In this document: positions 1-64,000 of the stretch, one piece after another
Numbering within the stretch: the first letter of the stretch is position 1
Layout: every line of letters starts with the position of its first letter
Origin: Paracoccaceae bacterium
GTDB taxonomy: Bacteria > Pseudomonadota > Alphaproteobacteria > Rhodobacterales > Rhodobacteraceae
Length of the DNA: 64,000 nucleotides
Direction: 5' to 3'
Assembly (NCBI GenBank): GCA_030750975.1
Contig: JASMHC010000017.1
Span: 1 to 64,000, forward strand
The notes under the pieces: generated by a model
The model's database searches: none
What the model saw: only the letters and a program-made list of their open reading frames with translations
What the model was told of the DNA's origin: nothing
Translations under genes and position numbers: made by a program

Positions 1-190
1 CGCCCCGACGCACCTGTCGATCTATCGGTGGTCTGGCCGGGCGTTGGAATCCTCGCTTTCGCTATCCTCGGCCCGTTCGGTTCCACGTTGTGCACGCGAA
101 GAAAGATGCGGGCCAAAGGTTAAGTCTGCGTTGGACCTGCGAACGCTGGGGGCGAAGGCAGGTGACGGATCATGCAAGCGGCCTGCCGCA
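1..190. other. left-edge sequence without a recognisable gene
   Basis: This is the sequence downstream of the ABC exporter gene, which ends at 191 on the minus strand. The overlapping reading frames look like shadows and carry no familiar motif. I see no tRNA or convincing terminator. A second half-transporter gene often follows this kind of exporter gene; if it exists here it lies outside the window. Confidence 0.4.
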
Positions 191-2014
191 TCAGCCAAGA
201 AACCCGCCCGACTGCATCGACCACAGCTCGGCATAGATGCCGCCACGGGCCAGCAGCGCGTCATGGGTGCCGTCTTCGACCACGCGCCCCTGATCCATCA
301 CCACGATCCGGTCCATCTGGGCGATTGTCGACAGACGGTGGGCAATGGCGATCACCGTTTTGCCCTCCATCACACCATAGAGCGTTTCCAGAATCGCGGC
401 CTCGACCTCGCTGTCCAAGGCCGAGGTTGCCTCGTCCAGCACCAGGATCGGTGCGTCTTTCAGCACCACCCGGGCCAGGGCAATCCGCTGACGCTGGCCA
501 CCCGACAGCTTGACGCCCCGTTCGCCGACATGCGCGTTATAGCCCGACCGGCCCTTGGGGTCGCTCAGGTCCTGAATGAAGTCATGCGCCTCGGCCCGGC
601 GGGCGGCCGCGATCATTTGCGCCTCGGTCGCGCCCGGTTTGCCAAACAGGATATTCGCCCGCACCGAGCGATGCAGCAGGCTGTTGTCTTGCGACACCAT
701 GCCGATATGGCTGCGCAAACTGTCCTGCGTCACCTGGGCCACGTCCTGCCCGTCGATCAGGATCTGCCCCTGTTCGGCATCGCGAAAGCGCAGCAGCAGG
801 TTGACAAGGCTTGATTTCCCCGCGCCGGACCGGCCCACCAGCCCAACCTTCTGGCCCGGCTCGATGGTCAGGTTCACCCCATCCAGACCGCCACGGCCTT
901 TGCCGTAATGGTGCGAGACATTGGCAAATTCGATCCGGCCCGTATCGAAGCCCAGTTCGGTTGCGCCTTCCGCATCCGTCACCTCATGTGGCACGGCAAT
1001 CGAACGCAGGCCCTCTTTGATCACACCGGCATGTTCAAACAAGCGGATCGTCACCCACATGATCCAGCCCGACATGCCGTTCAGCCGGATGGTCAGGGCC
1101 GAAGCGGCGGCCACCTCGCCCGCGGTCACGATCCCCTTGGTCCACAGCCAGACCGCCGGGCCAAGCATCCCGACAATCAGAAAACCGTTGAGGATGTTCT
1201 GAATGAACGACATCTCGGTCATCAGACGCAGGAAACGCTGGAACCGCAGACGGTGGCGTCTGAGGGCGTTCAGAACATAGCTTTCTTCCCGCTCGCCGGC
1301 CGAGAACAGCTTGACCGTTTCGATATTTGAATAGGCATCGACAATCCGGCCGGTCAGAAGCGACCGCGCGTCGGACCATTTTTCCGAAGCCACCGAGACC
1401 CGGATCGCTACGTTGACCGTGTAAGCCACGTATAACACGACCCAGATCGCAAGCGGGATCATCAGGCGCCAATCCGTTTGCCCAAGGATCAGCATCGCCC
1501 CGAGGATATAGGCGATTGAGAACCAAAGCGCCTCGAACACCATATAGGTGGCATCCTCGACCGCCTGGCCCATCTGCATCACCCGATTCGACAATCGGCC
1601 CGCGAAATCGTTCTGGAAGAAATTGGCGGACTGCCCGAGCATGTGTTTATGCGCCCGAAAACGCACCTGATCATGCAGGTTCGACACCAGGCCCTGCTCC
1701 ATCAGCAAATGGCTGAAACCGATAATGGCCGGTCTTAGCAGCAGAATGAACAAGGCAGCCAAAAGCAGCTCAAGCCCGTTGCGCGACCAGAAGCTTTCGG
1801 GGCCGGTGATCTCCATAAGGTCAATGACGCGGCCGGAATAGAAGATCAATCCGGTTTCGATGAACGCAACCAATGCGCCGACGACCCCCATCCAGATCAT
1901 CAATCTGTAATAGGGGGCATAATGCGATTTTACATAGGCCCAGAGTCGCGCCGGAGGTGTTTCCTGCGCGAAATTCTGGAACGGGTCGATAAGGTTTTCA
2001 AAAAAGCGGAACAT
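191..2014 (-). CDS. ABC exporter, fused permease and ATPase half-transporter
   Basis: This 607-residue protein has the MsbA/multidrug type I exporter layout. A six-helix membrane domain occupies roughly residues 35-330 and an ATPase domain the rest. Visible motifs are the Walker A loop GRSGAGKS (about 394-401), the signature LSGGQ (about 503-507), Walker B ILVLDE (about 523-528) and the switch histidine in AIAHRLST (about 559). Such proteins act as dimers in the inner membrane and export lipids or hydrophobic compounds; the substrate cannot be read from sequence. The ATG at 2014 has an AAGGG ribosome site about nine bases upstream. No linked gene in the window indicates a substrate. Confidence 0.92.
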   Translation of the reverse strand: MFRFFENLIDPFQNFAQETPPARLWAYVKSHYAPYYRLMIWMGVVGALVAFIETGLIFYSGRVIDLMEITGPESFWSRNGLELLLAALFILLLRPAIIGFSHLLMEQGLVSNLHDQVRFRAHKHMLGQSANFFQNDFAGRLSNRVMQMGQAVEDATYMVFEALWFSIAYILGAMLILGQTDWRLMIPLAIWVVLYVAYTVNVAIRVSVASEKWSDARSLLTGRIVDAYSNIETVKLFSAGEREESYVLNALRRHRLRFQRFLRLMTEMSFIQNILNGFLIVGMLGPAVWLWTKGIVTAGEVAAASALTIRLNGMSGWIMWVTIRLFEHAGVIKEGLRSIAVPHEVTDAEGATELGFDTGRIEFANVSHHYGKGRGGLDGVNLTIEPGQKVGLVGRSGAGKSSLVNLLLRFRDAEQGQILIDGQDVAQVTQDSLRSHIGMVSQDNSLLHRSVRANILFGKPGATEAQMIAAARRAEAHDFIQDLSDPKGRSGYNAHVGERGVKLSGGQRQRIALARVVLKDAPILVLDEATSALDSEVEAAILETLYGVMEGKTVIAIAHRLSTIAQMDRIVVMDQGRVVEDGTHDALLARGGIYAELWSMQSGGFLG

Positions 2015-2238
2015 GACAAAGCCCTTTGCAGGCGAAAATTCGTGAGATTGGGGAAAGACTTGACGTCGGGCCGATCAGGCAGCCCAAACCGGACCGCGGG
2101 ATCAACCGAGATAAATTGGGGTCCAGTTACGCATCAAGCACCTCTTTGTCATAAGTGTTCGATCTCTATACTCAAAAGTTTAGGGTGTGTCAGCCCGTCG
2201 CAGGCAAAAAAATGGATGACCTGAGGGAAATCTAAGTT

Positions 2239-2745
2239 TTGAAGTGGCATTTTCAGAGATATTTTCAAATGCCACACGGATTTTGTATTGTTGCGCCAAA
2301 ACCTTTTGGGAGTGTTGAGGTGGAAAAATCAATCATCCACATGGTGCGGGGTCTGGTCGAAGTCTCGTGGCGGCCAGAGTATGAATCGGTCTATTTGAAT
2401 TGGTTCAAAGAATTTGACGAAGGAAATGCTGTTAAACATGCGGTTTTAACGGCCCTAAAATGGGTAAAAGAAAACCGCGTTAAGCACTGGATCGCGGACG
2501 TTTCCCATTCTTCAGAAGGTCTCTCGGACGCTGATTTCGATTGGGTCAGCGGGCCAGAGTTTAGAACGGCTGTTCTTCAATCTGGTCTAAAAAAATTCGT
2601 GTTGATTCCGCCATTGCCCGAGACTGGGCAGGACACGAGCTGGGTTAGTGAGTGGGAATCTAACACCCTTTCGAAATTTGGAAGCCAAGTTTCAGCGAAA
2701 GTATGCACGACCGAAGACGAAGTAAGATCGTTTCTTTTCAGTTAG
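2239..2745 (+). CDS. hypothetical protein, possibly STAS/SpoIIAA-like
   Basis: A 168-residue product from a TTG start; ATG codons at 2269 and 2341 are alternatives, and the conserved-looking part begins near MVRGLVEVSW. The middle (EFDEGNAVKHAVLTALKW, then WIADVSHSSEGL, then KKFVLIPP) resembles small single-domain STAS/SpoIIAA-like proteins of unknown role in which a WLAD-type strand precedes a long helix; this is a weak resemblance only. It is clearly richer in A and T than both neighbours and overlaps the 3' end of the convergent meaB gene by eight bases. Acquisition by horizontal transfer is plausible. No catalytic motif, signal peptide or membrane segment is visible. Confidence 0.6.
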   Translation: MKWHFQRYFQMPHGFCIVAPKPFGSVEVEKSIIHMVRGLVEVSWRPEYESVYLNWFKEFDEGNAVKHAVLTALKWVKENRVKHWIADVSHSSEGLSDADFDWVSGPEFRTAVLQSGLKKFVLIPPLPETGQDTSWVSEWESNTLSKFGSQVSAKVCTTEDEVRSFLFS

Positions 2746-3730
2746 AGCGGTCGTCATTACTGCGCAGCGTGGCCAACATCTCTGCCGCCGCCTTCGATGC
2801 CGACAAGCCACCACCGGCCACCTGATCGCCCAGTTTTGCCAGTTGTTGTTTGGCGGCGCCCTGTTCCAGCCGCGCCAGAAGCGCCTGACGGACTTCTTCT
2901 TCGAACCAATAGCGTTGCTGTTCGGCGCGGCGGCTGTCGAAATGCCCCTGATCGCGCCGCCAGTTGGTCAGTTTGGTCATCTCGTCCCAGGCGTCTTTCA
3001 GGCCCTGTTCCTCAAGCGCGGAAACCGTGACCGCCTTGGGGAACCCCTCGGGGTCCTGCGGCCGTTTGCGTAACAAGCGCAACGCGCCCGAATAATCGGC
3101 ACAGGTGCGGATTGCCGTGGATTTCAGATCGCCGTCGGCCTTGTTGACAAGGATCATATCGGCCATTTCCATGATGCCGCGCTTGACACCCTGAAGCTCG
3201 TCCCCCCCTGCCGGTGCCATCAGCAGGATGAACAGGTCCGACATCTCGGCCACCACGGTTTCGGACTGGCCGACGCCGACGGTTTCGATCAGCACCACGT
3301 CAAAACCGGCAGCTTCGCAAAGTTCGATCGCTTCGCGGGTGCGGCGGGCAACACCGCCCAGATGGGATTGCGACGGGCTGGGGCGGATAAAGGCGTTGGG
3401 GTCGCGCGACAGCCGGTCCATGCGGGTTTTATCGCCAAGGATCGAGCCGCCCGAACGGGCCGAGCTTGGGTCCACCGCCAGAACCGCCACCCGAAACCCC
3501 TGACCGGTCAGCATGGTTCCGAAGCTTTCGATAAAGGTTGATTTGCCAACCCCCGGCGTGCCGGACAGGCCAATGCGGATCGCTTGTTTTCCCTTGCCTT
3601 TCAGCTGGTCGAGAAGCTCGGAAGCCTGCGCCCGATGATCCGCGCGGCTGGATTCAACCAGCGTGATCGCGCGGCTTAGGGCGCGGCGGTCCTGTTTAAC
3701 GATTTTCGCGGCGAGATCAGAGGTGTTCAT
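2738..3730 (-). CDS. meaB: methylmalonyl-CoA mutase-associated GTPase MeaB
   Basis: A 330-residue G3E-family P-loop GTPase of the MeaB/ArgK type. It chaperones adenosylcobalamin-dependent methylmalonyl-CoA mutase, gating cofactor loading and protecting the enzyme from inactivation in propionyl-CoA assimilation. Walker A GTPGVGKST lies at about 57-65, the switch region VDPSSARSGGSILGDKTRM follows at about 87-104, then ETVGVGQSE (149-157) and the guanine-specificity motif NKAD (196-199). Length is normal for the family. The mutase itself is not in the window, but methylmalonyl-CoA epimerase is encoded at 17623, so the pathway genes are scattered. Confidence 0.93.
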   Translation of the reverse strand: MNTSDLAAKIVKQDRRALSRAITLVESSRADHRAQASELLDQLKGKGKQAIRIGLSGTPGVGKSTFIESFGTMLTGQGFRVAVLAVDPSSARSGGSILGDKTRMDRLSRDPNAFIRPSPSQSHLGGVARRTREAIELCEAAGFDVVLIETVGVGQSETVVAEMSDLFILLMAPAGGDELQGVKRGIMEMADMILVNKADGDLKSTAIRTCADYSGALRLLRKRPQDPEGFPKAVTVSALEEQGLKDAWDEMTKLTNWRRDQGHFDSRRAEQQRYWFEEEVRQALLARLEQGAAKQQLAKLGDQVAGGGLSASKAAAEMLATLRSNDDRSN

Positions 3731-3800
3731 ACGGTCGGCCTTTCGTTGAGGCCGTTTTGCATTGGATAAGGGGGGAAGGGCAAGGGTCCAAGGGTTCGCA

Positions 3801-3917
3801 TTTGCCTTTTTCGCACCATTGGAAAATCGCCGCCTTGATGGGGCGGGACGGCGATCGCGCGGCGACCTGCGGCCTTGTTCCGCGCGGGGTGTGGTTCAAA
3901 GGTTTGGGAAATGGCGG
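3801..3917. repeat. dispersed intergenic repeat, family 1, copy A
   Basis: This stretch upstream of hrpB shares a mosaic with 53905-54012: a TTTTTCGC start, AAATCGCCGC, then GATGGGGCGGGACGGCGATC, then GCGCGGCG, a GGCCTTG block, CCGCG and GTGTGG. The core is rich in self-complementary GCGATCGC and could fold. A more diverged copy is at 33363-33430. All three copies are intergenic. Confidence 0.7.
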
Positions 3918-3994
3918 CAGAACGGTTCTGTCAAGGACTGACAGGTTCTGGCATCCTACTGGACCAAGCTGAAAATCCCCGATAACTCAATCTC

Positions 3995-6436
3995 ATGACA
4001 CCCGATCTGCCCATTTCCGAGGCCCTGCCCGATCTGCTTGCCGCCCTGCGCGATCACGGGCAAGCCGTATTGCAGGCGCCTCCGGGGGCAGGGAAAACCA
4101 CGGTTGTGCCCTTGGCGATGCTGGATGCGGGTCTGACAAGCGGAAAAATCCTGATGCTTGAACCGCGCCGTCTGGCCGCCCGGGCCGCCGCCGAACGCAT
4201 GGCCGAAACCTTGGGCGAACAGGCAGGGCAAACCGTCGGCTATCGCGTGCGCGGGGACAGCAAAATCGGCAAGGCGACAAGGATCGAGGTCGTCACCGAA
4301 GGCATTCTGACCCGTATGATCCAGTCCGATCCCGAACTGACCGGCATCGGTGCGGTGATCTTTGACGAATTTCACGAACGCAGCCTGAATGCCGATCTGG
4401 GTCTCGCATTATGTCTTGAGATCAAGGACGCCTTGCGGTCCGATCTGATCCTTCTGGCGATGTCCGCAACGCTGGACGCCGAACCGGTCGCCAAACTAAT
4501 GGGCAACACGCCGATCATCACGTCGCAAGGCCGCAGCTATCCGGTTAAGATCAAGTGGCTTGCCAGACCCCTGCCGGCGAAGACCCGGATTGAAGACGCC
4601 ACCAGCACCCTGATTCTGGACGCTTTGGAAGAAACCGATGGCGGCGTGCTGGTATTTCTGCCCGGCGAAGGGGAAATCCGGCGGACCGAAGGGATTCTGA
4701 AGGGCAAGCTGCCCACAAATGTGCATCTGCATACCCTCTACGGCGCCATGGATTTCAAAGCCCAACGCGCAGCGATCCGGCCTGCCGAAACCGGCCGCAA
4801 AATCGTGCTGGCAACCTCGATTGCCGAAACCTCGCTGACCATTCAGGATATCCGGGTGGTTGTCGATGCAGGACGGGCGCGGCGGTCGCGGTTTGATCCG
4901 GGTTCGGGTATGGCGCGGCTGGTAACTGAAAAAGTCACCCGCGCCGAGGCCACCCAAAGGGCGGGCCGCGCGGGGCGCGTGGCCAGCGGCACCTGCTATC
5001 GGCTTTGGACGAAGGGCGAGGAAGGGGCGCTGTTGGCCTTCCCTCCGGCCGAGATCGAGGCGGCCGATCTGGCGGGCATGGCGCTGGAACTGGCGCTTTG
5101 GGGGGCAAAGCCGGATGAGCTGAAGCTGCTGACCCCACCCAATGCGGGCAGCTATGCCGAGGCGATGGCCCTGCTGCATATGCTTGGTGCTGTCGATGCC
5201 GAACGGCGGATCACGGATCACGGAAAGACATTGGCGGGCTATCCTTTGCACCCGCGTCTGGCGCATATGATGGCCGTGGCGGGCAAACAGGCGGCCCCGC
5301 TGGCAGCGCTTCTGGCCGACCGCGATCCGCTGTCGCGTGGGGCACCTGCGGATCTGTCGCTGCGGCTTGAGGCGATCAGGGATGTCAGGCATTTCACCGC
5401 AACGCGCCCCTATCCGGTCAGCCACGGCGCGGTTCAGCACATCCGGCAAGAGGCCAAGCGCCTGTCGTCAAAGGCCGCGGCCAAGCCGCAAATGTCAGCG
5501 GCGGAAATGGCCGCTCTGGCCTATCCTGATCGGGTTGGACTGCGCCGGAATGGCGATGAACCACGCTTTATCCTGTCAGGGGGCAAAGGGGCCAGGCTGG
5601 ATGACGGCGATCCGCTGGCCGGTCAGCGCCTGATCGTCGCCACCGATCTGGATGGCAACCCGCGCGAGGCGAAAATCCGGCAGGCGATTGCGATCTCGGA
5701 AAGCGAGCTGCGCAGTCTATTCGGCGGTCAGATCACCTGGATTGAAAGCTGCACATGGTCGAAACGCGACCGGCGGGTTTTGGCGCGGCGGCAGGAAATG
5801 TTCGGCGCCATCGCGCTGGATGACCGGATTTGGAAAGATGCCCCGCCCGAGGCGGTCGCGCAGGCCATGCTCGACGGGGTGCGCGATCTGGGGCTTTCAC
5901 CTGGCGACGCGGCCCAGCGGTTCGTGGCACGGGTGATGCTGGTGCGCGACCGGCACGGCCTGCCGGACATGTCGCCGGATGCGCTAATGGACCGGCTTGA
6001 ACAGTGGTTGCTGCCGCATCTGTCGGGTGTCTCAACCGCCGAGCATTGGAAAAAGTTCGATCTGCTGGTCCCGCTGCGCGCCATGCTGGACTGGAGCCAG
6101 ATGCAAGCGCTGGATCACGATGCCCCTGCGCATTTCACCACGCCTCTGGGGCGCAAAATCCCGATTGACTATGCCGGTGAACACCCCGAAATCCGTCTGC
6201 GACTGCAAGAGATGTTCGGCCAGACCACCCACCCGATGGTCGGGCATGCCCGGCTTCGGGTAACGCTGTTGTCGCCCGCAGGGCGGCCGGTGCAAACAAC
6301 GATGGATATTCCGAATTTCTGGGCAACCTCTTATGCCGATGTCCGAAAAGACATGCGCGGGCGCTATCCCAAGCACCCATGGCCCGAAGACCCGACCCGT
6401 GCCGATCCGACATTGCGGGCGAAACCAAGAAAATGA
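3995..6436 (+). CDS. hrpB: ATP-dependent helicase HrpB
   Basis: An 813-residue DEAH-box helicase of the HrpB type. The N-terminal RecA pair shows the P-loop APPGAGKTT (about 28-36), DEFHERS (123-129), SAT (156-158) and the motif VI segment QRAGRAGR (about 320-328). The C-terminal half has the helicase-associated HA2 region and the HrpB-specific tail ending in WPEDPTRADPT. The family is broadly conserved in proteobacteria; its cellular substrate is poorly defined and RNA is assumed. Full length is normal. The ATG at 3995 gives a start (MTPDLPISEALPDLL) typical of the family. The gene stands alone, followed 56 bases later by a Nudix gene. Confidence 0.94.
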   Translation: MTPDLPISEALPDLLAALRDHGQAVLQAPPGAGKTTVVPLAMLDAGLTSGKILMLEPRRLAARAAAERMAETLGEQAGQTVGYRVRGDSKIGKATRIEVVTEGILTRMIQSDPELTGIGAVIFDEFHERSLNADLGLALCLEIKDALRSDLILLAMSATLDAEPVAKLMGNTPIITSQGRSYPVKIKWLARPLPAKTRIEDATSTLILDALEETDGGVLVFLPGEGEIRRTEGILKGKLPTNVHLHTLYGAMDFKAQRAAIRPAETGRKIVLATSIAETSLTIQDIRVVVDAGRARRSRFDPGSGMARLVTEKVTRAEATQRAGRAGRVASGTCYRLWTKGEEGALLAFPPAEIEAADLAGMALELALWGAKPDELKLLTPPNAGSYAEAMALLHMLGAVDAERRITDHGKTLAGYPLHPRLAHMMAVAGKQAAPLAALLADRDPLSRGAPADLSLRLEAIRDVRHFTATRPYPVSHGAVQHIRQEAKRLSSKAAAKPQMSAAEMAALAYPDRVGLRRNGDEPRFILSGGKGARLDDGDPLAGQRLIVATDLDGNPREAKIRQAIAISESELRSLFGGQITWIESCTWSKRDRRVLARRQEMFGAIALDDRIWKDAPPEAVAQAMLDGVRDLGLSPGDAAQRFVARVMLVRDRHGLPDMSPDALMDRLEQWLLPHLSGVSTAEHWKKFDLLVPLRAMLDWSQMQALDHDAPAHFTTPLGRKIPIDYAGEHPEIRLRLQEMFGQTTHPMVGHARLRVTLLSPAGRPVQTTMDIPNFWATSYADVRKDMRGRYPKHPWPEDPTRADPTLRAKPRK

Positions 6437-6492
6437 GTGTTGAAATTGCATCTTTGAGAAAATCCATATAAAATACCCGAAAAAGCAAGAAT

Positions 6493-6978
6493 ATGAGCAG
6501 CAAGACCAAGAAGTTGTCCAAGTTACGGATGAATATTGCCAAGTGGGGCAAGTCGCCCCGCTCGGACAGGCATCGCGCCGAACAGGTGGCCGCGATCTGC
6601 ACCCGCAAGAAAGACGGGAAACGTCAGGTCTTGCTGATCACCAGCCGCGAAACCCGCCGGTGGGTAATCCCCAAGGGCTGGCCGATGACCGGATTGTCCG
6701 ATGGCGAGGCCGCGATGCAGGAAGCCTGGGAAGAAGCCGGGGTTGCCAATGCCGATCTGGTGAAAAAGCCCATCGGCAAGTTCGGCTATCGCAAGACTTT
6801 GGAAAAAGGCCACCATGTGCCGGTCAAAGTTACGGTTTACCGCGTGAAGGTCCGCGAAACGGTCAAGAAATTCCCCGAACACCATCAGCGCAAGCGAAAA
6901 TGGGTGTCTCCGAAACGCGCCGCCAGCCTGGTGCGTGAACCCGGTTTGAAGAAAATGCTGATCAGCCTGCAAAAATAG
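6493..6978 (+). CDS. Nudix hydrolase with a variant Nudix box
   Basis: A 161-residue protein with a Nudix fold, related to the diphosphoinositol-polyphosphate phosphohydrolase branch by its WVIPKGWP entry motif. The Nudix helix reads GWPMTGLSDGEAAMQEAWEE then AGV. The metal-binding QEAWEEAG stretch keeps the paired glutamates, but the canonical Arg of REUXEE is Gln and the earlier Glu is Leu. Both ends are Lys/Arg-rich (SSKTKKLSKLR and HHQRKRKWVSPKRAA), consistent with a polyanionic substrate. Substrate unknown. It follows hrpB closely on the same strand and may be co-transcribed. Confidence 0.88.
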   Translation: MSSKTKKLSKLRMNIAKWGKSPRSDRHRAEQVAAICTRKKDGKRQVLLITSRETRRWVIPKGWPMTGLSDGEAAMQEAWEEAGVANADLVKKPIGKFGYRKTLEKGHHVPVKVTVYRVKVRETVKKFPEHHQRKRKWVSPKRAASLVREPGLKKMLISLQK

Positions 6979-7087
6979 ACGTCCCCCGCACAACAGGTCT
7001 GACAATTCGGCCCATGGGCTGAATTTACCAATTGAGGGAATCGCCCGTCTCGGATAGCCAGCGCACATATTTTCTTGCGGGGGCAAT

Positions 7088-8566
7088 ATGTCAGAACCAG
7101 ACGATCCTAAACACTGGACAACCCTGGACCGGGATCTTGGCCGGATTTCACGATTTGATCAGGCCACAACCTATGTCGCCCGTCCGATGGTGGCCCCGAG
7201 CATCGCCCTGGCCTTTATCGCCGTCGCGGCGCTGGGTGCGGCGCTGTTCTTTGGGCAGACACCTGTCAATCTGATCGTTGTCGCCGCCGCCGGTTTCGGG
7301 GCCTATATGGCGATCAACATCGGCGCGAATGATGTTGCCAACAACATGGGGCCTGCGGTTGGCGCCAACGCGCTGACCATGGGCGGCGCGATTGCCATTG
7401 CCGCGATCTTTGAAAGCGCGGGCGCATTGCTGGCGGGGGGCGACGTGGTATCGACCATCTCGAAAGGGATCATCGACCCCAGCGGCATCTCCGAGACCCG
7501 CATCTTTATCTGGGCGATGATGGCGGCGCTTATCAGCTCGGCGCTATGGGTGAACCTTGCCACCTGGGTCGGTGCTCCAGTGTCGACCACACATTCGGTC
7601 GTGGGGGGCGTCATGGGGGCGGGCATCGCGGCGGCGGGTTTTGCTGCGGTGAACTGGCCAACCATGGGCAAGATCGCCGCCAGCTGGGTGATTTCGCCTG
7701 TCATGGGCGGCGCGATTGCTGCGGCGTTTCTGGCCTTTATCAAATGGCAGATCATCTATCGCGACGATAAAATCGCCGCAGCGCGTCGCTGGGTGCCGGT
7801 TCTGATTGGCATCATGGCCGCTGCCTTTGCCGCCTATCTGGCGCTGAAAGGTCTGAAACGGATTGTCAAAATCGACATCCAGCTGGCCTTGATGATCGGG
7901 CTTGGGGCCGGTGTACTGTCTTACCTGATTACCAAGCCGATGATCTATCGCCAGTCCGAAGGGCTGGAGAACCGCAACAAGTCGCTGAAGGTTCTGTTTG
8001 GCATACCGCTGGTATTTTCGGCGGCGCTGCTGTCGTTTGCGCATGGCGCCAACGACGTGGCCAACGCCGTCGGACCGCTGGCCGCGATTGTTCACGCGAC
8101 CGAATTCGGGGATTTCGCAGCGAAAGTGGCGATCCCGACCTGGGTGATGGTGATCGGAGCCTTTGGCATTTCCTTCGGACTGGTTCTGTTCGGACCCAAG
8201 CTGATCCGAATGGTGGGCAGTCAGATCACCAAGCTGAACCCGATGCGGGCCTATTGCGTGGCCTTGTCGGCGGCGATCACGGTGATCGTCGCCTCGTGGC
8301 TTGGCCTGCCGGTCAGCTCAACCCATATCGCCGTGGGGGGCGTATTCGGGGTGGGGTTCTTCCGCGAATGGCACCATGCCCGCCGCGCCAAACGGTTTTC
8401 GCTCAGCCGCCCGGAAGAGCTGCGAATCCCCTCGGCTGAACGCCGCCGCCGCAAACTGGTGCGGCGGGCGCATTTCATGACGATCATCGCGGCCTGGGTC
8501 ATCACCGTTCCGGCGGCAGCGCTGCTGTCGGGGGTCATTTTCCTGATCCTCAACGCGGTCGCCTGA
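7088..8566 (+). CDS. pit: inorganic phosphate transporter, PiT family
   Basis: A 492-residue polytopic membrane protein of the PiT family of low-affinity phosphate:cation symporters. The two inverted family repeats are visible: GANDVANNMGPAVGANAL near residues 76-93 and AHGANDVANAVGPLAAIVH near 318-336. Each is followed later by a P-V-S-(T/S)-T-H motif (APVSTTHSVVGG and LPVSSTHIAVGGV). A hydrophilic Arg/Lys-rich loop sits before the last helix. No DUF47/PhoU-like partner, common next to Pit genes, lies beside it here. A hairpin downstream at 8592-8620 probably ends transcription. Confidence 0.93.
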   Translation: MSEPDDPKHWTTLDRDLGRISRFDQATTYVARPMVAPSIALAFIAVAALGAALFFGQTPVNLIVVAAAGFGAYMAINIGANDVANNMGPAVGANALTMGGAIAIAAIFESAGALLAGGDVVSTISKGIIDPSGISETRIFIWAMMAALISSALWVNLATWVGAPVSTTHSVVGGVMGAGIAAAGFAAVNWPTMGKIAASWVISPVMGGAIAAAFLAFIKWQIIYRDDKIAAARRWVPVLIGIMAAAFAAYLALKGLKRIVKIDIQLALMIGLGAGVLSYLITKPMIYRQSEGLENRNKSLKVLFGIPLVFSAALLSFAHGANDVANAVGPLAAIVHATEFGDFAAKVAIPTWVMVIGAFGISFGLVLFGPKLIRMVGSQITKLNPMRAYCVALSAAITVIVASWLGLPVSSTHIAVGGVFGVGFFREWHHARRAKRFSLSRPEELRIPSAERRRRKLVRRAHFMTIIAAWVITVPAAALLSGVIFLILNAVA

Positions 8567-8591
8567 TCGGCGCGCAGCGGGTATCAACACA

Positions 8592-8620
8592 AAACGCCGC
8601 TCCGGTCCGGGGCGGCGTTT
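8592..8620. terminator. hairpin terminator between pit and argF
   Basis: The arms AAACGCCGC and GCGGCGTTT are perfectly complementary around an 11-base loop. The genes on either side converge, so the hairpin can serve both. Confidence 0.75.
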
Positions 8621-8641
8621 GGCGTTTGACGAAAGGGCGTT

Positions 8642-9568
8642 TCAGCCTTCGACACACCAGCGCATCACCGCTTTCTGGGCGTGCAGGCGGTTCTCGGCCT
8701 CGTCAAAGATCACCGAATGCGGGCCGTCCATCACAGCGGACGAGGCCTCTTCATCGCGATGCGCGGGCAGGCAATGCATGAACAAGGCATCGGGCCTGGC
8801 GTGGCGCATCAGCTCTTCATTGACCTGATAGGGGCGCAGCTGGTTGTGGCGGCGTTCGCGGGTGGACTGGGCGTCATGCATCGACACCCAGGTATCGGTG
8901 ACCACCAGATCGGCGTCCTTGACGGCTGTTTTCGCGTCGCGTTCAATCGACACCTGAACGCCTTTTGAGCGGGCAAGGGCGACGAATTCATCCTCGGGGT
9001 CAAGCTGCTGCGGGCCGGTGAAGACCATGTCAAACCCGAATTGACCCGCGGCATGCAGGAAGCTGGCACAGACATTGTTGCCATCGCCGGACCAGACGAC
9101 CTTTTTGCCCGCGATCGGACCGCGATGTTCTTCAAAGGTCAGGATATCGGCCATGATCTGGCAGGGATGCGTGCGGTCGGTCAGGCCATTGATCACCGGC
9201 ACATCGGCATATTCCGCCAGCTCCAGAAGGACGCTTTCGTCAAATGTGCGGATCATGATCATATCGACATAGCGCGACAGCACGCGGGCCGTGTCGGCGA
9301 TGGTTTCCCCATGGCCGAGCTGCATGTCCTGACCGGACAGAACCATGGTCTGCCCGCCCATCTGGCGCACGCCGACATCAAACGAGACCCGCGTGCGGGT
9401 CGAGGGCTTTTCGAAAATCAGCGCAACCATGCGGTTCTTCAGCGGTTGCTCGGCGTCCGGCGTGGCCTTGGGCTGACCGGCGCGGGCGTTCTTGGTGGCC
9501 CTGGCCTGATCGATCATGCCCCGCAAGGCGGCGGGATCGGTTTTGTGGATATCTAGAAAATGGTTCAT
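8642..9568 (-). CDS. argF: ornithine carbamoyltransferase
   Basis: A 308-residue enzyme that makes citrulline from ornithine and carbamoyl phosphate in arginine biosynthesis. The carbamoyl-phosphate loop STRTRVSF, the HPCQ motif ([10 protein letters not shown]), DTWVSM and the C-terminal [10 protein letters not shown] with the catalytic Cys are all present. The start at 9568 ([11 protein letters not shown]) is chosen because the upstream in-frame extension runs into the GC-rich intergenic repeat and is unlike the family. It lies directly downstream of argD on the same strand, with a repeat between them. The carbamoyl-phosphate synthase large subunit is encoded at 29943. Confidence 0.95.
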
Positions 9569-9643
9569 TTCAGAGGTTCCCTTCGGGACCCGGGCGAGGG
9601 GCCGGCCCCTCGCGCTCCCCGGGATATTTTCGGACAAAAGAAA
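9569..9643 (-). repeat. 3'-end intergenic element, family 2, copy 1 (after argD)
   Basis: Between argD and argF. On the plus strand the core CCCCGGGATATTTTCGGACA, continuing AAAGAA (9617-9642), matches 24 of 26 bases of the complement of 60683-60708. It is flanked by a perfect 20-base palindrome (GCGAGGGGCCGGCCCCTCGC, 9594-9613). Read in the direction of the upstream gene, the order is stop codon, TTCTTTTGTCC, the ATATCCCGGGG block, then hairpins. Confidence 0.75.
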
Positions 9644-10816
9644 TTAGGTGCTGATTTGAGACGCGGCCTTGTGAAGGCGGGCGACCGCTTCGTCAATGTC
9701 CGCGTCGCTCAGGTTGAGCGGCGGCAGGAAGCGGACCACGTTGTCGGCGGCGGGCACGGTCAGGATTTCGTTATCATAACCGGCATTGACCACATCGATA
9801 TTCGACGCCTTGCATTTCAGGCCCATCATCAGGCCCGTGCCGCGCGCCTCTTCGAACACATCGGGATGGGCGGCGACGAGGCCTTCGAGCTTTTGACGCA
9901 GCAGGCCGGATTTTCGCCGCACCTCTTGCAGAAACTCAGGTTGCGAGACTTCGTTCAGCACGGCCAGCCCGACGGCGCAGGCCAGAGGGTTGCCGCCATA
10001 GGTCGATCCGTGGGTGCCCGCGACCATGCCTGCGGCGGCCGCTTGCGTGGCAACCACCACGCCTAGCGGGAAGCCGCCGCCTATGCCCTTGGCGATCATC
10101 ATGATGTCAGGCGTGATGCCTGCCCATTCATGGGCGAAAAGCTTGCCGGTTCTGCCGACGCCACACTGGACCTCGTCAAGGATCAGCAGGATGCCGTTGC
10201 GGTTGCAGATGCCGCGCAATTCCTGAAGGTCTTCATCGGCCATCGGGCGGATGCCGCCTTCGCCCTGAACGGGTTCGACAATGACGGCGGCGGTGTGGTC
10301 GTCAATCGCGTCATTGACCGCCGCGATATCACCCCATGTCAGCTGAGTGAAGCCGGGCAGAAGCGGGCCAAACCCCCTGGTCAGTTTATCGCCGCCCGCC
10401 GCGGCGATGCCCGCCGACGAGCGGCCATGGAACGAGCCTTCGAAGGCGATGATCCCGGTGCGTTCGGGCTGGCCTTTCTCGTACCAGTATTTCCGCGCCA
10501 TTTTCACCGCCAATTCGGCGCATTCGGTGCCCGAATTGGTGAAAAAGCAGGTGTCGGCAAAGGTCTCTTCCACCAGCCTGTCGGCCAGCGCCGTCTGGTT
10601 GGGAATATTATAAAGGTTTGACGTATGCCAAAGCAAAGCGGCCTGATTGGTAATCGCCTCGACCAGCTTGGGATGGGCATGGCCCAGCGCGTTGACTGCG
10701 ATGCCCGCGCCCATGTCAAGAAAACGTCGGCCATCCGCCTCGATCAGCCAGCTGCCTTCGCCTTTGACGAAGCTCAGCGGGGCGCGGGCGTAGGTGGGCA
10801 AAACGGACGGGATCAT
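9644..10816 (-). CDS. argD: acetylornithine/succinyldiaminopimelate aminotransferase
   Basis: A 390-residue class III PLP aminotransferase. It converts N-acetylglutamate semialdehyde to N-acetylornithine in arginine synthesis and often also serves lysine synthesis. Visible motifs are NSGTECAELAVKMAR, the cofactor aspartate in LILDEVQCGVGRTG and the Schiff-base lysine in MMIAKGIGGGFPLG. The start at 10816 (MIPSVLPTYARAPL) has an AGGAGA site seven bases upstream and matches the family; a longer frame to 10870 is unlikely. argF follows on the same strand, so the two probably form a short arginine operon. Confidence 0.95.
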   Translation of the reverse strand: MIPSVLPTYARAPLSFVKGEGSWLIEADGRRFLDMGAGIAVNALGHAHPKLVEAITNQAALLWHTSNLYNIPNQTALADRLVEETFADTCFFTNSGTECAELAVKMARKYWYEKGQPERTGIIAFEGSFHGRSSAGIAAAGGDKLTRGFGPLLPGFTQLTWGDIAAVNDAIDDHTAAVIVEPVQGEGGIRPMADEDLQELRGICNRNGILLILDEVQCGVGRTGKLFAHEWAGITPDIMMIAKGIGGGFPLGVVVATQAAAAGMVAGTHGSTYGGNPLACAVGLAVLNEVSQPEFLQEVRRKSGLLRQKLEGLVAAHPDVFEEARGTGLMMGLKCKASNIDVVNAGYDNEILTVPAADNVVRFLPPLNLSDADIDEAVARLHKAASQIST

Positions 10817-11074
10817 GGCCGGTCTCCTGAGAATGAAAGAAGCCCGAATAGGCAATAGCCTTAGGGGCAAGTCAACATGGATTGGATGGGTTTATGTGCC
10901 GAAACGGCGGGTGATCAGTGCAAAAAGACGTCAGACGCTGCGGCGTCGGCGTCGGATGGCGGTGTATGAAGCCCTGGTGATCATGCGGCGGCTTTAGCGG
11001 ATTCGTTTGTCCGCGCCAAGCCTTTTGTCGGAAATGGGCTTGCCACGACCGGGCAAGCCGCCGAAAAGCACATC

Positions 11075-11953
11075 ATGAAACCCGCCACAAATCCCCTGCT
11101 TGCCGCGTTGTTGACGCTTTGCGCCTCGGCTTTCGCGGCGGGATCGACCTTTATGGCCAAGGTTGTCGGGTCGGGCACGTTAGGCCCGGCGCTGCATCCG
11201 CTTCAGGTCAGCCAGGGGCGGTTCCTGTTCGCGTTCATGGCAATTTCCACGCTGGCGGTGATCCTGCGGCCGCGACTGAGCAGACCCAATCTGAAAGTGC
11301 ATGTGGGGCGGTCATTGCTGGGCTGGGGCGGCGTGACGCTGATGTTTGCGGCTGCCGTTTATATTCCGCTGTCGGATGCCACCGCGATTTCTTTTCTGAA
11401 CCCGGTTTTCGCAATGATCTTTGCCATCCCGCTGTTGGGCGAGAAGGTCGGCAAGTGGCGCTGGCTGGCGGCGGCGGTTTCGATGACCGGCGCCGTGATC
11501 CTGCTGCGGCCGGGGGCCGAAGCCATTCAGGCCGGTGCCCTGTTCGCCCTTGGCGCCGCGGTTCTGCTGGGCGGCGAGGTGATCATGATCAAGTTTCTTA
11601 CCAAGACCGACAGGCCGTTCCAGATCCTGCTGATCAACAATACGATCGGCCTGATCATCGCCACCGGCGCGGCGATCCCCGTCTGGATCTGGCCGTCGCC
11701 CGCGCAATGGGCGGGGCTTGCCGGTGTGGGGCTTTTGATGATCAGCGCGCAGGCGTTTTTCACCAATGCCATGCAACGGGCCGAGGCCAGCTTTGTCGCG
11801 CCGTTCTTTTATGCTTCGTTGGTCTTCGCGACGCTTTACGACGCGGTGATTTTCGATGTCGTCCCCGATCTGGTTTCGTTCCTCGGGGCGTTTGCGGTGC
11901 TTTCGGGGGCCGGGTTGTTGGCCTGGCGCGAAACAGTGCGTAAAGGCCGCTAG
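11075..11953 (+). CDS. DMT superfamily transporter (EamA domains)
   Basis: A 292-residue protein with about ten hydrophobic segments arranged as two EamA repeats (roughly residues 10-140 and 150-285). The second-repeat loops, such as QAFFTNAMQRAEASFVAPFFY, are typical of the drug/metabolite exporter superfamily. The protein sits in the inner membrane and most likely exports a small metabolite that cannot be named. It stands alone between argD (divergent) and gcrA. Confidence 0.88.
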   Translation: MKPATNPLLAALLTLCASAFAAGSTFMAKVVGSGTLGPALHPLQVSQGRFLFAFMAISTLAVILRPRLSRPNLKVHVGRSLLGWGGVTLMFAAAVYIPLSDATAISFLNPVFAMIFAIPLLGEKVGKWRWLAAAVSMTGAVILLRPGAEAIQAGALFALGAAVLLGGEVIMIKFLTKTDRPFQILLINNTIGLIIATGAAIPVWIWPSPAQWAGLAGVGLLMISAQAFFTNAMQRAEASFVAPFFYASLVFATLYDAVIFDVVPDLVSFLGAFAVLSGAGLLAWRETVRKGR

Positions 11954-12053
11954 ACATGCCTTGTATCTCGGGCCGTGATGCTTAGAATAGGCCCCTGACC
12001 GGAATAAAAGGGCGGCACATGCCAGTGTCGCCTTTCTCAGTAAGGAAAAACGC

Positions 12054-12623
12054 ATGTCCTGGACCGATGAACGTGTCGAACTGCTGAAAAAAATGTGGGG
12101 CGAAGGCCAGTCGGCCAGCCAGATCGCCAAGGAACTGGGCGGCGTGACCCGTAACGCGGTGATCGGCAAGGTGCACCGTCTGGGCCTGTCGAACCGCAAT
12201 ACCGGCGGGGCTTCGGAACCGGCGGCCAAGGCGAAACCCGCCGAGAAATCCGCCAAGCCAAAACCGGCAGCCAAGGCGAAACCCGCAGAAAAGCCTGAGC
12301 CAAAGACCGAGGCCGCCGCCCCGGCCGAGGCGACCCCGATCCGCCGCCAGATCATTCCGGCGGGCCAGCCGCTGCCGCCACAGCCCTCGGCCAATGAAAT
12401 CAGCGCCGAGGCGCTTGCCAAGGTCAACGAGGTGGAAAAGAAGGCCAAGAAGCTGTCGCTGATGGAACTGACCGAGCGGACATGCAAATGGCCGGTTGGC
12501 GACCCTGCGACCGAAGAATTCTGGTTCTGCGGCCTGCCCGTGCAACAGGGGAAACCCTATTGCGAGGCACATGTGGGCGTGGCCTTTCAACCCATGAGCA
12601 GCCGCCGCGACCGACGCCGCTAA
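12054..12623 (+). CDS. gcrA: cell cycle regulator GcrA
   Basis: A 189-residue GcrA homologue. The N-terminal helix-turn-helix (SWTDERVELLKKMW through GKVHRLGLSNR, residues 2-47) and the C-terminal sigma70-binding part with TCKWPVGDP and a short Cys/His segment (FWFCGLPVQQGKPYCEAHV) are both present, joined by an Ala/Pro/Lys-rich linker. In Caulobacter, GcrA acts with RNA polymerase sigma70 at promoters carrying GANTC sites methylated by CcrM. Its presence implies that this organism uses CcrM-type adenine methylation, which matters for the DpnI homologue at 25434. A clear terminator follows. Confidence 0.95.
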   Translation: MSWTDERVELLKKMWGEGQSASQIAKELGGVTRNAVIGKVHRLGLSNRNTGGASEPAAKAKPAEKSAKPKPAAKAKPAEKPEPKTEAAAPAEATPIRRQIIPAGQPLPPQPSANEISAEALAKVNEVEKKAKKLSLMELTERTCKWPVGDPATEEFWFCGLPVQQGKPYCEAHVGVAFQPMSSRRDRRR

Positions 12624-12641
12624 AGCGTTTCAAGACTGACC

Positions 12642-12676
12642 AAAGCCCCGATGCCGATGCGCCGGGGCTTTTTTTG
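12642..12676 (+). terminator. rho-independent terminator of gcrA
   Basis: AAAGCCCCG pairs with CGGGGCTTT, followed by a run of T residues. It lies between the convergent gcrA and AsmA genes. Confidence 0.88.
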
Positions 12677-12691
12677 TTTGTGCGGAACGGT

Positions 12692-14551
12692 TTAATTCCC
12701 GCCGCCGAGCAGGTTCAGGATGCCCTCAACGGCCTTTTCCTCGATTACCTGTTCAAGCGTGCCACCTGCATTGCCGCCCAGACCGATGGCGTCTTTCACC
12801 CTGTCTTCGACTTGTTGCCCGATGGCGCCGGCTTCGGCCTCTAGCCGTTGCTGGATCAGCGCCTCCATATCGGGCCAGATTTTCGGGCTGGACCACGGGC
12901 CTTGGATGCGCACCGGAACGGCCAATATCTGCGCATCGCCGGTTTTGACCTGCGGGGTAAAGGTATAGTCGATTGTCCGCTCTCCCAACCCGATGCGCCC
13001 CTTGCCGGTGCCGACAAAGGCGGGCAGTTCCAATTTCAGGTCCTGATTATTCAGATCGCCGTCGGACATGGTATAGCTGGCCTTAAGCGTATCAAACACC
13101 GTTGAGCCGCCCGTAACCTCGCCCCGGAACAGTTGGTCCAGATCAATGCCCGCGATGATGCCGCGGCCGATCGTCAGGTCTCCGTCACCGTTCAGCGAAT
13201 TCATGATGGCATGCACCGAATTGCCGGACGCAAGAAACTTGATCCGCGCCGCACCCTTACCCGAAAGCCGATCCGTGCCGGTAGTTGCCTGCAACAGGCT
13301 TTTCAACTCGATCCCGCTGGCCTGAACCGTGCCGCCGACCGACAGGCCGTTGCGGTTGTTGGCAACCAGTTCGCCTGTGATCGAACCGTCAAAGCCCTGC
13401 ACGTCACGCAAGCTTAGCACGGCGCGGGAATTGTCATTGGTGATCAACAGGTCCGAGCGGCCAAGGCTGATCCCGCCCAGATCAATCCGGCCCGCATCAA
13501 TGCCAATCACCCCGTCAAACAGGCCCAGCGCGTCGGCGTTGATCGGGTCTTGCGACCAGGTATTTGATGTCGACCCTTCAGAGTCAACAAATGCCGACAG
13601 GTCCAATACTGGCGCGGTGATCGACGCCTTGACGACCGGACGCGCGGCGTTTGTCGCGATATCGGCGCTGAAGCCGAGGTCATTGCCCAAGGCCGTGACC
13701 TTACCGTTGCGCAAGGTCAGAATTCCGTCCGGCGTCATCTCAAGATCAACCGAGGCGTCTGCGGCACCGCCCGGCCAGCCGGACAGACCGAAAGCGGCAA
13801 GCATCCGGGCGGGATCGGACAGGTCCGCCGCGATCCGCCCACTGCCCTGCCGGTTCAGGCCGAACGCGCCGTTCAGAGTGATCGTTCCGCCATCCGAAGA
13901 AAGCGTGGCGCTCAGCGGGGATGTGGCCCCGCCATAAAGTTTGGCCGGGTCGGTGATTTGCGCGGTCAAGGTCAGGGCGACGGTGTTGGACAGGCCCGTA
14001 ACCGTGATATCCGCCGGGGCGGACGCTTCCGGCCAGCGCAGAGAAAGGTCGATGCCGGTATAATCCTGTTCGCCGGATTTGGGATCGACAAGGCGCAGAC
14101 GTGCATCGCGAATGGACAGGTGTTCAATCGTGATGCCACCCAAACCACCGCCGCCATCGCTGTCAGAGCTGCCGAAATCCCAATTGGCCTGACCGCCTGC
14201 GGATTTTTCAAGCAGGATGTCCGGGCGCACCAGTTCTATCCGTTTGATCCGGATGTCCCCCCTAAGCGCGGGCAGAAGCTGAACCCCGATTGACGCACTT
14301 TCCGCCGCAAACATCGGGCCGTTTTCCGACCAGCCTGCATTGCCCAATGTCACGGCACCCGTGGTTACGCCAAAGACCGGAAACCAGCTGAACCCGACAT
14401 CGCCCGCGATATCCAGAGTCCGGCCTGTTTGCGCCTCGATCCGGTCGGCAGCGAGACGAGCGATCCGTTCGCCGGGCAACAGCACCGGTACTGCAACAGC
14501 GGCAAGACCCACCAAGGCTATAATCGTCAGGATTATTTTGACTGCGCGCAT
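12692..14551 (-). CDS. AsmA family protein
   Basis: A 619-residue protein with a single N-terminal membrane anchor (residues about 5-25) and a long periplasmic region rich in beta-strand repeats, as in AsmA/TamB-related proteins. The N-terminal block (ALVGLAAVAVPVLLPGERIA) and the C-terminal AsmA_2-like region (TFTPQVKTGDAQILAVPVRI followed by a WSSPKIWPD motif) are characteristic. The family is linked to outer-membrane biogenesis and bulk lipid transport between membranes; the exact role here is unknown. It ends in a Gly-rich tail (NLLGGGN). Confidence 0.88.
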   Translation of the reverse strand: MRAVKIILTIIALVGLAAVAVPVLLPGERIARLAADRIEAQTGRTLDIAGDVGFSWFPVFGVTTGAVTLGNAGWSENGPMFAAESASIGVQLLPALRGDIRIKRIELVRPDILLEKSAGGQANWDFGSSDSDGGGGLGGITIEHLSIRDARLRLVDPKSGEQDYTGIDLSLRWPEASAPADITVTGLSNTVALTLTAQITDPAKLYGGATSPLSATLSSDGGTITLNGAFGLNRQGSGRIAADLSDPARMLAAFGLSGWPGGAADASVDLEMTPDGILTLRNGKVTALGNDLGFSADIATNAARPVVKASITAPVLDLSAFVDSEGSTSNTWSQDPINADALGLFDGVIGIDAGRIDLGGISLGRSDLLITNDNSRAVLSLRDVQGFDGSITGELVANNRNGLSVGGTVQASGIELKSLLQATTGTDRLSGKGAARIKFLASGNSVHAIMNSLNGDGDLTIGRGIIAGIDLDQLFRGEVTGGSTVFDTLKASYTMSDGDLNNQDLKLELPAFVGTGKGRIGLGERTIDYTFTPQVKTGDAQILAVPVRIQGPWSSPKIWPDMEALIQQRLEAEAGAIGQQVEDRVKDAIGLGGNAGGTLEQVIEEKAVEGILNLLGGGN

Positions 14552-14608
14552 CTTATCCCCATCAAGCTGCTTACGCGCAGGTTAACACGCCCGCCCGAAG
14601 CCGCAATA

Positions 14609-15253
14609 TCAGTCCTTGCGAAAACGCCGGTAGAAACGGGCGTTGCGCTGAACAAAAAGGGATATCGCGCTTCCGACCAGACCGCCCCGGCCGCCTTTCA
14701 GATAAAGAAAGCCCGAACCGCTGGCAAAAATCGCCCCGGCAAAGTTGATCATCAGATCGCCCATCGTATCGTCCAGGCCGGATTTCTGCATGTTCAGGCC
14801 GAACAGTTGATCCATGCCATATTCAAAGATTTCCCAGCTGGCCCCCATCATCATCGAAACGCAGAAGCTGATATAGGCAATGGCCAGCGGTGGCGCGGCA
14901 AAGCGGTCGCCCTCGAACAGCATGAAGACAAACAGAAAGCCAAACAGCCCGAAGCCGATCGCGGCAAACCCATGCAGGAACAGATCCCACCACCAGAGAC
15001 GCTCGTAAAAATCGAACGCCTCGCCCAGAAAGATCGACCCGACGATAAACAGGGTCGTTGCCAGAAGAAACGGACGGGGCAGGGTCAGGGACCAGCGGTT
15101 TGCCAAAAGCGGCGGGGTAAACGACAAAACCAGGGTCGCCAGACTGACGAAGGCAAGCGACCACCGCCCCAGCGCCAGCGAAATCAGCACCGACAACGAC
15201 AAAGCCAGCCAGATCAGGCGGGTCAGAAAGTTCGCATTGCCCAGGTCGCTCAT
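14609..15253 (-). CDS. YjdF/DUF2238-like inner membrane protein
   Basis: A 214-residue protein with about six hydrophobic segments. It carries the family signatures EAFDFYERLWWWDLFLHG, SWEIFEYGMDQLFGLNMQ and DDTMGDLMINFAGA, in which the acidic and His residues within membrane segments are conserved in YjdF-like proteins. The biochemical function of the family is unknown. It is divergent from the endonuclease/exonuclease/phosphatase gene at 15305, with only about 50 bases between them, which must hold both promoters. Confidence 0.75.
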   Translation of the reverse strand: MSDLGNANFLTRLIWLALSLSVLISLALGRWSLAFVSLATLVLSFTPPLLANRWSLTLPRPFLLATTLFIVGSIFLGEAFDFYERLWWWDLFLHGFAAIGFGLFGFLFVFMLFEGDRFAAPPLAIAYISFCVSMMMGASWEIFEYGMDQLFGLNMQKSGLDDTMGDLMINFAGAIFASGSGFLYLKGGRGGLVGSAISLFVQRNARFYRRFRKD

Positions 15254-15304
15254 TCAGGGCCTACCCATCTTAATTTTGACGCCGAGATCCCCTATATAAG
15301 CATT

Positions 15305-16024
15305 ATGCACAAATCTACCATGCGCGTCGCCAGCTATAACATCCGCAAAGCCCGCGGATTGGATCAGAAATACGCGCCCGAGCGTATTATCGAGGTGTTG
15401 AACGGGCTGGATGCCGATGTCATCGCCCTGCAAGAGGCCGACCTTCGGCTGGGCGACCGCCCTGCCGCGCTGCCGCGCGACCTGATCGAGGCCGAGACCG
15501 ATTTCAAAGTGGTGGATGTGGCCACAAACGATGTCAGCCTCGGGTTTCACGGCAATGCGGTGCTGGCCCGCCCTGAAATGGGCAAACCCCGTGCAACCAA
15601 GGTTGCGCTGACCGGATTTGAACCGCGTGGCGCAGTTCGCGTTGATTTCCCCGAACGAAGCGTTTCGGTCATGGCTGTTCATCTGGGGCTGCTGCGGTCC
15701 AACCGGCGGGTGCAGCTTTCCGAGATACGCGCGGCCTGTGATGACGGATCGCACACGGTGATTGCCGGCGACTTTAACGAGTGGCGCAAAACCACGGGGC
15801 TTGAGCCGCTGTCGGAGGCTTTCAAGGTTCATGCCCCGGGTCAAAGCTTTCATGCCCGCCGCCCCGTCGCCGCACTGGACCGGATCGCGCTGTCCCGCGA
15901 TCTTGGCCTGCGCGATGCGGGGGTTGAGCAGGGGGCGCTTGCGTCACGGGCCTCGGACCATCTGCCGATCTGGGCGGATGTGCGCGCCAAACGGCATATG
16001 CGCCCTCAGCGGTTTCCGACATGA
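15305..16024 (+). CDS. endonuclease/exonuclease/phosphatase family protein
   Basis: A 239-residue protein with the DNase I-like fold. Metal and catalytic residues are seen in ASYNIRKA, ALQEAD, GNAVLAR, MAVHLGLL, AGDFNEW, LDRIALS and the final SDHLPIWAD. Substrates in this superfamily range from nucleic acids to phospholipids and phosphoesters and cannot be assigned here. The start at 15305 (MHKSTMRVASYN) fits the fold; an alternative ATG lies at 15320. It overlaps the following acetyltransferase gene by four bases, so the two are translationally coupled. Confidence 0.87.
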   Translation: MHKSTMRVASYNIRKARGLDQKYAPERIIEVLNGLDADVIALQEADLRLGDRPAALPRDLIEAETDFKVVDVATNDVSLGFHGNAVLARPEMGKPRATKVALTGFEPRGAVRVDFPERSVSVMAVHLGLLRSNRRVQLSEIRAACDDGSHTVIAGDFNEWRKTTGLEPLSEAFKVHAPGQSFHARRPVAALDRIALSRDLGLRDAGVEQGALASRASDHLPIWADVRAKRHMRPQRFPT

Positions 16025-16725
16025 GCGGCCGGCCCACAGGTCCCGCCGTCGCGGATTGGTCAAAGCCACCCCGGCCTGCCGATATCCACCTGCCCGGCCG
16101 GTTTTGCCGCATCGAGCCGTTGGGGCTGTCCCATGCGCCTGCCCTGTTTGAAGCGATCAAGGGGCAGGATTGGGTGTTCGACTATATGTACGAAGAGCCG
16201 TTTCAATCGCTTGCCGATTATCAGGCTTGGGTCGAAATGGTGAGCGCACGGCCGGACCCTTATTTCGTCGCCCTTTGCCGCCCTGATGGCACGCCGTTTG
16301 GCACCGCGTCATTCATGCGGATCACGCAGGCCCACGGGGTGATCGAGGTCGGCAATATCAACATCACGCCGAATGCTCAGCGCAGCACGGCTGTGACCGA
16401 AGCCATGTTTCTGATGATGGGGTGGGCCTTTGACAGTGGCTACAGGCGGTACGAATGGAAATGCAATGCGCTGAACGCCCCGTCCCGACGGGCCGCGCAG
16501 CGGTTCGGCTTCAGTTTCGAAGGGATTTTCCGCCGCCACATGATCGTCAAGGACCGCAACCGCGATACGGCGTGGTTTGCGATGGTGGAAGATGAATGGC
16601 CCGATTTGCGCCATGCCTATCAGACATGGCTATCGCCGGAAAACTTCTCCGCCGACGGTACGCAGCGTCAGCGGCTGGGTGCGCTGACCGCCCCGTATCT
16701 GGTTTCAACCGACCCGACCCTTTGA
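16021..16725 (+). CDS. GNAT family N-acetyltransferase
   Basis: A 234-residue acetyltransferase of the RimJ/RimL-like type. The N-terminal FCRIEPLGLSHAPALFEA, central NINITPNAQRSTAVTEAMFL and the acetyl-CoA/helix segment YRRYEWKCNALNAPSRRAAQ followed by RFGFSFEGIFRRHMIVKDR are diagnostic. These enzymes acetylate amino groups on proteins, antibiotics or small molecules; the substrate is not predictable. The ATG overlaps the stop of the upstream phosphatase-fold gene (ATGA), indicating one operon. A GC-rich palindrome follows the stop codon. Confidence 0.9.
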   Translation: MSGRPTGPAVADWSKPPRPADIHLPGRFCRIEPLGLSHAPALFEAIKGQDWVFDYMYEEPFQSLADYQAWVEMVSARPDPYFVALCRPDGTPFGTASFMRITQAHGVIEVGNINITPNAQRSTAVTEAMFLMMGWAFDSGYRRYEWKCNALNAPSRRAAQRFGFSFEGIFRRHMIVKDRNRDTAWFAMVEDEWPDLRHAYQTWLSPENFSADGTQRQRLGALTAPYLVSTDPTL

Positions 16726-16750
16726 TCGGGGGTAATTTGGCGGGTCTTGA

Positions 16751-16769
16751 AACCCCGCGCGGGGCTTTT
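16751..16769. terminator. GC-rich palindrome at the acetyltransferase/response-regulator junction
   Basis: The perfect 12-base palindrome CCCCGCGCGGGG is followed by CTTTT on the plus strand. It lies where two convergent genes end and may act in both directions. The stem is short, so confidence is moderate. Confidence 0.55.
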
Positions 16770-17470
16770 CAAATCGCCGGTGTTTCGGCAATCCGGTCGT
16801 CGATCAGCTGCGTCACCCACGACAGGTCAGGCGCGTCTGGGTTGGCCTTTTGCAAACGGGCAGCGGCCATTTCCAACCCGCTATCACCGGCCTGACGGGC
16901 GATGCCCGCCAGAAACAGCGAGGCGTATTTCAGGTTATGCCGATCCGGATCGCGGTGCAGGATTTCGGCGATATGGGCCAGATCATCCCGAAGCGATACC
17001 TGATCGGCATTAATCACCTCTTCGTTTACCATGCGCGGCCCGCCCGGCTGGCGATTGGGCGGCAGGTGGGCAAGGATGGCTTCCTGAAACACCGACAGGC
17101 TGTCATGCGGTTTGCCAAGAAACCCCTGCGCACCCGCCGCGATGGCCACGGGTTCGGCGAAATCATCGGCGCTGGTGGCCAGAATGACAGGCGGGTTCGG
17201 GGCATTCGCCACCTCGGCGATCAAGTCGCTGCCGTTTCCGTCAGGCAGGCCCAGATCAACCAGCATCACACACGGGCGATAGATCGCCAGATGCCGCCGC
17301 GCCGATGCAAGGCAATCCGCCCGCCGGATGCGGGCACCGCTGCGAAGGCACATCAGCCGCAGGGCTTCGCAGGCAAACCGGCTGTCTTCGACCACAAGAA
17401 CCGTGACGCCCAAAAGCGGTCGCATGGCCGTCGGGGCCGGGTACAGGGTGCTGCGGGCAAAGTCGTCCAT
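16769..17470 (-). CDS. response regulator with C-terminal helical domain
   Basis: A receiver domain (about residues 22-140 from this start) with the acidic pair in VEDSR, the phospho-acceptor Asp in MLVDLGLPDGNG, the Thr/Ser switch in LATSADD and the Lys in GFLGKPHD. The remaining 90 residues are helical with no DNA-binding motif, so this is probably a signalling or phosphotransfer component rather than a transcription factor. The ATG at 17470 is preferred because GGAGG lies just upstream; an in-frame ATG at 17485 would add five residues. No histidine kinase is adjacent. Confidence 0.8.
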   Translation of the reverse strand: MDDFARSTLYPAPTAMRPLLGVTVLVVEDSRFACEALRLMCLRSGARIRRADCLASARRHLAIYRPCVMLVDLGLPDGNGSDLIAEVANAPNPPVILATSADDFAEPVAIAAGAQGFLGKPHDSLSVFQEAILAHLPPNRQPGGPRMVNEEVINADQVSLRDDLAHIAEILHRDPDRHNLKYASLFLAGIARQAGDSGLEMAAARLQKANPDAPDLSWVTQLIDDRIAETPAI

Positions 17471-17622
17471 CTGATCCTCCGTCATGTCCGGTCTCGACTT
17501 TGAAGAGGTTTGCCTAACAGAAGGTTAAGCGATCAGCGCAAAAGCCCCCTGCGCTGCCCTGTCCACTTGCCGCGTCGCGGCAAAGCACGCATAAACGGCG
17601 CAAGCAAACAGGAGGACACATT

Positions 17623-18027
17623 ATGATCGGTCGTTTGAACCACGTCGCCATCGCCGTGCCGGATCTTGAGGCCGCCGCCGCGCAGTACCGCAACGCGCTG
17701 GGCGCCAAAGTCGGAGACCCGCAGGACGAACCGGACCACGGCGTGACCGTGATTTTCATCGAGCTGCCCAACACCAAGATCGAGCTGCTTTATCCGCTGG
17801 GTGACAACAGCCCGATCAACGGCTTTCTTGAAAAGAACCCGTCAGGCGGCATCCACCATGTCTGCTATGAAGTTGACGATATCATCGCCGCCCGCGACCA
17901 TCTGAAAGAAACCGGCGCCCGTGTTCTGGGCAGTGGCGAACCGAAGATCGGCGCCCATGGCAAGCCGGTTCTGTTCCTGCATCCGAAGGATTTCAACGGG
18001 TGCCTGGTAGAGCTTGAGCAAGTCTAA
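17623..18027 (+). CDS. mce: methylmalonyl-CoA epimerase
   Basis: A 134-residue protein of the vicinal-oxygen-chelate (glyoxalase) fold that interconverts the S and R forms of methylmalonyl-CoA in propionyl-CoA assimilation. The family motifs are clear: RLNHVAIAVPDLEAA with the first metal His, the IELLYPLGDNSPI segment, GGIHHVCYEVDD with the second His, and the C-terminal CLVELEQV with the metal Glu. Length is typical. The mutase chaperone MeaB is encoded 14 kb upstream. A DUF1467 gene follows at once, a pairing I associate with Rhodobacteraceae. Confidence 0.94.
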   Translation: MIGRLNHVAIAVPDLEAAAAQYRNALGAKVGDPQDEPDHGVTVIFIELPNTKIELLYPLGDNSPINGFLEKNPSGGIHHVCYEVDDIIAARDHLKETGARVLGSGEPKIGAHGKPVLFLHPKDFNGCLVELEQV

Positions 18028-18089
18028 GACTTGGACTTTCCCCGGACGGGTGCTACATCCGTCCTGTCTGATGCTTGAAAGGGTTATTT

Positions 18090-18356
18090 ATGGCAATCAC
18101 CTCGGCCATCGTGCTTTACGCAGTTATCTGGTTCATGCTGTTCCTGATGATCCTGCCCATGCGCCTGAAAACTCAGGGCGAAAGCGGTGTTGTCGTGCCG
18201 GGCACTCCGTCTTCATCGCCGGAAAACCCCGAGATCAGGAAAAAGGCGATTGTCACAACGCTGATCGCCTTTGTCCTTTGGGCGATTATCGCGTCGCTGA
18301 TCATTTTTGATATCGTCACCGCCAGAGATATCGACTGGCTGGGAATGATGAACTGA
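18090..18356 (+). CDS. DUF1467 family membrane protein
   Basis: An 88-residue protein with two membrane helices (residues about 5-24 and 52-75) and a loop containing MRLKTQGESG and PEIRKKAIVTT, as in DUF1467 proteins of alphaproteobacteria. Function unknown. The ATG at 18090 gives MAITSAIVLYAVIWF, the usual family start; a longer frame is unlikely. It follows mce by 62 bases and is probably co-transcribed with it. Confidence 0.85.
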   Translation: MAITSAIVLYAVIWFMLFLMILPMRLKTQGESGVVVPGTPSSSPENPEIRKKAIVTTLIAFVLWAIIASLIIFDIVTARDIDWLGMMN

Positions 18357-18371
18357 TCCACCGGCTGCGCC

Positions 18372-19064
18372 CTACCGGCGGGATGTGACCGCGTGGTAGA
18401 TATGGGTGAACGTCGCCGCCCCCAGAATCGGGATCACCAGATTGACGATCGGAATCGACAGCGGAATAGCCATCAGCGTTCCGGCAAACCAGATCGTCAG
18501 CCCGTGCTGTCTGCGCAGCTTTTTGGCCCCGTCCAGACCGACACGGCGCATGGCGGCCAGCTGGAAATATTCGCGCCCCAAAAGAAATCCGTTGAGCAGC
18601 CAGAATATGAGCGGTGCAAACGGCGGAAACAGGGCGTAAAAGAACAGCGCCAGCGTGTTGGCGGCAATCAGAACGCCCATGAAATTCACGCTGTCCTTCA
18701 ATCCGGTCCAGAACGGGATCGGCGGCACTTTGGCCAGATGGGGATAGTGTGCGTCTTCAACCGCGCTGGCCACATCCTCGAGAAACAACGAGGTGATGGC
18801 CGAGGCGACGGGGATCATCAGGAAGGTGGACAAAATCACCATCAGCAGAAAAGACGACCAGCTTAGCAGATCGTTCAGCCAGCGGACCTCGCCGACGAAC
18901 CAGAGCGAGACTTCGCCGTCAAAAAGCCAGCTGAGCAGCAAAAGGAAAGCGGCGTAGGCGGCGATCAGCAGGGCAAGGGTCAGCCCGACGCCAAGCATCA
19001 GGACACGGCGGAACCGTGGATCGCCCGTTTGGCCCAGCGCCTTGAAGAAGCTGGAAAAGATCAT
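18372..19064 (-). CDS. EI24 domain (CysZ-like) membrane protein
   Basis: A 230-residue inner-membrane protein with several hydrophobic segments and the EI24/CysZ signatures: GLKDSVNFMGVLIAANTLALFFYAL in the middle and LLNGFLLGREYFQLAAMRRV further on, where the RE-Y pattern is conserved. E. coli CysZ imports sulfate, but alphaproteobacterial members of this domain family are not firmly assigned, so sulfate transport is only a possibility. Its start overlaps the stop of the upstream nitroreductase gene by four bases, so the pair forms an operon. Confidence 0.82.
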   Translation of the reverse strand: MIFSSFFKALGQTGDPRFRRVLMLGVGLTLALLIAAYAAFLLLLSWLFDGEVSLWFVGEVRWLNDLLSWSSFLLMVILSTFLMIPVASAITSLFLEDVASAVEDAHYPHLAKVPPIPFWTGLKDSVNFMGVLIAANTLALFFYALFPPFAPLIFWLLNGFLLGREYFQLAAMRRVGLDGAKKLRRQHGLTIWFAGTLMAIPLSIPIVNLVIPILGAATFTHIYHAVTSRR

Positions 19065-19639
19065 TCGCTCACCCAGGTTGTGATCGCGGAAATGTCCGGG
19101 CGCGGCCGGTCTTTAGGCTCAGCTTTCGGGGTGCCGATATGCACGATACCCGCCACACGCTCGTCCTTTTCCATGCCCAGCACGGTCTGGCAGAATGTCG
19201 GGTCATGGCTGAACCAGCCGGACAACCAGTTTGCCCCCCAGCCCGACGCAAGGGCAGCGTTCAGCAGCGACAGGCACACAGCACCCGCGGTATAGACCTG
19301 TTCCGCCACCGGCACGCTGGCCTCGGGGCTTGCGCGGTCCACGACCACCACGGCCAGTTGGGCGTTCTCATAATGCGGCATCGGCTTGGCGATTTTTTCT
19401 TCTCCCACACCCAGACGCGCACCGGTTTCCTTGATGCCTTCGATCACACGCTCGATACCGGCGCGTTCCAATACGATAAAGCGATAGGGAACCACCGCCC
19501 CGTGATCCGGCGTACGGGCGGCGGCGGTCAGCATGATCTCAAGCGCGTCTCGCGACGGCACCGGGCCGGTCATCACCTTGGCCGGCACCGACCGGCGGGA
19601 GAGTAGAAAATCAAGGGCGGCTTGGTTGCGTGCGGGCAT
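19061..19639 (-). CDS. nitroreductase family protein (YdjA-like)
   Basis: A 192-residue FMN-dependent nitroreductase. The FMN-phosphate motif FLLSRRSVPAK lies near the N-terminus. The central AARTPDHGAVVPYRFIVLE and C-terminal GIVHIGTPKAEPKDRPRPD match the short YdjA branch, which lacks the longer helical insertions of NfsA/NfsB. These are flavin enzymes of uncertain physiological substrate. It is the first gene of a pair with the EI24 protein (ATGA overlap). Confidence 0.9.
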   Translation of the reverse strand: MPARNQAALDFLLSRRSVPAKVMTGPVPSRDALEIMLTAAARTPDHGAVVPYRFIVLERAGIERVIEGIKETGARLGVGEEKIAKPMPHYENAQLAVVVVDRASPEASVPVAEQVYTAGAVCLSLLNAALASGWGANWLSGWFSHDPTFCQTVLGMEKDERVAGIVHIGTPKAEPKDRPRPDISAITTWVSE

Positions 19640-19735
19640 TGGGGTCTCCGAAATCTGTTGGCTCTTTATGTGTTGGCTGCGTCAAGCCGGGTCAAGGCGT
19701 CAATGGCGAAACCGAAGGTCACAGGTGCCCGCAGG

Positions 19736-20836
19736 CTAAAGATCGGCGGCCAGATCCTCGATCCATTGGGTGACAAACGCATCAAAGGCCGGTCCCGGCT
19801 GGCGCTTGTTTGTGACCTCTTCCATCGGGTCAACCGCCCGAACCGGTGAACCGGCCATGGTTTCAATCACCGCATGACCGCAAAACGGGACGTGAACATC
19901 GGAATAGCCGCCTTCATGCACGACAACCAGACGTCCGTCACAAAGCCGGTCGGCGCTGTCCATCACCATTTGGGTCATTTGCCGGAAAGTGTCGGGCACG
20001 GCCATCATCCGGCCAAGCGGATCATAGATCGACGCATCATAGCCGCTGGCAACGACGATCACATCGGGCGCAAAATCATCCAGCGCAGGCAGCACCAGAC
20101 GCTCCATCGCTTCAAGATAGCCCCGATGGCCGGTGCCCGGTGGAAGCGGAATGTTCAGGTTAAAGCCTTCGCCCGCCCCTGCCCCGCGTTCGGTCGCATC
20201 GCCGGTATCGACCGGATAGTTGCGTTCCTGATGCAGGCTGATCGTCAGCACATCGTCGCGATCATAGAATATCGCCTCGGTCCCGTTGCCGTGATGCACG
20301 TCCCAATCCACCACCGCCACGCGCGAAACCAGCCCTTCGGCAAAGGCAGCTTCGACGGCAATGGCGATATTTGCCAGCAGGCAAAACCCGTTCGGCCAGT
20401 CCGGCAGACAGTGATGACCGGGCGGGCGGGACAGGGCATAGGCATTGTCGGCCTCGCCCAGAAGCACCGCCATCAGCGCCCCGCGTGCCAGACCCGCCGA
20501 TACGCAGGCGGTTTCGTACCCGCCTTTTCCGAAGGGAGTGCGCAAGCCCAGTTCGCCGCCGCCATCATCGGACATTGCCTTGAACCGGTTCAGAAAATCT
20601 GCCGGATGAACGCGCTCAAGCTCGACCCGTGTCGCGGGATCGGCCTGACGATATTCCAGCTCGGCGGCCAATCCGGTGACATCCAGCAAGGATTTCAAAC
20701 GCCGTTTCGCCTCGGGCGATTCCGGCAGACCCCCGGCCGACAGGGGCTGCACATGGCCGCCCAGAGGATAGGTCCCCGCATAGCCTTCACCTGCGTGCCA
20801 GAAACACCGCTCATCCCAGAAAAACGCTGTGGTCAT
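19736..20836 (-). CDS. histone-deacetylase-fold amidohydrolase
   Basis: A 366-residue protein of the class II histone deacetylase/acetylpolyamine amidohydrolase superfamily. Catalytic and zinc residues are visible in SRPPGHHCLPDWPNGFC, VVDWDVHHGNGTEAIFY, ISLHQERNYP and the later SGYDASIYDPLG. In bacteria such enzymes deacetylate small amines such as acetylpolyamines or act on protein acetyl-lysine; the true substrate is unknown here. The ATG at 20836 has an AGGAGAG ribosome site upstream. A small conserved gene lies just upstream on the same strand. Confidence 0.92.
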   Translation of the reverse strand: MTTAFFWDERCFWHAGEGYAGTYPLGGHVQPLSAGGLPESPEAKRRLKSLLDVTGLAAELEYRQADPATRVELERVHPADFLNRFKAMSDDGGGELGLRTPFGKGGYETACVSAGLARGALMAVLLGEADNAYALSRPPGHHCLPDWPNGFCLLANIAIAVEAAFAEGLVSRVAVVDWDVHHGNGTEAIFYDRDDVLTISLHQERNYPVDTGDATERGAGAGEGFNLNIPLPPGTGHRGYLEAMERLVLPALDDFAPDVIVVASGYDASIYDPLGRMMAVPDTFRQMTQMVMDSADRLCDGRLVVVHEGGYSDVHVPFCGHAVIETMAGSPVRAVDPMEEVTNKRQPGPAFDAFVTQWIEDLAADL

Positions 20837-20859
20837 GCTGGCTCTCCTGCCGATTGGGG

Positions 20860-21093
20860 TTAGACCTGTTTGATCCGGTACACCCCTTCGGGCAGATCCA
20901 GCGCCGCTGTCAGATCATCCAGCATGGCGATCGACAGGGTGATCTTGTGCGTCCGGTCGGTGCGCGGATCATATTGCTCGACCGTGATACACTCGGCAAA
21001 AGCGTTGATCACAATGTCTTCCTGAAGCGGTGCCTCACCTTCATCAACCAAGGTGATAACCGACGAGTCAAATTCGTGTTCGATGCTAAACAT
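20860..21093 (-). CDS. small hypothetical protein
   Basis: A 77-residue acidic protein (start MFSIEHEFDSSVITLVDEG) with no signal peptide, membrane segment or catalytic motif. Base composition matches the chromosome. It lies 23 bases upstream of the deacetylase-fold gene on the same strand, so it is probably co-transcribed. I recognise no function; the even hydrophobic spacing suggests a small folded beta-rich domain. Confidence 0.65.
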   Translation of the reverse strand: MFSIEHEFDSSVITLVDEGEAPLQEDIVINAFAECITVEQYDPRTDRTHKITLSIAMLDDLTAALDLPEGVYRIKQV

Positions 21094-21227
21094 GGGACCA
21101 GCTTATCCAAGCCCCATTCACAGGCAAGCCCTGTTCACAAGGGAAGGCCGATCATCCGGTTGATCTGAGTCATGGCGTTTTCGACCGTTCGCGCAGTACC
21201 TTTTCAGGCAAAAGCAGGGGATGTCAC

Positions 21228-21479
21228 ATGACCACAGATGACAGATACACAAAACACGCAAAGCTCGTTTCGAAGATGGCTGACAAGGTGGGGCTTGACC
21301 TGCTGGAAAAAATGCAACGCGGCGAGCTGGATTCCGAAGACCTGCGCATGATGGTGCATCGCTGCGAAGGCTGCACAGACCCTGAAGATTGCCGACACAA
21401 GCTGGAAAGCGGCCAGATCACGGAATCGCCGCCGGATTACTGCCGCAATGCGCCGATCTTCGAGGCGATGAAGGGCTGA
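21228..21479 (+). CDS. DUF6455 family protein
   Basis: An 83-residue protein with a helical N-terminus and the cysteine pattern CEGCTDPEDC, then YC near the end, typical of DUF6455, a small family common in Rhodobacteraceae. The spacing could allow metal binding or disulfides, but function is unknown. A second DUF6455 gene lies at 21996 with a YigZ/IMPACT-like gene between. All three run in the same direction. Confidence 0.82.
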   Translation: MTTDDRYTKHAKLVSKMADKVGLDLLEKMQRGELDSEDLRMMVHRCEGCTDPEDCRHKLESGQITESPPDYCRNAPIFEAMKG

Positions 21480-21572
21480 AACGTTTCGGCAAATTGGCGG
21501 GACGGCGAATTTGGGGGTTTGTGCCCGGCGCATCAGGTGCTAGTCGGGGTGTCCTGTGCAATTGGGCCGCTG

Positions 21573-21935
21573 ATGTATCAAATCGCTCATGTTCTGACCG
21601 ACCGCGGGTCGAAATACGCGGTTTCCGGCGGGCCGGTAAAAGACCGCGCCGATGCGGATGCGTTTGTAAAAACCCTTAAAAGATCCAAGAAATTCGCCAA
21701 GGCCACGCATAACACATGGGCGGTTATTCTGTCGGACGGAACCGTGCTGAAAAGCGACGACGGCGAAGCCGGTGCAGGCATGGTGATCGTGAATATTCTC
21801 AAACACGAAATGCTGACCGATCACATCGTGGTAGTGACCCGCTGGTATGGCGGAACCAAGCTGGGCGGAGACCGGTTCAGGCGGGTGAAGGATTGCGTGC
21901 GGGCCTATCTGGCCGAGTTTCACCGCGCCGTTTGA
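21573..21935 (+). CDS. YigZ/IMPACT N-terminal domain protein
   Basis: A 120-residue protein that corresponds to the UPF0029/IMPACT N-terminal domain alone. Signatures are THNTWAVILSDGTVLKSDDG, EAGAGMVIVNILK and VVVTRWYGGTKLGGDRFRRV. Full YigZ proteins are about 200 residues with a second C-terminal domain, absent here, so this is a short single-domain form. IMPACT relatives in eukaryotes regulate translation; the bacterial role is unclear. The ATG at 21573 gives a natural start (MYQIAHVL), although its ribosome site is weak. Confidence 0.78.
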   Translation: MYQIAHVLTDRGSKYAVSGGPVKDRADADAFVKTLKRSKKFAKATHNTWAVILSDGTVLKSDDGEAGAGMVIVNILKHEMLTDHIVVVTRWYGGTKLGGDRFRRVKDCVRAYLAEFHRAV

Positions 21936-21995
21936 CCCCAGTCAAGGCCGGTCAGGACCGAATCGCCTAGGGTCGGCTGGTGAAAGGGGAAACCG

Positions 21996-22253
21996 ATGAA
22001 GCCACTTGGCAATCAGATGAAGCGCTACTGGCGAGTCATTGGCATGGCCAATGCCGTGGGTGTCGATCTTGTGAAAGCGCATGAAACCGACCGTCTGACC
22101 GATCAGCAATGGGCCGGGATGGTTGAAAGTTGCCGCACCTGCCAGTGGGATGACGGATGCAAAGCCTTCCTTGCCCAAGCCGATGGCGACCAAAGCGTGC
22201 CCGCGGACTGCCTGAATGCCAAACGGTTCGAGGCTCTGCTGAAGACGACCTAA
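21996..22253 (+). CDS. DUF6455 family protein, second copy
   Basis: An 85-residue paralogue of the protein at 21228. It shares the overall plan: a helical N-terminus with VGVDLVKAHETDRLTDQQWA, then CRTCQWDDGC and a late Cys in VPADCLNAKRFEALL, which parallels YCRNAPIFEAM in the first copy. Function unknown. It is followed 59 bases later by diacylglycerol kinase on the same strand. Confidence 0.82.
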   Translation: MKPLGNQMKRYWRVIGMANAVGVDLVKAHETDRLTDQQWAGMVESCRTCQWDDGCKAFLAQADGDQSVPADCLNAKRFEALLKTT

Positions 22254-22312
22254 GCCCCCTTGCCCTTGCCATATATCCCCGCTTGACCGATCATCGGCCA
22301 AAAAGGGACGCA

Positions 22313-22669
22313 ATGCTTTATTTCCTGAAACGTCTGAAATACCGCTGCATCTGGAGCTGGCAGGGCATCATCGTCACCTGGCGCGAAGAGCATTCCTTTC
22401 GCTCGTGGGTCTGGGCCAACCTGGTCTCGGTCATCGCCGCCTTTGCCCTGCCGCTGACCTATGGGGATCGGGCGTTGATCCTTGCACTGGGGGTGCTGGT
22501 TCTTGCGGCTGAACTGATCAATACCGGTATCGAGAACGCGGTGGATTTTGTCTCGGAAAAGCAACATCCGCTGGCCAGAAAAGCCAAGGATGCCGGCAGT
22601 GCGGGCGTGGCCGTGACCGCCATCGCGGCGGGGATCGCCTGGATCGTGATCCTGATCGGGATCTTTTGA
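22313..22669 (+). CDS. dgkA: diacylglycerol kinase (DgkA type)
   Basis: A 118-residue integral membrane kinase with three transmembrane helices. The family signature ELINTGIENAVDFVSEKQHP, followed by LARKAKDAGSAGVAV, carries the catalytic and metal-binding acidic residues; EEHSFRSWVWAN is the typical first amphipathic part. DgkA recycles diacylglycerol to phosphatidate in the inner membrane, and some relatives phosphorylate undecaprenol. The ATG at 22313 gives the standard length. Its stop codon overlaps the ATG of the next gene (ATGA type junction). Confidence 0.93.
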   Translation: MLYFLKRLKYRCIWSWQGIIVTWREEHSFRSWVWANLVSVIAAFALPLTYGDRALILALGVLVLAAELINTGIENAVDFVSEKQHPLARKAKDAGSAGVAVTAIAAGIAWIVILIGIF

Positions 22670-23124
22670 TGCTTGATCTGGTGCATTTTGTTCACATCGC
22701 CGGAGCAACCGTCTTTGTCGGTTCGGTGGTTTTTTTTGATTGGGCGGTCGGCGGTGCTCTGGCCCGGATGACACCCGAAGCCCGCAAATCCGCCGCCCAC
22801 GCCATCCGGCCGTTCAGCGGCCCGATCATCATGGGATCGCTGGCCGTGACGTTGCTTGCGGGTATTGCGCGGCTTTTCCTGTCCGGCGCAGTGACCGGCT
22901 GGGCGGATCTGTTTTCCGGCTATGCCGGCCGCGCGATACTGGCGCTGGTGATCGTGATCGCATCCGAGGGGCTGGCCGCCCCTTTCCGCAAACACATGCG
23001 GGCGGGGATCGATACTCTGGACGACAGCGCCTTTTTGCTGTGGTGGAAACGGTATCGCAGCTTGAATGCGCTTGTTTTGGCAGCGGTGCTTTTGTTGATG
23101 GTGTCGATGCGGTTGGGGTGGTGA
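22669..23124 (+). CDS. CopD-like small integral membrane protein
   Basis: A 151-residue protein with four hydrophobic helices and conserved residues in VHFVHIAGATVFVGSVVFFDW, resembling the CopD/DUF2269-like membrane domain. In CopD the His residues are linked to copper; here only the first-helix histidines are evident, so a copper role is speculative. The ATG at 22669 overlaps the dgkA stop, so the two genes are translationally coupled. Confidence 0.72.
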   Translation: MLDLVHFVHIAGATVFVGSVVFFDWAVGGALARMTPEARKSAAHAIRPFSGPIIMGSLAVTLLAGIARLFLSGAVTGWADLFSGYAGRAILALVIVIASEGLAAPFRKHMRAGIDTLDDSAFLLWWKRYRSLNALVLAAVLLLMVSMRLGW

Positions 23125-23145
23125 CCCTTCACAGCAAGTGCGCAT

Positions 23146-23514
23146 TTACGACGGAGTCAGCGGGCAGCCCATAAGAATGGCCTGTTTTTCCAATGCGACC
23201 ATTTCGCCTCGTAATTGGGCAAGTTGGTCAGCGGTGTCTGCATTTCCACCCGTTAGGAAATAGACGGCTGGTCTGGACCAGACAGACGCGAGTGCTGCAA
23301 CCGACAATACTGCATCATTGGTGGCCAGCTTATCCTGCACCTTTGCCACTTCCTGTGCATCTGCACTCACGCGAGCAGCTTCCTGTTTCAACTGCGTGCA
23401 AGAATACGTCTGATAATTGTAAGTTGGCACGTAAAAAGGAGAAATGGACTCGGACCGCTCGGCGCAGGCAGCTAGGGCTACCACCGCCAGAAGCGCAAAC
23501 TTTGAAAAATTCAT
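23146..23514 (-). CDS. hypothetical lipoprotein
   Basis: A 122-residue protein with a clear lipoprotein signal: MNFSKFALLAVVALAAC, with the lipobox Cys at residue 17. The mature part has a conserved-looking TYNYQTYSCTQLKQEAARV and a short hydrophobic stretch (LSVAALASVWSRPAVYFL), then a coiled-coil-like heptad region (TADQLAQLRGEMVALEKQAI). The pattern is common among small proteobacterial lipoproteins of unknown function. Its promoter must lie in the AT-rich gap upstream. Confidence 0.75.
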   Translation of the reverse strand: MNFSKFALLAVVALAACAERSESISPFYVPTYNYQTYSCTQLKQEAARVSADAQEVAKVQDKLATNDAVLSVAALASVWSRPAVYFLTGGNADTADQLAQLRGEMVALEKQAILMGCPLTPS

Positions 23515-23901
23515 GAAGTATCACCTTTGGTTGTATTTTGGCGATATAAGGGCAGGCAAACAAGCGTGTCAATGTGAGAAACTATGATTTTCAGGGAGCA
23601 GCGAATTGGGGAAAATTCACTATTTATCAGATTGATACAATTACGATAACCAAATATCGAACTTATACCTAACGCCTGTTTGATTCGCTATAAGGTTGAA
23701 TACAAAATGATAATACGAAAGCTTGAAACTTCGCGTGCCATTGAATTTTCGCCGACGTACCCGGCAATATCGGCTGCAATTGCATGGTCCTCGGCCGGCA
23801 CTGGCCTTAGTGAGGGTGAATTTGAAACCTTCCGAAGTAGCAAGCATCAAATTTCACGTTTGAAAACTGAAACGTGCTGATTGAGCGGCAGGAATTTTGA
23901 T
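23515..23901. other. AT-rich intergenic region without a supported gene
   Basis: About 390 bases between the lipoprotein gene and the end of rimO, much richer in A and T than the surroundings. Short open frames on both strands (23680-23880 plus, 23641-23850 minus) have no recognisable domain, no good ribosome site and odd composition, so I do not call them genes. It probably holds the lipoprotein promoter. It could also be decayed foreign DNA. Confidence 0.5.
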
Positions 23902-25296
23902 TCAAATTTTTCGATTTTCGCTTTGGGTTTTCAGAACGCCCCAAAGGTCGTAATCCGAGGCCTCGTCCACCTCAACCTTCACCACATCCCCAACCGACAA
24001 CCCTTCGGTTCCCTCATCAATAAACAGGTTCCCGTCGATCTCGGGTGCGTCGGCCCATGTGCGGCACGAGGCGATCCCGTCTTCGTCGATGTCGTCCACG
24101 ATGACCTCTAACCGCTGACCAACCTTCGCCGCCAGTTTCGCCTCGGAAATCGCCTGCGCCTTCTCCATGAACCGTTCCCATCGGTCCTGTTTGACCTCTT
24201 CGGCCACGTGATCCGGCAGATCATTTGACCGTGCCCCATCGACGTTTTCGTATTTGAAACAGCCGACACGATCCAGCTGCGCCTCGTCCATCCAGTCCAG
24301 CAGGGTCTGAAACTCTTCCTCGGTCTCGCCGGGGTAGCCGACGATAAAGGTGCTGCGCAGCGTGATGTCAGGGCAATCGCTGCGCCATGCGGCGATTTCG
24401 TCCAGTGTTTTCGCCGCAGCCGCAGGGCGGGCCATGCGTTTGAGCGTATCGGGGTGGGCGTGCTGAAAGGGAATATCCAGATAGGGCAGGATCAGCCCTT
24501 CGGCCATCAGCGGGATCAGCTGGCGCACATGCGGATAGGGGTAGACATAATGCAGCCGCACCCAGGCCCCCAGCGACCCGAGATCGCGGGCAAGGTCGGT
24601 GATATGGGCGCGGTGCCCCCGCTCTTCGGCGTGTTTGATGTCAACGCCATATGCCGAGGTGTCCTGGCTGATCACCAGCAATTCCTTGACGCCATTGTCC
24701 ACCAGCTTTTCCGCCTCGCGCAGCACCGCATGGGCGGGGCGGCTGGCAAGGCGGCCGCGCATGTCGGGGATGATGCAGAACTTGCACTTGTGGTTACAGC
24801 CCTCGGAGATTTTCAGATAGCTGTAATGGCGCGGCGTCAGGCTGACCCCGCTGGCGGGCAGCAGATCGACATAAGGGTCGGGGCTGGGCGGCACGGCCCC
24901 GTGCACGGCATCCAGCACCTGTTCGTATTGATGCGGGCCGGTGACGGCGAGCACACGTGGATGCACACCGGTGATATAGTCAGGCTCGGCCCCCATGCAG
25001 CCGGTGACAATCACCTTGCCGTTTTCCTGCAACGCCTCGCCAATCGCCTCGAGGCTTTCGGCCTTGGCGCTATCGAGAAACCCGCAGGTGTTGACGATCA
25101 CCGCATCCGCGCCTTGGTAGTCGGGCGAGATGCCATAGCCCTCGGCCCGCAGCCTTGTGAGGATACGTTCGCTATCGACCAGGGCCTTCGGACAGCCAAG
25201 CGACACCATCCCGATGGTCGGCTGACCCGCACGGATGGATTCAGAGACACGGGCTCGTGCAAGGTCGGGGCGGAGGTCTGGCGGGTTCTGGCTCAT
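23902..25296 (-). CDS. rimO: ribosomal protein S12 methylthiotransferase RimO
   Basis: A 464-residue radical SAM enzyme that adds a methylthio group to the conserved aspartate of ribosomal protein S12. The N-terminal MTTase domain has the cluster-binding cysteines ([30 protein letters not shown]). The radical SAM motif [11 protein letters not shown] and the C-terminal TRAM domain follow. The start at 25296 ([12 protein letters not shown]) is chosen because the longer frame to 25503 runs into AT-rich sequence upstream, unlike the family. It is divergent from the DpnI-like gene. Confidence 0.94.
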
Positions 25297-25433
25297 GGGG
25301 TGGGCGTATAGAGGAAGGTGGTGGGGTGGGGAAGAGCCACTAAAAAATGTGGCTGCTTCCAATTCGCCATGTGTCGCAGTTGAATAGGTCTGGATGACGC
25401 CATTCCGAAAGGTCGGACAAATGAAGTTGGAAT

Positions 25434-26186
25434 TTGGAACCCGCGCAAACGGAAATAAAAAGTGAAAGCCAAAAGGCACGCATTTTGACCGAGGCATGGG
25501 CATCTAACTGGTTGTTTTGTCCCGAGTGTGGGCACTTTGAGCTTTCCCAATTTAAGGCCAACAGACCAGTTGCTGATTTCTTCTGCCCGTCTTGCTTTTC
25601 TCAATACGAACTCAAGAGCCAGAAAAAGCCGTTTGGCGGTAAAATTGTGAATGGTGCATATGCAACGAAAATCGAGCGATTAAATTCGGATACGTCACCT
25701 AACCTAATTCTCATGCATTACGACGCAGATGCGTTGCGGGTGGTGAATCTTACAGCCATTCCAAAACGCTATTTTGTTATGGAAATCGTCGAAAGGAGAA
25801 AACCGTTGGCTGCAACTGCCCGTCGCGCAGGCTGGGTTGGTTCAAACATTTTAATCGGGCGTTTACCAGAATCTGCAAGAGTCCAAATTGTCAGCAACGG
25901 CGTCGTCAGACTTAAGAGCGATGTAATTAGGGAATGGGAAAGAAACAGGTTCGTGGCAGAACAACCTCAGAAATCACGTGGCTGGTTACTCGATGTTTTG
26001 CGTTGCGTTGAGAATATAGGACAATCTGAGTTCACAATTGCACAAGTTTACGAGTTCGAAGGGGAGCTTTCTGGGCTTTACCCAAACAATTCGAATATTC
26101 GTGCCAAGATTCGTCAGCAACTCCAAGTGCTACGAGACAAAGGACAAATAGAGTTTATCGGCGGTGGGGTATACCGCCGCATTTGA
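25434..26186 (+). CDS. DpnI-like methyl-directed type IIM restriction endonuclease
   Basis: A 250-residue protein strongly similar from end to end to DpnI, which cleaves GATC only when the adenine is methylated. Shared blocks are QKARILTE, the zinc-site pairs CPEC (29-32) and CPSC (51-54), and the PD-(D/E)XK core with Asp48 in RPVADFFC and Glu59-x-Lys61 in [21 protein letters not shown] and the C-terminal winged helix ([17 protein letters not shown]) also match. All expected catalytic residues are present. The only in-frame start is TTG at 25434. An ATG at 25421 with a good AAAGG site encodes a more DpnI-like N-terminus ([13 protein letters not shown]) but is out of frame by one base at an A5 tract (25457-25461). 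The gene is AT-rich against its neighbours and no Dam-type methylase is adjacent, fitting a transferred defence gene. Confidence 0.9.
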
Positions 26187-26204
26187 TCCTAAAGTCCTGC
26201 CAAA

Positions 26205-27980
26205 TCACTCCTGCGCCACCACCCGCAGTGACAGTTCCATCAGCTGGTCCGAGGTTGGATCGCTGGGGGCGTTCATCATCAGGTCTTCGGCGCGCTGGTT
26301 CATTGGGAACATCATCACTTCGCGGATGTTCGCCTCGTCCGCCAGCAGCATCACGATGCGGTCGATACCGGCCGCGCAGCCGCCGTGCGGGGGGGCGCCG
26401 TAGTGGAAGGCGTTGAACAGGGCGCCGAAGCGGGATTTCACCTCGTCTTCGCCATAGCCTGCCAGTTCAAACGCTTTCAGCATCAGGTCGGGCTTGTGGT
26501 TGCGGATCGCGCCGGACACCAGTTCGTAGCCGTTACAGGCAAGGTCGTACTGATAGCCCAGAACCTCTAACGGGTCGCCGTTCAGCGCGTCCAATCCGCC
26601 CTGAGGCATCGAAAACGGGTTGTGTTCAAAGTCGATCTTGCCGGTTTCGTCATCTTTCTCGTAGATCGGGAAATCAACGATCCAGGCAAAGGCGAACCGG
26701 TCTTTGTCGGTCAGGTTCAGCTGCTCGCCAATCTCGGTGCGGGCACGGCCTGCCACAGCCTCGAACGCTTTCGGCTTGCCGCCAAGGAAGAAAGCCGCGT
26801 CGCCTTTGCCAAGGCCCAATTGCTGGCGGATCGCCTCGGTGCGCTCAGGCCCGATGTTTTTGGCCAAGGGGCCGGCGGCCTCCATGCCATTTTCACCGTC
26901 GCGCCAGAAGATATAACCCATACCGGGCAGGCCCTCTTTCTGCGCGAATGCGTTCATGCGGTCGCAGAATTTGCGGCTGCCGCCGCCCGGCGCGGGGATG
27001 GCGCGGATTTCGGTGCCGTCCTGCTCCAACAGCTTGGCGAAGATCGCAAAGCCCGAGCCGCGGAAATGGTCGCTAACGATCTGCATCTTGATCGGATTGC
27101 GCAGGTCGGGTTTGTCGGTGCCGTACCACAGGGCTGCGTCTTTATACGAGATCTGCGGCCAGTGTTTATCCACCGGACGACCACCGCCGAATTCCTCGAA
27201 CACGCCTTCGATGACCGGCTGGATGGTGTCGAACACGTCTTGCTGTTCGACAAAGCTCATCTCAAGGTCAAGTTGGTAGAAATCGGTGGGTGAACGATCA
27301 GCACGGGGGTCTTCGTCGCGGAAGCAGGGTGCGATCTGGAAATACTTGTCATAGCCCGAGACCATGATCAGCTGTTTGAATTGCTGCGGCGCCTGCGGCA
27401 GCGCGTAGAATTTACCCGGATGCAGGCGCGACGGGACAAGGAAGTCACGTGCCCCTTCCGGCGACGAGGCGGTGATGATCGGCGTCTGGTATTCGCGGAA
27501 GTCCAAATCCCACATGCGCTTGCGCATCGAGGCCACGACATCCGAGCGCAGCTTCATGTTGTCCTGCATCGCTTCGCGGCGCAGATCGAGATAGCGGTAC
27601 TTGAGGCGGGTTTCCTCGGGGTATTCCTGATCACCAAAGACGATCAGCGGCAATTCTTCGGCAGCGCCCAGCACTTCCATGTCGCGGATGAACACCTCGA
27701 TCTCGCCGGTGGGCAGCTTGGGGTTGATCAGCTCGGGGTCCCGCGCTTTGACGTTGCCGTCAATGCGGATGCACCATTCCGAGCGGACCTTTTCCACCTC
27801 GTTGAACACCGGGCTGTCGGGATCGCACAGAACTTGCGTCACGCCGAAATGGTCGCGCAGGTCGATGAACAGAACTCCGCCGTGGTCACGGATACGGTGA
27901 ACCCAACCCGACAGGCGAACGGTGTCGCCGACATTGTCTTTGGTCAGAGCGGCGCAGGTGTGGCTGCGATAGGCGTGCAT
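26205..27980 (-). CDS. aspS: aspartyl-tRNA synthetase
   Basis: A 591-residue class II aminoacyl-tRNA synthetase of the bacterial type. The N-terminal OB-fold anticodon domain ([20 protein letters not shown]), motif 2 ([20 protein letters not shown]), the bacterial GAD insertion domain and the C-terminal motif 3 ([20 protein letters not shown]) are present, ending in the family tail [15 protein letters not shown]. It charges tRNA-Asp; whether it also charges tRNA-Asn cannot be decided from this window. The ATG at 27980 fits the family start. It converges with the DpnI-like gene. Confidence 0.96.
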
Positions 27981-28189
27981 AAGCTAAATCCCTTTGGGAA
28001 ATTCCAGAGTCGCGCCGATACACCTTTTCGCGCAGGTAAAGTCAAGGGAAGAGGCGGGATTTGCCTGCTTTCAACCTGGCCTCACCCGCTGTTGATCCCT
28101 TGGCGGATGCGAAACGTCCTGCATCCGCCAAACACCTGCGGACCGACGGGGCACAGACGGGCCGCAGCACTTGTTTGCCAGGCCAAAGC

Positions 28190-28582
28190 CTAAGCCAACA
28201 CCCCCTGGCTGAGGATCATCAAAAGAAGCGATAAAAGCCAATAGGCCATCTGCACGGCCGTGGCCCCTTTGGAATTGCCGGCGAACATCGAATTCGCGCC
28301 ATTCAGCAAGGCAAAAGCCAGGGTGGCCAATATCACGGTCAGCAGCGCATCGCTTTTTGCCGTCACGCCAACAAACCAGGACATTGTAAGAAGGCCCAGC
28401 GTGTTCATCGCCATGGGCAGAACCGGAAAACTTTCCGGCGGATCAAGAAGCATTCCGGTGCCTTCGGCCCAGATCCTGCCTGTGGCGCGTTTGGGATCAA
28501 ACATCAAAAACCCCAGCATCATGGAAAGAACCGCACCAACGATGACGGCCAGCCAACTGATATCCGCAGTGATTTCTGCCAT
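28190..28582 (-). CDS. DUF1761 family membrane protein
   Basis: A 130-residue protein with four hydrophobic helices, resembling DUF1761: the N-terminal SWLAVIVGAVLSMMLGFLMFDP is typical. Function unknown. It is the last gene of a run that begins with the ArsR-type regulator at 29707 and continues through the SRPBCC and YCII-like genes, with 26 bases separating it from the YCII-like gene. Members of this family often accompany such operons. Confidence 0.75.
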   Translation of the reverse strand: MAEITADISWLAVIVGAVLSMMLGFLMFDPKRATGRIWAEGTGMLLDPPESFPVLPMAMNTLGLLTMSWFVGVTAKSDALLTVILATLAFALLNGANSMFAGNSKGATAVQMAYWLLSLLLMILSQGVLA

Positions 28583-28608
28583 ATTATTTCCCTCTTTTTC
28601 AGGCTGAA

Positions 28609-28923
28609 TTACATATCCAGTGCTTCGGCGATCTCGATACTGGCACCGTCAGCCAGAAAGATCGGGCAGTCTTTGCCAAGCTCTACCGCATGGTCCATCG
28701 AATCCGCCTGAACCAGAGTGTAGCCTGAAACCGGGTTCGCGCCGCCACCTTGTTCAACGCCTTGCGCGGTCAGGGTCATCGACATGCCTGCCGGATTGCC
28801 GCCGTCAACAAGATTTGCGCCAAGGTTTTCCATCCAGGCACCCCAGGCAGCCATGACTTTTTCGCCTTCTTCGGGTGTCTCGGGTGCCGCACCACCGTGG
28901 TAGATAAACATAAATTTTGGCAT
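28609..28923 (-). CDS. YCII-related protein
   Basis: A 104-residue protein of the YCII-related (DGPF) type with a ferredoxin-like fold. The signatures are KFMFIYHGG near the N-terminus, a VSGYTLVQADSMDHAVELGK segment and the C-terminal SIEIAEALDM. The family includes putative enzymes without a known substrate. The ATG at 28923 has an AGGAGA site; a longer frame is less likely. It lies in the ArsR/SRPBCC operon. Confidence 0.85.
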   Translation of the reverse strand: MPKFMFIYHGGAAPETPEEGEKVMAAWGAWMENLGANLVDGGNPAGMSMTLTAQGVEQGGGANPVSGYTLVQADSMDHAVELGKDCPIFLADGASIEIAEALDM

Positions 28924-28955
28924 TTTCTGTCTCCTGTTGGTTGGTTGGTATTTTA

Positions 28956-29384
28956 TCAAGCGGCCATCCGCTCGAGTTTGTTAAGCGTCGAGTTCCAGCC
29001 CTGTTCGTGATTTTTGGATGACTCCTCGTCGGCCAGACCGGCGTGGGTCAGTCGGAACAAGGTGCCGCCGGATTGTTCGATCAACTCGATCGTCACCCGG
29101 CTTTCGTGGCCGCGCTGGTCGTTTTCGTCGTGCCATGCCCAGGTGAATGCCACCAAGGTCGGGGCGTTAATCGCGGTGACTGTGCCGCTGACTTTGTATT
29201 TCTGGCCTTCGGAATTCATCATGACCGAGTCCCACGGACCCAGGCGCGAGAAATCCAGATCGCCTTCGGGCACGGTCATCCCTTCGGGTCCCCACCATTG
29301 GGTCAGGTTTTCAGGCTGGGTCACAAACTGGAACACACGGTCGATTGGGGTGCCCAATTTCCGCTCGAGTATAAGATCGGCCAT
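28956..29384 (-). CDS. SRPBCC (AHSA1-like) domain protein
   Basis: A 142-residue START-like helix-grip protein. The N-terminal IDRVFQFVTQPENLTQWWGP and the C-terminal GTLFRLTHAGLADEESSKNH, then GWNSTLNKLERM, are the AHSA1/activator-of-Hsp90-homologue pattern. Such proteins bind hydrophobic ligands. They commonly sit next to ArsR-type repressors, as here: the gene overlaps the ArsR stop codon by one base (TAATG). Ligand and physiological role are unknown. Confidence 0.9.
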   Translation of the reverse strand: MADLILERKLGTPIDRVFQFVTQPENLTQWWGPEGMTVPEGDLDFSRLGPWDSVMMNSEGQKYKVSGTVTAINAPTLVAFTWAWHDENDQRGHESRVTIELIEQSGGTLFRLTHAGLADEESSKNHEQGWNSTLNKLERMAA

Positions 29385-29707
29385 TACGTTTCCTTTTCCT
29401 GTTGGAGGGCATGCTCGAGCCGGTCGAGGCTGGCTTCCCAGAATTTCCGCGCTTCGTTGATCCAGTCTGAAATGGCTTGCAAACCCGCGGGATGGACGGA
29501 ATAGATCCGCCGCTGCGCCTGTCGTCGGCGTTTCACCAAACCTGTCTGGTGTAAAAGGGCCAGATGCTGCGACACCGCTGGCCCCGAGATTTCAAAACCC
29601 GCGCCGATTTGGCCGGCTGAAAGCTCGCCCTCACGCAAAAGCCGGTCGACAATGGCAAACCGAACCGGATCGGCAAGGGCTGCGAAGCTGTTTGTCAGAT
29701 GCGTCAT
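29384..29707 (-). CDS. ArsR family transcriptional regulator
   Basis: A 107-residue winged-helix repressor. The helix-turn-helix core is ISGPAVSQHLALLHQTGLVK, preceded by ADPVRFAIVDRLLREGELSAG and followed by the wing KRRRQAQRRIYSVH. No cysteine pair typical of metal sensors is present, so this is the non-metal SdpR-like subclass that usually controls adjacent SRPBCC genes. A perfect 10-base inverted repeat at 29781-29804 upstream is the likely operator, implying autoregulation. Confidence 0.9.
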   Translation of the reverse strand: MTHLTNSFAALADPVRFAIVDRLLREGELSAGQIGAGFEISGPAVSQHLALLHQTGLVKRRRQAQRRIYSVHPAGLQAISDWINEARKFWEASLDRLEHALQQEKET

Positions 29708-29780
29708 GGCTGCCTTTCACTTGGTCAAATGGCGGGGTCATCCGGTTTTGAAATGACGCAAACCAGACTGAGGCAATCCC

Positions 29781-29804
29781 TTATTTAAGTCAATACTTAA
29801 ATAA
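29781..29804. promoter_or_regulatory. palindromic operator, probably for the ArsR-type regulator
   Basis: TTATTTAAGT and ACTTAAATAA form perfect 10-base arms around CAAT. The site lies about 75 bases before the regulator's ATG and about 140 before carB. Its size and AT-rich symmetry suit an ArsR dimer. Confidence 0.7.
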
Positions 29805-29942
29805 GTTGCCTACCCGGGAATGACCACGAGATTATGGCCGATGCCTCTTGCGCCTTGGCTTCGGATGTCTATAACCCACGACAATTTGCGCGGTCTTGCG
29901 ACTCTGCGCACCAACACGTCTGCCATAGCCCCGAGGTCTGCC

Positions 29943-32900
29943 ATGCCCAAGAGAACCGACATCAACTCGATCATGATCATCGGTGCGGGGCCTATCGTTA
30001 TCGGACAGGCCTGCGAATTTGACTATTCCGGCGCTCAGGCGTGTAAAGCGCTGCGGGAAGAGGGGTATCGCGTCATCCTTGTCAACTCGAACCCCGCGAC
30101 GATCATGACCGATCCCGAGCTGGCCGACGCAACCTATATCGAGCCGATCACCCCCGAAGTGGTCGCCCGCATTATCGAAAAAGAGCGCCCCGACGCGCTG
30201 TTGCCGACGATGGGGGGGCAGACGGGGCTGAACACCTCGCTCGCTTTGGAAGAAATGGGTGTGCTGGACAAGTTCGGTGTTGAGATGATCGGCGCGAAGC
30301 GTGACGCCATCGAGATGGCCGAGGACCGCAAGCTGTTCCGCGAGGCGATGGATCGTCTGGGCATCGAAAACCCCCGCGCGACTATTGTTACCGCGCCCTA
30401 TGAGCAAGAGGTGCCGAACACGCCTTGGCCCCGCATTCAAGGGCTTGAACGGTCGCGTCTGCTGGACGCTGGTGAAAAACTGGCGCTGGAAGCGCTGGAA
30501 GAGATCGGCCTGCCCGCCGTGATCCGCCCGGCATTTACCCTTGGCGGCACCGGCGGTGGCGTGGCTTACAACCGCGAAGACTATATCCATTATTGCCGCT
30601 CGGGGATGGATGCCTCGCCCGTGGGTCAGATCCTTGTGGATGAAAGCCTTCTGGGCTGGAAAGAATACGAGATGGAGGTTGTCCGCGACCGTGCCGACAA
30701 CGCCATTATCGTCTGTTCGATTGAAAACGTCGATCCGATGGGCGTGCATACGGGCGATTCAATCACCGTGGCCCCGGCGCTGACCCTGACCGACAAAGAA
30801 TACCAGATCATGCGGACGCATTCGATCAATGTTCTGCGCGAGATCGGCGTTGAAACCGGCGGATCAAATGTTCAGTGGGCCGTGAACCCTGTGGATGGGC
30901 GCATGGTGGTGATCGAAATGAACCCGCGCGTGTCACGGTCTTCGGCGCTGGCGTCCAAGGCAACCGGTTTCCCGATTGCCAAGATCGCCGCGAAACTGGC
31001 CGTCGGCTACACGCTGGACGAGTTGGACAACGACATCACCAAAGTCACACCCGCCTCGTTCGAGCCGACCATTGACTATGTTGTCACCAAGATCCCGAAA
31101 TTCGCGTTTGAAAAATTCCCGGGGTCAGAGCCTTACCTGACGACCGCGATGAAGTCGGTGGGCGAGGTCATGTCGATCGGTCGCACGATCCATGAATCGA
31201 TGCAGAAAGCGCTGGCATCAATGGAAAGCGGTCTGACCGGCTTTGACGAGGTTGAAATCGAAGGCGCACCGGACAAGGCCGCGTTGATCAAGGCGATCAG
31301 CCAGCAAACGCCGGATCGCCTGCGCACCATCGCCCAAGCCATGCGCGAAGGTCTGACCAATGACGAGATTTTCCACACGACCAAGTTCGACCCGTGGTTC
31401 CTTGAACGCATCCGCGAGATCGTGGATGCCGAAGCCGAGGTGAAAGCCAATGGCCTGCCCGTAACCGAAGAGGGTCTGCGTAGCCTGAAGATGCTCGGCT
31501 TCACCGATGCCCGACTGGCCAAGCTGACCGGTCGTGACGAAGACAATGTGCGCCGCGCCCGTCACAATCTGGGCGTGACAGCTGTGTTCAAACGCATCGA
31601 CACCTGTGCTGCAGAGTTTGAGGCGCAAACGCCCTATATGTATTCCACCTATGAAACGCCGGTAATGGGCGACGTGGAATGCGAAGCGCGGCCTTCGGAC
31701 AAGAAAAAGGTCGTGATCCTTGGCGGCGGCCCCAACCGGATCGGTCAGGGGATCGAGTTTGACTATTGCTGCTGCCACGCCTGTTTCGCGCTGACCGATG
31801 CGGGCTATGAAACCATCATGGTCAACTGCAACCCCGAGACCGTGTCGACCGACTATGACACTTCGGACCGCCTGTATTTTGAACCGCTGACCTATGAACA
31901 TGTGATGGAGATCCTGCGGGTCGAGCAGGAAAACGGCACATTGCACGGCGTGATCGTGCAATTCGGTGGCCAAACTCCGTTGAAGCTGGCCAACGCGCTG
32001 GAAGAGGCAGGAATCCCGATCCTCGGCACCACGCCTGACGCCATCGACCTAGCAGAAGACCGCGAGCGGTTCCAAGCCATGGTCAACAAGCTGGGCCTGA
32101 AGCAACCCAACAACGGCATCGCCTCGTCCGACGCGCAAGCCATGCGCATCGCGCAAGAGGTCGGCTACCCTCTGGTCATCCGCCCGTCCTATGTGTTGGG
32201 TGGCCGCGCGATGGAGATCGTTCGCGACGATGCCCATCTTGAGCGTTACATCAACGAAGCCGTCGTGGTCTCGGGCGACAGCCCCGTGTTGCTCGACAGC
32301 TATCTGGCGGGGGCGACCGAATTGGACGTGGACGCGCTTTGCGACGGCAAGGATGTGCATATCGCGGGGATCATGCAGCATATCGAAGAAGCTGGCGTGC
32401 ACTCGGGTGACTCAGCCTGCTCTCTGCCGCCCTACTCATTGTCGCAAGACATCATCGACGAGCTGAAACGCCAATCGACCGCGCTTGCGCTGGAATTGGG
32501 CGTGGTTGGCCTGATGAACGTGCAATTCGCCGTCAAGGATAACGAGATTTACCTGATCGAGGTGAACCCCCGTGCCTCGCGCACCGTGCCTTTCGTGGCC
32601 AAGGCCGTGAACAGCCCGATCGCCAGCATCGCCGCGCGGGTCATGGCAGGCGAGCCGTTGTCGAACTTCGATCTGGTCGACCCGATGATCGACAGTTTCG
32701 CGGTGAAAGAGGCTGTCCTGCCCTTCGCCCGCTTCCCGGGCGTGGACACGATCCTCGGCCCCGAAATGCGCTCGACGGGCGAGGTCATGGGCTCGGACAA
32801 AAGCTTTGGCCGCGCGTTCCTGAAAGCCCAGCTTGGCGCGGGCACCGATTTGCCGACCAGCGGCAAGGTTTTCGTGTCGATCAAAGACAGCGACAAGACC

Positions 32901-33254
32901 GCGATGATGGTTGAGGCCGCGCAAATCCTTCAGGGCGAGGGCTTCACCTTCGTCGCCACCCGTGGCACGGCGATCTGGCTGAACGAGAACGGCATCAAGT
33001 CGGATACGGTGAACAAGGTCTATGAGGGCCGCCCGAACATCGTCGATATGCTGAAAAACGGCGAGATCGCGCTGCTGTTCAACACCACCGAAGGTCAGCA
33101 GGCGATTGAGGACAGCCGCGAAATCCGCTCGGTCGCGCTGTATGACAAGATCCCGTATTTCACCACGGCAGCGGGATCGCACGCGGCGGCGCTGGCGATC
33201 AAGTCGCGCAAAGAAGGCGAGATCGAGGTGATGTCGTTGCAGGAAGCGTCGTAA
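29943..33254 (+). CDS. carB: carbamoyl-phosphate synthase large subunit
   Basis: A 1103-residue enzyme that makes carbamoyl phosphate from bicarbonate, ammonia and two ATP for arginine and pyrimidine synthesis. Two homologous ATP-grasp halves are visible: [17 protein letters not shown] near the start and its echo [17 protein letters not shown] at the midpoint. The MGS-like regulatory domain lies at the C-terminus ([20 protein letters not shown] onward). The start at 29943 ([14 protein letters not shown]) is the family standard. The small subunit carA is not in this window. Its product feeds argF at 8642. Confidence 0.96.
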
Positions 33255-33362
33255 AAGCCGCGCATCGACGGGCCGGGGTGCGTCGATGCAACGACGCTGG
33301 CTGCCACTTTATCTTTGCGAAGTCCCTGAGCGCTTTCAATGTCGCGCTGTCTTCCAGTATCG

Positions 33363-33430
33363 ACGTGCCGCGGGACGGCCCGTCGATGTGCGGCGGCCTT
33401 TCGGCCTTGATTCCGCACTTTGGGAATTCT
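33363..33430. repeat. dispersed intergenic repeat, family 1, copy B (diverged)
   Basis: Downstream of carB. It shares GCGGGACGGC, then GCGGCGGCC, CGGCCTTGATTCCGC and TTTGGGAA-like ends with the copy at 53905-54012, but lacks the clean GCGATCGC centre. Confidence 0.5.
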
Positions 33431-33477
33431 GGTTCACCTATCTTTTCGAATCCCATCGCCCCTGCCATAACCCCCAC

Positions 33478-34065
33478 ATGGCCAAGCTTTATTTCAACTA
33501 CTCCACCATGAACGCCGGTAAATCGACGGTGTTGTTACAGGCGTCGCATAACTATCGCGAGCGGGGGATGGAGACTTATTTGCTGACCGCCCAGTTCGAC
33601 AATCGGGCGGGGGACGGGCGGATTGCCAGCCGGATCGGCATCGGGCAGGACGCCGATACCTTTGCGGCAGGCGAGGATCTTTTCGCCAAAATCGAGGCGC
33701 GTTTATCCCAAGGGCAAGTCGCTTGCGTCTTTATCGACGAGGCGCAGTTTTTGGACAAGGCGCAGGTCTGGCAATTGGCCCGCGCGGTGGATGATCTGGG
33801 CGTGCCAATCATGTGCTATGGCTTGCGGGTGGATTTTCAGGGCGAGTTGTTTCCCGGCTCGGCGGCACTCTTGGCCCTGGCTGACGAAATGCGCGAGGTG
33901 CGCACGATCTGTCATTGCGGGAAAAAAGCGACGATGGTGATCCGGCAGGGACCGGACGGCAAGGCACTGCTTGAGGGCGATCAGGTGCAGATCGGCGGAA
34001 ACGAGACCTACGTCAGCCTCTGCCGCCGTCACTGGCGCGAGGCTGTCGGGGACCGGACGGCGTAG
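33478..34065 (+). CDS. tdk: thymidine kinase
   Basis: A 195-residue type II thymidine kinase that salvages thymidine to dTMP. The P-loop is NYSTMNAGKSTVLLQ at the N-terminus, the catalytic region VACVFIDEAQFLDKAQV follows, and the lasso loop is bounded by a zinc site (CHCGKKATMV and CRRHW). The start at 33478 (MAKLYFNYS) is preferred to a longer frame that runs through the intergenic repeat. The gene stands alone, convergent with the hydroxyacid dehydrogenase gene. Confidence 0.94.
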   Translation: MAKLYFNYSTMNAGKSTVLLQASHNYRERGMETYLLTAQFDNRAGDGRIASRIGIGQDADTFAAGEDLFAKIEARLSQGQVACVFIDEAQFLDKAQVWQLARAVDDLGVPIMCYGLRVDFQGELFPGSAALLALADEMREVRTICHCGKKATMVIRQGPDGKALLEGDQVQIGGNETYVSLCRRHWREAVGDRTA

Positions 34066-34093
34066 GGCGGACTTCAGACCGCCATGTGCCTAA

Positions 34094-35047
34094 TCAATTC
34101 ACCGGATTTGGCAAATCCTCGCCCGCGAAGAAGGCGCGTAGGTTTTCAACCGCCATCAGGCCCATCGCTGTGCGGACTTCCAGCGCAGCGGTGCCCAGAT
34201 GCGGCAGCAGGGTGACGTTCTCTAACGCCATCAAAGCCTCGGGCACGTTGGGTTCGTTTTCGTAAACATCCAGACCCGCGCCTGCGATTTCGCCGGTTGT
34301 CAAAGCGGTGATCAGGGCATGCTCGTCCACCACATCCCCCCTTGCGATATTCACGAAATGGGCATGGGGCTGCATCGCCTTGAACACATCCGCATTGATC
34401 AGGTGGTTGGTTTCCGCACCGCCGGGGACCGCGACGACCAGCAGGTCCACCTGCCCCGCCAGCGCGATCAGAGAGCTGGCCTGAACCGCCGGGACATCCA
34501 CCGCCTTTGGCGAGCGGTTGAAAAACGCGATCTTCATCCCAAAGCCGAAATGCGCCCGTTGTGCAATCGCCTGACCAATCCGGCCCATGCCAACGATGCC
34601 CAGCTTTTTGCCCGACAAATGCATCCCGAGCATTTGCGTCGGGTGCCAGCCCTGCCACTGGCCGGCGCGCACCAGACGTTCGCCTTCGCCGGCGCGGCGG
34701 CAGGTCATCAGCATCAGCATCAGCGCAATATCTGCGGTCGCGTCGGTCACGGCGCCGGGTGTGTTTGTTACGCGCACATCGTTTTTTGCTGCGGCTTGAA
34801 CATCGATATGGTTATAACCGACCCCGAAATTGGCCAAAAGCTTGCAGCGATGTGGCCCGCCTGCCAGCACCTGTTCGTTGAAATTGTCGCCAAGTGTCGG
34901 AAGGATCGCATCATAAAGCGCCATGGCCGCGCGGCGTTCCGTGCGGCTGAGTGGTGTTGTTTTCTCGCGCACTTCCACGCGGAAATGCTTTTCAGCTTCG
35001 GCCAGAACCATGTCAGGCAGGGGGCGGGTGATGAAAATCCGTTTCAA
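34094..35047 (-). CDS. D-2-hydroxyacid dehydrogenase (glyoxylate/hydroxypyruvate reductase type)
   Basis: A 317-residue NAD(P)-dependent D-2-hydroxyacid dehydrogenase. The Rossmann motif is GIVGMGRIGQAIA. Catalytic Arg is in NIARGDVVDE, with the Glu in LDVYENEPNVP and the His in LLPHLGTAALEVR. The ANFGVGYNHIDV entry and VTNTPGAVTDATAD match glyoxylate reductases. The exact 2-keto acid is not certain. The start is TTG at 35047, overlapping the stop of the csaA-like gene (TTGA), so it is translationally coupled to that gene. Confidence 0.92.
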   Translation of the reverse strand: MKRIFITRPLPDMVLAEAEKHFRVEVREKTTPLSRTERRAAMALYDAILPTLGDNFNEQVLAGGPHRCKLLANFGVGYNHIDVQAAAKNDVRVTNTPGAVTDATADIALMLMLMTCRRAGEGERLVRAGQWQGWHPTQMLGMHLSGKKLGIVGMGRIGQAIAQRAHFGFGMKIAFFNRSPKAVDVPAVQASSLIALAGQVDLLVVAVPGGAETNHLINADVFKAMQPHAHFVNIARGDVVDEHALITALTTGEIAGAGLDVYENEPNVPEALMALENVTLLPHLGTAALEVRTAMGLMAVENLRAFFAGEDLPNPVN

Positions 35048-35382
35048 TGCATGCGCCCCCCCAGCGGAACGTTCTGATCCGGTGACAGAAGAACGATGCC
35101 GTCCGTATCATCCGAAACGCCCAGAACCAGCACTTCGGACATGAACTTGCCGATCTGGCGCGGCGGGAAATTGACGACGGCCATGACCTGTCGCCCCGTC
35201 AGGCTGTCCGGTGTGTAATATTTCGTCACCTGGGCCGAGGTCTTTTTTTCACCGATCTCTGGCCCGAAATCGATCCACATCTTTATGGCGGGCTTTCGGG
35301 CTTCGGGAAAACCTTCGGCGCGGACCACACGTCCGACACGAATATCGACTTTCAAAAAATCGTCAAAACTAATTTCAGCCAT
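35044..35382 (-). CDS. tRNA-binding domain protein, CsaA-like
   Basis: A 112-residue single-domain OB-fold protein of the tRNA-binding (Trbp111/CsaA) type. The signatures are FLKVDIRVGRVVRAEGFPEA near the start and QVMAVVNFPPRQIGKFMSEVLVLG centrally. CsaA in Bacillus has chaperone-like and export-related activity; the role here is unknown. It overlaps proC upstream by eight bases and the hydroxyacid dehydrogenase downstream by four, forming one operon. Confidence 0.9.
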   Translation of the reverse strand: MAEISFDDFLKVDIRVGRVVRAEGFPEARKPAIKMWIDFGPEIGEKKTSAQVTKYYTPDSLTGRQVMAVVNFPPRQIGKFMSEVLVLGVSDDTDGIVLLSPDQNVPLGGRMH

Positions 35383-36190
35383 GGGACAATTCCTTCGAGC
35401 GTTCGGTAGCAGCCCGCACAGTGGCCGCGATCAGCGGCGTCAGGCCGTTTGTTTCGTCCATCAGCACCTCAAGCCCTGCCTGCGTGGTGCCATTCGGGCT
35501 GGTGACATTGACGCGAAGCTGCGAAGGCATCTCGTCTGCCTGCTCGGCCAAGGCCCCTGCCCCGGCGACCGTGGCCTTGGCCAGCCGCATCGCCAGATCC
35601 GGTGCCAGCCCCTGCGCTTCGCCTGCCGCTGCCAAAGCTTCAATCATGTGAAACACGTAAGCCGGTCCGGAACCGCTGACACCCGTGACCGCATCCATAT
35701 CGCTTTCGGATTCCAGCCGGACGACCTGGCCGATGGCGGCAAGCAGGTTTTCAGCCTGATCCAGATGCGCGGCCGAAGCATAGGCATTGCCGATAATCGC
35801 CGTGATCCCCTTGCCCACCGCCGCTGGTGTGTTCGGCATCGCGCGGATGATCGGTGTTTTTGCGCCAAGAATGTCTTCGTAGTTCGCGATGGTGACACCG
35901 GCAGCAACCGAGACGAATAATGTATCGCCCCCACCCATGGCCGCCAGAACTGGCAATGCGTCGGACATCATCTGGGGTTTCACCGCGATCAGCACGATTG
36001 CAGGGGCTGCGGGCGAATCAGAATTTACATTTACGCCCTGCGCTTTCACCCAATCTGACGGGAACGGGTCCTGTATCCAGACCGATTTCGGCGACAATCC
36101 GCCGTCCAGCCAGCCAGCCAGCATGGCTGATCCCATCTTGCCACAGCCGATCAGAACCAGACCACGGTCATTGATTTCGTCAAAAGACAT
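35375..36190 (-). CDS. proC: pyrroline-5-carboxylate reductase
   Basis: A 271-residue enzyme that reduces pyrroline-5-carboxylate to proline. The NAD(P) motif GLVLIGCGKMGSAMLAGWL lies at the N-terminus. The characteristic IRAMPNTPAAVGKGITAI and the C-terminal proline signature GTTQAGLEVL are intact. The start at 36190 (MSFDEINDRG) has an AGG-rich site; a longer frame to 36286 is unlikely. It is followed by the csaA-like and hydroxyacid dehydrogenase genes in an overlapping operon, and ybjN lies just upstream on the same strand. Confidence 0.94.
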   Translation of the reverse strand: MSFDEINDRGLVLIGCGKMGSAMLAGWLDGGLSPKSVWIQDPFPSDWVKAQGVNVNSDSPAAPAIVLIAVKPQMMSDALPVLAAMGGGDTLFVSVAAGVTIANYEDILGAKTPIIRAMPNTPAAVGKGITAIIGNAYASAAHLDQAENLLAAIGQVVRLESESDMDAVTGVSGSGPAYVFHMIEALAAAGEAQGLAPDLAMRLAKATVAGAGALAEQADEMPSQLRVNVTSPNGTTQAGLEVLMDETNGLTPLIAATVRAATERSKELSHG

Positions 36191-36219
36191 GAGACCTCCC
36201 CCAGTGTTCCGGGGAAGTG

Positions 36220-36723
36220 TTACGCGCGGCCGAAGGCCTCTGCAATGGCTACCTGCATCGCTTCCTGTGGCGTCTTGTTGCCCCAACCGACCAGCTGGAA
36301 TGCCGGGTAGAACCGTTCAGACGCCAATACAGCGACATTGATCATCGTGTTGATCTGGTCTCCGGTGGCCGTACCGCCACCAGCCAGGAGCAAACCAAAG
36401 CGATAGACCATCAGTTTTTGTTCATCCCAATAGGTGAAAGCCCCGGCCCAGCATTGGTCATTTGCTTCGTTCAACGCCTCGTAAAGCTCGCCCATGCGGT
36501 CTTCTGGCGGGTCCATTTCATAGGTGCAGACCAGTTTCAGCGTTTCTTCATAGGCAGACCAAGCAAGCGTGATTGAGTAGGTTTTCCATTGCCCCTGAAC
36601 GGCCATGGCGATCTGATCATCCGCGATACGGTCGAAATCCCATTCATAGTATTCGGCAATATGTTCAACAATATCAATAGGATGTAGGTCTTCCGAGTCC
36701 ATGTAGGTTTCGGACATTGCCAT
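36220..36723 (-). CDS. YbjN domain-containing protein
   Basis: A 167-residue acidic protein of the YbjN/bacterial sensory-transduction regulator fold. Its central region (WKTYSITLAWSAYEETLKLV and LYEALNEANDQCWAGAFTYW) is the YbjN pattern. It lies 29 bases upstream of proC on the same strand, so co-transcription is plausible. Family members are of unclear function; in E. coli YbjN affects motility and stress traits. Confidence 0.85.
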   Translation of the reverse strand: MAMSETYMDSEDLHPIDIVEHIAEYYEWDFDRIADDQIAMAVQGQWKTYSITLAWSAYEETLKLVCTYEMDPPEDRMGELYEALNEANDQCWAGAFTYWDEQKLMVYRFGLLLAGGGTATGDQINTMINVAVLASERFYPAFQLVGWGNKTPQEAMQVAIAEAFGRA

Positions 36724-36910
36724 GGCGCCACCTCTCTTATTCTAGTGTAGCGCCAGGGCGTGGCAGCGCCCCAAGCGCTAGGTGCCTGCTCTAGAAGCTG
36801 ACGATTTCCTCGCCGCCTCTACAAGATATGGTGGGCGCTGATCTTCCGCATGTAAAGGAATATTTTCGTGACAGCTTGAATAAGTTGTGGAGAAGTTGCC
36901 GACGCCCATA

Positions 36911-36940
36911 AGAAAAGCGGCTGCCGGATGGGCAACCGCT
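36911..36940 (-). terminator. terminator downstream of ubiK
   Basis: On the minus strand AGCGG-TTGCC pairs with GGCAG-CCGCT and is followed by TTTTCTT. It lies just after the ubiK-like gene and ahead of ybjN. Confidence 0.75.
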
Positions 36941-36967
36941 GGCATTCTGAAATCTGCCTGATCGGGC

Positions 36968-37213
36968 TTACTTAGACGCCTGTTCCAGCGCCTCGATCCG
37001 TGCCTTCAGCGCCTCGTTTTCCTCGCGTGCTTTTCGGGCCATCGCACGAACCGCGTCAAATTCTTCTCGGGTGACGAAATCATGTTCGGCCAGCCACCGG
37101 TCCAGCATGGATTGAAAGGCTGTTTCGGCCTCGGTCCGGGCGCCCTGAGCAACACCCATCGCGTTGGTCATGAGTTGCGAAAGATCATCGAGGATTTTGT
37201 TGCGGGTCTGCAT
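36968..37213 (-). CDS. ubiK: UbiK/BMFP-type accessory protein
   Basis: An 81-residue coiled-coil protein of the YqiC/BMFP family, known as UbiK in E. coli, where it helps the ubiquinone biosynthesis complex. The N-terminus MQTRNKILDDLSQLMTNAM is amphipathic and the C-terminus (FVTREEFDAVRAMARKAREE) is a typical coiled coil ending in EALEQASK. The start at 37213 follows the family; the longer frame is a shadow of the divergent lgt leader. It shares a promoter region with lgt. Confidence 0.85.
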   Translation of the reverse strand: MQTRNKILDDLSQLMTNAMGVAQGARTEAETAFQSMLDRWLAEHDFVTREEFDAVRAMARKAREENEALKARIEALEQASK

Positions 37214-37310
37214 GTGGTCTCCGGCGTTTACTTCACCATATATATGGTGTGTATTCGCGGCAGGCTCAAGCTTGACTTTCCCCCCACCCACCAGAGGCAC
37301 AGAGACGCAG

Positions 37311-38186
37311 ATGATCACGTTTCCCGATATTTCCCCTGAACTATTTTCGTTCTCCGTTTTCGGGTTCGAATTTGCCCTGCGCTGGTACGCTCTGGCCTAT
37401 ATCGCCGGGCTGGCCATCGGCTGGCAGATGATCGTCTGGGCGGTCAAGCGCCCGCATCTGTGGCCAAATGACAAAGCCCCGATGGAGCCGGCCAAGGTCG
37501 AGGATTTGCTGGGCTGGGTTGTGGTCGGCGTGATCGTCGGCGGACGGCTTGGATTTGTGCTGTTTTACCATCCGGCCTATTACCTGTCCAATCCGGTCGA
37601 GATTCTGAAAATCTGGCAAGGCGGCATGTCCTTCCACGGCGGCCTTCTGGGCGTGATCGTCGCGGGCATTGCTTACTGCCGCCTGTACAAGATCCCGATG
37701 ATGCAAATCTCGGATGCGATGGCCTTTGTTGTCCCTGTTGGTCTGTTTTTGGGCCGCTTGTCGAACTTCATCAATGGCGAGCTTTGGGGCCGTCCGACGG
37801 ATGTTGCGTGGGGTGTTGTTTTCCCCGGTGCCGCCGCGCAGGATTGCCCCGGTATCGTCGGCCCGTGCGCAAGGCACCCGTCACAGCTTTACGAAGCCGC
37901 GCTGGAAGGCGTGTTGCTGGGCATTCTGGTCTGGATACTCGTCACCCGCTTTCAGGGGTTCAAACGCCCTGGCCTGATCACGGGGGTTTTCTTTTTTGGC
38001 TACGGCGTGTCGCGTTTCATCGTTGAGTTTTTCCGCCAGCCGGATCCGCAATTCGTGACCGTGGACAACCCTGTCGGACTTGCCTTCCAAATCGACGGAA
38101 TCGGGCTGACCATGGGGCAGACGCTTTCACTGCCGATGATTGCCGTCGGCATCGGCTTTCTTCTTTACGCGCGGCGCGTCGGGTGA
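37311..38186 (+). CDS. lgt: prolipoprotein diacylglyceryl transferase
   Basis: A 291-residue inner-membrane enzyme that transfers diacylglycerol to the lipobox cysteine of prolipoproteins. Seven hydrophobic segments are visible. The signature GRLSNFINGELWGRPTD and the later RHPSQLYEA motif are intact, as is the essential-His region SFHGGLLGV. The ATG at 37311 (MITFPDISPELF) is the family-type start. Its stop overlaps the GTG start of the midA-like gene (GTGA), so lgt-midA-pgeF form one operon. Confidence 0.95.
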   Translation: MITFPDISPELFSFSVFGFEFALRWYALAYIAGLAIGWQMIVWAVKRPHLWPNDKAPMEPAKVEDLLGWVVVGVIVGGRLGFVLFYHPAYYLSNPVEILKIWQGGMSFHGGLLGVIVAGIAYCRLYKIPMMQISDAMAFVVPVGLFLGRLSNFINGELWGRPTDVAWGVVFPGAAAQDCPGIVGPCARHPSQLYEAALEGVLLGILVWILVTRFQGFKRPGLITGVFFFGYGVSRFIVEFFRQPDPQFVTVDNPVGLAFQIDGIGLTMGQTLSLPMIAVGIGFLLYARRVG

Positions 38187-39250
38187 GCACCCCGCTGGCC
38201 GACCTGCTGATCCGCCGTATCCGGCAGGACGGGCCGATAAGTCTGGCGGATTATATGACCGAATGCCTGCTGCATCCGGAGCACGGCTATTACGCAACCC
38301 GTGATCCCTTTGGTGCGGCGGGTGATTTCATCACCGCCCCGGAAATCAGCCAGATGTTTGGCGAATTGATCGGGCTGGCGCTGGCGCAAAGCTGGATGGA
38401 TCAGGGATGCCCCGACAGGTTTGTTCTGGCCGAGCTTGGTCCGGGGCGCGGGACGCTGATGGCGGATATCCTGCGGGCGACCAAGGCCGTTCCGGGATTT
38501 CATGCGGCTTGCTGCGTACATCTGGTCGAAGCCTCTGCCACGTTGCGCGTCATTCAGCGCGACAGCCTAAGCGGTTATGATGTGTCGTGGCACAGCGACC
38601 TTGGCGCGCTTCCCGACGCCCCGCTGTGGTTGGTTGCCAATGAATTTTTCGATGCCCTGCCAATCCGGCAGTTTGAACGCAGCGAAAACGGATGGCGGGA
38701 ACGCCTGGTGCATGTCGGGGCAGATGGCCGGTTGGGGTTCGGACTGACCGCCGAAACACGGTTTGAGATGCTGGAACATCGAATGGACGACACCAAGCCC
38801 GGGGACATCGTCGAAACCTGCGCATCGGCGGCCAGCATCTCGGACTCGGTCAGCCAAAAGATCGCCCGCTATGGCGGGGCGGCGCTATTTGTGGATTATG
38901 GCGACTGGCGTTCGCTCGGGGACACGTTTCAGGCGGTGAAGGCCCAAGCCTTTCACGATCCGTTCGAATCGCCCGGGCAGGCCGATCTGACCGCCCATGT
39001 GGACTTTGAAACCATCGCCACCGCCTGCGCCTGCGCCCATTCCCGCGTAACCCCTCAGGGTGTGTTTCTTGAACGGCTGGGCATAACCCAACGGGCACAG
39101 GCACTTGCGCGGGGATTAAGCGGCGAGGCACTTGATGCGCATATCGCCGCGCATCGGCGCTTGACCCATCCCGAGGAAATGGGAAATCTGTTCAAGATCA
39201 TGGCCCTTTATCCCGAGGGTCAGACACCTTTACCGGGATTGAACGGATGA
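38183..39250 (+). CDS. MidA/NDUFAF7-like SAM-dependent methyltransferase
   Basis: A 355-residue protein of the MidA family (DUF185). The signatures are ISLADYMTECLLHPEHGYY, FGAAGDFITAPEISQMFGEL, the SAM-binding LAELGPGRGTLMADIL and LVANEFFDALPIRQF. Mitochondrial NDUFAF7 methylates an arginine of complex I; the bacterial substrate is not proven. It starts with GTG inside the lgt stop codon and ends overlapping the pgeF start (ATGA), indicating tight translational coupling. Confidence 0.92.
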   Translation: MSTPLADLLIRRIRQDGPISLADYMTECLLHPEHGYYATRDPFGAAGDFITAPEISQMFGELIGLALAQSWMDQGCPDRFVLAELGPGRGTLMADILRATKAVPGFHAACCVHLVEASATLRVIQRDSLSGYDVSWHSDLGALPDAPLWLVANEFFDALPIRQFERSENGWRERLVHVGADGRLGFGLTAETRFEMLEHRMDDTKPGDIVETCASAASISDSVSQKIARYGGAALFVDYGDWRSLGDTFQAVKAQAFHDPFESPGQADLTAHVDFETIATACACAHSRVTPQGVFLERLGITQRAQALARGLSGEALDAHIAAHRRLTHPEEMGNLFKIMALYPEGQTPLPGLNG

Positions 39251-40002
39251 CGCTGGAAGCCTTGAAAAGCGATCTGCTGGACGGTGTTGCACACGGGTTC
39301 TTCACCCGCAGGGGCGGCGCTTCGTCCGGCTTGTTCCACGGTCTGAACTGCGGCTATGGTTCGAGCGATCAGGATCAGATGGTGCGTATCAACCGCCAAC
39401 GGGTGGCCGAAGCGATGGAGGTTCCGTTCAGCCATCTGGTGACGATCACCCAAACCCACTCGCCCGACGTGATCGCGATCGACACCCCGCCAAAGACCCG
39501 GATGACCGGCGACGCGATGGTAACAAACCAACCGGGCGTCGCACTTGCCATTCTGACCGCCGATTGCCAACCGGTCCTGTTCCACGATCCCGAGGCAGCG
39601 GTGATCGGAGCGGCCCATGCAGGCTGGAAAGGCGCACGAGACGGTGTTTTAGAAAATACGCTGGGGGCGATGGAGCACCTCGGTGCCCGCCGCGAAAAAA
39701 TCCGGGCCGTCATTGGACCGACCATCAGCCAGATGAATTACGAGGTGGGACCAGAGTTTGTAGAGACGTTCCTTCGCGACGATCAGACAAACGGGCGGTT
39801 CTTTTCCGATGGGGACGAAGATCGCTCCAAGTTCGATCTGCCGGCCTATGGGCTTGACCGGTTGAAACAAGCGGGTGTTTCCCAAGCCGAATGGACACGC
39901 CACTGTACCTATGCCGAACCGGATCGCTTTTTCTCGTTCCGCCGCGCGACCCATCGAAGTGAGGCAGATTACGGCCGCCTGATTTCGGTCATCCGGCTTT
40001 GA
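39247..40002 (+). CDS. pgeF: YfiH/PgeF laccase-domain protein
   Basis: A 251-residue protein of the DUF152/laccase-domain family. Copper/zinc-type His and Cys residues appear in ITQTHSPDV, ILTADCQPVLFHD and GAAHAGWKGARDGV. E. coli YfiH (PgeF) corrects peptidoglycan synthesis by removing mis-incorporated L-serine precursors; other members act as purine nucleoside phosphorylases or oxidases. It is the last gene of the lgt operon, overlapping its predecessor by four bases. Confidence 0.9.
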   Translation: MTLEALKSDLLDGVAHGFFTRRGGASSGLFHGLNCGYGSSDQDQMVRINRQRVAEAMEVPFSHLVTITQTHSPDVIAIDTPPKTRMTGDAMVTNQPGVALAILTADCQPVLFHDPEAAVIGAAHAGWKGARDGVLENTLGAMEHLGARREKIRAVIGPTISQMNYEVGPEFVETFLRDDQTNGRFFSDGDEDRSKFDLPAYGLDRLKQAGVSQAEWTRHCTYAEPDRFFSFRRATHRSEADYGRLISVIRL

Positions 40003-40136
40003 TCCTTCCTCAATAATACTTCAAACTTTCCCTAGTCTCGTTCTCATTGGGTCACGAATTGGCCTGATTTGAGGGACAATCTGTTCGGGTTGAAGGAACA
40101 ATCATGCGCAGCAGCGCCCATCGAAGGAACAGAGCA

Positions 40137-40280
40137 ATGGCAAACAAGAAACGCTGGATGAAAGCCGTCATCGAAACCGCGGCCAAATCGGATGTCAAAC
40201 TGCCCTGGACCCGCGGCGAGCAGCGCGACGCGATGATTGCAGCCCGTAAACAGGAACCGTCTTCCAGACGGTCCGCATAA
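40137..40280 (+). CDS. small conserved basic protein
   Basis: A 47-residue Lys/Arg-rich protein (begins MANKKRWMKAVIETA, contains KLPWTRGEQRDAM). The ATG at 40137 has an AGGA site; an in-frame ATG at 40104 with its own AAGGA site would add 11 residues. I associate near-identical small proteins with many Rhodobacteraceae, which suggests a real gene, but the function is unknown. A strong hairpin follows about 75 bases downstream. Confidence 0.7.
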   Translation: MANKKRWMKAVIETAAKSDVKLPWTRGEQRDAMIAARKQEPSSRRSA

Positions 40281-40592
40281 GACCGCTCCTGTAGAGCGCT
40301 CCAAAATCAACTTCGCGTCTTAAAGTCATCTAAAGCATTCGCACTTCCCGCGACAGCCGGTTCCCTTACGGGGTCCGGCTGATTCGTTTGCGATTCGGGG
40401 CTAATGCCTTGATTTCGCCATATTTCAGGCCGCAATCGGGAACAATCCACGGGCATTCACGTGATTGATCCTGGTCCCTATATAATAAGTGCAGAAATTT
40501 GACAGCTGTTCACCGGTCGTTCAGAAATAGGTCATATCAAGAATTCAACGTTGTTGTGGGGACAACGTGCGTTGCACAAGGATGTTTCGCGC
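40281..40592. other. gap with a strong hairpin and a likely promoter
   Basis: No coding region is supported here. The gap holds the hairpin at 40354-40381. It also contains a TATAATA-like sequence around 40490, 100 bases before the Hint-domain gene, which suggests that gene's promoter. Confidence 0.5.
40354..40381 (+). terminator. strong hairpin downstream of the small basic protein gene
   Basis: CAGCCGG pairs with CCGGCTG, with an inner CCC/GGG pair around TTAC. Only a short T-rich tail follows, so it may be a terminator or part of a small RNA. Confidence 0.5.
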
Positions 40593-41321
40593 ATGTATGA
40601 ACCCCGCTTGGCCAAAACGGCCACATTACCGATCCCTCCGGCCGTCAAACGCGACGGCACCCAAAGGTCTGGCAGGCAGCCACATGAAAGCGCACCTCTC
40701 ATGCGCAAATATGCGGCTGCCTGCATTACCAAGGACGGTAAAGAAGCCTGGGTTGAACGGTTGGCACCCGCCTCGCCCGATTTTGAACAGGCATTTTCCG
40801 CGGTCACACACTCAACCCTGATTTTCAGCCCGAACGGACCAATTCAGGCGTCTGACATTGGTCCCGGCGATGAAATCACCGGCGCATCCGGCAAGACACG
40901 GAAAGTGCTTTGGGTCGGCAGCATGACTGGGGTGCCAACATTTGATAATCCGCAACTGCCCGAATTCCGTCTGGTGCGGGTTGCGGCGGATGCTTTCGGT
41001 CTGGACCGCCCGATGGGCGATCTGACATTGGCCCCGCACGCGCTGCTTTACATGGGACGCGAAATTATTTCCGCCGCCGACCGCGTGGACGGTGATGCGA
41101 TTTGCGCGATCATGCCGCAAAGTTCGGTCCGGATGTATCACATCATGCTCGATCAACCGGACCATCTGTTGGCCAACGGCTTGCCGGTGTCCAGCTATGC
41201 GCCCTCACCGCGGATGCTTGACCGCATGGGACCGAACCGCAAAGCGCTGTTCACGTCGTTTTTTCCGGGTTTGATCGAGACCGGTGAAAATACCACCCAT
41301 AGCATCTCGAATTTTGCCTAA
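40593..41321 (+). CDS. Hint-domain (Hedgehog/intein-like) protein, apparently non-processing
   Basis: A 242-residue protein. The C-terminal two thirds (from THSTLIFSPNGPIQASDIGP) are a Hint-type domain as found in many alphaproteobacterial proteins. The usual start of the domain, a Cys in a CFxxGT context, is replaced by VTHSTLIF, and the SPHHR-like block reads APHALLYMG, so autocatalytic splicing is unlikely. The N-terminal 80 residues are unrecognised. A TTG at 40551 would extend the protein by 14 residues; the ATG at 40593 is preferred. Function unknown. Confidence 0.78.
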   Translation: MYEPRLAKTATLPIPPAVKRDGTQRSGRQPHESAPLMRKYAAACITKDGKEAWVERLAPASPDFEQAFSAVTHSTLIFSPNGPIQASDIGPGDEITGASGKTRKVLWVGSMTGVPTFDNPQLPEFRLVRVAADAFGLDRPMGDLTLAPHALLYMGREIISAADRVDGDAICAIMPQSSVRMYHIMLDQPDHLLANGLPVSSYAPSPRMLDRMGPNRKALFTSFFPGLIETGENTTHSISNFA

Positions 41322-41405
41322 GACACAAGTTGAGTTTGAGCCGCGCACAACCCTAACAGGTTTCGCCGCTTTACCTGCGTTTCAACACAATGGTGAAACT
41401 TGGCT

Positions 41406-41906
41406 TCAGGCTTCGCGGCTTAGCCGTTCTTCCAATACATCGAACGGAACGCCCGGCTGGTCCTTGGCGTTGCGGATCACCAATGACGTTTTCACGCTGA
41501 TGACGTTATCGGCCGCGGTCAGTTGTTCGGTCAGGAATGTCTGGAATGTAGACAGATCGGGGGCCACGCATTTCAGGATAAAATCCACCTCGCCGTTCAG
41601 CATGTGGCATTCGCGGACCAGCGGCCAATCCTCGCATCGTTGCTCAAACGCGGACAGGTCCGCTTCGGCCTGGCTTTGCAGTCCGACCATGGCGAATACC
41701 TGAACCTCAAAACCAAGCGCCCTGCTGTCCACGTCGGCATGGTAGCCGCGCACAAGGCCTGATTCTTCAAGGGTTCGTACACGGCGCAGACATGGCGGCG
41801 CAGAGATTCCCACCCGCTTTGCCAATTCAACATTGGTCATGCGGCCGTCAGCCTGCAGTTCGGCCAGGATTTTTCGGTCAATCGGGTCCAGCCTGTGTCC
41901 AGCCAT
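41406..41906 (-). CDS. Lrp/AsnC family transcriptional regulator
   Basis: A 166-residue feast/famine regulator. The N-terminal HTH is LDPIDRKILAELQADGRMTN followed by VELAKRVGISAPPCLRRVR. The C-terminal RAM ligand domain includes VMVGLQSQ-like strands and ends in SVKTSLVIRNAKDQPGVP. It is divergent from trxB. Three GCGCAA half-sites just upstream of its start form a convincing operator, so it probably controls itself and perhaps trxB. Confidence 0.92.
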   Translation of the reverse strand: MAGHRLDPIDRKILAELQADGRMTNVELAKRVGISAPPCLRRVRTLEESGLVRGYHADVDSRALGFEVQVFAMVGLQSQAEADLSAFEQRCEDWPLVRECHMLNGEVDFILKCVAPDLSTFQTFLTEQLTAADNVISVKTSLVIRNAKDQPGVPFDVLEERLSREA

Positions 41907-41949
41907 TTCGAAGGTGCCTTTTTTATTGTTTTCAGCAGCTTTACCTGTG

Positions 41950-41976
41950 GCGCAACTTTATTGCGCCTATGCGCAA
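41950..41976. promoter_or_regulatory. tripartite GCGCAA operator between lrp and trxB
   Basis: GCGCAA-CTTTA-TTGCGC-CTAT-GCGCAA forms two overlapping perfect palindromes (41950-41966 and 41961-41976). The regular half-sites suit an oligomeric Lrp-type regulator. They lie 44 bases before the lrp start codon. Confidence 0.75.
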
Positions 41977-42094
41977 TATCCTTAAACTATCATTCATATG
42001 ATGGCCAGTACAATTCGTCAGGCCTGCCCCCCTTTCACCCGCTCCAAGTCATGGCTATATGCATTGGGAACTGCAAGAAATTCGGGGGCCAATC

Positions 42095-43036
42095 ATGGGC
42101 GAGACTCGTCACACCAAAGTGCTAATCATCGGTTCAGGGCCGGCGGGATACACAGCCGGCGTATATGCCAGCCGCGCCATGCTGGAACCCATTCTGGTGC
42201 AGGGGCTGGAACCCGGTGGCCAGCTGACCACAACCACCGAGGTTGAAAATTGGCCGGGCCACACCGAAATCCAAGGCCCCGAGCTGATGGTCAATATGGA
42301 AGCCCATGCCCGCGCGATGGGTTGCGAAATGATTACGGATATCATTGTGGATCTTGACACCACCCAGCGCCCGTTTGTCGCCAAGGGTGACAGCGGCACG
42401 GTATATACAGCCGACGCGGTCATTCTGGCCACCGGTGCCCGGGCCAAATGGTTGGGGCTGGAAAGCGAAGAAGCTTTCAAAGGCTTTGGCGTGTCCGCAT
42501 GCGCCACCTGTGACGGGTTCTTCTATCGCGGTCAGGAAATCGTCGTGATCGGCGGCGGTAACACTGCTGTGGAAGAGGCGTTGTTTCTGACCAACTTCGC
42601 CAGCAAGGTGACTTTGATCCATCGCCGTGATGAATTGCGTGCCGAGAAAATCCTTCAGGATCGGCTGCTCAAGCACGAGAAAATCGAACCGATGTGGTTC
42701 CACGAGTTGGTCGAGGTCGTTGGTGAAAACGATCCGAAGGGCGTGACCGGTGTTCGGGTCATGCACACCAAGACCGGCGAGATCACCGAAATCCCCTGTA
42801 AGGGTGTTTTCGTCGCCATCGGACACGCCCCCGCCAGCGAGTTGGTAAAGGACGTGTTAGAGCTGCACAACGGGGCCTATGTTTCGGTCAAGCCCGGAAC
42901 CACCGAAACATCAATCCCCGGCATCTTCGCGGCGGGTGATTTGACGGATCACAAATACCGCCAAGCCGTAACCAGCGCTGGCATGGGCTGTATGGCGGCC
43001 CTGGACGCTGAGCGTTGGCTGGCTGAGCAGGAATGA
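42095..43036 (+). CDS. trxB: thioredoxin-disulfide reductase
   Basis: A 313-residue flavoprotein that reduces thioredoxin with NADPH. The FAD motif [14 protein letters not shown] is at the N-terminus. The redox-active CATC sits in [14 protein letters not shown], the NADPH motif is [13 protein letters not shown], and the second FAD motif is [16 protein letters not shown]. The start at 42095 ([13 protein letters not shown]) has a GGGGG-rich site; a longer frame is unlikely. A perfect 11-base terminator hairpin follows. It is divergent from an Lrp-type regulator, an arrangement I know from alphaproteobacteria. Confidence 0.95.
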
Positions 43037-43057
43037 TCCGATCTGGTTCCAATAAAG

Positions 43058-43085
43058 AAGGCCGGAGGAAACCCTCCGGCCTTTT
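43058..43085 (+). terminator. trxB terminator
   Basis: AAGGCCGGAGG and CCTCCGGCCTT form a perfect 11-base stem around AAAC, followed by more T. The convergent secreted-protein gene ends just beyond it, so it may work in both directions. Confidence 0.92.
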
Positions 43086-43109
43086 CTAATGCGTTAAGCC
43101 TTAGCTTGT

Positions 43110-43715
43110 TTATGCTGGGCTTGCGTAAGAGTTGACGACTTCGATCTCTTCGATCACGTCGACAATCGAACCACCTGCATTCAGCGTATCCGCAATATCC
43201 TGAACCGCGTCCTGCTGAGTTGAGTCAGTCGATGCGCCTGCCAAAGTGGTCAGAGCGCCCGCAATCGCGCTGACATCGCCAGTACCGGATACACCGCGGT
43301 CCTGAACCACTGTCAGAACAGCAACGGTAGTGCGCGAAACAGCCGAGTTAACTGCGCTTGCAGCTTCCGGGCTTGAGGACGCGATTGCGTTCAGCGAAGT
43401 GGTTGCGCTGCCGACGATCTGAGTAATCTCGGTCGCAACGGTCGAATTTGCGCCACCGCTGCGGCTAAGCGCCGAGGTTGCGGTCTCAACAACACGGGCG
43501 ATCGCCGAAGCGCGCTGTGCCGGAGTAAGCGATCCGCTTGCTACAAGTGCGTTGATCTGCTGCTGAACCAACTGGTCACAGCTGGTCAGAGTTGCGGTCG
43601 ATTCGCACTGCAGAGCGATCTGTGTCAGAATGGCATCCAGCGTCGTTTGCGCTGAAACGGGTGCCGAAAATGTAGTGGCTGCTGCGATGGCTGCGGTTAA
43701 AATATACTTTTTCAT
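43110..43715 (-). CDS. secreted Ala/Ser/Thr-rich hypothetical protein
   Basis: A 201-residue protein with a clear Sec signal peptide (MKKYILTAAIAAATTFSAPV then SAQT, cleavage after SA). The mature part has two cysteines early (LQCESTATLTSCDQL) and then long, low-complexity helical stretches rich in Ala, Ser, Thr and Val (for example GSATTSLNAIASSSPEAAS). It resembles exported coil-like proteins of unknown role. The ATG at 43715 is best spaced from GGAG (an adjacent ATG at 43718 is too close). It is followed in the genome by the NusG paralogue gene, upstream on the same strand. Confidence 0.72.
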   Translation of the reverse strand: MKKYILTAAIAAATTFSAPVSAQTTLDAILTQIALQCESTATLTSCDQLVQQQINALVASGSLTPAQRASAIARVVETATSALSRSGGANSTVATEITQIVGSATTSLNAIASSSPEAASAVNSAVSRTTVAVLTVVQDRGVSGTGDVSAIAGALTTLAGASTDSTQQDAVQDIADTLNAGGSIVDVIEEIEVVNSYASPA

Positions 43716-43898
43716 CATTAACTCCAAAAAATCGGCCAAAACACGACCATTTACCCCCCTCGGGGCCTGCCTGAGGCAAACTTACAGTGTATTGCTTGGC
43801 ATTTCAACTGATGACTGTAAAGAATATCGGCAATTTTCAGGACAATTCTGAACCCGCTTTTCCGATCATACGCGATCTTCCGTTTCGTTACCGATCCT

Positions 43899-44411
43899 CT
43901 AGATACGGGACAGGTCCGCCATGTCCACTGCGACTTTGGTCTTGCGGCCAAGGACTTCCAGCAAAATCCAGGCCCTTTGGTCCGGCGCAACGGATAGGAT
44001 TTTGCCCACCAGTTCCGCAAAGGGACCCTGTTGAAGCTTCACATCTTCACCAATTTCATAATCCATCTCTGGCTGAACCAAACCGTCCGGGTCGCAGCGT
44101 TTGCGAATTTCTTCCACCAGCGATTCGGGAACGGATGTCGGCCTTCCCGCCGTCGTGACGATGCGGGAAACGCCATAGGTGCTGTTGATGGCCCGCCATC
44201 CGCCCGCAGCCAGATTGATCCGGGTAAACAAATATCCGGGAAACAGCGGCTTTTGTGACGTCACGAATTTTGATGCCCCGCGCCACGTAACCTCAATCTT
44301 CGGCAAAAACACTTCAAAACCCTGTCGGGTCAGGTTTCGAACCGCCAGCGCATCTAAATTCGGCTTGAACTGCACAAGCGCCCAATCCCCGTTTTCGCTG
44401 CCAGCTTTCAT
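43899..44411 (-). CDS. NusG/RfaH-like transcription antiterminator paralogue
   Basis: A 170-residue NusG-family protein. The NGN domain (WALVQFKPNLDALAVRNLTR, then PLFPGYLFTRINLAAGGWRA, then YGVSRIV) and a C-terminal KOW domain (GEDVKLQQGPFAELVGKILS) are both visible. It is not the housekeeping nusG: it lacks the rpl/secE neighbours and has the short RfaH-like layout. Such paralogues promote transcription of long capsule, polysaccharide or secretion operons. No such operon lies in this window, so the target is elsewhere. Confidence 0.9.
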   Translation of the reverse strand: MKAGSENGDWALVQFKPNLDALAVRNLTRQGFEVFLPKIEVTWRGASKFVTSQKPLFPGYLFTRINLAAGGWRAINSTYGVSRIVTTAGRPTSVPESLVEEIRKRCDPDGLVQPEMDYEIGEDVKLQQGPFAELVGKILSVAPDQRAWILLEVLGRKTKVAVDMADLSRI

Positions 44412-44548
44412 GTCAAACCCTTTAACCGCTCAGGTTCAAGCCTGCGCCTGGACCGGCGGGGTCAAACCGGAATTCTTCACCTAGGCCCAGCCCCTATCAC
44501 GCCTCGCCGGCAAAATAAATCCCGACAAAACCCTCCGGACATCCACAA

Positions 44549-45871
44549 CTATTTCGCGAGCATGTCCTTAACCGCCAGATAGGAATCTTTTGGTGTTCGT
44601 TGCAATGTGTCGAAATCCACATGCACCAATCCGAACCGTTTTTCATACCCCAGCGCCCATTCGTAATTGTCCAGCAAGGACCAAAGAAAATAGCCTGCAA
44701 CCGGTGCGCCCTCGGCAATCGCCTGCCGTACTGCGTCGAGATGCGTCTCGATATAGGCGATCCGTTCAGGGTCGGGCACGCGCCCGCCGCTGATCACATC
44801 TGCGTTAGCCATTCCGTTTTCGGTGATGAAAATCGGCAAATCGCCAGAGTATTCCCGCGCCGTGCGCATGATGAACTTGTAAAGCCCCTCCGGGTAAATC
44901 TCCCATCCCATTTGTGTCTTCGGCAAAGGCCCCTCAACCGCCTGATGATGCGGCCAGGGGCCTTGGCTGGCACGATGAACACTGCGGGTGTAATAATTCA
45001 GGCCGCACCAATCCAAAGGGGCGCCGATAATGTCGAAATCATCCTGCCAGTTTTGCGGCAAATGCGGCCCCAACCCTTCCATCAAGATCTCGGGATAGGC
45101 TTTTTTGAACACACCACCCAGAAAGAAGCGGTTGTAATAGCCGTCATACATCTCGGCCGCGTGGTGTGACGCTTCGCTGTCATCGGCCGGGTCGGACCAT
45201 TCCAGATTAAACACGCCGCCAAGGTTATCCATCCCCAATCCGCGCATGACGCCGATTGCGGTGCCATGTGCCAAAAGCACATGATGCATCGCACGTGCGG
45301 CGGCGCGGATATCGCGAAGGCCGGGTGCATGGGCCCCAACGAAATGGCTTAGAAAGCTGACGCACCAAGGTTCGTTGATCGGCGCGACCGAATGCATACG
45401 GTCGCCGATACGCCCCATGATGATTTCCGTGAAATCACCGAACCATCCTGCGATATCCCTGTTGGTCCAGCCGCCAAGATCGGACAGGGCGGACGGCAAT
45501 TCCCAATGATAAAGCGTCGCGCAGGGCTTGATGCCGCGTTCCAGCAGCGCATCGGTCAGCCGGTCATAGTAATCCAGACCCTGCTGGTTCACCGTGCCGC
45601 GCCCCTCGGGCAGGACCCGCGCCCAGCTGGTGGAAAACCGATAGCAATCGAACCCCGCAGCCTGAAGAAGATCAAAATCTTCCTCATAACGGTGATAATG
45701 ATCGCAAGCCCGCTGGCCGTGTTCAGCCCGCACAACATTTCCGGGCGTTGCGGCGAACGTATCCCAATGGGTTTCGCCTGCACCGCCAAAGCCGTGCCCT
45801 TCGATTTGATAGGCCGAGGTTGCGGCCCCGAATTGGAAGCCCTCGGGGAAATCGCTACGTTTGTGTTTCAA
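44549..45871 (-). CDS. GH1 family beta-glucosidase
   Basis: A 440-residue glycoside hydrolase family 1 enzyme. The acid/base Glu is in APINEPWCVSFLSHF and the nucleophile Glu in LPIFITENGMANAD; the N-terminal FPEGFQFGAATSAYQIEG and C-terminal SLLDNYEWALGYEKRFGLVH are standard. It hydrolyses beta-glucosides in the cytoplasm. The start is TTG at 45871 with AAGGATGA just upstream, inside the 3' end of aglR; the gene is therefore coupled to the regulator. It is the only beta-glycosidase in an otherwise alpha-glucoside regulon. Confidence 0.93.
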   Translation of the reverse strand: MKHKRSDFPEGFQFGAATSAYQIEGHGFGGAGETHWDTFAATPGNVVRAEHGQRACDHYHRYEEDFDLLQAAGFDCYRFSTSWARVLPEGRGTVNQQGLDYYDRLTDALLERGIKPCATLYHWELPSALSDLGGWTNRDIAGWFGDFTEIIMGRIGDRMHSVAPINEPWCVSFLSHFVGAHAPGLRDIRAAARAMHHVLLAHGTAIGVMRGLGMDNLGGVFNLEWSDPADDSEASHHAAEMYDGYYNRFFLGGVFKKAYPEILMEGLGPHLPQNWQDDFDIIGAPLDWCGLNYYTRSVHRASQGPWPHHQAVEGPLPKTQMGWEIYPEGLYKFIMRTAREYSGDLPIFITENGMANADVISGGRVPDPERIAYIETHLDAVRQAIAEGAPVAGYFLWSLLDNYEWALGYEKRFGLVHVDFDTLQRTPKDSYLAVKDMLAK

Positions 45872-45875
45872 TGTT

Positions 45876-46904
45876 TCATCCTTGTGGTGCCGGACCCGTA
45901 GAGCGGCCGACAACCAATTCGGCCTCAAGCAATTCGAATTTCGCGTCGTCCGTCGGATTGTTGATTTGGTCGATCAGCATTGCCGCACAATGCCGCCCTG
46001 CGTCACGGACCGAAGAACGTGTCGCGGTGAATATCGGCACGTCCTGCCCGTTTTTCAGATAGGAAAGCTCGTCATCATGGGTGATCACCGATACGTCGCG
46101 GCCCATCACCAATCCGGCCTCGTCGATGGCGCGGCGTACACCAATGGCAGAAATCAGCGATGACGCCAAAATGGCCGTTGGCGGATCGTCGAGCTGAAGC
46201 ATATCGCGGGTTTCGTGATGGCCATAAACCTCGGTCATTTCGGAACTGCGCATCAACTCGGGATCCGTTGCGATGCCGCGCTCGTGTAATGCGACAAGAT
46301 AACCGTCGCGCCGCCGCTGGGCAAAGTCCATGCTTTCTAGTCCGTTGATCAGGGCAATGCGCCTGTGGCCAAGATCCAGCAGGAATTCGGTTGCCCTTTG
46401 AAAGGACCGTTTGTTGTTCACGTCAATCCAGCTATAGGGATCGGACACGCCGGACGATCGCCCATGCACGACAAACGGCATTCCCAATTCACGCAGAATG
46501 CCGATCCGGGCATCATTCACCTGCGGGCCTTGAAGAACCAAGCCGTCCACCGACCCTTTGCGCTGCATGTTGCGGTAGGTTTGCGCCTCGTCCTCGTCAG
46601 GCACGGCAGAAAACAACATGTCGTATCCGCGCTGGCTGTAAACCTCGAGCGATCCGGCCACGAAGTCACCGAAGACCGGGTTCACCATTTCATGCTGAGT
46701 CGAGGTCGGGATCACATGACCAATCGTCATCGACTTCCCCGTTGCCAAACCCATTGCCCGCTTGTTGGGGCTATAGTTGAACTGTCGTGCAGCCTCCATC
46801 ACCCGAAGGCGTGTGGCTTCCTTCACTTCCGGATAGCCGTTCAAAGCACGACTGACCGTGGTTTGCGACAATCCAAGCTTTTCTGACAGTTCTTTCAGAT
46901 TCAT
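45876..46904 (-). CDS. aglR: LacI family regulator of the alpha-glucoside operon
   Basis: A 342-residue LacI-type repressor. The N-terminal HTH (LKELSEKLGLSQTTVSRALN with hinge YSPNKRAMGLA) and the periplasmic-binding-protein-like sensor domain (VIPTSTQHEMVNPVFGDFV to the end) are complete. It is divergent from aglE, as in Sinorhizobium where aglR controls aglEFGAK. Two AAAGCGCTTT-type palindromes in the 236-base gap are its likely operators. The gene symbol rests on context and not on a unique motif. Confidence 0.85.
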   Translation of the reverse strand: MNLKELSEKLGLSQTTVSRALNGYPEVKEATRLRVMEAARQFNYSPNKRAMGLATGKSMTIGHVIPTSTQHEMVNPVFGDFVAGSLEVYSQRGYDMLFSAVPDEDEAQTYRNMQRKGSVDGLVLQGPQVNDARIGILRELGMPFVVHGRSSGVSDPYSWIDVNNKRSFQRATEFLLDLGHRRIALINGLESMDFAQRRRDGYLVALHERGIATDPELMRSSEMTEVYGHHETRDMLQLDDPPTAILASSLISAIGVRRAIDEAGLVMGRDVSVITHDDELSYLKNGQDVPIFTATRSSVRDAGRHCAAMLIDQINNPTDDAKFELLEAELVVGRSTGPAPQG

Positions 46905-46913
46905 CGATTCGCC

Positions 46914-46923
46914 AAAGCGCTTT
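46914..46923. promoter_or_regulatory. LacI-type operator near the aglR start
   Basis: The palindrome AAAGCGCTTT lies 10 bases before the aglR start codon. It is the same core as the site at 47074 near aglE, suggesting autoregulation. Confidence 0.7.
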
Positions 46924-47033
46924 CAAATTCACAGGTTTTCCGCGGCAACTGGCCACAGGGTGCGGTACAACATGGTGAGTATCCGCATAAACAGGTCTTT
47001 TTCAAACAAATAATGGAAAAAATAATAGCCCTA

Positions 47034-47064
47034 TTGACAGATCAAGGGAATTGCGGGCTATATT
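47034..47064 (+). promoter_or_regulatory. probable aglE promoter
   Basis: TTGACA (47034-47039) and TATATT (47059-47064) are spaced 19 bases apart, slightly long. The repressor palindrome lies just downstream, overlapping the expected transcription start. Confidence 0.5.
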
Positions 47065-47073
47065 AGCGCCATC

Positions 47074-47085
47074 CAAAGCGCTTTG
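47074..47085. promoter_or_regulatory. LacI-type operator at the aglE promoter
   Basis: The 12-base palindrome CAAAGCGCTTTG lies nine bases after the -10 sequence, a position that would block transcription of the agl operon. Confidence 0.8.
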
Positions 47086-47140
47086 AATAATGCGCTTCGG
47101 GGGAGAACCTAGAGCACAATGCTCACCTGAGGAGGAAATT

Positions 47141-48499
47141 ATGAAAATCTCGCTCTACGCCGGCGCCGCAGCGCTGGCTATTACTGCTGGTATGGCCAGC
47201 GCAGACGGCAACCTGGCGTTCGGCATGGACGGCGGGCCATTCGACTGGGACGGATATAATGCGTATAAAGCAAGCGCACCTGATCTGTCCGGTCAATCAG
47301 TAACCATTTCGGGGCCTTGGCTGACACCGGAAGACGGGTACTTTGACAACATGATCGCCTATTTCGAAGAAGCGACCGGTGCCGACGTTTCCTATGTTGG
47401 CTCGGACAGCTTTGAACAGCAGATCGTGATCGACGCCGAAGCCGGCGCCGCCCCGAATATCGCAGTGTTCCCGCAGCCGGGTCTGGCAGCCGACCTTGCC
47501 TCGCGCGGCCTGCTTTCCCCATTGCCGGCAAGCATGGGCGACTGGATCACCGAAAACTATGGCGCAGGATCGTCATGGGTTGATCTGGGCACCTATGCGG
47601 ACGCCAATGGCGACGACCAGTTGTTCGGCTTCTTCTACAACGTCAACGTCAAGTCGCTTGTCTGGTATAACCCGGAAAACTTCGAAGACGCAGGTTACGA
47701 AGTTCCAACCACCATGGAAGGCCTTCGCGCCCTGACCGAGCAGATCGTGGCAGATGGCGAAACACCGTGGTGTATCGGTCTGGGTTCCGGCGCTGCGACC
47801 GGCTGGCCGGCGACCGACTGGGTTGAAGACATCATGCTGCGCACCCAGCCTGCTGATGTTTACGACGCATGGACCTCGAACGAGATGCCGTTCAACGACG
47901 CGCGCGTGGTTGCCGCTATTGAAGAGTTCGGCTGGTTCGCACGCGACGATGCGAAAGTATCGGGTGGCGCAGGCGCTGTTGCCTCGACCGACTTCCGCGA
48001 CAGCCCGCAGGGTCTCTTCAGCTCGCCTCCGCAGTGTTACATGCACCGTCAGGCGTCGTTCGTACCGGCATTCTTCCCGGAAGATGTTGAGTTCGGCGTT
48101 GATGCAGACTTCTTCTACTTCCCGAGCTACGAGTCGAAAGACCTGGGTAATCCGGTTCTCGGCGGTGGTACTCTGATGGCGATCACCAATGCGTCTGACG
48201 CAGCATCGGCATTCATGGAGTTCCTGCAGCAGCCGATTGCGCACGAGATCATGATGGCTCAGACCGGCTTCCTGACACCGCATAAAGGGGTGAATCTGGA
48301 TGCCTACCTGAACGACACGCTGCGCAAGCAGGGTCAGATCCTGATCGATGCAACCACCTTCCGCTTTGACGGTTCCGACCTGATGCCGGGCGGTGTGGGT
48401 GCAGGCACCTTCTGGACCGGAATGGTTGACTATACCGGCGGCAAGGATGCGCAGACCGTTGCGGATGAGATCCAGGCAAGCTGGGACGCGCTGAAGTAA
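47141..48499 (+). CDS. aglE: alpha-glucoside ABC transporter substrate-binding protein
   Basis: A 452-residue periplasmic solute-binding protein with a signal peptide (MKISLYAGAAALAITAGMAS then ADGN). It belongs to the extracellular binding-protein family 1 group and matches AglE from Rhizobiales by context and by its EDGYFDNMIAYFEEATGADV-type N-lobe. It captures alpha-glucosides such as trehalose, sucrose or maltose. The ATG at 47141 follows a strong GGAGG ribosome site, so the preceding in-frame frame is a leader. A perfect 14-base hairpin after the stop probably sets a high ratio of this protein to the permeases. Confidence 0.88.
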   Translation: MKISLYAGAAALAITAGMASADGNLAFGMDGGPFDWDGYNAYKASAPDLSGQSVTISGPWLTPEDGYFDNMIAYFEEATGADVSYVGSDSFEQQIVIDAEAGAAPNIAVFPQPGLAADLASRGLLSPLPASMGDWITENYGAGSSWVDLGTYADANGDDQLFGFFYNVNVKSLVWYNPENFEDAGYEVPTTMEGLRALTEQIVADGETPWCIGLGSGAATGWPATDWVEDIMLRTQPADVYDAWTSNEMPFNDARVVAAIEEFGWFARDDAKVSGGAGAVASTDFRDSPQGLFSSPPQCYMHRQASFVPAFFPEDVEFGVDADFFYFPSYESKDLGNPVLGGGTLMAITNASDAASAFMEFLQQPIAHEIMMAQTGFLTPHKGVNLDAYLNDTLRKQGQILIDATTFRFDGSDLMPGGVGAGTFWTGMVDYTGGKDAQTVADEIQASWDALK

Positions 48500-48521
48500 T
48501 CGCTTTGCGCTGACACAATAA

Positions 48522-48562
48522 AACCGGGGGCGACCTGATCAGACTTTTGGTCGCCCCCGGTT
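48522..48562 (+). other. intercistronic hairpin between aglE and aglF
   Basis: AACCGGGGGCGACC (48522-48535) and GGTCGCCCCCGGTT (48549-48562) are perfectly complementary, with a 13-base loop and no poly-T tail. Such stem-loops after binding-protein genes usually protect upstream mRNA and reduce expression of downstream genes. Confidence 0.85.
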
Positions 48563-48601
48563 CACATTTCATACCTCATTCAAATCGTCAGGGAGGGCGC
48601 G

Positions 48602-49813
48602 ATGAATCCGGCGCTGTTAGGGTTAATAACCATCGCAACAGGTGTGGTCGGCTGTGTTGGCTATTTCTACCTGTCCAACCTGATCCTCGATACGTTCATC
48701 TTTCCGGCACGCGATATCGGAGAATCCGAGGCACGAACCCGACGCACGATTATGATCGTTATTGCGATTGCCGTGTCACTGCCTCTTGCATTTCTAATAA
48801 TGCAAAACTTCCTAAGTGGTTCGGTGCTTACTTTATCCGGGTTGTTCTACTCACTTGTGTGTCTGGTAGTTATTTGGGCTGCATTTTGGTGCGCCCGAAA
48901 AATAGGTCCCACAGAACCCTCTACGTCGGGACAAAACATCAACCGGGCCAATATGATCCGGCCTTGGCTGTTCATCTTTCCGGCCTTCTTTGCACTCAGC
49001 CTCTATCTGGCCTACCCGGTGTTTGAGACCCTGCGCCTGTCGCTGACTGACCGTCTGCCGGGGAACCGGTACGAGTTCGTGGGGCTGGACAATTACATCC
49101 AGATGTTCAACGAACCGAAATTCTGGGAATCCATGCGCAACAACATGCTCTGGCTGATTGTTGTGCCTGCCGCCTCAACCGGGTTTGGCCTGCTGGTGGC
49201 GCAACTGACCGACCGTATCAAATGGGGCAACATTGCCAAGTCTCTGGTGTTCATGCCCATGGCAATCTCGTTCGTTGGCGCATCCGTGATCTGGAAGCTG
49301 GTCTATGATGCCCGCCCCGAAGGCACCGAACAAATCGGCGTGCTGAACGCGCTTTACATCTGGTTCGGCGGGGTCGAGCCGCAGACATGGCTGACCATCC
49401 CGTTCTGGAACAACTTCTTCCTGATGATCGTGTTGATCTGGATTCAGACCGGTTTTGCCATGGTGATCCTGTCAGCGGCGCTGCGCGGCATTCCCGAGGA
49501 AACTGTCGAAGCGGCCATCGTAGACGGCGCAAACCCGTTTCAGATTTTCTTCAAGATCAAGGTGCCGCAGATAAAAACCACGATCCTCGTGGTCTGGACC
49601 ACCATCACCATCGCCGTTCTCAAGGTTTTCGACATCGTGTTCGCGATGACCAACGGCCAGTGGGAAACGCAGGTTCTGGCGAATTACATGTTCGACAAAC
49701 TGTTCCGGGCCAATGATTGGGGCATGGGCTCGGCCTCGGCCATGATCATCATGCTGCTGGTCACGCCGATTCTGGTCTGGAACGTGCGCAATGCGCGCAA
49801 AGAAATGCAGTAG
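48602..49813 (+). CDS. aglF: alpha-glucoside ABC transporter permease
   Basis: A 403-residue MalF-type permease. The inner-membrane EAA loop is GIPEETVEAAIVDGANPFQI, then FFKIKVPQIK. The first 115 residues form an extra block with about three hydrophobic segments (residues about 5-25, 48-68 and 76-96) before the usual permease core that begins near RPWLFIFPAFFALSLYLAYP. It is followed 11 bases later by aglG. AglF and AglG form the transmembrane channel served by AglK. Confidence 0.88.
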   Translation: MNPALLGLITIATGVVGCVGYFYLSNLILDTFIFPARDIGESEARTRRTIMIVIAIAVSLPLAFLIMQNFLSGSVLTLSGLFYSLVCLVVIWAAFWCARKIGPTEPSTSGQNINRANMIRPWLFIFPAFFALSLYLAYPVFETLRLSLTDRLPGNRYEFVGLDNYIQMFNEPKFWESMRNNMLWLIVVPAASTGFGLLVAQLTDRIKWGNIAKSLVFMPMAISFVGASVIWKLVYDARPEGTEQIGVLNALYIWFGGVEPQTWLTIPFWNNFFLMIVLIWIQTGFAMVILSAALRGIPEETVEAAIVDGANPFQIFFKIKVPQIKTTILVVWTTITIAVLKVFDIVFAMTNGQWETQVLANYMFDKLFRANDWGMGSASAMIIMLLVTPILVWNVRNARKEMQ

Positions 49814-49824
49814 GGGACACCAAA

Positions 49825-50973
49825 ATGGACAATATCGCAGGTTCCAAATCCACCCTTACATGGGTTGTTCATATCTCGGTGGCCTTCTTGGTTATCCTCT
49901 GGCTGTTCCCGACAGTTGGTCTGTTCGTCTCATCCTTCCGGACCACGGACCAGATCGTGACCGGCGGATGGTGGAAAGCTTTGTTCCCTTCCGAGCAAAA
50001 CTACACCATCCGCGCGGCGTCACCCGAGACCCAGTTCGCGGAAGGCGGGCTTTTCGTCATCGAAGGCAAACTGTTTGATGAAGGCAGAGATGTCGAGGTT
50101 CAGGTCTGGGGCATCAGTTCGCGTGCGATTGATGCATACAAAGTGGGTGAAACCGCCGAGCTGCGCAACGGCGGCACCATCACGGTTCAGGCCGACGGCG
50201 CATATCGCATGGAAAATTCCGTGGAATTTACCGGCACCCGTGGTCAGAGGGTCTTTGTCACCGCCTTGTCACCGCCGGAATTCACGCTGGACAATTACGA
50301 CACGCTTTTGTTTTCCGGCAATGCATCGGAAAGCATGAGCACGGCCTTTATCTCGACCCTGACCGTGGTCATTCCGGCCACCATCATCCCGATCCTGATC
50401 GCAGCCTTCGCCGCCTATGCATTGGCATGGATGGATTTCCCGGGCCGAGCGCTGCTGATCGCCTTCGTGGTGGGTTTGCTGGTTGTGCCGCTGCAACTGG
50501 CGCTGATCCCGCTGCTGAAGCTGCATCTGGGGATTGGCATCGGCAAGGGCTATCTCGGGGTCTGGCTGGCGCATACGGGGTTCGGCTTGCCTTTGGCGAT
50601 CTACCTGCTGCGAAACTATATGGTCGGACTGCCCAAGGATATTATCGAAAACGCCCGCGTTGACGGGGCCACCGATTTCCAGATCTTCGTCAAACTGATC
50701 CTGCCATTGTCATTCCCGGCGCTGGCCAGCTTTGCGATCTTCCAGTTCCTCTGGACATGGAACGACCTTCTGGTGGCCAAAGTGTTTCTGATCGATGCGA
50801 CAGGCCAGACCACGGTGATGACCAACCGCATTGTTGAAATGCTGGGCACACGCGGCGGCAATTGGGAAATCCTTGCGACAGCGGCATTCGTTTCGATCGC
50901 TGTTCCGCTGGGCGTCTTCTTCGCCCTTCAGAAATATCTGGTCCGCGGCCTGCTGGCCGGGTCCGTGAAGTAG
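49825..50973 (+). CDS. aglG: alpha-glucoside ABC transporter permease, second subunit
   Basis: A 382-residue MalG-type permease. Its EAA loop is LPKDIIENARVDGATDFQI. A hydrophilic periplasmic block of about 100 residues between the first two helices (about residues 45-145, containing QFAEGGLFVIEGKLFDEGRD) is longer than in most MalG proteins and may contact the binding protein. The ATG at 49825 has a GGGGA site. It lies between aglF and aglA in a tight operon. Confidence 0.88.
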   Translation: MDNIAGSKSTLTWVVHISVAFLVILWLFPTVGLFVSSFRTTDQIVTGGWWKALFPSEQNYTIRAASPETQFAEGGLFVIEGKLFDEGRDVEVQVWGISSRAIDAYKVGETAELRNGGTITVQADGAYRMENSVEFTGTRGQRVFVTALSPPEFTLDNYDTLLFSGNASESMSTAFISTLTVVIPATIIPILIAAFAAYALAWMDFPGRALLIAFVVGLLVVPLQLALIPLLKLHLGIGIGKGYLGVWLAHTGFGLPLAIYLLRNYMVGLPKDIIENARVDGATDFQIFVKLILPLSFPALASFAIFQFLWTWNDLLVAKVFLIDATGQTTVMTNRIVEMLGTRGGNWEILATAAFVSIAVPLGVFFALQKYLVRGLLAGSVK

Positions 50974-50984
50974 GTTAACTGACT

Positions 50985-52643
50985 ATGAATGCACAAACAG
51001 CACTTCAGGCTGAAACGGGGCTTGTGCCCGATCCCGACTGGTGGCGGGGCGGGGTGATCTATCAGATCTATCCCCGCAGCTATCAAGACAGCAATGGCGA
51101 CGGCATCGGCGACTTGAAAGGCATCGCCGAGCGCCTGCCCTATGTGGCGTCTCTGGGGGTTGATGCGATCTGGATTTCACCCTTCTTCAAGTCGCCGATG
51201 AAAGATTTCGGTTATGATGTCAGCGATTATTGCGACATCGATCCGATGTTCGGCACTCTGGCGGATTTTGACGACCTGCTGGCCAAGGCACATGCGCTGG
51301 GCGTGCGGGTGGTTATCGACCTTGTGCTGTCGCACAGCTCGGATCAGCACCCGTGGTTTGCCGAAAGCCGCACCAGTCGGGACAATGCGAAATCCGACTG
51401 GTATGTCTGGTCCGATCCAAAGCCGGACGGGACACCTCCGAATAACTGGTTGTCGATATTCGGCGGCTCTGCATGGCAGTGGGACGCGCGGCGCGAACAA
51501 TACTACCTGCATAATTTCCTAAGCTCGCAGCCGGATCTGAATTTCCACTGCGCGGACGTTCAGGATGCCTTGCTGGACGTCACCCGCTTCTGGCTGGAAC
51601 GCGGCGTCGATGGGTTCCGTCTGGACACGATCAACTTTTACATCCACGACAAGCAACTGCGCGACAACCCGCCCCTTCCGCCGGAAGAGCGTAACGCCAC
51701 AATTGCGCCCAGCGTGAACCCTTATAACCACCAGCGGCATCTCTATTCCAAGAACCAGCCCGAGAACCTTGTCTTTCTGAAACGGTTCCGCGCCCTGCTG
51801 GACCAATACCAAGACCGCACCTGCGTGGGCGAGGTTGGCGATGCCCAGCGCGGGCTGGAAATTCTTGGCGAATACACGTCTGGCGGCGACAAGGCCCATA
51901 TGTGCTATGCGTTCGAGCTGCTTGAGGGGGCACCGCTGACTGCCGCCCGTGTCCGCGAAGTGTTTGACCGCGTGGCCGAAGCCGCGCCCGATGGCTGGGC
52001 CTGCTGGGCCTATTCCAACCACGACGTCCAGCGCCATGTCAGCCGCTGGAATTTGGACGACACCGCAACCCGTACCCTGGCCAATCTGATCATCTGCCTG
52101 CGCGGTTCGGTCTGTTTTTATCAGGGGGAAGAGCTTGGCCTGCCCGAGGCCGATGTGCCCTTCGAGGCACTGCAAGACCCTTATGGCATCGAATTCTGGC
52201 CCGAGTTCAAAGGCCGCGATGGCTGCCGCACACCTATGGTTTGGGACTCTCAGGCCGAAAACTCGGGCTTTGGCGAAGGCGCCACCTGGCTTCCGGTCAG
52301 CCGCGATCACGCGCAACTGGCCGTGGATAAGCAACTGTCCGATCCCGCGTCGATGCTGAACCATTACCGCGCGGTGATCGCCCTGCGGCGCGCCCATCCA
52401 GTATTGGCCAAGGGCAGCATTTCCGCCATGACGGTCTCGGGCGATTTGTTGACCTTCCAACGCGAATTGGACGGCGAAACCGTATTTTGCGCGTTCAATA
52501 TGGGCCAGGCGGTGGTTGGGATAACCCTGCCGTCCGGCAACTGGCAGACTATCGGGGCAGCGCTTGGCGGCATCGCCCCAAACAAGGGACAAACAGAATT
52601 GGCGGGATGGCAGTGCTGCATTGCCCGCAAGCTGGAGGACTGA
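50985..52643 (+). CDS. aglA: alpha-glucosidase, GH13 family
   Basis: A 552-residue cytoplasmic alpha-amylase-family enzyme. The conserved regions are VVIDLVLSHSSDQHPWF, the nucleophile Asp in GVDGFRLDTINFYIHD, the acid Glu in TCVGEVGDAQ and SNHDVQRHVSRW. It hydrolyses imported alpha-glucosides such as sucrose, trehalose or maltose to glucose. No signal peptide is present, in line with uptake before hydrolysis. It is the fourth gene of the agl operon, 11 bases after aglG and 3 bases before aglK. Confidence 0.93.
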   Translation: MNAQTALQAETGLVPDPDWWRGGVIYQIYPRSYQDSNGDGIGDLKGIAERLPYVASLGVDAIWISPFFKSPMKDFGYDVSDYCDIDPMFGTLADFDDLLAKAHALGVRVVIDLVLSHSSDQHPWFAESRTSRDNAKSDWYVWSDPKPDGTPPNNWLSIFGGSAWQWDARREQYYLHNFLSSQPDLNFHCADVQDALLDVTRFWLERGVDGFRLDTINFYIHDKQLRDNPPLPPEERNATIAPSVNPYNHQRHLYSKNQPENLVFLKRFRALLDQYQDRTCVGEVGDAQRGLEILGEYTSGGDKAHMCYAFELLEGAPLTAARVREVFDRVAEAAPDGWACWAYSNHDVQRHVSRWNLDDTATRTLANLIICLRGSVCFYQGEELGLPEADVPFEALQDPYGIEFWPEFKGRDGCRTPMVWDSQAENSGFGEGATWLPVSRDHAQLAVDKQLSDPASMLNHYRAVIALRRAHPVLAKGSISAMTVSGDLLTFQRELDGETVFCAFNMGQAVVGITLPSGNWQTIGAALGGIAPNKGQTELAGWQCCIARKLED

Positions 52644-52646
52644 TCA

Positions 52647-53726
52647 ATGGCTGATCTGAAGCTGACCAATGTGGACAAAACCTATGGCGGCAACGTCAAT
52701 GTCCTGAAAGACATCAACCTTGAGATCGAAACAGGTGAGCTGATCGTGTTCGTCGGCCCTTCGGGCTGCGGCAAATCCACCCTGCTGCGGATGATCGCCG
52801 GTCTGGAAAGGATCACAGGCGGCGTGCTGGAAATCGACGGGATCGAGGTGAACGACGTGCCCCCTGCCCAGCGCGGCATCGCGATGGTGTTCCAGTCCTA
52901 CGCGCTTTATCCGCACATGACCGTGCGCGAAAACATGCAATTCGCCCTGAAGATCGCCAAGAAGCCTCAGGCCGAGATTGACGCGGCTGTCGACAAGGCC
53001 GCCAAGACGCTGCAACTGGATGACTATCTTGACCGTCTGCCAAAGGCTCTGTCGGGCGGACAGCGCCAGCGTGTCGCCATCGGGCGTTCGATTGTCCGCG
53101 ACCCGAAAGTGTATTTGTTTGACGAACCGCTTTCGAACCTCGACGCAGCCTTGCGTGTCGCCACCCGGATCGAAATCGCCCGCCTGAAAGAAGCGATGCC
53201 AGACAGCACCATGATCTATGTGACCCACGATCAGGTCGAAGCGATGACACTTGCCAGCCGCATCGTGGTTCTGGCCAATAAAGGCATCGCGCAGGTCGGC
53301 ACCCCGCTTGAGCTTTACGAGACACCGGAAAACGAATTCGTCGCACAATTCATCGGCTCGCCTGCCATGAACCTGCTGCCCGGCAAAATCACCGGCACCG
53401 GTGCTCAAACCACCGTTGCGCTTGACAACGGGGGGACAGCGGTCACGTCGATCGCAACCACCGATGCGGATATGGGTAAGCAAGTGAATGTCGGGGTACG
53501 TCCGGAAGATTTCGAACCCACGGACGGCAGCTATATTTTCAAGGACACCGTGGATATCGTCGAAGCCCTTGGCGAAGTCACCTTGGCCTATTTCGAACGC
53601 GAAGGCGAAGACCATATCATCGCCAAGCTGCAAGGCATTCACCACGAATTGCGCGGCAAGGAACTGGCCCTGACCGCCGATCCGTCAAAGGTTCACATGT
53701 TCCACGACGGACAGTCGATGCGCTAA
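52647..53726 (+). CDS. aglK: alpha-glucoside ABC transporter ATPase
   Basis: A 359-residue MalK/UgpC-type ATPase. Walker [21 protein letters not shown], the signature [14 protein letters not shown] with Walker [12 protein letters not shown], and the switch His in [10 protein letters not shown] are present. A regulatory TOBE/MalK C-terminal domain occupies the last 120 residues. It energises the AglF/AglG permease on the cytoplasmic side. It closes the aglEFGAK operon. Confidence 0.92.
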
Positions 53727-54048
53727 AAAGGTTAGGCTTCGATTGCGCCAAGGGCCTTTCAAGCTTTGTCGGGAACGACTGTTATAGGCCAAAACGACCG
53801 GGTTGCCCGCAATCGAGGGATAAGCCGCGCGAGCGTCGGCTCGCCGAGGTGGCGTGCCGACCTGTCGTTATGCCAGTTTATCCCTGCCAAGCACTCCCCT
53901 TAGTCCGTGTTTTTCGCGACTTTGGCAAATCGCCGCTCCGATGGGGCGGGACGGCGATCGCGCGGCGGCCTTCGGCCTTGATTCCGCGAAAGGTGTGGGA
54001 AATAGCGGATAAAGGTTTCCGAATAACCCAGAAAACCCTACTTACGCC
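53727..54048. other. intergenic region after aglK with a repeat
   Basis: No gene is supported in these 322 bases. The right part (53905-54012) is copy C of the family 1 repeat. The left part contains GC-rich inverted sequences such as CGAGCGTCGGCTCGCCGAG that may help end the agl transcript. Confidence 0.55.
53905..54012. repeat. dispersed intergenic repeat, family 1, copy C
   Basis: This is the clearest copy. TTTTTCGCG at one end and CGCGAAA near the other are complementary. Between them lie AAATCGCCGC, GATGGGGCGGGACGGCGATC, GCGCGGCGGCC and CGGCCTTGATTCCGC, shared with the stretch at 3801-3917. Confidence 0.72.
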
Positions 54049-54978
54049 TTAAAACGTCCGATCCTTACTCGGCCGAACACCAAATCTTTTCAAATACGCC
54101 CGCGACAGGCTTTCCGGCGCGGGAAAACCGCACATCATGGCGATGGTGCCCACCTTTTCATGCGAATTGCGCAGCAGATTCCGTGCCCGTTCAAGCCGAA
54201 GCTCCAGATAATAGGCCTGCGGAGACTGGCCCAGATGCCGCTGGAACAGCCGCTGAAGCTTGTATCCTGGCAGGTCAAGCCGCTGGCAGATGTCGCCAAT
54301 CCGCAATGGCGTTTCAATATGCGCCATCATTATTTCGGTCGCCCGCGCCAGATTGCGGTCCAGCCGTTTTAACGAACTATCCGCCCCGATAGACGCATCG
54401 CGATCACTTTCGCGCGGCAGATAGTACAAAACCTCGGCCACCCGACGCGCCAGTCTTTGCGATCCGAAATGGGCGATCAGGGCCAGCGTCATGTCCATCG
54501 TCACCACACCACCCGCACTGGAAAACCGATCACCGCTGAAATTGTAGAGGCGGTCCACAAACAGGTCATCCCCTCGTGCTTCGCGGAAGGCGACGATGGA
54601 TTCGCGATGAACCGCGGCGGGGCGTTTTTCCAGCAGCCCTGCCTCGGCAAACAACAACGCTCCGGTTTCGACACATCCCATCAGGCACCCCTGACGCGCC
54701 CGCCGCCGCAGCCAGTTCAGAAAGGCCGCTGACCGCAGCCGATCGGGCGAATAAGACGCCAGCAGGATCACCACATCCGCTTTGGCCTCAATCAGCGGTC
54801 CGCCAATATCAAACGCCAGACCCGACGAGGATCGGGGCCGCGTCCCGTCAACGCTTAGCAACCGCCATTGAAACAGCGGCTTGGGGCTTTCGCGATTGGC
54901 CACCCGCAAGGGTTCCGTCACCATCGACAGGGACACCAACGAAAACCCTTCGCCCAGTACAATATTGATCGTTTTCAT
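54049..54978 (-). CDS. GlxA-family transcriptional regulator (DJ-1/GATase1 plus AraC HTH)
   Basis: A 309-residue regulator. The N-terminal class I glutamine-amidotransferase-like domain (residues about 1-170) holds a Cys-containing turn, MGCVETGALLFAEAG. The C-terminal AraC-type double HTH (about 205-305) contains IGDICQRLDLPGYKLQRLFQ and VGTIAMMCGFPAPESLSRAY. The same architecture occurs in CdhR and GbdR, which control carnitine and glycine-betaine use. It is divergent from the acyl-CoA gene cluster, so it probably controls it. Confidence 0.9.
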   Translation of the reverse strand: MKTINIVLGEGFSLVSLSMVTEPLRVANRESPKPLFQWRLLSVDGTRPRSSSGLAFDIGGPLIEAKADVVILLASYSPDRLRSAAFLNWLRRRARQGCLMGCVETGALLFAEAGLLEKRPAAVHRESIVAFREARGDDLFVDRLYNFSGDRFSSAGGVVTMDMTLALIAHFGSQRLARRVAEVLYYLPRESDRDASIGADSSLKRLDRNLARATEIMMAHIETPLRIGDICQRLDLPGYKLQRLFQRHLGQSPQAYYLELRLERARNLLRNSHEKVGTIAMMCGFPAPESLSRAYLKRFGVRPSKDRTF

Positions 54979-55008
54979 GCCTTATTTGGTCAATTTTTTG
55001 TTCGCTCA

Positions 55009-55027
55009 TGTCAATATTTTATCGACA
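55009..55027. promoter_or_regulatory. candidate operator between the GlxA-type regulator and the acyl-CoA cluster
   Basis: TGTCAAT-ATTTT-ATCGACA is an inverted repeat with 6 of 7 matching positions in its arms. It lies in the AT-rich divergent promoter region; the regulator's true binding site is not known. Confidence 0.4.
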
Positions 55028-55072
55028 TCAACGGCTAATCTTTGCCCCGTCCCCATGACCCGAGATTGCCCG

Positions 55073-57163
55073 ATGACCCACAAACTTGATCCGCTGTTCC
55101 GTCCCAAATCGGTTGCTTTCATCGGTGGCAGCAATCTGAAGCCGACGCTGCAATATCACGACGATCTCGGATTTGACGGACAAACCTATGTGGTGAACCA
55201 CAAATACCCCGAACTGTTCGGCCATACCTGCCACGCCTCGATCGAAGACCTGCCAAAGGCCCCAGACCTCGCCTTTGTCGCCATTCGCCGCGAAGCAGCG
55301 GTCCAGGCAATCGAGGCATTGCGCGTCAGGGGGTGCAAAGCAGTGATCTGCAACGCCGCCGGTTTTGCCGAAATGGGTGCGGATGGTCAGGATATTCAGC
55401 GCCGACTTGAAGATGCGGCCGGTGATATGGTCATGCTCGGCCCAAACTCAATCGGGTTGGCGAATTTCCTTCAGCCGATGTCTGCAATGATGGATCAGTT
55501 CGGCGTACAGGCGCCCGACAAGGGCATCGCCATCGTTTCGCAAGGCGGAGGCTTCCTGTGCGACGCCGTCTTTTGCGACCGAAGCCTTGATCTGACCCAT
55601 ATCGTCGGCTGTGGCAATCAGGCGATCACGGGGATCGAAACATGCGCCGAGTATCTGCTGGATGACCCGCAAGTCACCTGCGTTGGTATCGCCTTCGAGG
55701 GCTTGAAAAACATCAGCGGGCTGCGACGGGCCGCCGTGAAGGCCTTGCGGCTGGGCAAACCCATTGTCGCCATCAAGTTTGGCAAATCCGAGGTTGGTGC
55801 CCAGGTTGCAGCCTCGCACACCGCGTCGATGACCGGGGCCGATGCCGCATGGCAGGCGATTTTCGACCGGCTGGGGATTATCTCGACCCAATCGGAATCC
55901 GAATTTTTCGAAACCCTGAAGCTGATCAATTCGGGCCAGATCCCCAAAGGGCGTCGTGTCATGGTCACAGCCGTTTCCGGCGTGATGAGCGTCATGCTGG
56001 CCGACCACCTGTCCGCCGCCGGGTTCGAGATGCCGCAACCGACCGGTGACCGCGTCGCCAAATTGAAATCGGTGTTGCCCCCCATCGCCACCCCCTGCAA
56101 TCCACAGGACGTGACAATGGCCGCATGGAACAATCTTGATCAGCAAACGGCGATCTATAACGCCTTGCTCGACGAAGGCTTTGATACGGCCATATTGGTG
56201 CAGAATTACCCCCGCGAAGGCATGTGGGATATCGCTGAGTACGAAGCGCAACTGGACGCCATGGCCGCCGCCTGCGAAGGGCGCGATGTGGCGGGCATCC
56301 AGCTTGCCCCGATGGTTGACTGCTTCCCCGATCACGCCCGCGATCACACCGCGCGAAAAGGCATGGCCGCGATGCAGGGGCTTGAGGAATGCATCAGCGC
56401 CCTGTCCCATACCGTTTGGTGGAACGAACGGCGCAGCGCATTGCTGGCCGAAGGGCTGGGTAACTTGGAAACCGGATACGACGCCCCCGCAACAGGCACC
56501 CGGCGGGACGAGGCCGAAGCCAAATCGCTGATCACCGCCGCAGGCGTCTCTGTCCCCGAACTGCAAGTCTCCACGCCCGAGAACGCCCCTGCCGCAGCGA
56601 CAGAACTCGGCTTTCCTGTCGCCCTGAAAGCGCTCGACCCCCGCTTGCTACATAAAACCGAGGTTGGCGCCGTCCGCATTGGCCTGCGCTCAGCCGATGA
56701 GGTCGCCGAGGCCGCCGCCAAGATGGCGTCTGACATGGCCGTCAACTGCCCCGACATCCCGCTGACACACGTCCTGATCGAAACCATGGCCCCCGATGTG
56801 GTGGCGGAAATCCTGGCCTCTGTCACCTTCGACCCTTCGGTCGGCCCAGTGATGATGATCGCCGGCGGCGGTATCGAGGCCGAGATGTGGAATGACAGCA
56901 CCATGCTGGCCGCCCCCTTCACCCGCCCCGAGATTGCCCGCGCCTTGAACCGCCTGACAACCGCCAAGAAAATCGCCGGCTGGCGCGGCCGCCCCGCAGG
57001 GGACCGCGACGCCCTGCTGGACCAGTTGGAAGCCCTTGCCGCCTTCGCGCTGTCCTCAAAAGCCGAAGAAATCGAAATCAACCCAATCCTCGTTGGCCAA
57101 TCCGGCGCGGTCGCTGTCGACGCCGTGCTGAAACTGGCCGAACAACCCGAAAGGACGACTTGA
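55073..57163 (+). CDS. acyl-CoA ligase, NDP-forming (acetate-CoA ligase family)
   Basis: A 696-residue protein of the ADP-forming acyl-CoA synthetase/succinyl-CoA ligase type. Order: CoA-binding Rossmann domain (FRPKSVAFIGGSNLKPTLQ), ligase-like middle (SQGGGFLCDAVF, ASHTASMTGADAAW) and a C-terminal ATP-grasp domain (EAKSLITAAGVSVPE, LKALDPRLLHKTEVG). It attaches CoA to a carboxylate with ATP. An upstream in-frame ATG at 55055 is equally possible. The next gene starts at the base after its stop codon. From context, its substrate may be gamma-butyrobetaine. Confidence 0.88.
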   Translation: MTHKLDPLFRPKSVAFIGGSNLKPTLQYHDDLGFDGQTYVVNHKYPELFGHTCHASIEDLPKAPDLAFVAIRREAAVQAIEALRVRGCKAVICNAAGFAEMGADGQDIQRRLEDAAGDMVMLGPNSIGLANFLQPMSAMMDQFGVQAPDKGIAIVSQGGGFLCDAVFCDRSLDLTHIVGCGNQAITGIETCAEYLLDDPQVTCVGIAFEGLKNISGLRRAAVKALRLGKPIVAIKFGKSEVGAQVAASHTASMTGADAAWQAIFDRLGIISTQSESEFFETLKLINSGQIPKGRRVMVTAVSGVMSVMLADHLSAAGFEMPQPTGDRVAKLKSVLPPIATPCNPQDVTMAAWNNLDQQTAIYNALLDEGFDTAILVQNYPREGMWDIAEYEAQLDAMAAACEGRDVAGIQLAPMVDCFPDHARDHTARKGMAAMQGLEECISALSHTVWWNERRSALLAEGLGNLETGYDAPATGTRRDEAEAKSLITAAGVSVPELQVSTPENAPAAATELGFPVALKALDPRLLHKTEVGAVRIGLRSADEVAEAAAKMASDMAVNCPDIPLTHVLIETMAPDVVAEILASVTFDPSVGPVMMIAGGGIEAEMWNDSTMLAAPFTRPEIARALNRLTTAKKIAGWRGRPAGDRDALLDQLEALAAFALSSKAEEIEINPILVGQSGAVAVDAVLKLAEQPERTT

Positions 57164-58327
57164 ATGGATTTTGCCCTCAGCGAAGAACAGCAGATGCTTT
57201 ATGACATGGCCAGGTCGTTCACCGAGAACGAGTTGATCCCCCATGAGGTGATGATCGAAAAACTGGGCGAATTGCCGCGCGAACTGGAAATGGAACTGCG
57301 CCACAAGGCGATTGAGGTCGGCCTGCACGCCTGCAACATGCCCGAGAAATTCGGCGGGGCCGAGCTGGACTGCGTGTCTTTCACCTTGGTGGAAAAGGCT
57401 CTCGGACGCGCGTCCCTCGCCCTTGCCGAATGCGTCCGCCGCCCAACCAACCTGCTGGCAGCCTGTGAGGGCGAGCAACTCAGCCATTTCCTTGAACCCG
57501 CCATGCGCGGCGAAAAACGCGACTGCGTGGCGATGACCGAACCCGATGCCGGATCGGACCTGAAGGGGATGAAAACCACCGCCCGGCGCGAAGGCGATGA
57601 CTGGATCATCAACGGCACCAAACATTTCATCTCGAACGCGCAAATCAGCGACTTTGTGGTACTCTTCGCCGCCACCGGAGAAGAAGAAACATCACGCGGA
57701 AAACGCAAACGCATCTCCTGTTTTCTCGTCGATCTGGATGCGCCGGGGCTGGAAGTTGCGCCGGGCTACGACCACATGGGGATGCGCGGCTATTACAACA
57801 ACATCCTGCGTTTTGACGATGTGCGCGTTGGCAACTGGCAGATGATCGGCGAAGAAGGCCAGGGTTTTGACGTCGTCAACCAATGGCTTGGGCCGGGTCG
57901 CCTGACCGTCGCCGCCACATGTCAGGCCCGCGCCGAACGCGCCTTTGAGGTCGCGCTTGATTTCGCTGCCACCCGCGAACAATTCGGCCAGAAAATCGGC
58001 AAGTTCCAGGGCATCAGCTTCCCGCTGGCCGACATGGCCACCGACATCCGCATCGGCAACCTTTTGTTGATGGACACCGCTTGGAAGGTCGACCAAGGCG
58101 CCCCGACCGAGGCCGAAGACTGCGCCATGGCAAAAGTCTGGTGTTCCGAGATGCTGGGCCGTGTGGCAGATCAGGCGATCCAGACTTGTGGCGGTATGGG
58201 GGTGATGGCAGACTTGCCGCTGGAACGAATATACCGCGACGCCCGCGTGGAACGCATCTGGGAAGGCACCAGCGAAATCCAGCGCCACATCATCAGCCGC
58301 GGCCTGCTGCGGCCATTGGGAGCATAG
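57164..58327 (+). CDS. acyl-CoA dehydrogenase
   Basis: A 387-residue flavin enzyme. It begins with [20 protein letters not shown], has the FAD-binding [20 protein letters not shown], the [20 protein letters not shown] region, and ends with the catalytic Glu (about 367) in [20 protein letters not shown]. It introduces a 2,3-double bond into an acyl-CoA. It starts directly after the CoA ligase and is followed at once by a CaiD-like hydratase. In a carnitine-type pathway it would convert gamma-butyrobetainyl-CoA to crotonobetainyl-CoA. Confidence 0.92.
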
Positions 58328-58328
58328 A

Positions 58329-59111
58329 ATGTCAGACGTCAGAACCGAACGGCAGGGGCGTATCCTGATCGTTACCCTCGACCGCCCCAAGGCCAACGCA
58401 ATCAACGCCGCCACCAGCATGGCGCTTGGCAACGCCTTCAAGGAACTGCAAGACGATGACAGCCTTTCGGTCGGCATCATCACCGGCGGGGGCGACCGTT
58501 TCTTTTCTGCCGGATGGGATCTGAAAGCCGCCGCCGAAGGCGAAGCCCCAGACGCTGATCAAGGCGTTGGCGGGTTTGCTGGCCTCACCGAATACTGGGA
58601 CCTCAAGAAACCCGTCATCGCCGCCGTCAACGGCATGGCCTTGGGTGGCGGTTTTGAGCTGGCCTTAGCCGCCGACATGATCGTCTCGGCCGATACCGCC
58701 GAATACGCCATGCCCGAAGCCGCCATTGGCGTGGTCGGTGACAGCGGCGGCATTATCCGCCTGCCCCGCCGCATCCCCCGCGCCATCGCAATGGAAATGC
58801 TGATGACCGGCCGCCGCGCCTCGGCGCAAGAGTTAGAGCGCTGGGGCCTGATCAACCGCGTTGTGCCCACGGGCATGCTGATGGAAGCCGCGCTTGACCT
58901 CGCAAGCCAGATCGCCGCCAACGCGCCTTTGTCGCTGCAAGCCACGAAAGAGGTTGATCGCGCCACCGAAGGCATGAACGAACGCGACGCTTTCCACACC
59001 ATGCGCAGCGCCGACCTGCCGATCTATCGCAAAGTCTATGACAGCGAAGACGCGGCCGAGGGCATCGCCTCGATCAACGAAAAACGCGAACCCGTCTGGA
59101 AAGGCCGCTAG
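58329..59111 (+). CDS. caiD: carnitinyl-CoA dehydratase-like enoyl-CoA hydratase (CaiD-like)
   Basis: A 260-residue crotonase-fold enzyme. The block [20 protein letters not shown], followed by GGFAGLTE and the oxyanion region [17 protein letters not shown], closely resembles E. coli CaiD, and the C-terminus [10 protein letters not shown] matches CaiD's ending. CaiD interconverts crotonobetainyl-CoA and L-carnitinyl-CoA by hydration. The gene starts one base after the acyl-CoA dehydrogenase gene and is followed immediately by a thioesterase, consistent with one pathway. The symbol rests on motif resemblance as recalled. Confidence 0.82.
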
Positions 59112-59630
59112 ATGCTGGAAACCGAAACCTTCCTGCACGACTGGACGGGCGAGATTGCCGCCCCCGCCTGCTTGGTCGAAAACACCGTCAAACCGGATTG
59201 GGTCGATGAATACGGCCACCTGAACATGTCGCACTACCTGACCATCTGCGATCAGGCGAACTGGGCCTTCTTCAACTGGATCAACCATCCCACCCAGACC
59301 ATTAAGGATCGCGCGGGCCACGAATATGTCATCGTCGAAAACCATGTCTGTTATCTGGGTGAACTGGTCGAAGGCGACCGCTTCACCATCACCACCCAAC
59401 TAACGGGACTGGACGACAAGCGCTACATCCTGTTCCACACCGTACTGGACTCGGGCGGCACTATCGCCGCCACCAACGAGGCCAAGGTGCTGGGCTTCAA
59501 TCTCGACACCCGCCGCCCCGAAAGCTGGCAACCGCATGTCGCGGACCGCCTTGCGCAAATCTTTGACGCCCACAACGCCCTCGGCACCCCGGCCCAATCC
59601 GGCCAGGGCATCGCGCTGAAAAAGCGCTAA
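59112..59630 (+). CDS. hotdog-fold acyl-CoA thioesterase
   Basis: A 172-residue 4-hydroxybenzoyl-CoA-thioesterase-like protein. The hotdog helix VDEYGHLNMSHYLTICDQAN is typical, with the active-site Asp in CDQANWAFFNW. The middle YVIVENHVCYLGELVEGDRF resembles thioesterase domains found next to or fused with carnitine dehydrogenases. It would release CoA from the product of the upstream hydratase. It starts at the base after the hydratase stop codon, so it is part of the same operon. Confidence 0.88.
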   Translation: MLETETFLHDWTGEIAAPACLVENTVKPDWVDEYGHLNMSHYLTICDQANWAFFNWINHPTQTIKDRAGHEYVIVENHVCYLGELVEGDRFTITTQLTGLDDKRYILFHTVLDSGGTIAATNEAKVLGFNLDTRRPESWQPHVADRLAQIFDAHNALGTPAQSGQGIALKKR

Positions 59631-59717
59631 GCCTGCCGCATTCCGCCAACCATGTCGGAAACGGGCTTGCCAACACCTTTGGGCCTGCGTTTTCTCGGGT
59701 AAAACACGGAGGACACC

Positions 59718-60668
59718 ATGAAAGTAGGCTTCATCGGTCTGGGCAATGTCGGCGGCAAACTGTCAGGATCACTTCTGCGCAACGGGGTTGACCTGACCGT
59801 CCACGATCTGAACAGCGATCTGGTCGATGCCTTCGTCGCCAAGGGCGCCAAACGCGGCGAAAATCCCGCGCAATTGATGCGTGATTGCGACGCGGTCATC
59901 ACCTGCCTGCCCTCGCCCGCCGCCTCGGACGCGGTGATGCAGGACATGCTGCCCGAGGTCGGACCCGGCAAAATCTGGATGGAGATGTCCACCACGGACG
60001 AAGCCGAGGCCAAGCGCCTTGGTGCCATGGTCATCGAACGCGGCGGAGCGGCGGTGGATTGCCCCGTCTCGGGCGGCTGTCACCGCGCCGATACCGGCAA
60101 TATCGCCATCTTCGCAGGCTGCGACCGCGCCACCTTTGACCGCATTCTGCCGTTTCTGAAAACCATGGGCCGCCGCATCCTGCACACAGGTGAGCTGGGC
60201 AGCGCCTCGGTTCTCAAGGTCGTCACCAACTTCCTTGCCACCGCAAACCTTGTCACCTGCGCCGAAGCGCTGACCACCTGCAAAGCCGCAGGCATGGACC
60301 TCAACACCGCGTTCGAGGCAATAAAAATCTCGTCCGGCACCAGTTTTGTGCATGAAACCGAAAGTCAGGTCATCCTCAACGGCAGCCGCGATATCAGCTT
60401 CACCATGGATCTGGTGAAAAAAGACATCGGCCTGTTTCAAGAGGTCGCCGACCGCGCCGGCGTACCGCTGGAGATTAACCCGATGCTGATCAAAATTTTT
60501 GAGGACGGCATCTCCCGCTACGGCGAACGCGAACTTTCCCCCAACATCATCCGCCGTCTGGAAGACGCCACCGGTCTTGATATCACCGCCCCCGGTTTCC
60601 CGCCGGAAATGGTCGATGACGAAGCCGAAGAACCGGGATACGAGGTCATTCCGAAGGGCAAGGAATAA
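59718..60668 (+). CDS. NAD(P)-dependent 3-hydroxyacid dehydrogenase (HIBADH family)
   Basis: A 316-residue beta-hydroxyacid dehydrogenase. The dinucleotide motif is KVGFIGLGNVGGKLSGSLLR, the substrate signature DCPVSGGCHRADTGNIAIF, and the catalytic Lys lies in LGSASVLKVVTNFLATANLV. These enzymes oxidise 3-hydroxyisobutyrate-like acids. It has its own GGAGGA site 87 bases after the thioesterase gene, so it may be a separate unit. Its role in the cluster is uncertain, because carnitine dehydrogenases belong to a different family. Confidence 0.9.
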   Translation: MKVGFIGLGNVGGKLSGSLLRNGVDLTVHDLNSDLVDAFVAKGAKRGENPAQLMRDCDAVITCLPSPAASDAVMQDMLPEVGPGKIWMEMSTTDEAEAKRLGAMVIERGGAAVDCPVSGGCHRADTGNIAIFAGCDRATFDRILPFLKTMGRRILHTGELGSASVLKVVTNFLATANLVTCAEALTTCKAAGMDLNTAFEAIKISSGTSFVHETESQVILNGSRDISFTMDLVKKDIGLFQEVADRAGVPLEINPMLIKIFEDGISRYGERELSPNIIRRLEDATGLDITAPGFPPEMVDDEAEEPGYEVIPKGKE

Positions 60669-60670
60669 TC

Positions 60671-60755
60671 CACGTATAACAATTCTTTTGTCCCCAAATA
60701 TCCCGGGGGGAAACCAGCCGCAGACTTGCGGCTGGTGGGGGCAGCGCCCCCTTTT
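60671..60755 (+). repeat. 3'-end intergenic element, family 2, copy 2, with terminator
   Basis: The reverse complement of 60683-60708 matches the argD copy at 24 of 26 bases. After it come two hairpins: CCAGCCGC/GCGGCTGG, then GGGGGC-AGC-GCCCCC followed by TTTT (60737-60755). The second is a good intrinsic terminator for the dehydrogenase gene. Confidence 0.8.
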
Positions 60756-60783
60756 ACATCGACCGCGCCAGCGGGCGAAACCG

Positions 60784-62109
60784 TCAGCTTTTTGCCCGCA
60801 CCGTCTGCAACAAAGGCATCACATCGCGCATATCCGGCCCGCGTTCCTGCCCCGTCAGCGCCTTGCGCAGCGGCATGAACAGCCCCTTGCCCTTGCGGCC
60901 CGTTGCGTCCTTCACCTGTTTGGTCCAGTGACCCCAGGTTTCCACCGTATAAGGCCCGTCAGGCAGCAGGGCCAAAGCCTGCGCCACAAATTCCGCATCC
61001 TCATCGTCTATCAGCGGCTCTGCCCCGTCACGATACAGCACCCACCAGCCCGCAAGGTCTTTCAGCGTGGTGATATTCTCGCGCGTTACATTCCAGAAGC
61101 TTTCGGCCAGATCCGCAGGCACGCCAATTTCAGCAATTGCGTCGGCCACAGCCTCGAATGGCTGATCGTGAAGATATCGCGCGGTCAGCGGATAGAGATC
61201 CTCGACATCAAACTTGGTCGGTGCCGCGCCGAAACGGGTGATGTCGAAGCCTTCAACCAGTTCCTCCATCGAGCTTCGCATCTCGAACGGATCGGACGAC
61301 CCGAGCCGCGCCATATGGCTTAGCAAGGCCATCGGCTGCACACCATTTTCGCGCAAATCCCGCAGCGCCAACGTGCCCAACCGCTTTGACAATGCTTCCC
61401 CACCGGGACCGGTCAAAAGCGAATGGTGGGCAAAGTCAGGCGGCTCAAATCCAAGCGCCTTTATCATCTGGATCTGCGTCGCCGTATTGGTCACATGATC
61501 CGAGCCGCGCACGACATTGGTCACGCCCATATCGGTGTCATCGACGACCGAGGCCAGCGTATAAAGAAACTGCCCGTCGCCACGGATCAGCACCGGGTCT
61601 GACACGCTTGACGCATCAATTGAAATATCGCCCAGAATACCGTCGCGCCATTCGATCCGTTGATGATCCAGCTTGAACCGCCAAACCCCATCGCCCCGCT
61701 CGGCCCGCAATCTGGCCTTCTCTTCTTCCGACAAGCCCAGCGCCGCACGGTCATAGACCGGAGGTTTGCCCATATTCAGCTGTTTCTTGCGCTTCAGATC
61801 CAGTTCAACCGGCGTTTCAAACGCCTCGTAAAACCGGCCCATCTCGCGCAGTTTATCCGCCGCCGCATGATAGCGGTCCAGCCGGTCCGATTGACGTTCG
61901 ATCTTGTCCCAGGTGATGCCCAGCCACTCGAGGTCCTGCTTGATCCCGTCTACATATTCTTCCTTCGAACGCTCGGGATCGGTGTCGTCGATGCGCAGAA
62001 TGAAAGTGCCGCCCGCCTTGCGGGTGATCAGGTAATTGAACAGCGCCGTGCGCAGGTTGCCAACATGCAGGTATCCTGTCGGCGAAGGGGCAAAACGGGT
62101 GGTGGTCAT
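60784..62109 (-). CDS. gltX: glutamyl-tRNA synthetase
   Basis: A 441-residue class I aminoacyl-tRNA synthetase. The HIGH-type motif appears as FAPSPTGYLHVGNLRTALFN at the start and the KMSKS-type loop as GEALSKRLGT. The start at 62109 (MTTTRFAPSPTG) is the family standard; the long upstream frame runs into unrelated sequence. Many alphaproteobacteria carry two gltX copies, one of which may charge tRNA-Gln; only this one is in the window. It lies between the dehydrogenase gene and the TRAP permease gene. Confidence 0.95.
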   Translation of the reverse strand: MTTTRFAPSPTGYLHVGNLRTALFNYLITRKAGGTFILRIDDTDPERSKEEYVDGIKQDLEWLGITWDKIERQSDRLDRYHAAADKLREMGRFYEAFETPVELDLKRKKQLNMGKPPVYDRAALGLSEEEKARLRAERGDGVWRFKLDHQRIEWRDGILGDISIDASSVSDPVLIRGDGQFLYTLASVVDDTDMGVTNVVRGSDHVTNTATQIQMIKALGFEPPDFAHHSLLTGPGGEALSKRLGTLALRDLRENGVQPMALLSHMARLGSSDPFEMRSSMEELVEGFDITRFGAAPTKFDVEDLYPLTARYLHDQPFEAVADAIAEIGVPADLAESFWNVTRENITTLKDLAGWWVLYRDGAEPLIDDEDAEFVAQALALLPDGPYTVETWGHWTKQVKDATGRKGKGLFMPLRKALTGQERGPDMRDVMPLLQTVRAKS

Positions 62110-62257
62110 CAAAGAGTCTCCTGTTGCGCGGAGCCTTCTCACAAGGGGGGTGAATTGTCTAGGGGTCAGCGCCTGCCCGTGGGATGGCGCTGACCCTAAA
62201 CAAAACGCCCCGAACCAAGTCCGGGGCGCTGTCAAATCTCAACCTGTCACGCTACTG

Positions 62258-63760
62258 CTAAATCGGCAGCAAGAACAGCGTGATTGCCGGGAAGGCCACA
62301 AGCAGGCCCACACGCACCAGATCCGAGCCAACGAACAGGATCACCGCCTTATAGGTCTCGACCATCGGTGTTTTCCGGTCCATCGCGTTGATGATGAACA
62401 GGTTCATGCCCACCGGCGGTGTGATCAGGCCAACCTCGACCACGATCAGCACAAGGATACCGAACCAGATCGCAACCTGCTCAGACTCGATCCGGTTGGC
62501 CATGCCGCGCGTCATGCGGATATCGAGCGCCCGCATCTGTTCGCGGGTCAATTCCGCGCCATTGGCGATCGCCGTCTTGATATTGGCCAGCATCTCGCCG
62601 GTCACAGCCTCGGGTATGATGCCGCCATCAATCACCGCCATTGCCTTGATTGCCTGCAACTCGGCCAGCGAGGTGAAGTTGAAATCAAGAACCGAAATCA
62701 CCGGAAAGAAAATCGGAATGGTCAGAAGGATCATTGAAAGGCTGTCCATCAGGCAGCCCAGAAGCAGGTAGAAGACCAGGATCAGCACCAGAACCAGCCA
62801 CGGGCTGAACCCCTGACCAACCACCCATTCGGCAATTTCCTGAGGCACTTGTGTCAGGGCAAGAAAGCCGTTGTAAAAGCCTGCCCCCAAAACAATGAAA
62901 AAGATCATCGCCGTCGAACGCGCCGTCACGGTAAAGCTTTCCGCCAAAGTCTTGCGGGTCAGCCCGCCGTTGAAATAGGCGATGATACCGGTGCCCAACG
63001 CGCCGACCGCCGCGCCTTCGGTCGGGGTGAAAATGCCGCCATAAATGCCGCCGACCACCGCGATAAACACCAGCAAAACCGGCCAGACGGCAATCAGATC
63101 AATGAAGCGCTGCGCATAGGGCACCCGTTCGCGCACGCCTGCGCTTTCGGGGAATAGGCGCACATAGATCGAGATCACGATCACATAGCCCAGCGCCGCA
63201 AGAATACCCGGCACGAAGGCCGCCAGAAACAGCTTGGCGATGTTCTGCTCGGTCAGAATGGCATAGATCACCAGCACGACCGAGGGCGGGATCAGAATGC
63301 CCAATGTGCCACCGGCGGCCAGTGTCGCGGTCGAAAAGCCCCCCGCATAGCCATAGCGCTTCATCTCGGGCAGGGCGACGCGGCTCATCGTGGCGGCGGT
63401 GGCCAAAGACGATCCGCAAATCGCACCAAATCCGGCGCAGGCACCGACAGCCGCCATCGCAACACCACCCCTGCGATGCCCCAGCCACCCCTCGGCGGCT
63501 TTGAACAGCGCCTGGCTCATCCCGCCGAGCGTCGCGAAATGGCCCATCAGCAGGAACATCGGCACGATCGACAGTGAATAGCTTGAGAATGTGGTAAAGC
63601 TTTCGCTTTTCAGGCGGGCCAGCGGGATATCGGGATTTCCCTGGATGATCCACAAACCGACGAAACCGGCAAGAAACATCGCCAGCCCAATCGGGACCCG
63701 CAGGAAGATCAAACCGAGCAATGCGGGAAAAGACAGAATTCCAATTGTCAGGTCGGTCAA
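62258..63760 (-). CDS. dctM: TRAP transporter large permease (DctM type)
   Basis: A 500-residue integral membrane protein with about 12 hydrophobic segments, the large subunit of a TRAP uptake system. The signature FLLMGHFATLGG and GFGAICGSSLATAATM regions and the GLITPPVGMNLF motif are standard. Usual DctM proteins are about 425-430 residues. The excess lies at about residues 361-427, a hydrophilic insertion (LAELQAIKAMAVIDGGIIPE to MANRIESEQVA) between two membrane segments. It overlaps the small permease gene upstream by four bases. Substrate unknown. Confidence 0.93.
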   Translation of the reverse strand: MTDLTIGILSFPALLGLIFLRVPIGLAMFLAGFVGLWIIQGNPDIPLARLKSESFTTFSSYSLSIVPMFLLMGHFATLGGMSQALFKAAEGWLGHRRGGVAMAAVGACAGFGAICGSSLATAATMSRVALPEMKRYGYAGGFSTATLAAGGTLGILIPPSVVLVIYAILTEQNIAKLFLAAFVPGILAALGYVIVISIYVRLFPESAGVRERVPYAQRFIDLIAVWPVLLVFIAVVGGIYGGIFTPTEGAAVGALGTGIIAYFNGGLTRKTLAESFTVTARSTAMIFFIVLGAGFYNGFLALTQVPQEIAEWVVGQGFSPWLVLVLILVFYLLLGCLMDSLSMILLTIPIFFPVISVLDFNFTSLAELQAIKAMAVIDGGIIPEAVTGEMLANIKTAIANGAELTREQMRALDIRMTRGMANRIESEQVAIWFGILVLIVVEVGLITPPVGMNLFIINAMDRKTPMVETYKAVILFVGSDLVRVGLLVAFPAITLFLLPI

Positions 63761-64000
63761 TGCTCGGCCCCTTCTTCCCCAAGAATTTTTGCGCCGGTGA
63801 TGATTTGGTACACGCGCACAAGCGCCACGTAGGTTCCGACAATCGCGGCCGAGACCGCCCCGATCAGGCTAAGCGCATAGGCCCACCAGATCGGAAACTG
63901 CAACAGAAAGGTGGTTGTGCCGCTTCTTTGTTTGCTCAGCATGCCTTCGTAAAGCTGCACGGCGATAACCGTCAAAGCGATCGCGAACAGCACCTCGGCA
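63757..64000 (-). CDS. dctQ: TRAP transporter small permease (DctQ type), partial
   Basis: The 3' part of a small-permease gene; the 5' end lies beyond the window. The visible 80 residues contain two hydrophobic helices (FLLQFPIWWAYALSLIGAVS and the following segment) and a C-terminal region ending in EEGAEH. An in-frame ATG at 63993 exists, but DctQ proteins are usually 150-200 residues, so it is unlikely to be the start. It overlaps dctM by four bases. The binding-protein gene (dctP) is expected further upstream. Confidence 0.82.
   Translation of the reverse strand, partial: AEVLFAIALTVIAVQLYEGMLSKQRSGTTTFLLQFPIWWAYALSLIGAVSAAIVGTYVALVRVYQIITGAKILGEEGAEH

Follow-up and report, generated by a model that had tools for sequence, protein, structure and literature searches.

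A full-length DpnI homologue with a displaced start codon beside aspS in a CcrM-type Paracoccaceae genome

Background

How did a gene for a DpnI-type, methyl-directed endonuclease come to lie between rimO and aspS in an alphaproteobacterium, and can it still supply its host with a restriction enzyme? DpnI is a standard laboratory enzyme and is treated as a single-protein system; an earlier note on this locus had described the gene as a single-gene island and a compact stand-alone defence. We analysed the window (the whole stretch of 64,000 nucleotides in which the gene lies), its host genome (3.19 Mb, draft in 22 contigs), and relatives of the gene in other bacteria.

Results and discussion

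The open reading frame encodes a complete DpnI-type body

A 250-aa open reading frame, opening on TTG, was confirmed at 25434–26186 (+), and by homology it is a true full-length DpnI relative, a chance match being excluded. As anticipated in the earlier note, Pfam returned both domains at full length (DpnI, PF06044, E=3e-62; DpnI_C, PF17726, E=9e-30), with the PD-(D/E)XK domain at residues 6–176 and the winged helix at 181–248. The protein aligns with PDB entries 4esj/4kyw across residues 8–250 (E=7e-68) and matches the PADLOC model mREase_II for methyl-directed type II enzymes (E=3e-88), while a search of NCBIfam gave no match. In the alignment the catalytic residues D48/E59/K61 correspond to D53/E64/K66 of DpnI, and the methyl pocket of the catalytic domain is also kept (L125/R131/W134/G136, corresponding to DpnI L129/R135/W138/G140; the roles of D53, K66, L129, R135, W138, and G140 are described in PMC4117772). 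Four zinc cysteines (C29, C32, C51, and C54) are present. The claim of a match to DpnI throughout, with zinc cysteines, catalytic residues, and a winged helix, therefore agrees with Pfam, PDB, PADLOC, and the individual residues, and the enzyme is probably specific for GmATC. The gene is AT-rich, as had been remarked, with a GC content of 46.2% vs 58.8% for the window. The open reading frame itself contains zero GATC sites, while the window carries ~9 per kb.

The host genome fits an enzyme that cuts GmATC

A defence enzyme directed at GmATC fits the host setting because CcrM and GcrA are present and a D12 methylase is absent. The gcrA gene, for the CcrM-dependent cell-cycle regulator, lies at 12054–12620 (+; PF07750, E=7e-49), and a ccrM gene, with N6_N4_Mtase (PF01555) and RAMA domains, was found in the genome beside rnhB, which bears out the presence of CcrM predicted from gcrA. 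No D12 (Dam-type) methylase (PF02086) was found in the 3.19 Mb of the host genome, and no methylase gene adjoins dpnI, as had been reported. The broader claim that the host must lack Dam-type methylation stands as far as D12 genes are concerned but is left uncertain by three more N6_N4-type methylases, two of them with a ParB-like N-terminal part (by eye); GmATC made by any of the three would contradict the defence model. An ApT is a target of DpnI only when each of its adenines is methylated, the enzyme binding the two closely spaced methyl groups (PMC4117772), and we reason that GANTC methylation does not create such a site. Avoidance of GATC by the host was rejected, the count in the window (592 observed vs 541 expected) being above expectation.

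The methylated DNA need not be gammaproteobacterial, as had been supposed, because D12 methylases occur in 87/394 genomes of the same family, a count of genes over the cut-off irrespective of methylase specificity; closer sources may exist. Neither of the two other dpnI-carrying genomes of the family has a D12 methylase, whereas some dpnI carriers outside the family do, so that a genome with dpnI need not be free of D12.

The conserved start codon is one base out of frame

In 13/13 alphaproteobacterial relatives an ATG, followed by a codon for Lys, Arg or Glu, leads to a Ser/Ala/Thr-Gln pair after exactly 15 codons. The corresponding ATG of the window (at 25421, opening the frame MKLEF..., 25421–25465, +) has a Shine-Dalgarno-like GAAAGG at 25407–25412 (+), 8 nt on its 5' side, and lies 46 nt from the Ser-Gln codon, compared with 45 nt in all 13 relatives; because of this spacing it is one base out of frame with the body and meets a stop after 14 codons. 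An in-frame ATG 15 codons ahead of Ser-Gln is absent from the gene. The codon that is in frame with the body is the TTG at 25434, 13 nt past the ATG and some five codons into the conserved frame. In DpnI the residues preceding helix 16–31 are described as unstructured except for one helical turn (PMC4117772), so a protein initiated at this TTG could remain able to fold and to cleave DNA, and loss of the first five residues may be tolerable. The displaced start may also mean that no protein is made. Promoter and terminator scans returned nothing.

Could the shift be an error of sequencing or assembly, in an ordinary and intact dpnI? The draft state of the genome (22 contigs) and the normal look of the body and ribosome site would allow this, but the stretch 25421–25466 is without a long homopolymer, its longest run being five A, and we consider an error unlikely.

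The rimO side of the locus is an inversion junction

The aspS gene (26205–27980, −) is convergent with dpnI across a gap of 18 nt, and rimO (23902–25296, −) is divergent from it. Relatives free of dpnI have carB followed by aspS and then by a block equivalent to 16.3–25.3 kb of the window, with rimO last. In the window this ~9 kb block (16300–25300, approximate) is inverted and ends between rimO and dpnI, just upstream of the latter, and it is because of this inversion that rimO faces dpnI. The genome G154, from another genus, has its dpnI convergent with aspS in the same place and orientation, with a gene for a zinc-ribbon protein upstream, the cassette being set between aspS and the uninverted block. 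Taken together with the synteny of dpnI-free relatives, this indicates that dpnI occupies a site at aspS shared with another genus and that its rimO side is an inversion junction. The shared site can reflect either descent or repeated use of the same site. The notion of a single-gene island between rimO and aspS has to be given up, as the rimO junction is a product of the inversion and relatives carry a two-gene cassette. Inversion through long repeats at the junction was considered and dropped, no convincing pair being found.

Elsewhere, an ettA-like ABC-F gene is close to six dpnI copies in Hyphomicrobiales, and a uvrB-like gene to three in Bradyrhizobium (gene names assigned by eye). These sites resemble cassettes with conserved flanks, such as Neisseria drg beside leuS (PMC4269198).

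A zinc-ribbon gene recurs beside alphaproteobacterial dpnI

Within the host family, dpnI was found in 3/395 sampled genomes (the window genome, G118, and G154). Class-wide, 385 genomes yielded one complete match (the window itself), one fragment at a contig end, and a few distant partial matches. In the tree the window protein groups with those of G154, G118, and a Defluviimonas copy (support 90/86), on a long branch of 0.70. Carriage by phages or plasmids was not borne out, as phage records, viral contigs, and alphaproteobacterial plasmids held no full-length relative; phage matches cover the winged helix alone.

At 13/13 other alphaproteobacterial loci examined (L008–L018, G118, and G154), dpnI has beside it on the same strand, on its upstream or its downstream side depending on the locus, a gene for a ~95-residue protein with the pattern W..N.Y.C..C...W..EWSC.CDDECP.C. 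These loci are not independent, because a single search for close relatives of the window DpnI supplied eleven of them, which have common ancestry. Among the 395 family genomes, strong matches to the zinc-ribbon protein occur in G118 and G154 only, both of them dpnI carriers with the two genes adjacent, and G098 has one weak, partial match; the class-wide 385 genomes gave one partial match, in a genome with no listed dpnI. The gene is absent from the window and from the whole host genome, and a search for a remnant in the window was fruitless, the tblastn matches being dpnI's own zinc motif or noise.

The zinc-ribbon protein matched no Pfam family over the cut-off, and its predicted fold (pLDDT 85) had no significant match in the PDB. 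The motif itself is spread more widely than its linkage to dpnI, since phage contigs and plasmids of Methylomonas that lack dpnI encode relatives of it. Viral contigs L084–L092 encode proteins with a WSCxCDDECPxC zinc motif, dpnI not being nearby. At three Patescibacteria loci (L019, L021, and L030) the gene of a different small cysteine-rich protein lies just downstream of dpnI.

The linkage suggests that the zinc-ribbon protein is an accessory factor of DpnI. A bolder proposal, which we hold to be somewhat doubtful, is that alphaproteobacterial dpnI normally belongs to a two-gene system, its partner being this protein, which would assist, guide or restrain the nuclease; the window would then show a natural partner-less derivative. 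The literature searched held no mention of an accessory factor for DpnI, and nothing relevant was found that links DpnI to Rhodobacter or to zinc ribbons. A specific neighbour that recurs across alphaproteobacterial families, and so a possible accessory factor, is in our opinion the part of this work most worth following and a more novel lead than dpnI; the window genome offers a natural case without that neighbour.

Ordinary constraint on the protein body makes any loss recent

With its start displaced and the neighbouring zinc-ribbon gene missing, whether the window DpnI is currently active is uncertain, and for the same two causes the description of a compact, working defence goes beyond what the sequence supports. 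One explanation is that dpnI was freshly inactivated, the displaced start having abolished expression and the open body representing young decay. This would agree with a conserved ATG and ribosome site that lead into an early stop, with the absence of the partner gene, and with an internal TAA in the dpnI of G154 (L062 8608–9400) at the same aspS site. Against it stand the in-frame TTG close to the ATG, the 250 codons of the window gene, which contain no lesion besides the start, and an ordinary level of constraint. When each sequence of the alphaproteobacterial set was left out in turn, the window protein was found to alter 2/70 otherwise invariant positions, compared with 0–4 for the other relatives. 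Relative-rate tests against the family's three other DpnI proteins were flat, and those against L018 with some outgroups showed the window protein to be faster; on the ordinary invariant-position count and the flat tests within the family, we see no relaxed constraint on the body. With a body free of other lesions and under apparently normal constraint, any loss of dpnI is therefore recent. Fresh inactivation is a serious possibility, to which we give somewhat less than even odds. In two MAGs (L041 and L042) dpnI is broken by stops or frame changes.

A probable laterally acquired cassette reduced to one gene

The reading we prefer, at a probability of roughly 0.7, is that of a laterally acquired DpnI-type gene whose cassette settled at the 3' end of aspS and which then lost its partner and had its start slip while the body stayed intact. 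Homology, key residues, gene content, synteny, and the displaced start are direct observations; on them we base a probable GmATC specificity, cassette ancestry, order of events, and weak expression. The gene would have entered by lateral transfer, most likely in a two-gene cassette with the zinc-ribbon gene. Events in this lineage would then have comprised an inversion with one end immediately on the upstream side of dpnI, loss of the zinc-ribbon gene, and a shift of the start by one base out of frame. As the body stayed intact, translation from the TTG at 25434 could still yield a shortened but complete enzyme, probably at a low level. Such an enzyme, if produced, would bind and cut GATC with both adenines N6-methylated, so that phage, plasmid or donor DNA bearing Dam methylation would be destroyed, and host DNA, with CcrM-type GANTC marks and unmethylated GATC, would be spared. 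Methyl-directed restriction would thus be present in a CcrM/GANTC lineage and could cut plasmids that had been grown in Dam+ E. coli.

A role outside defence, for instance in regulation that responds to methylation, which has been proposed for gonococcal Drg, whose disruption alters viability and biofilm (PMC4269198), seems to us very improbable here, given that every nuclease residue is kept and that GmATC to be sensed is not expected in this host.

Comparison with known systems

The window gene is a further example of an already-known kind of enzyme, in a CcrM-type host without a Dam-type gene. It resembles R.DpnI of Streptococcus pneumoniae (4esj, 4kyw) in both domains, the catalytic triad, zinc cysteines, methyl pocket, and lack of a linked methylase, and differs in its displaced start, its alphaproteobacterial host with CcrM, and its position outside a dpnI/dpnII exchangeable locus. 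With Drg/NmeBII, the "dam-replacing gene" of Neisseria (PMC4269198), it shares the nature of an AT-rich dpnI homologue beside an aminoacyl-tRNA synthetase gene (leuS in Neisseria, aspS in the window) in a host without Dam. Unlike at drg, however, no dam remnant is seen in the window, the flanks are aspS and rimO, and cleavage, which has been shown for Drg, is a prediction for the window enzyme. Two Parcubacteria records (L030 and L031; ~5.1–6.0 kb) have a truncated Dam-type methylase gene directly before dpnI, apparently an independent "dam-replacing" event like that of Neisseria. The alphaproteobacterial pairs of dpnI and zinc-ribbon genes (L008–L018, G118, and G154) have the neighbour and an in-frame ATG, and the window neither; they nevertheless supply the closest DpnI proteins to that of the window and, in G154, a cassette at the same aspS site.
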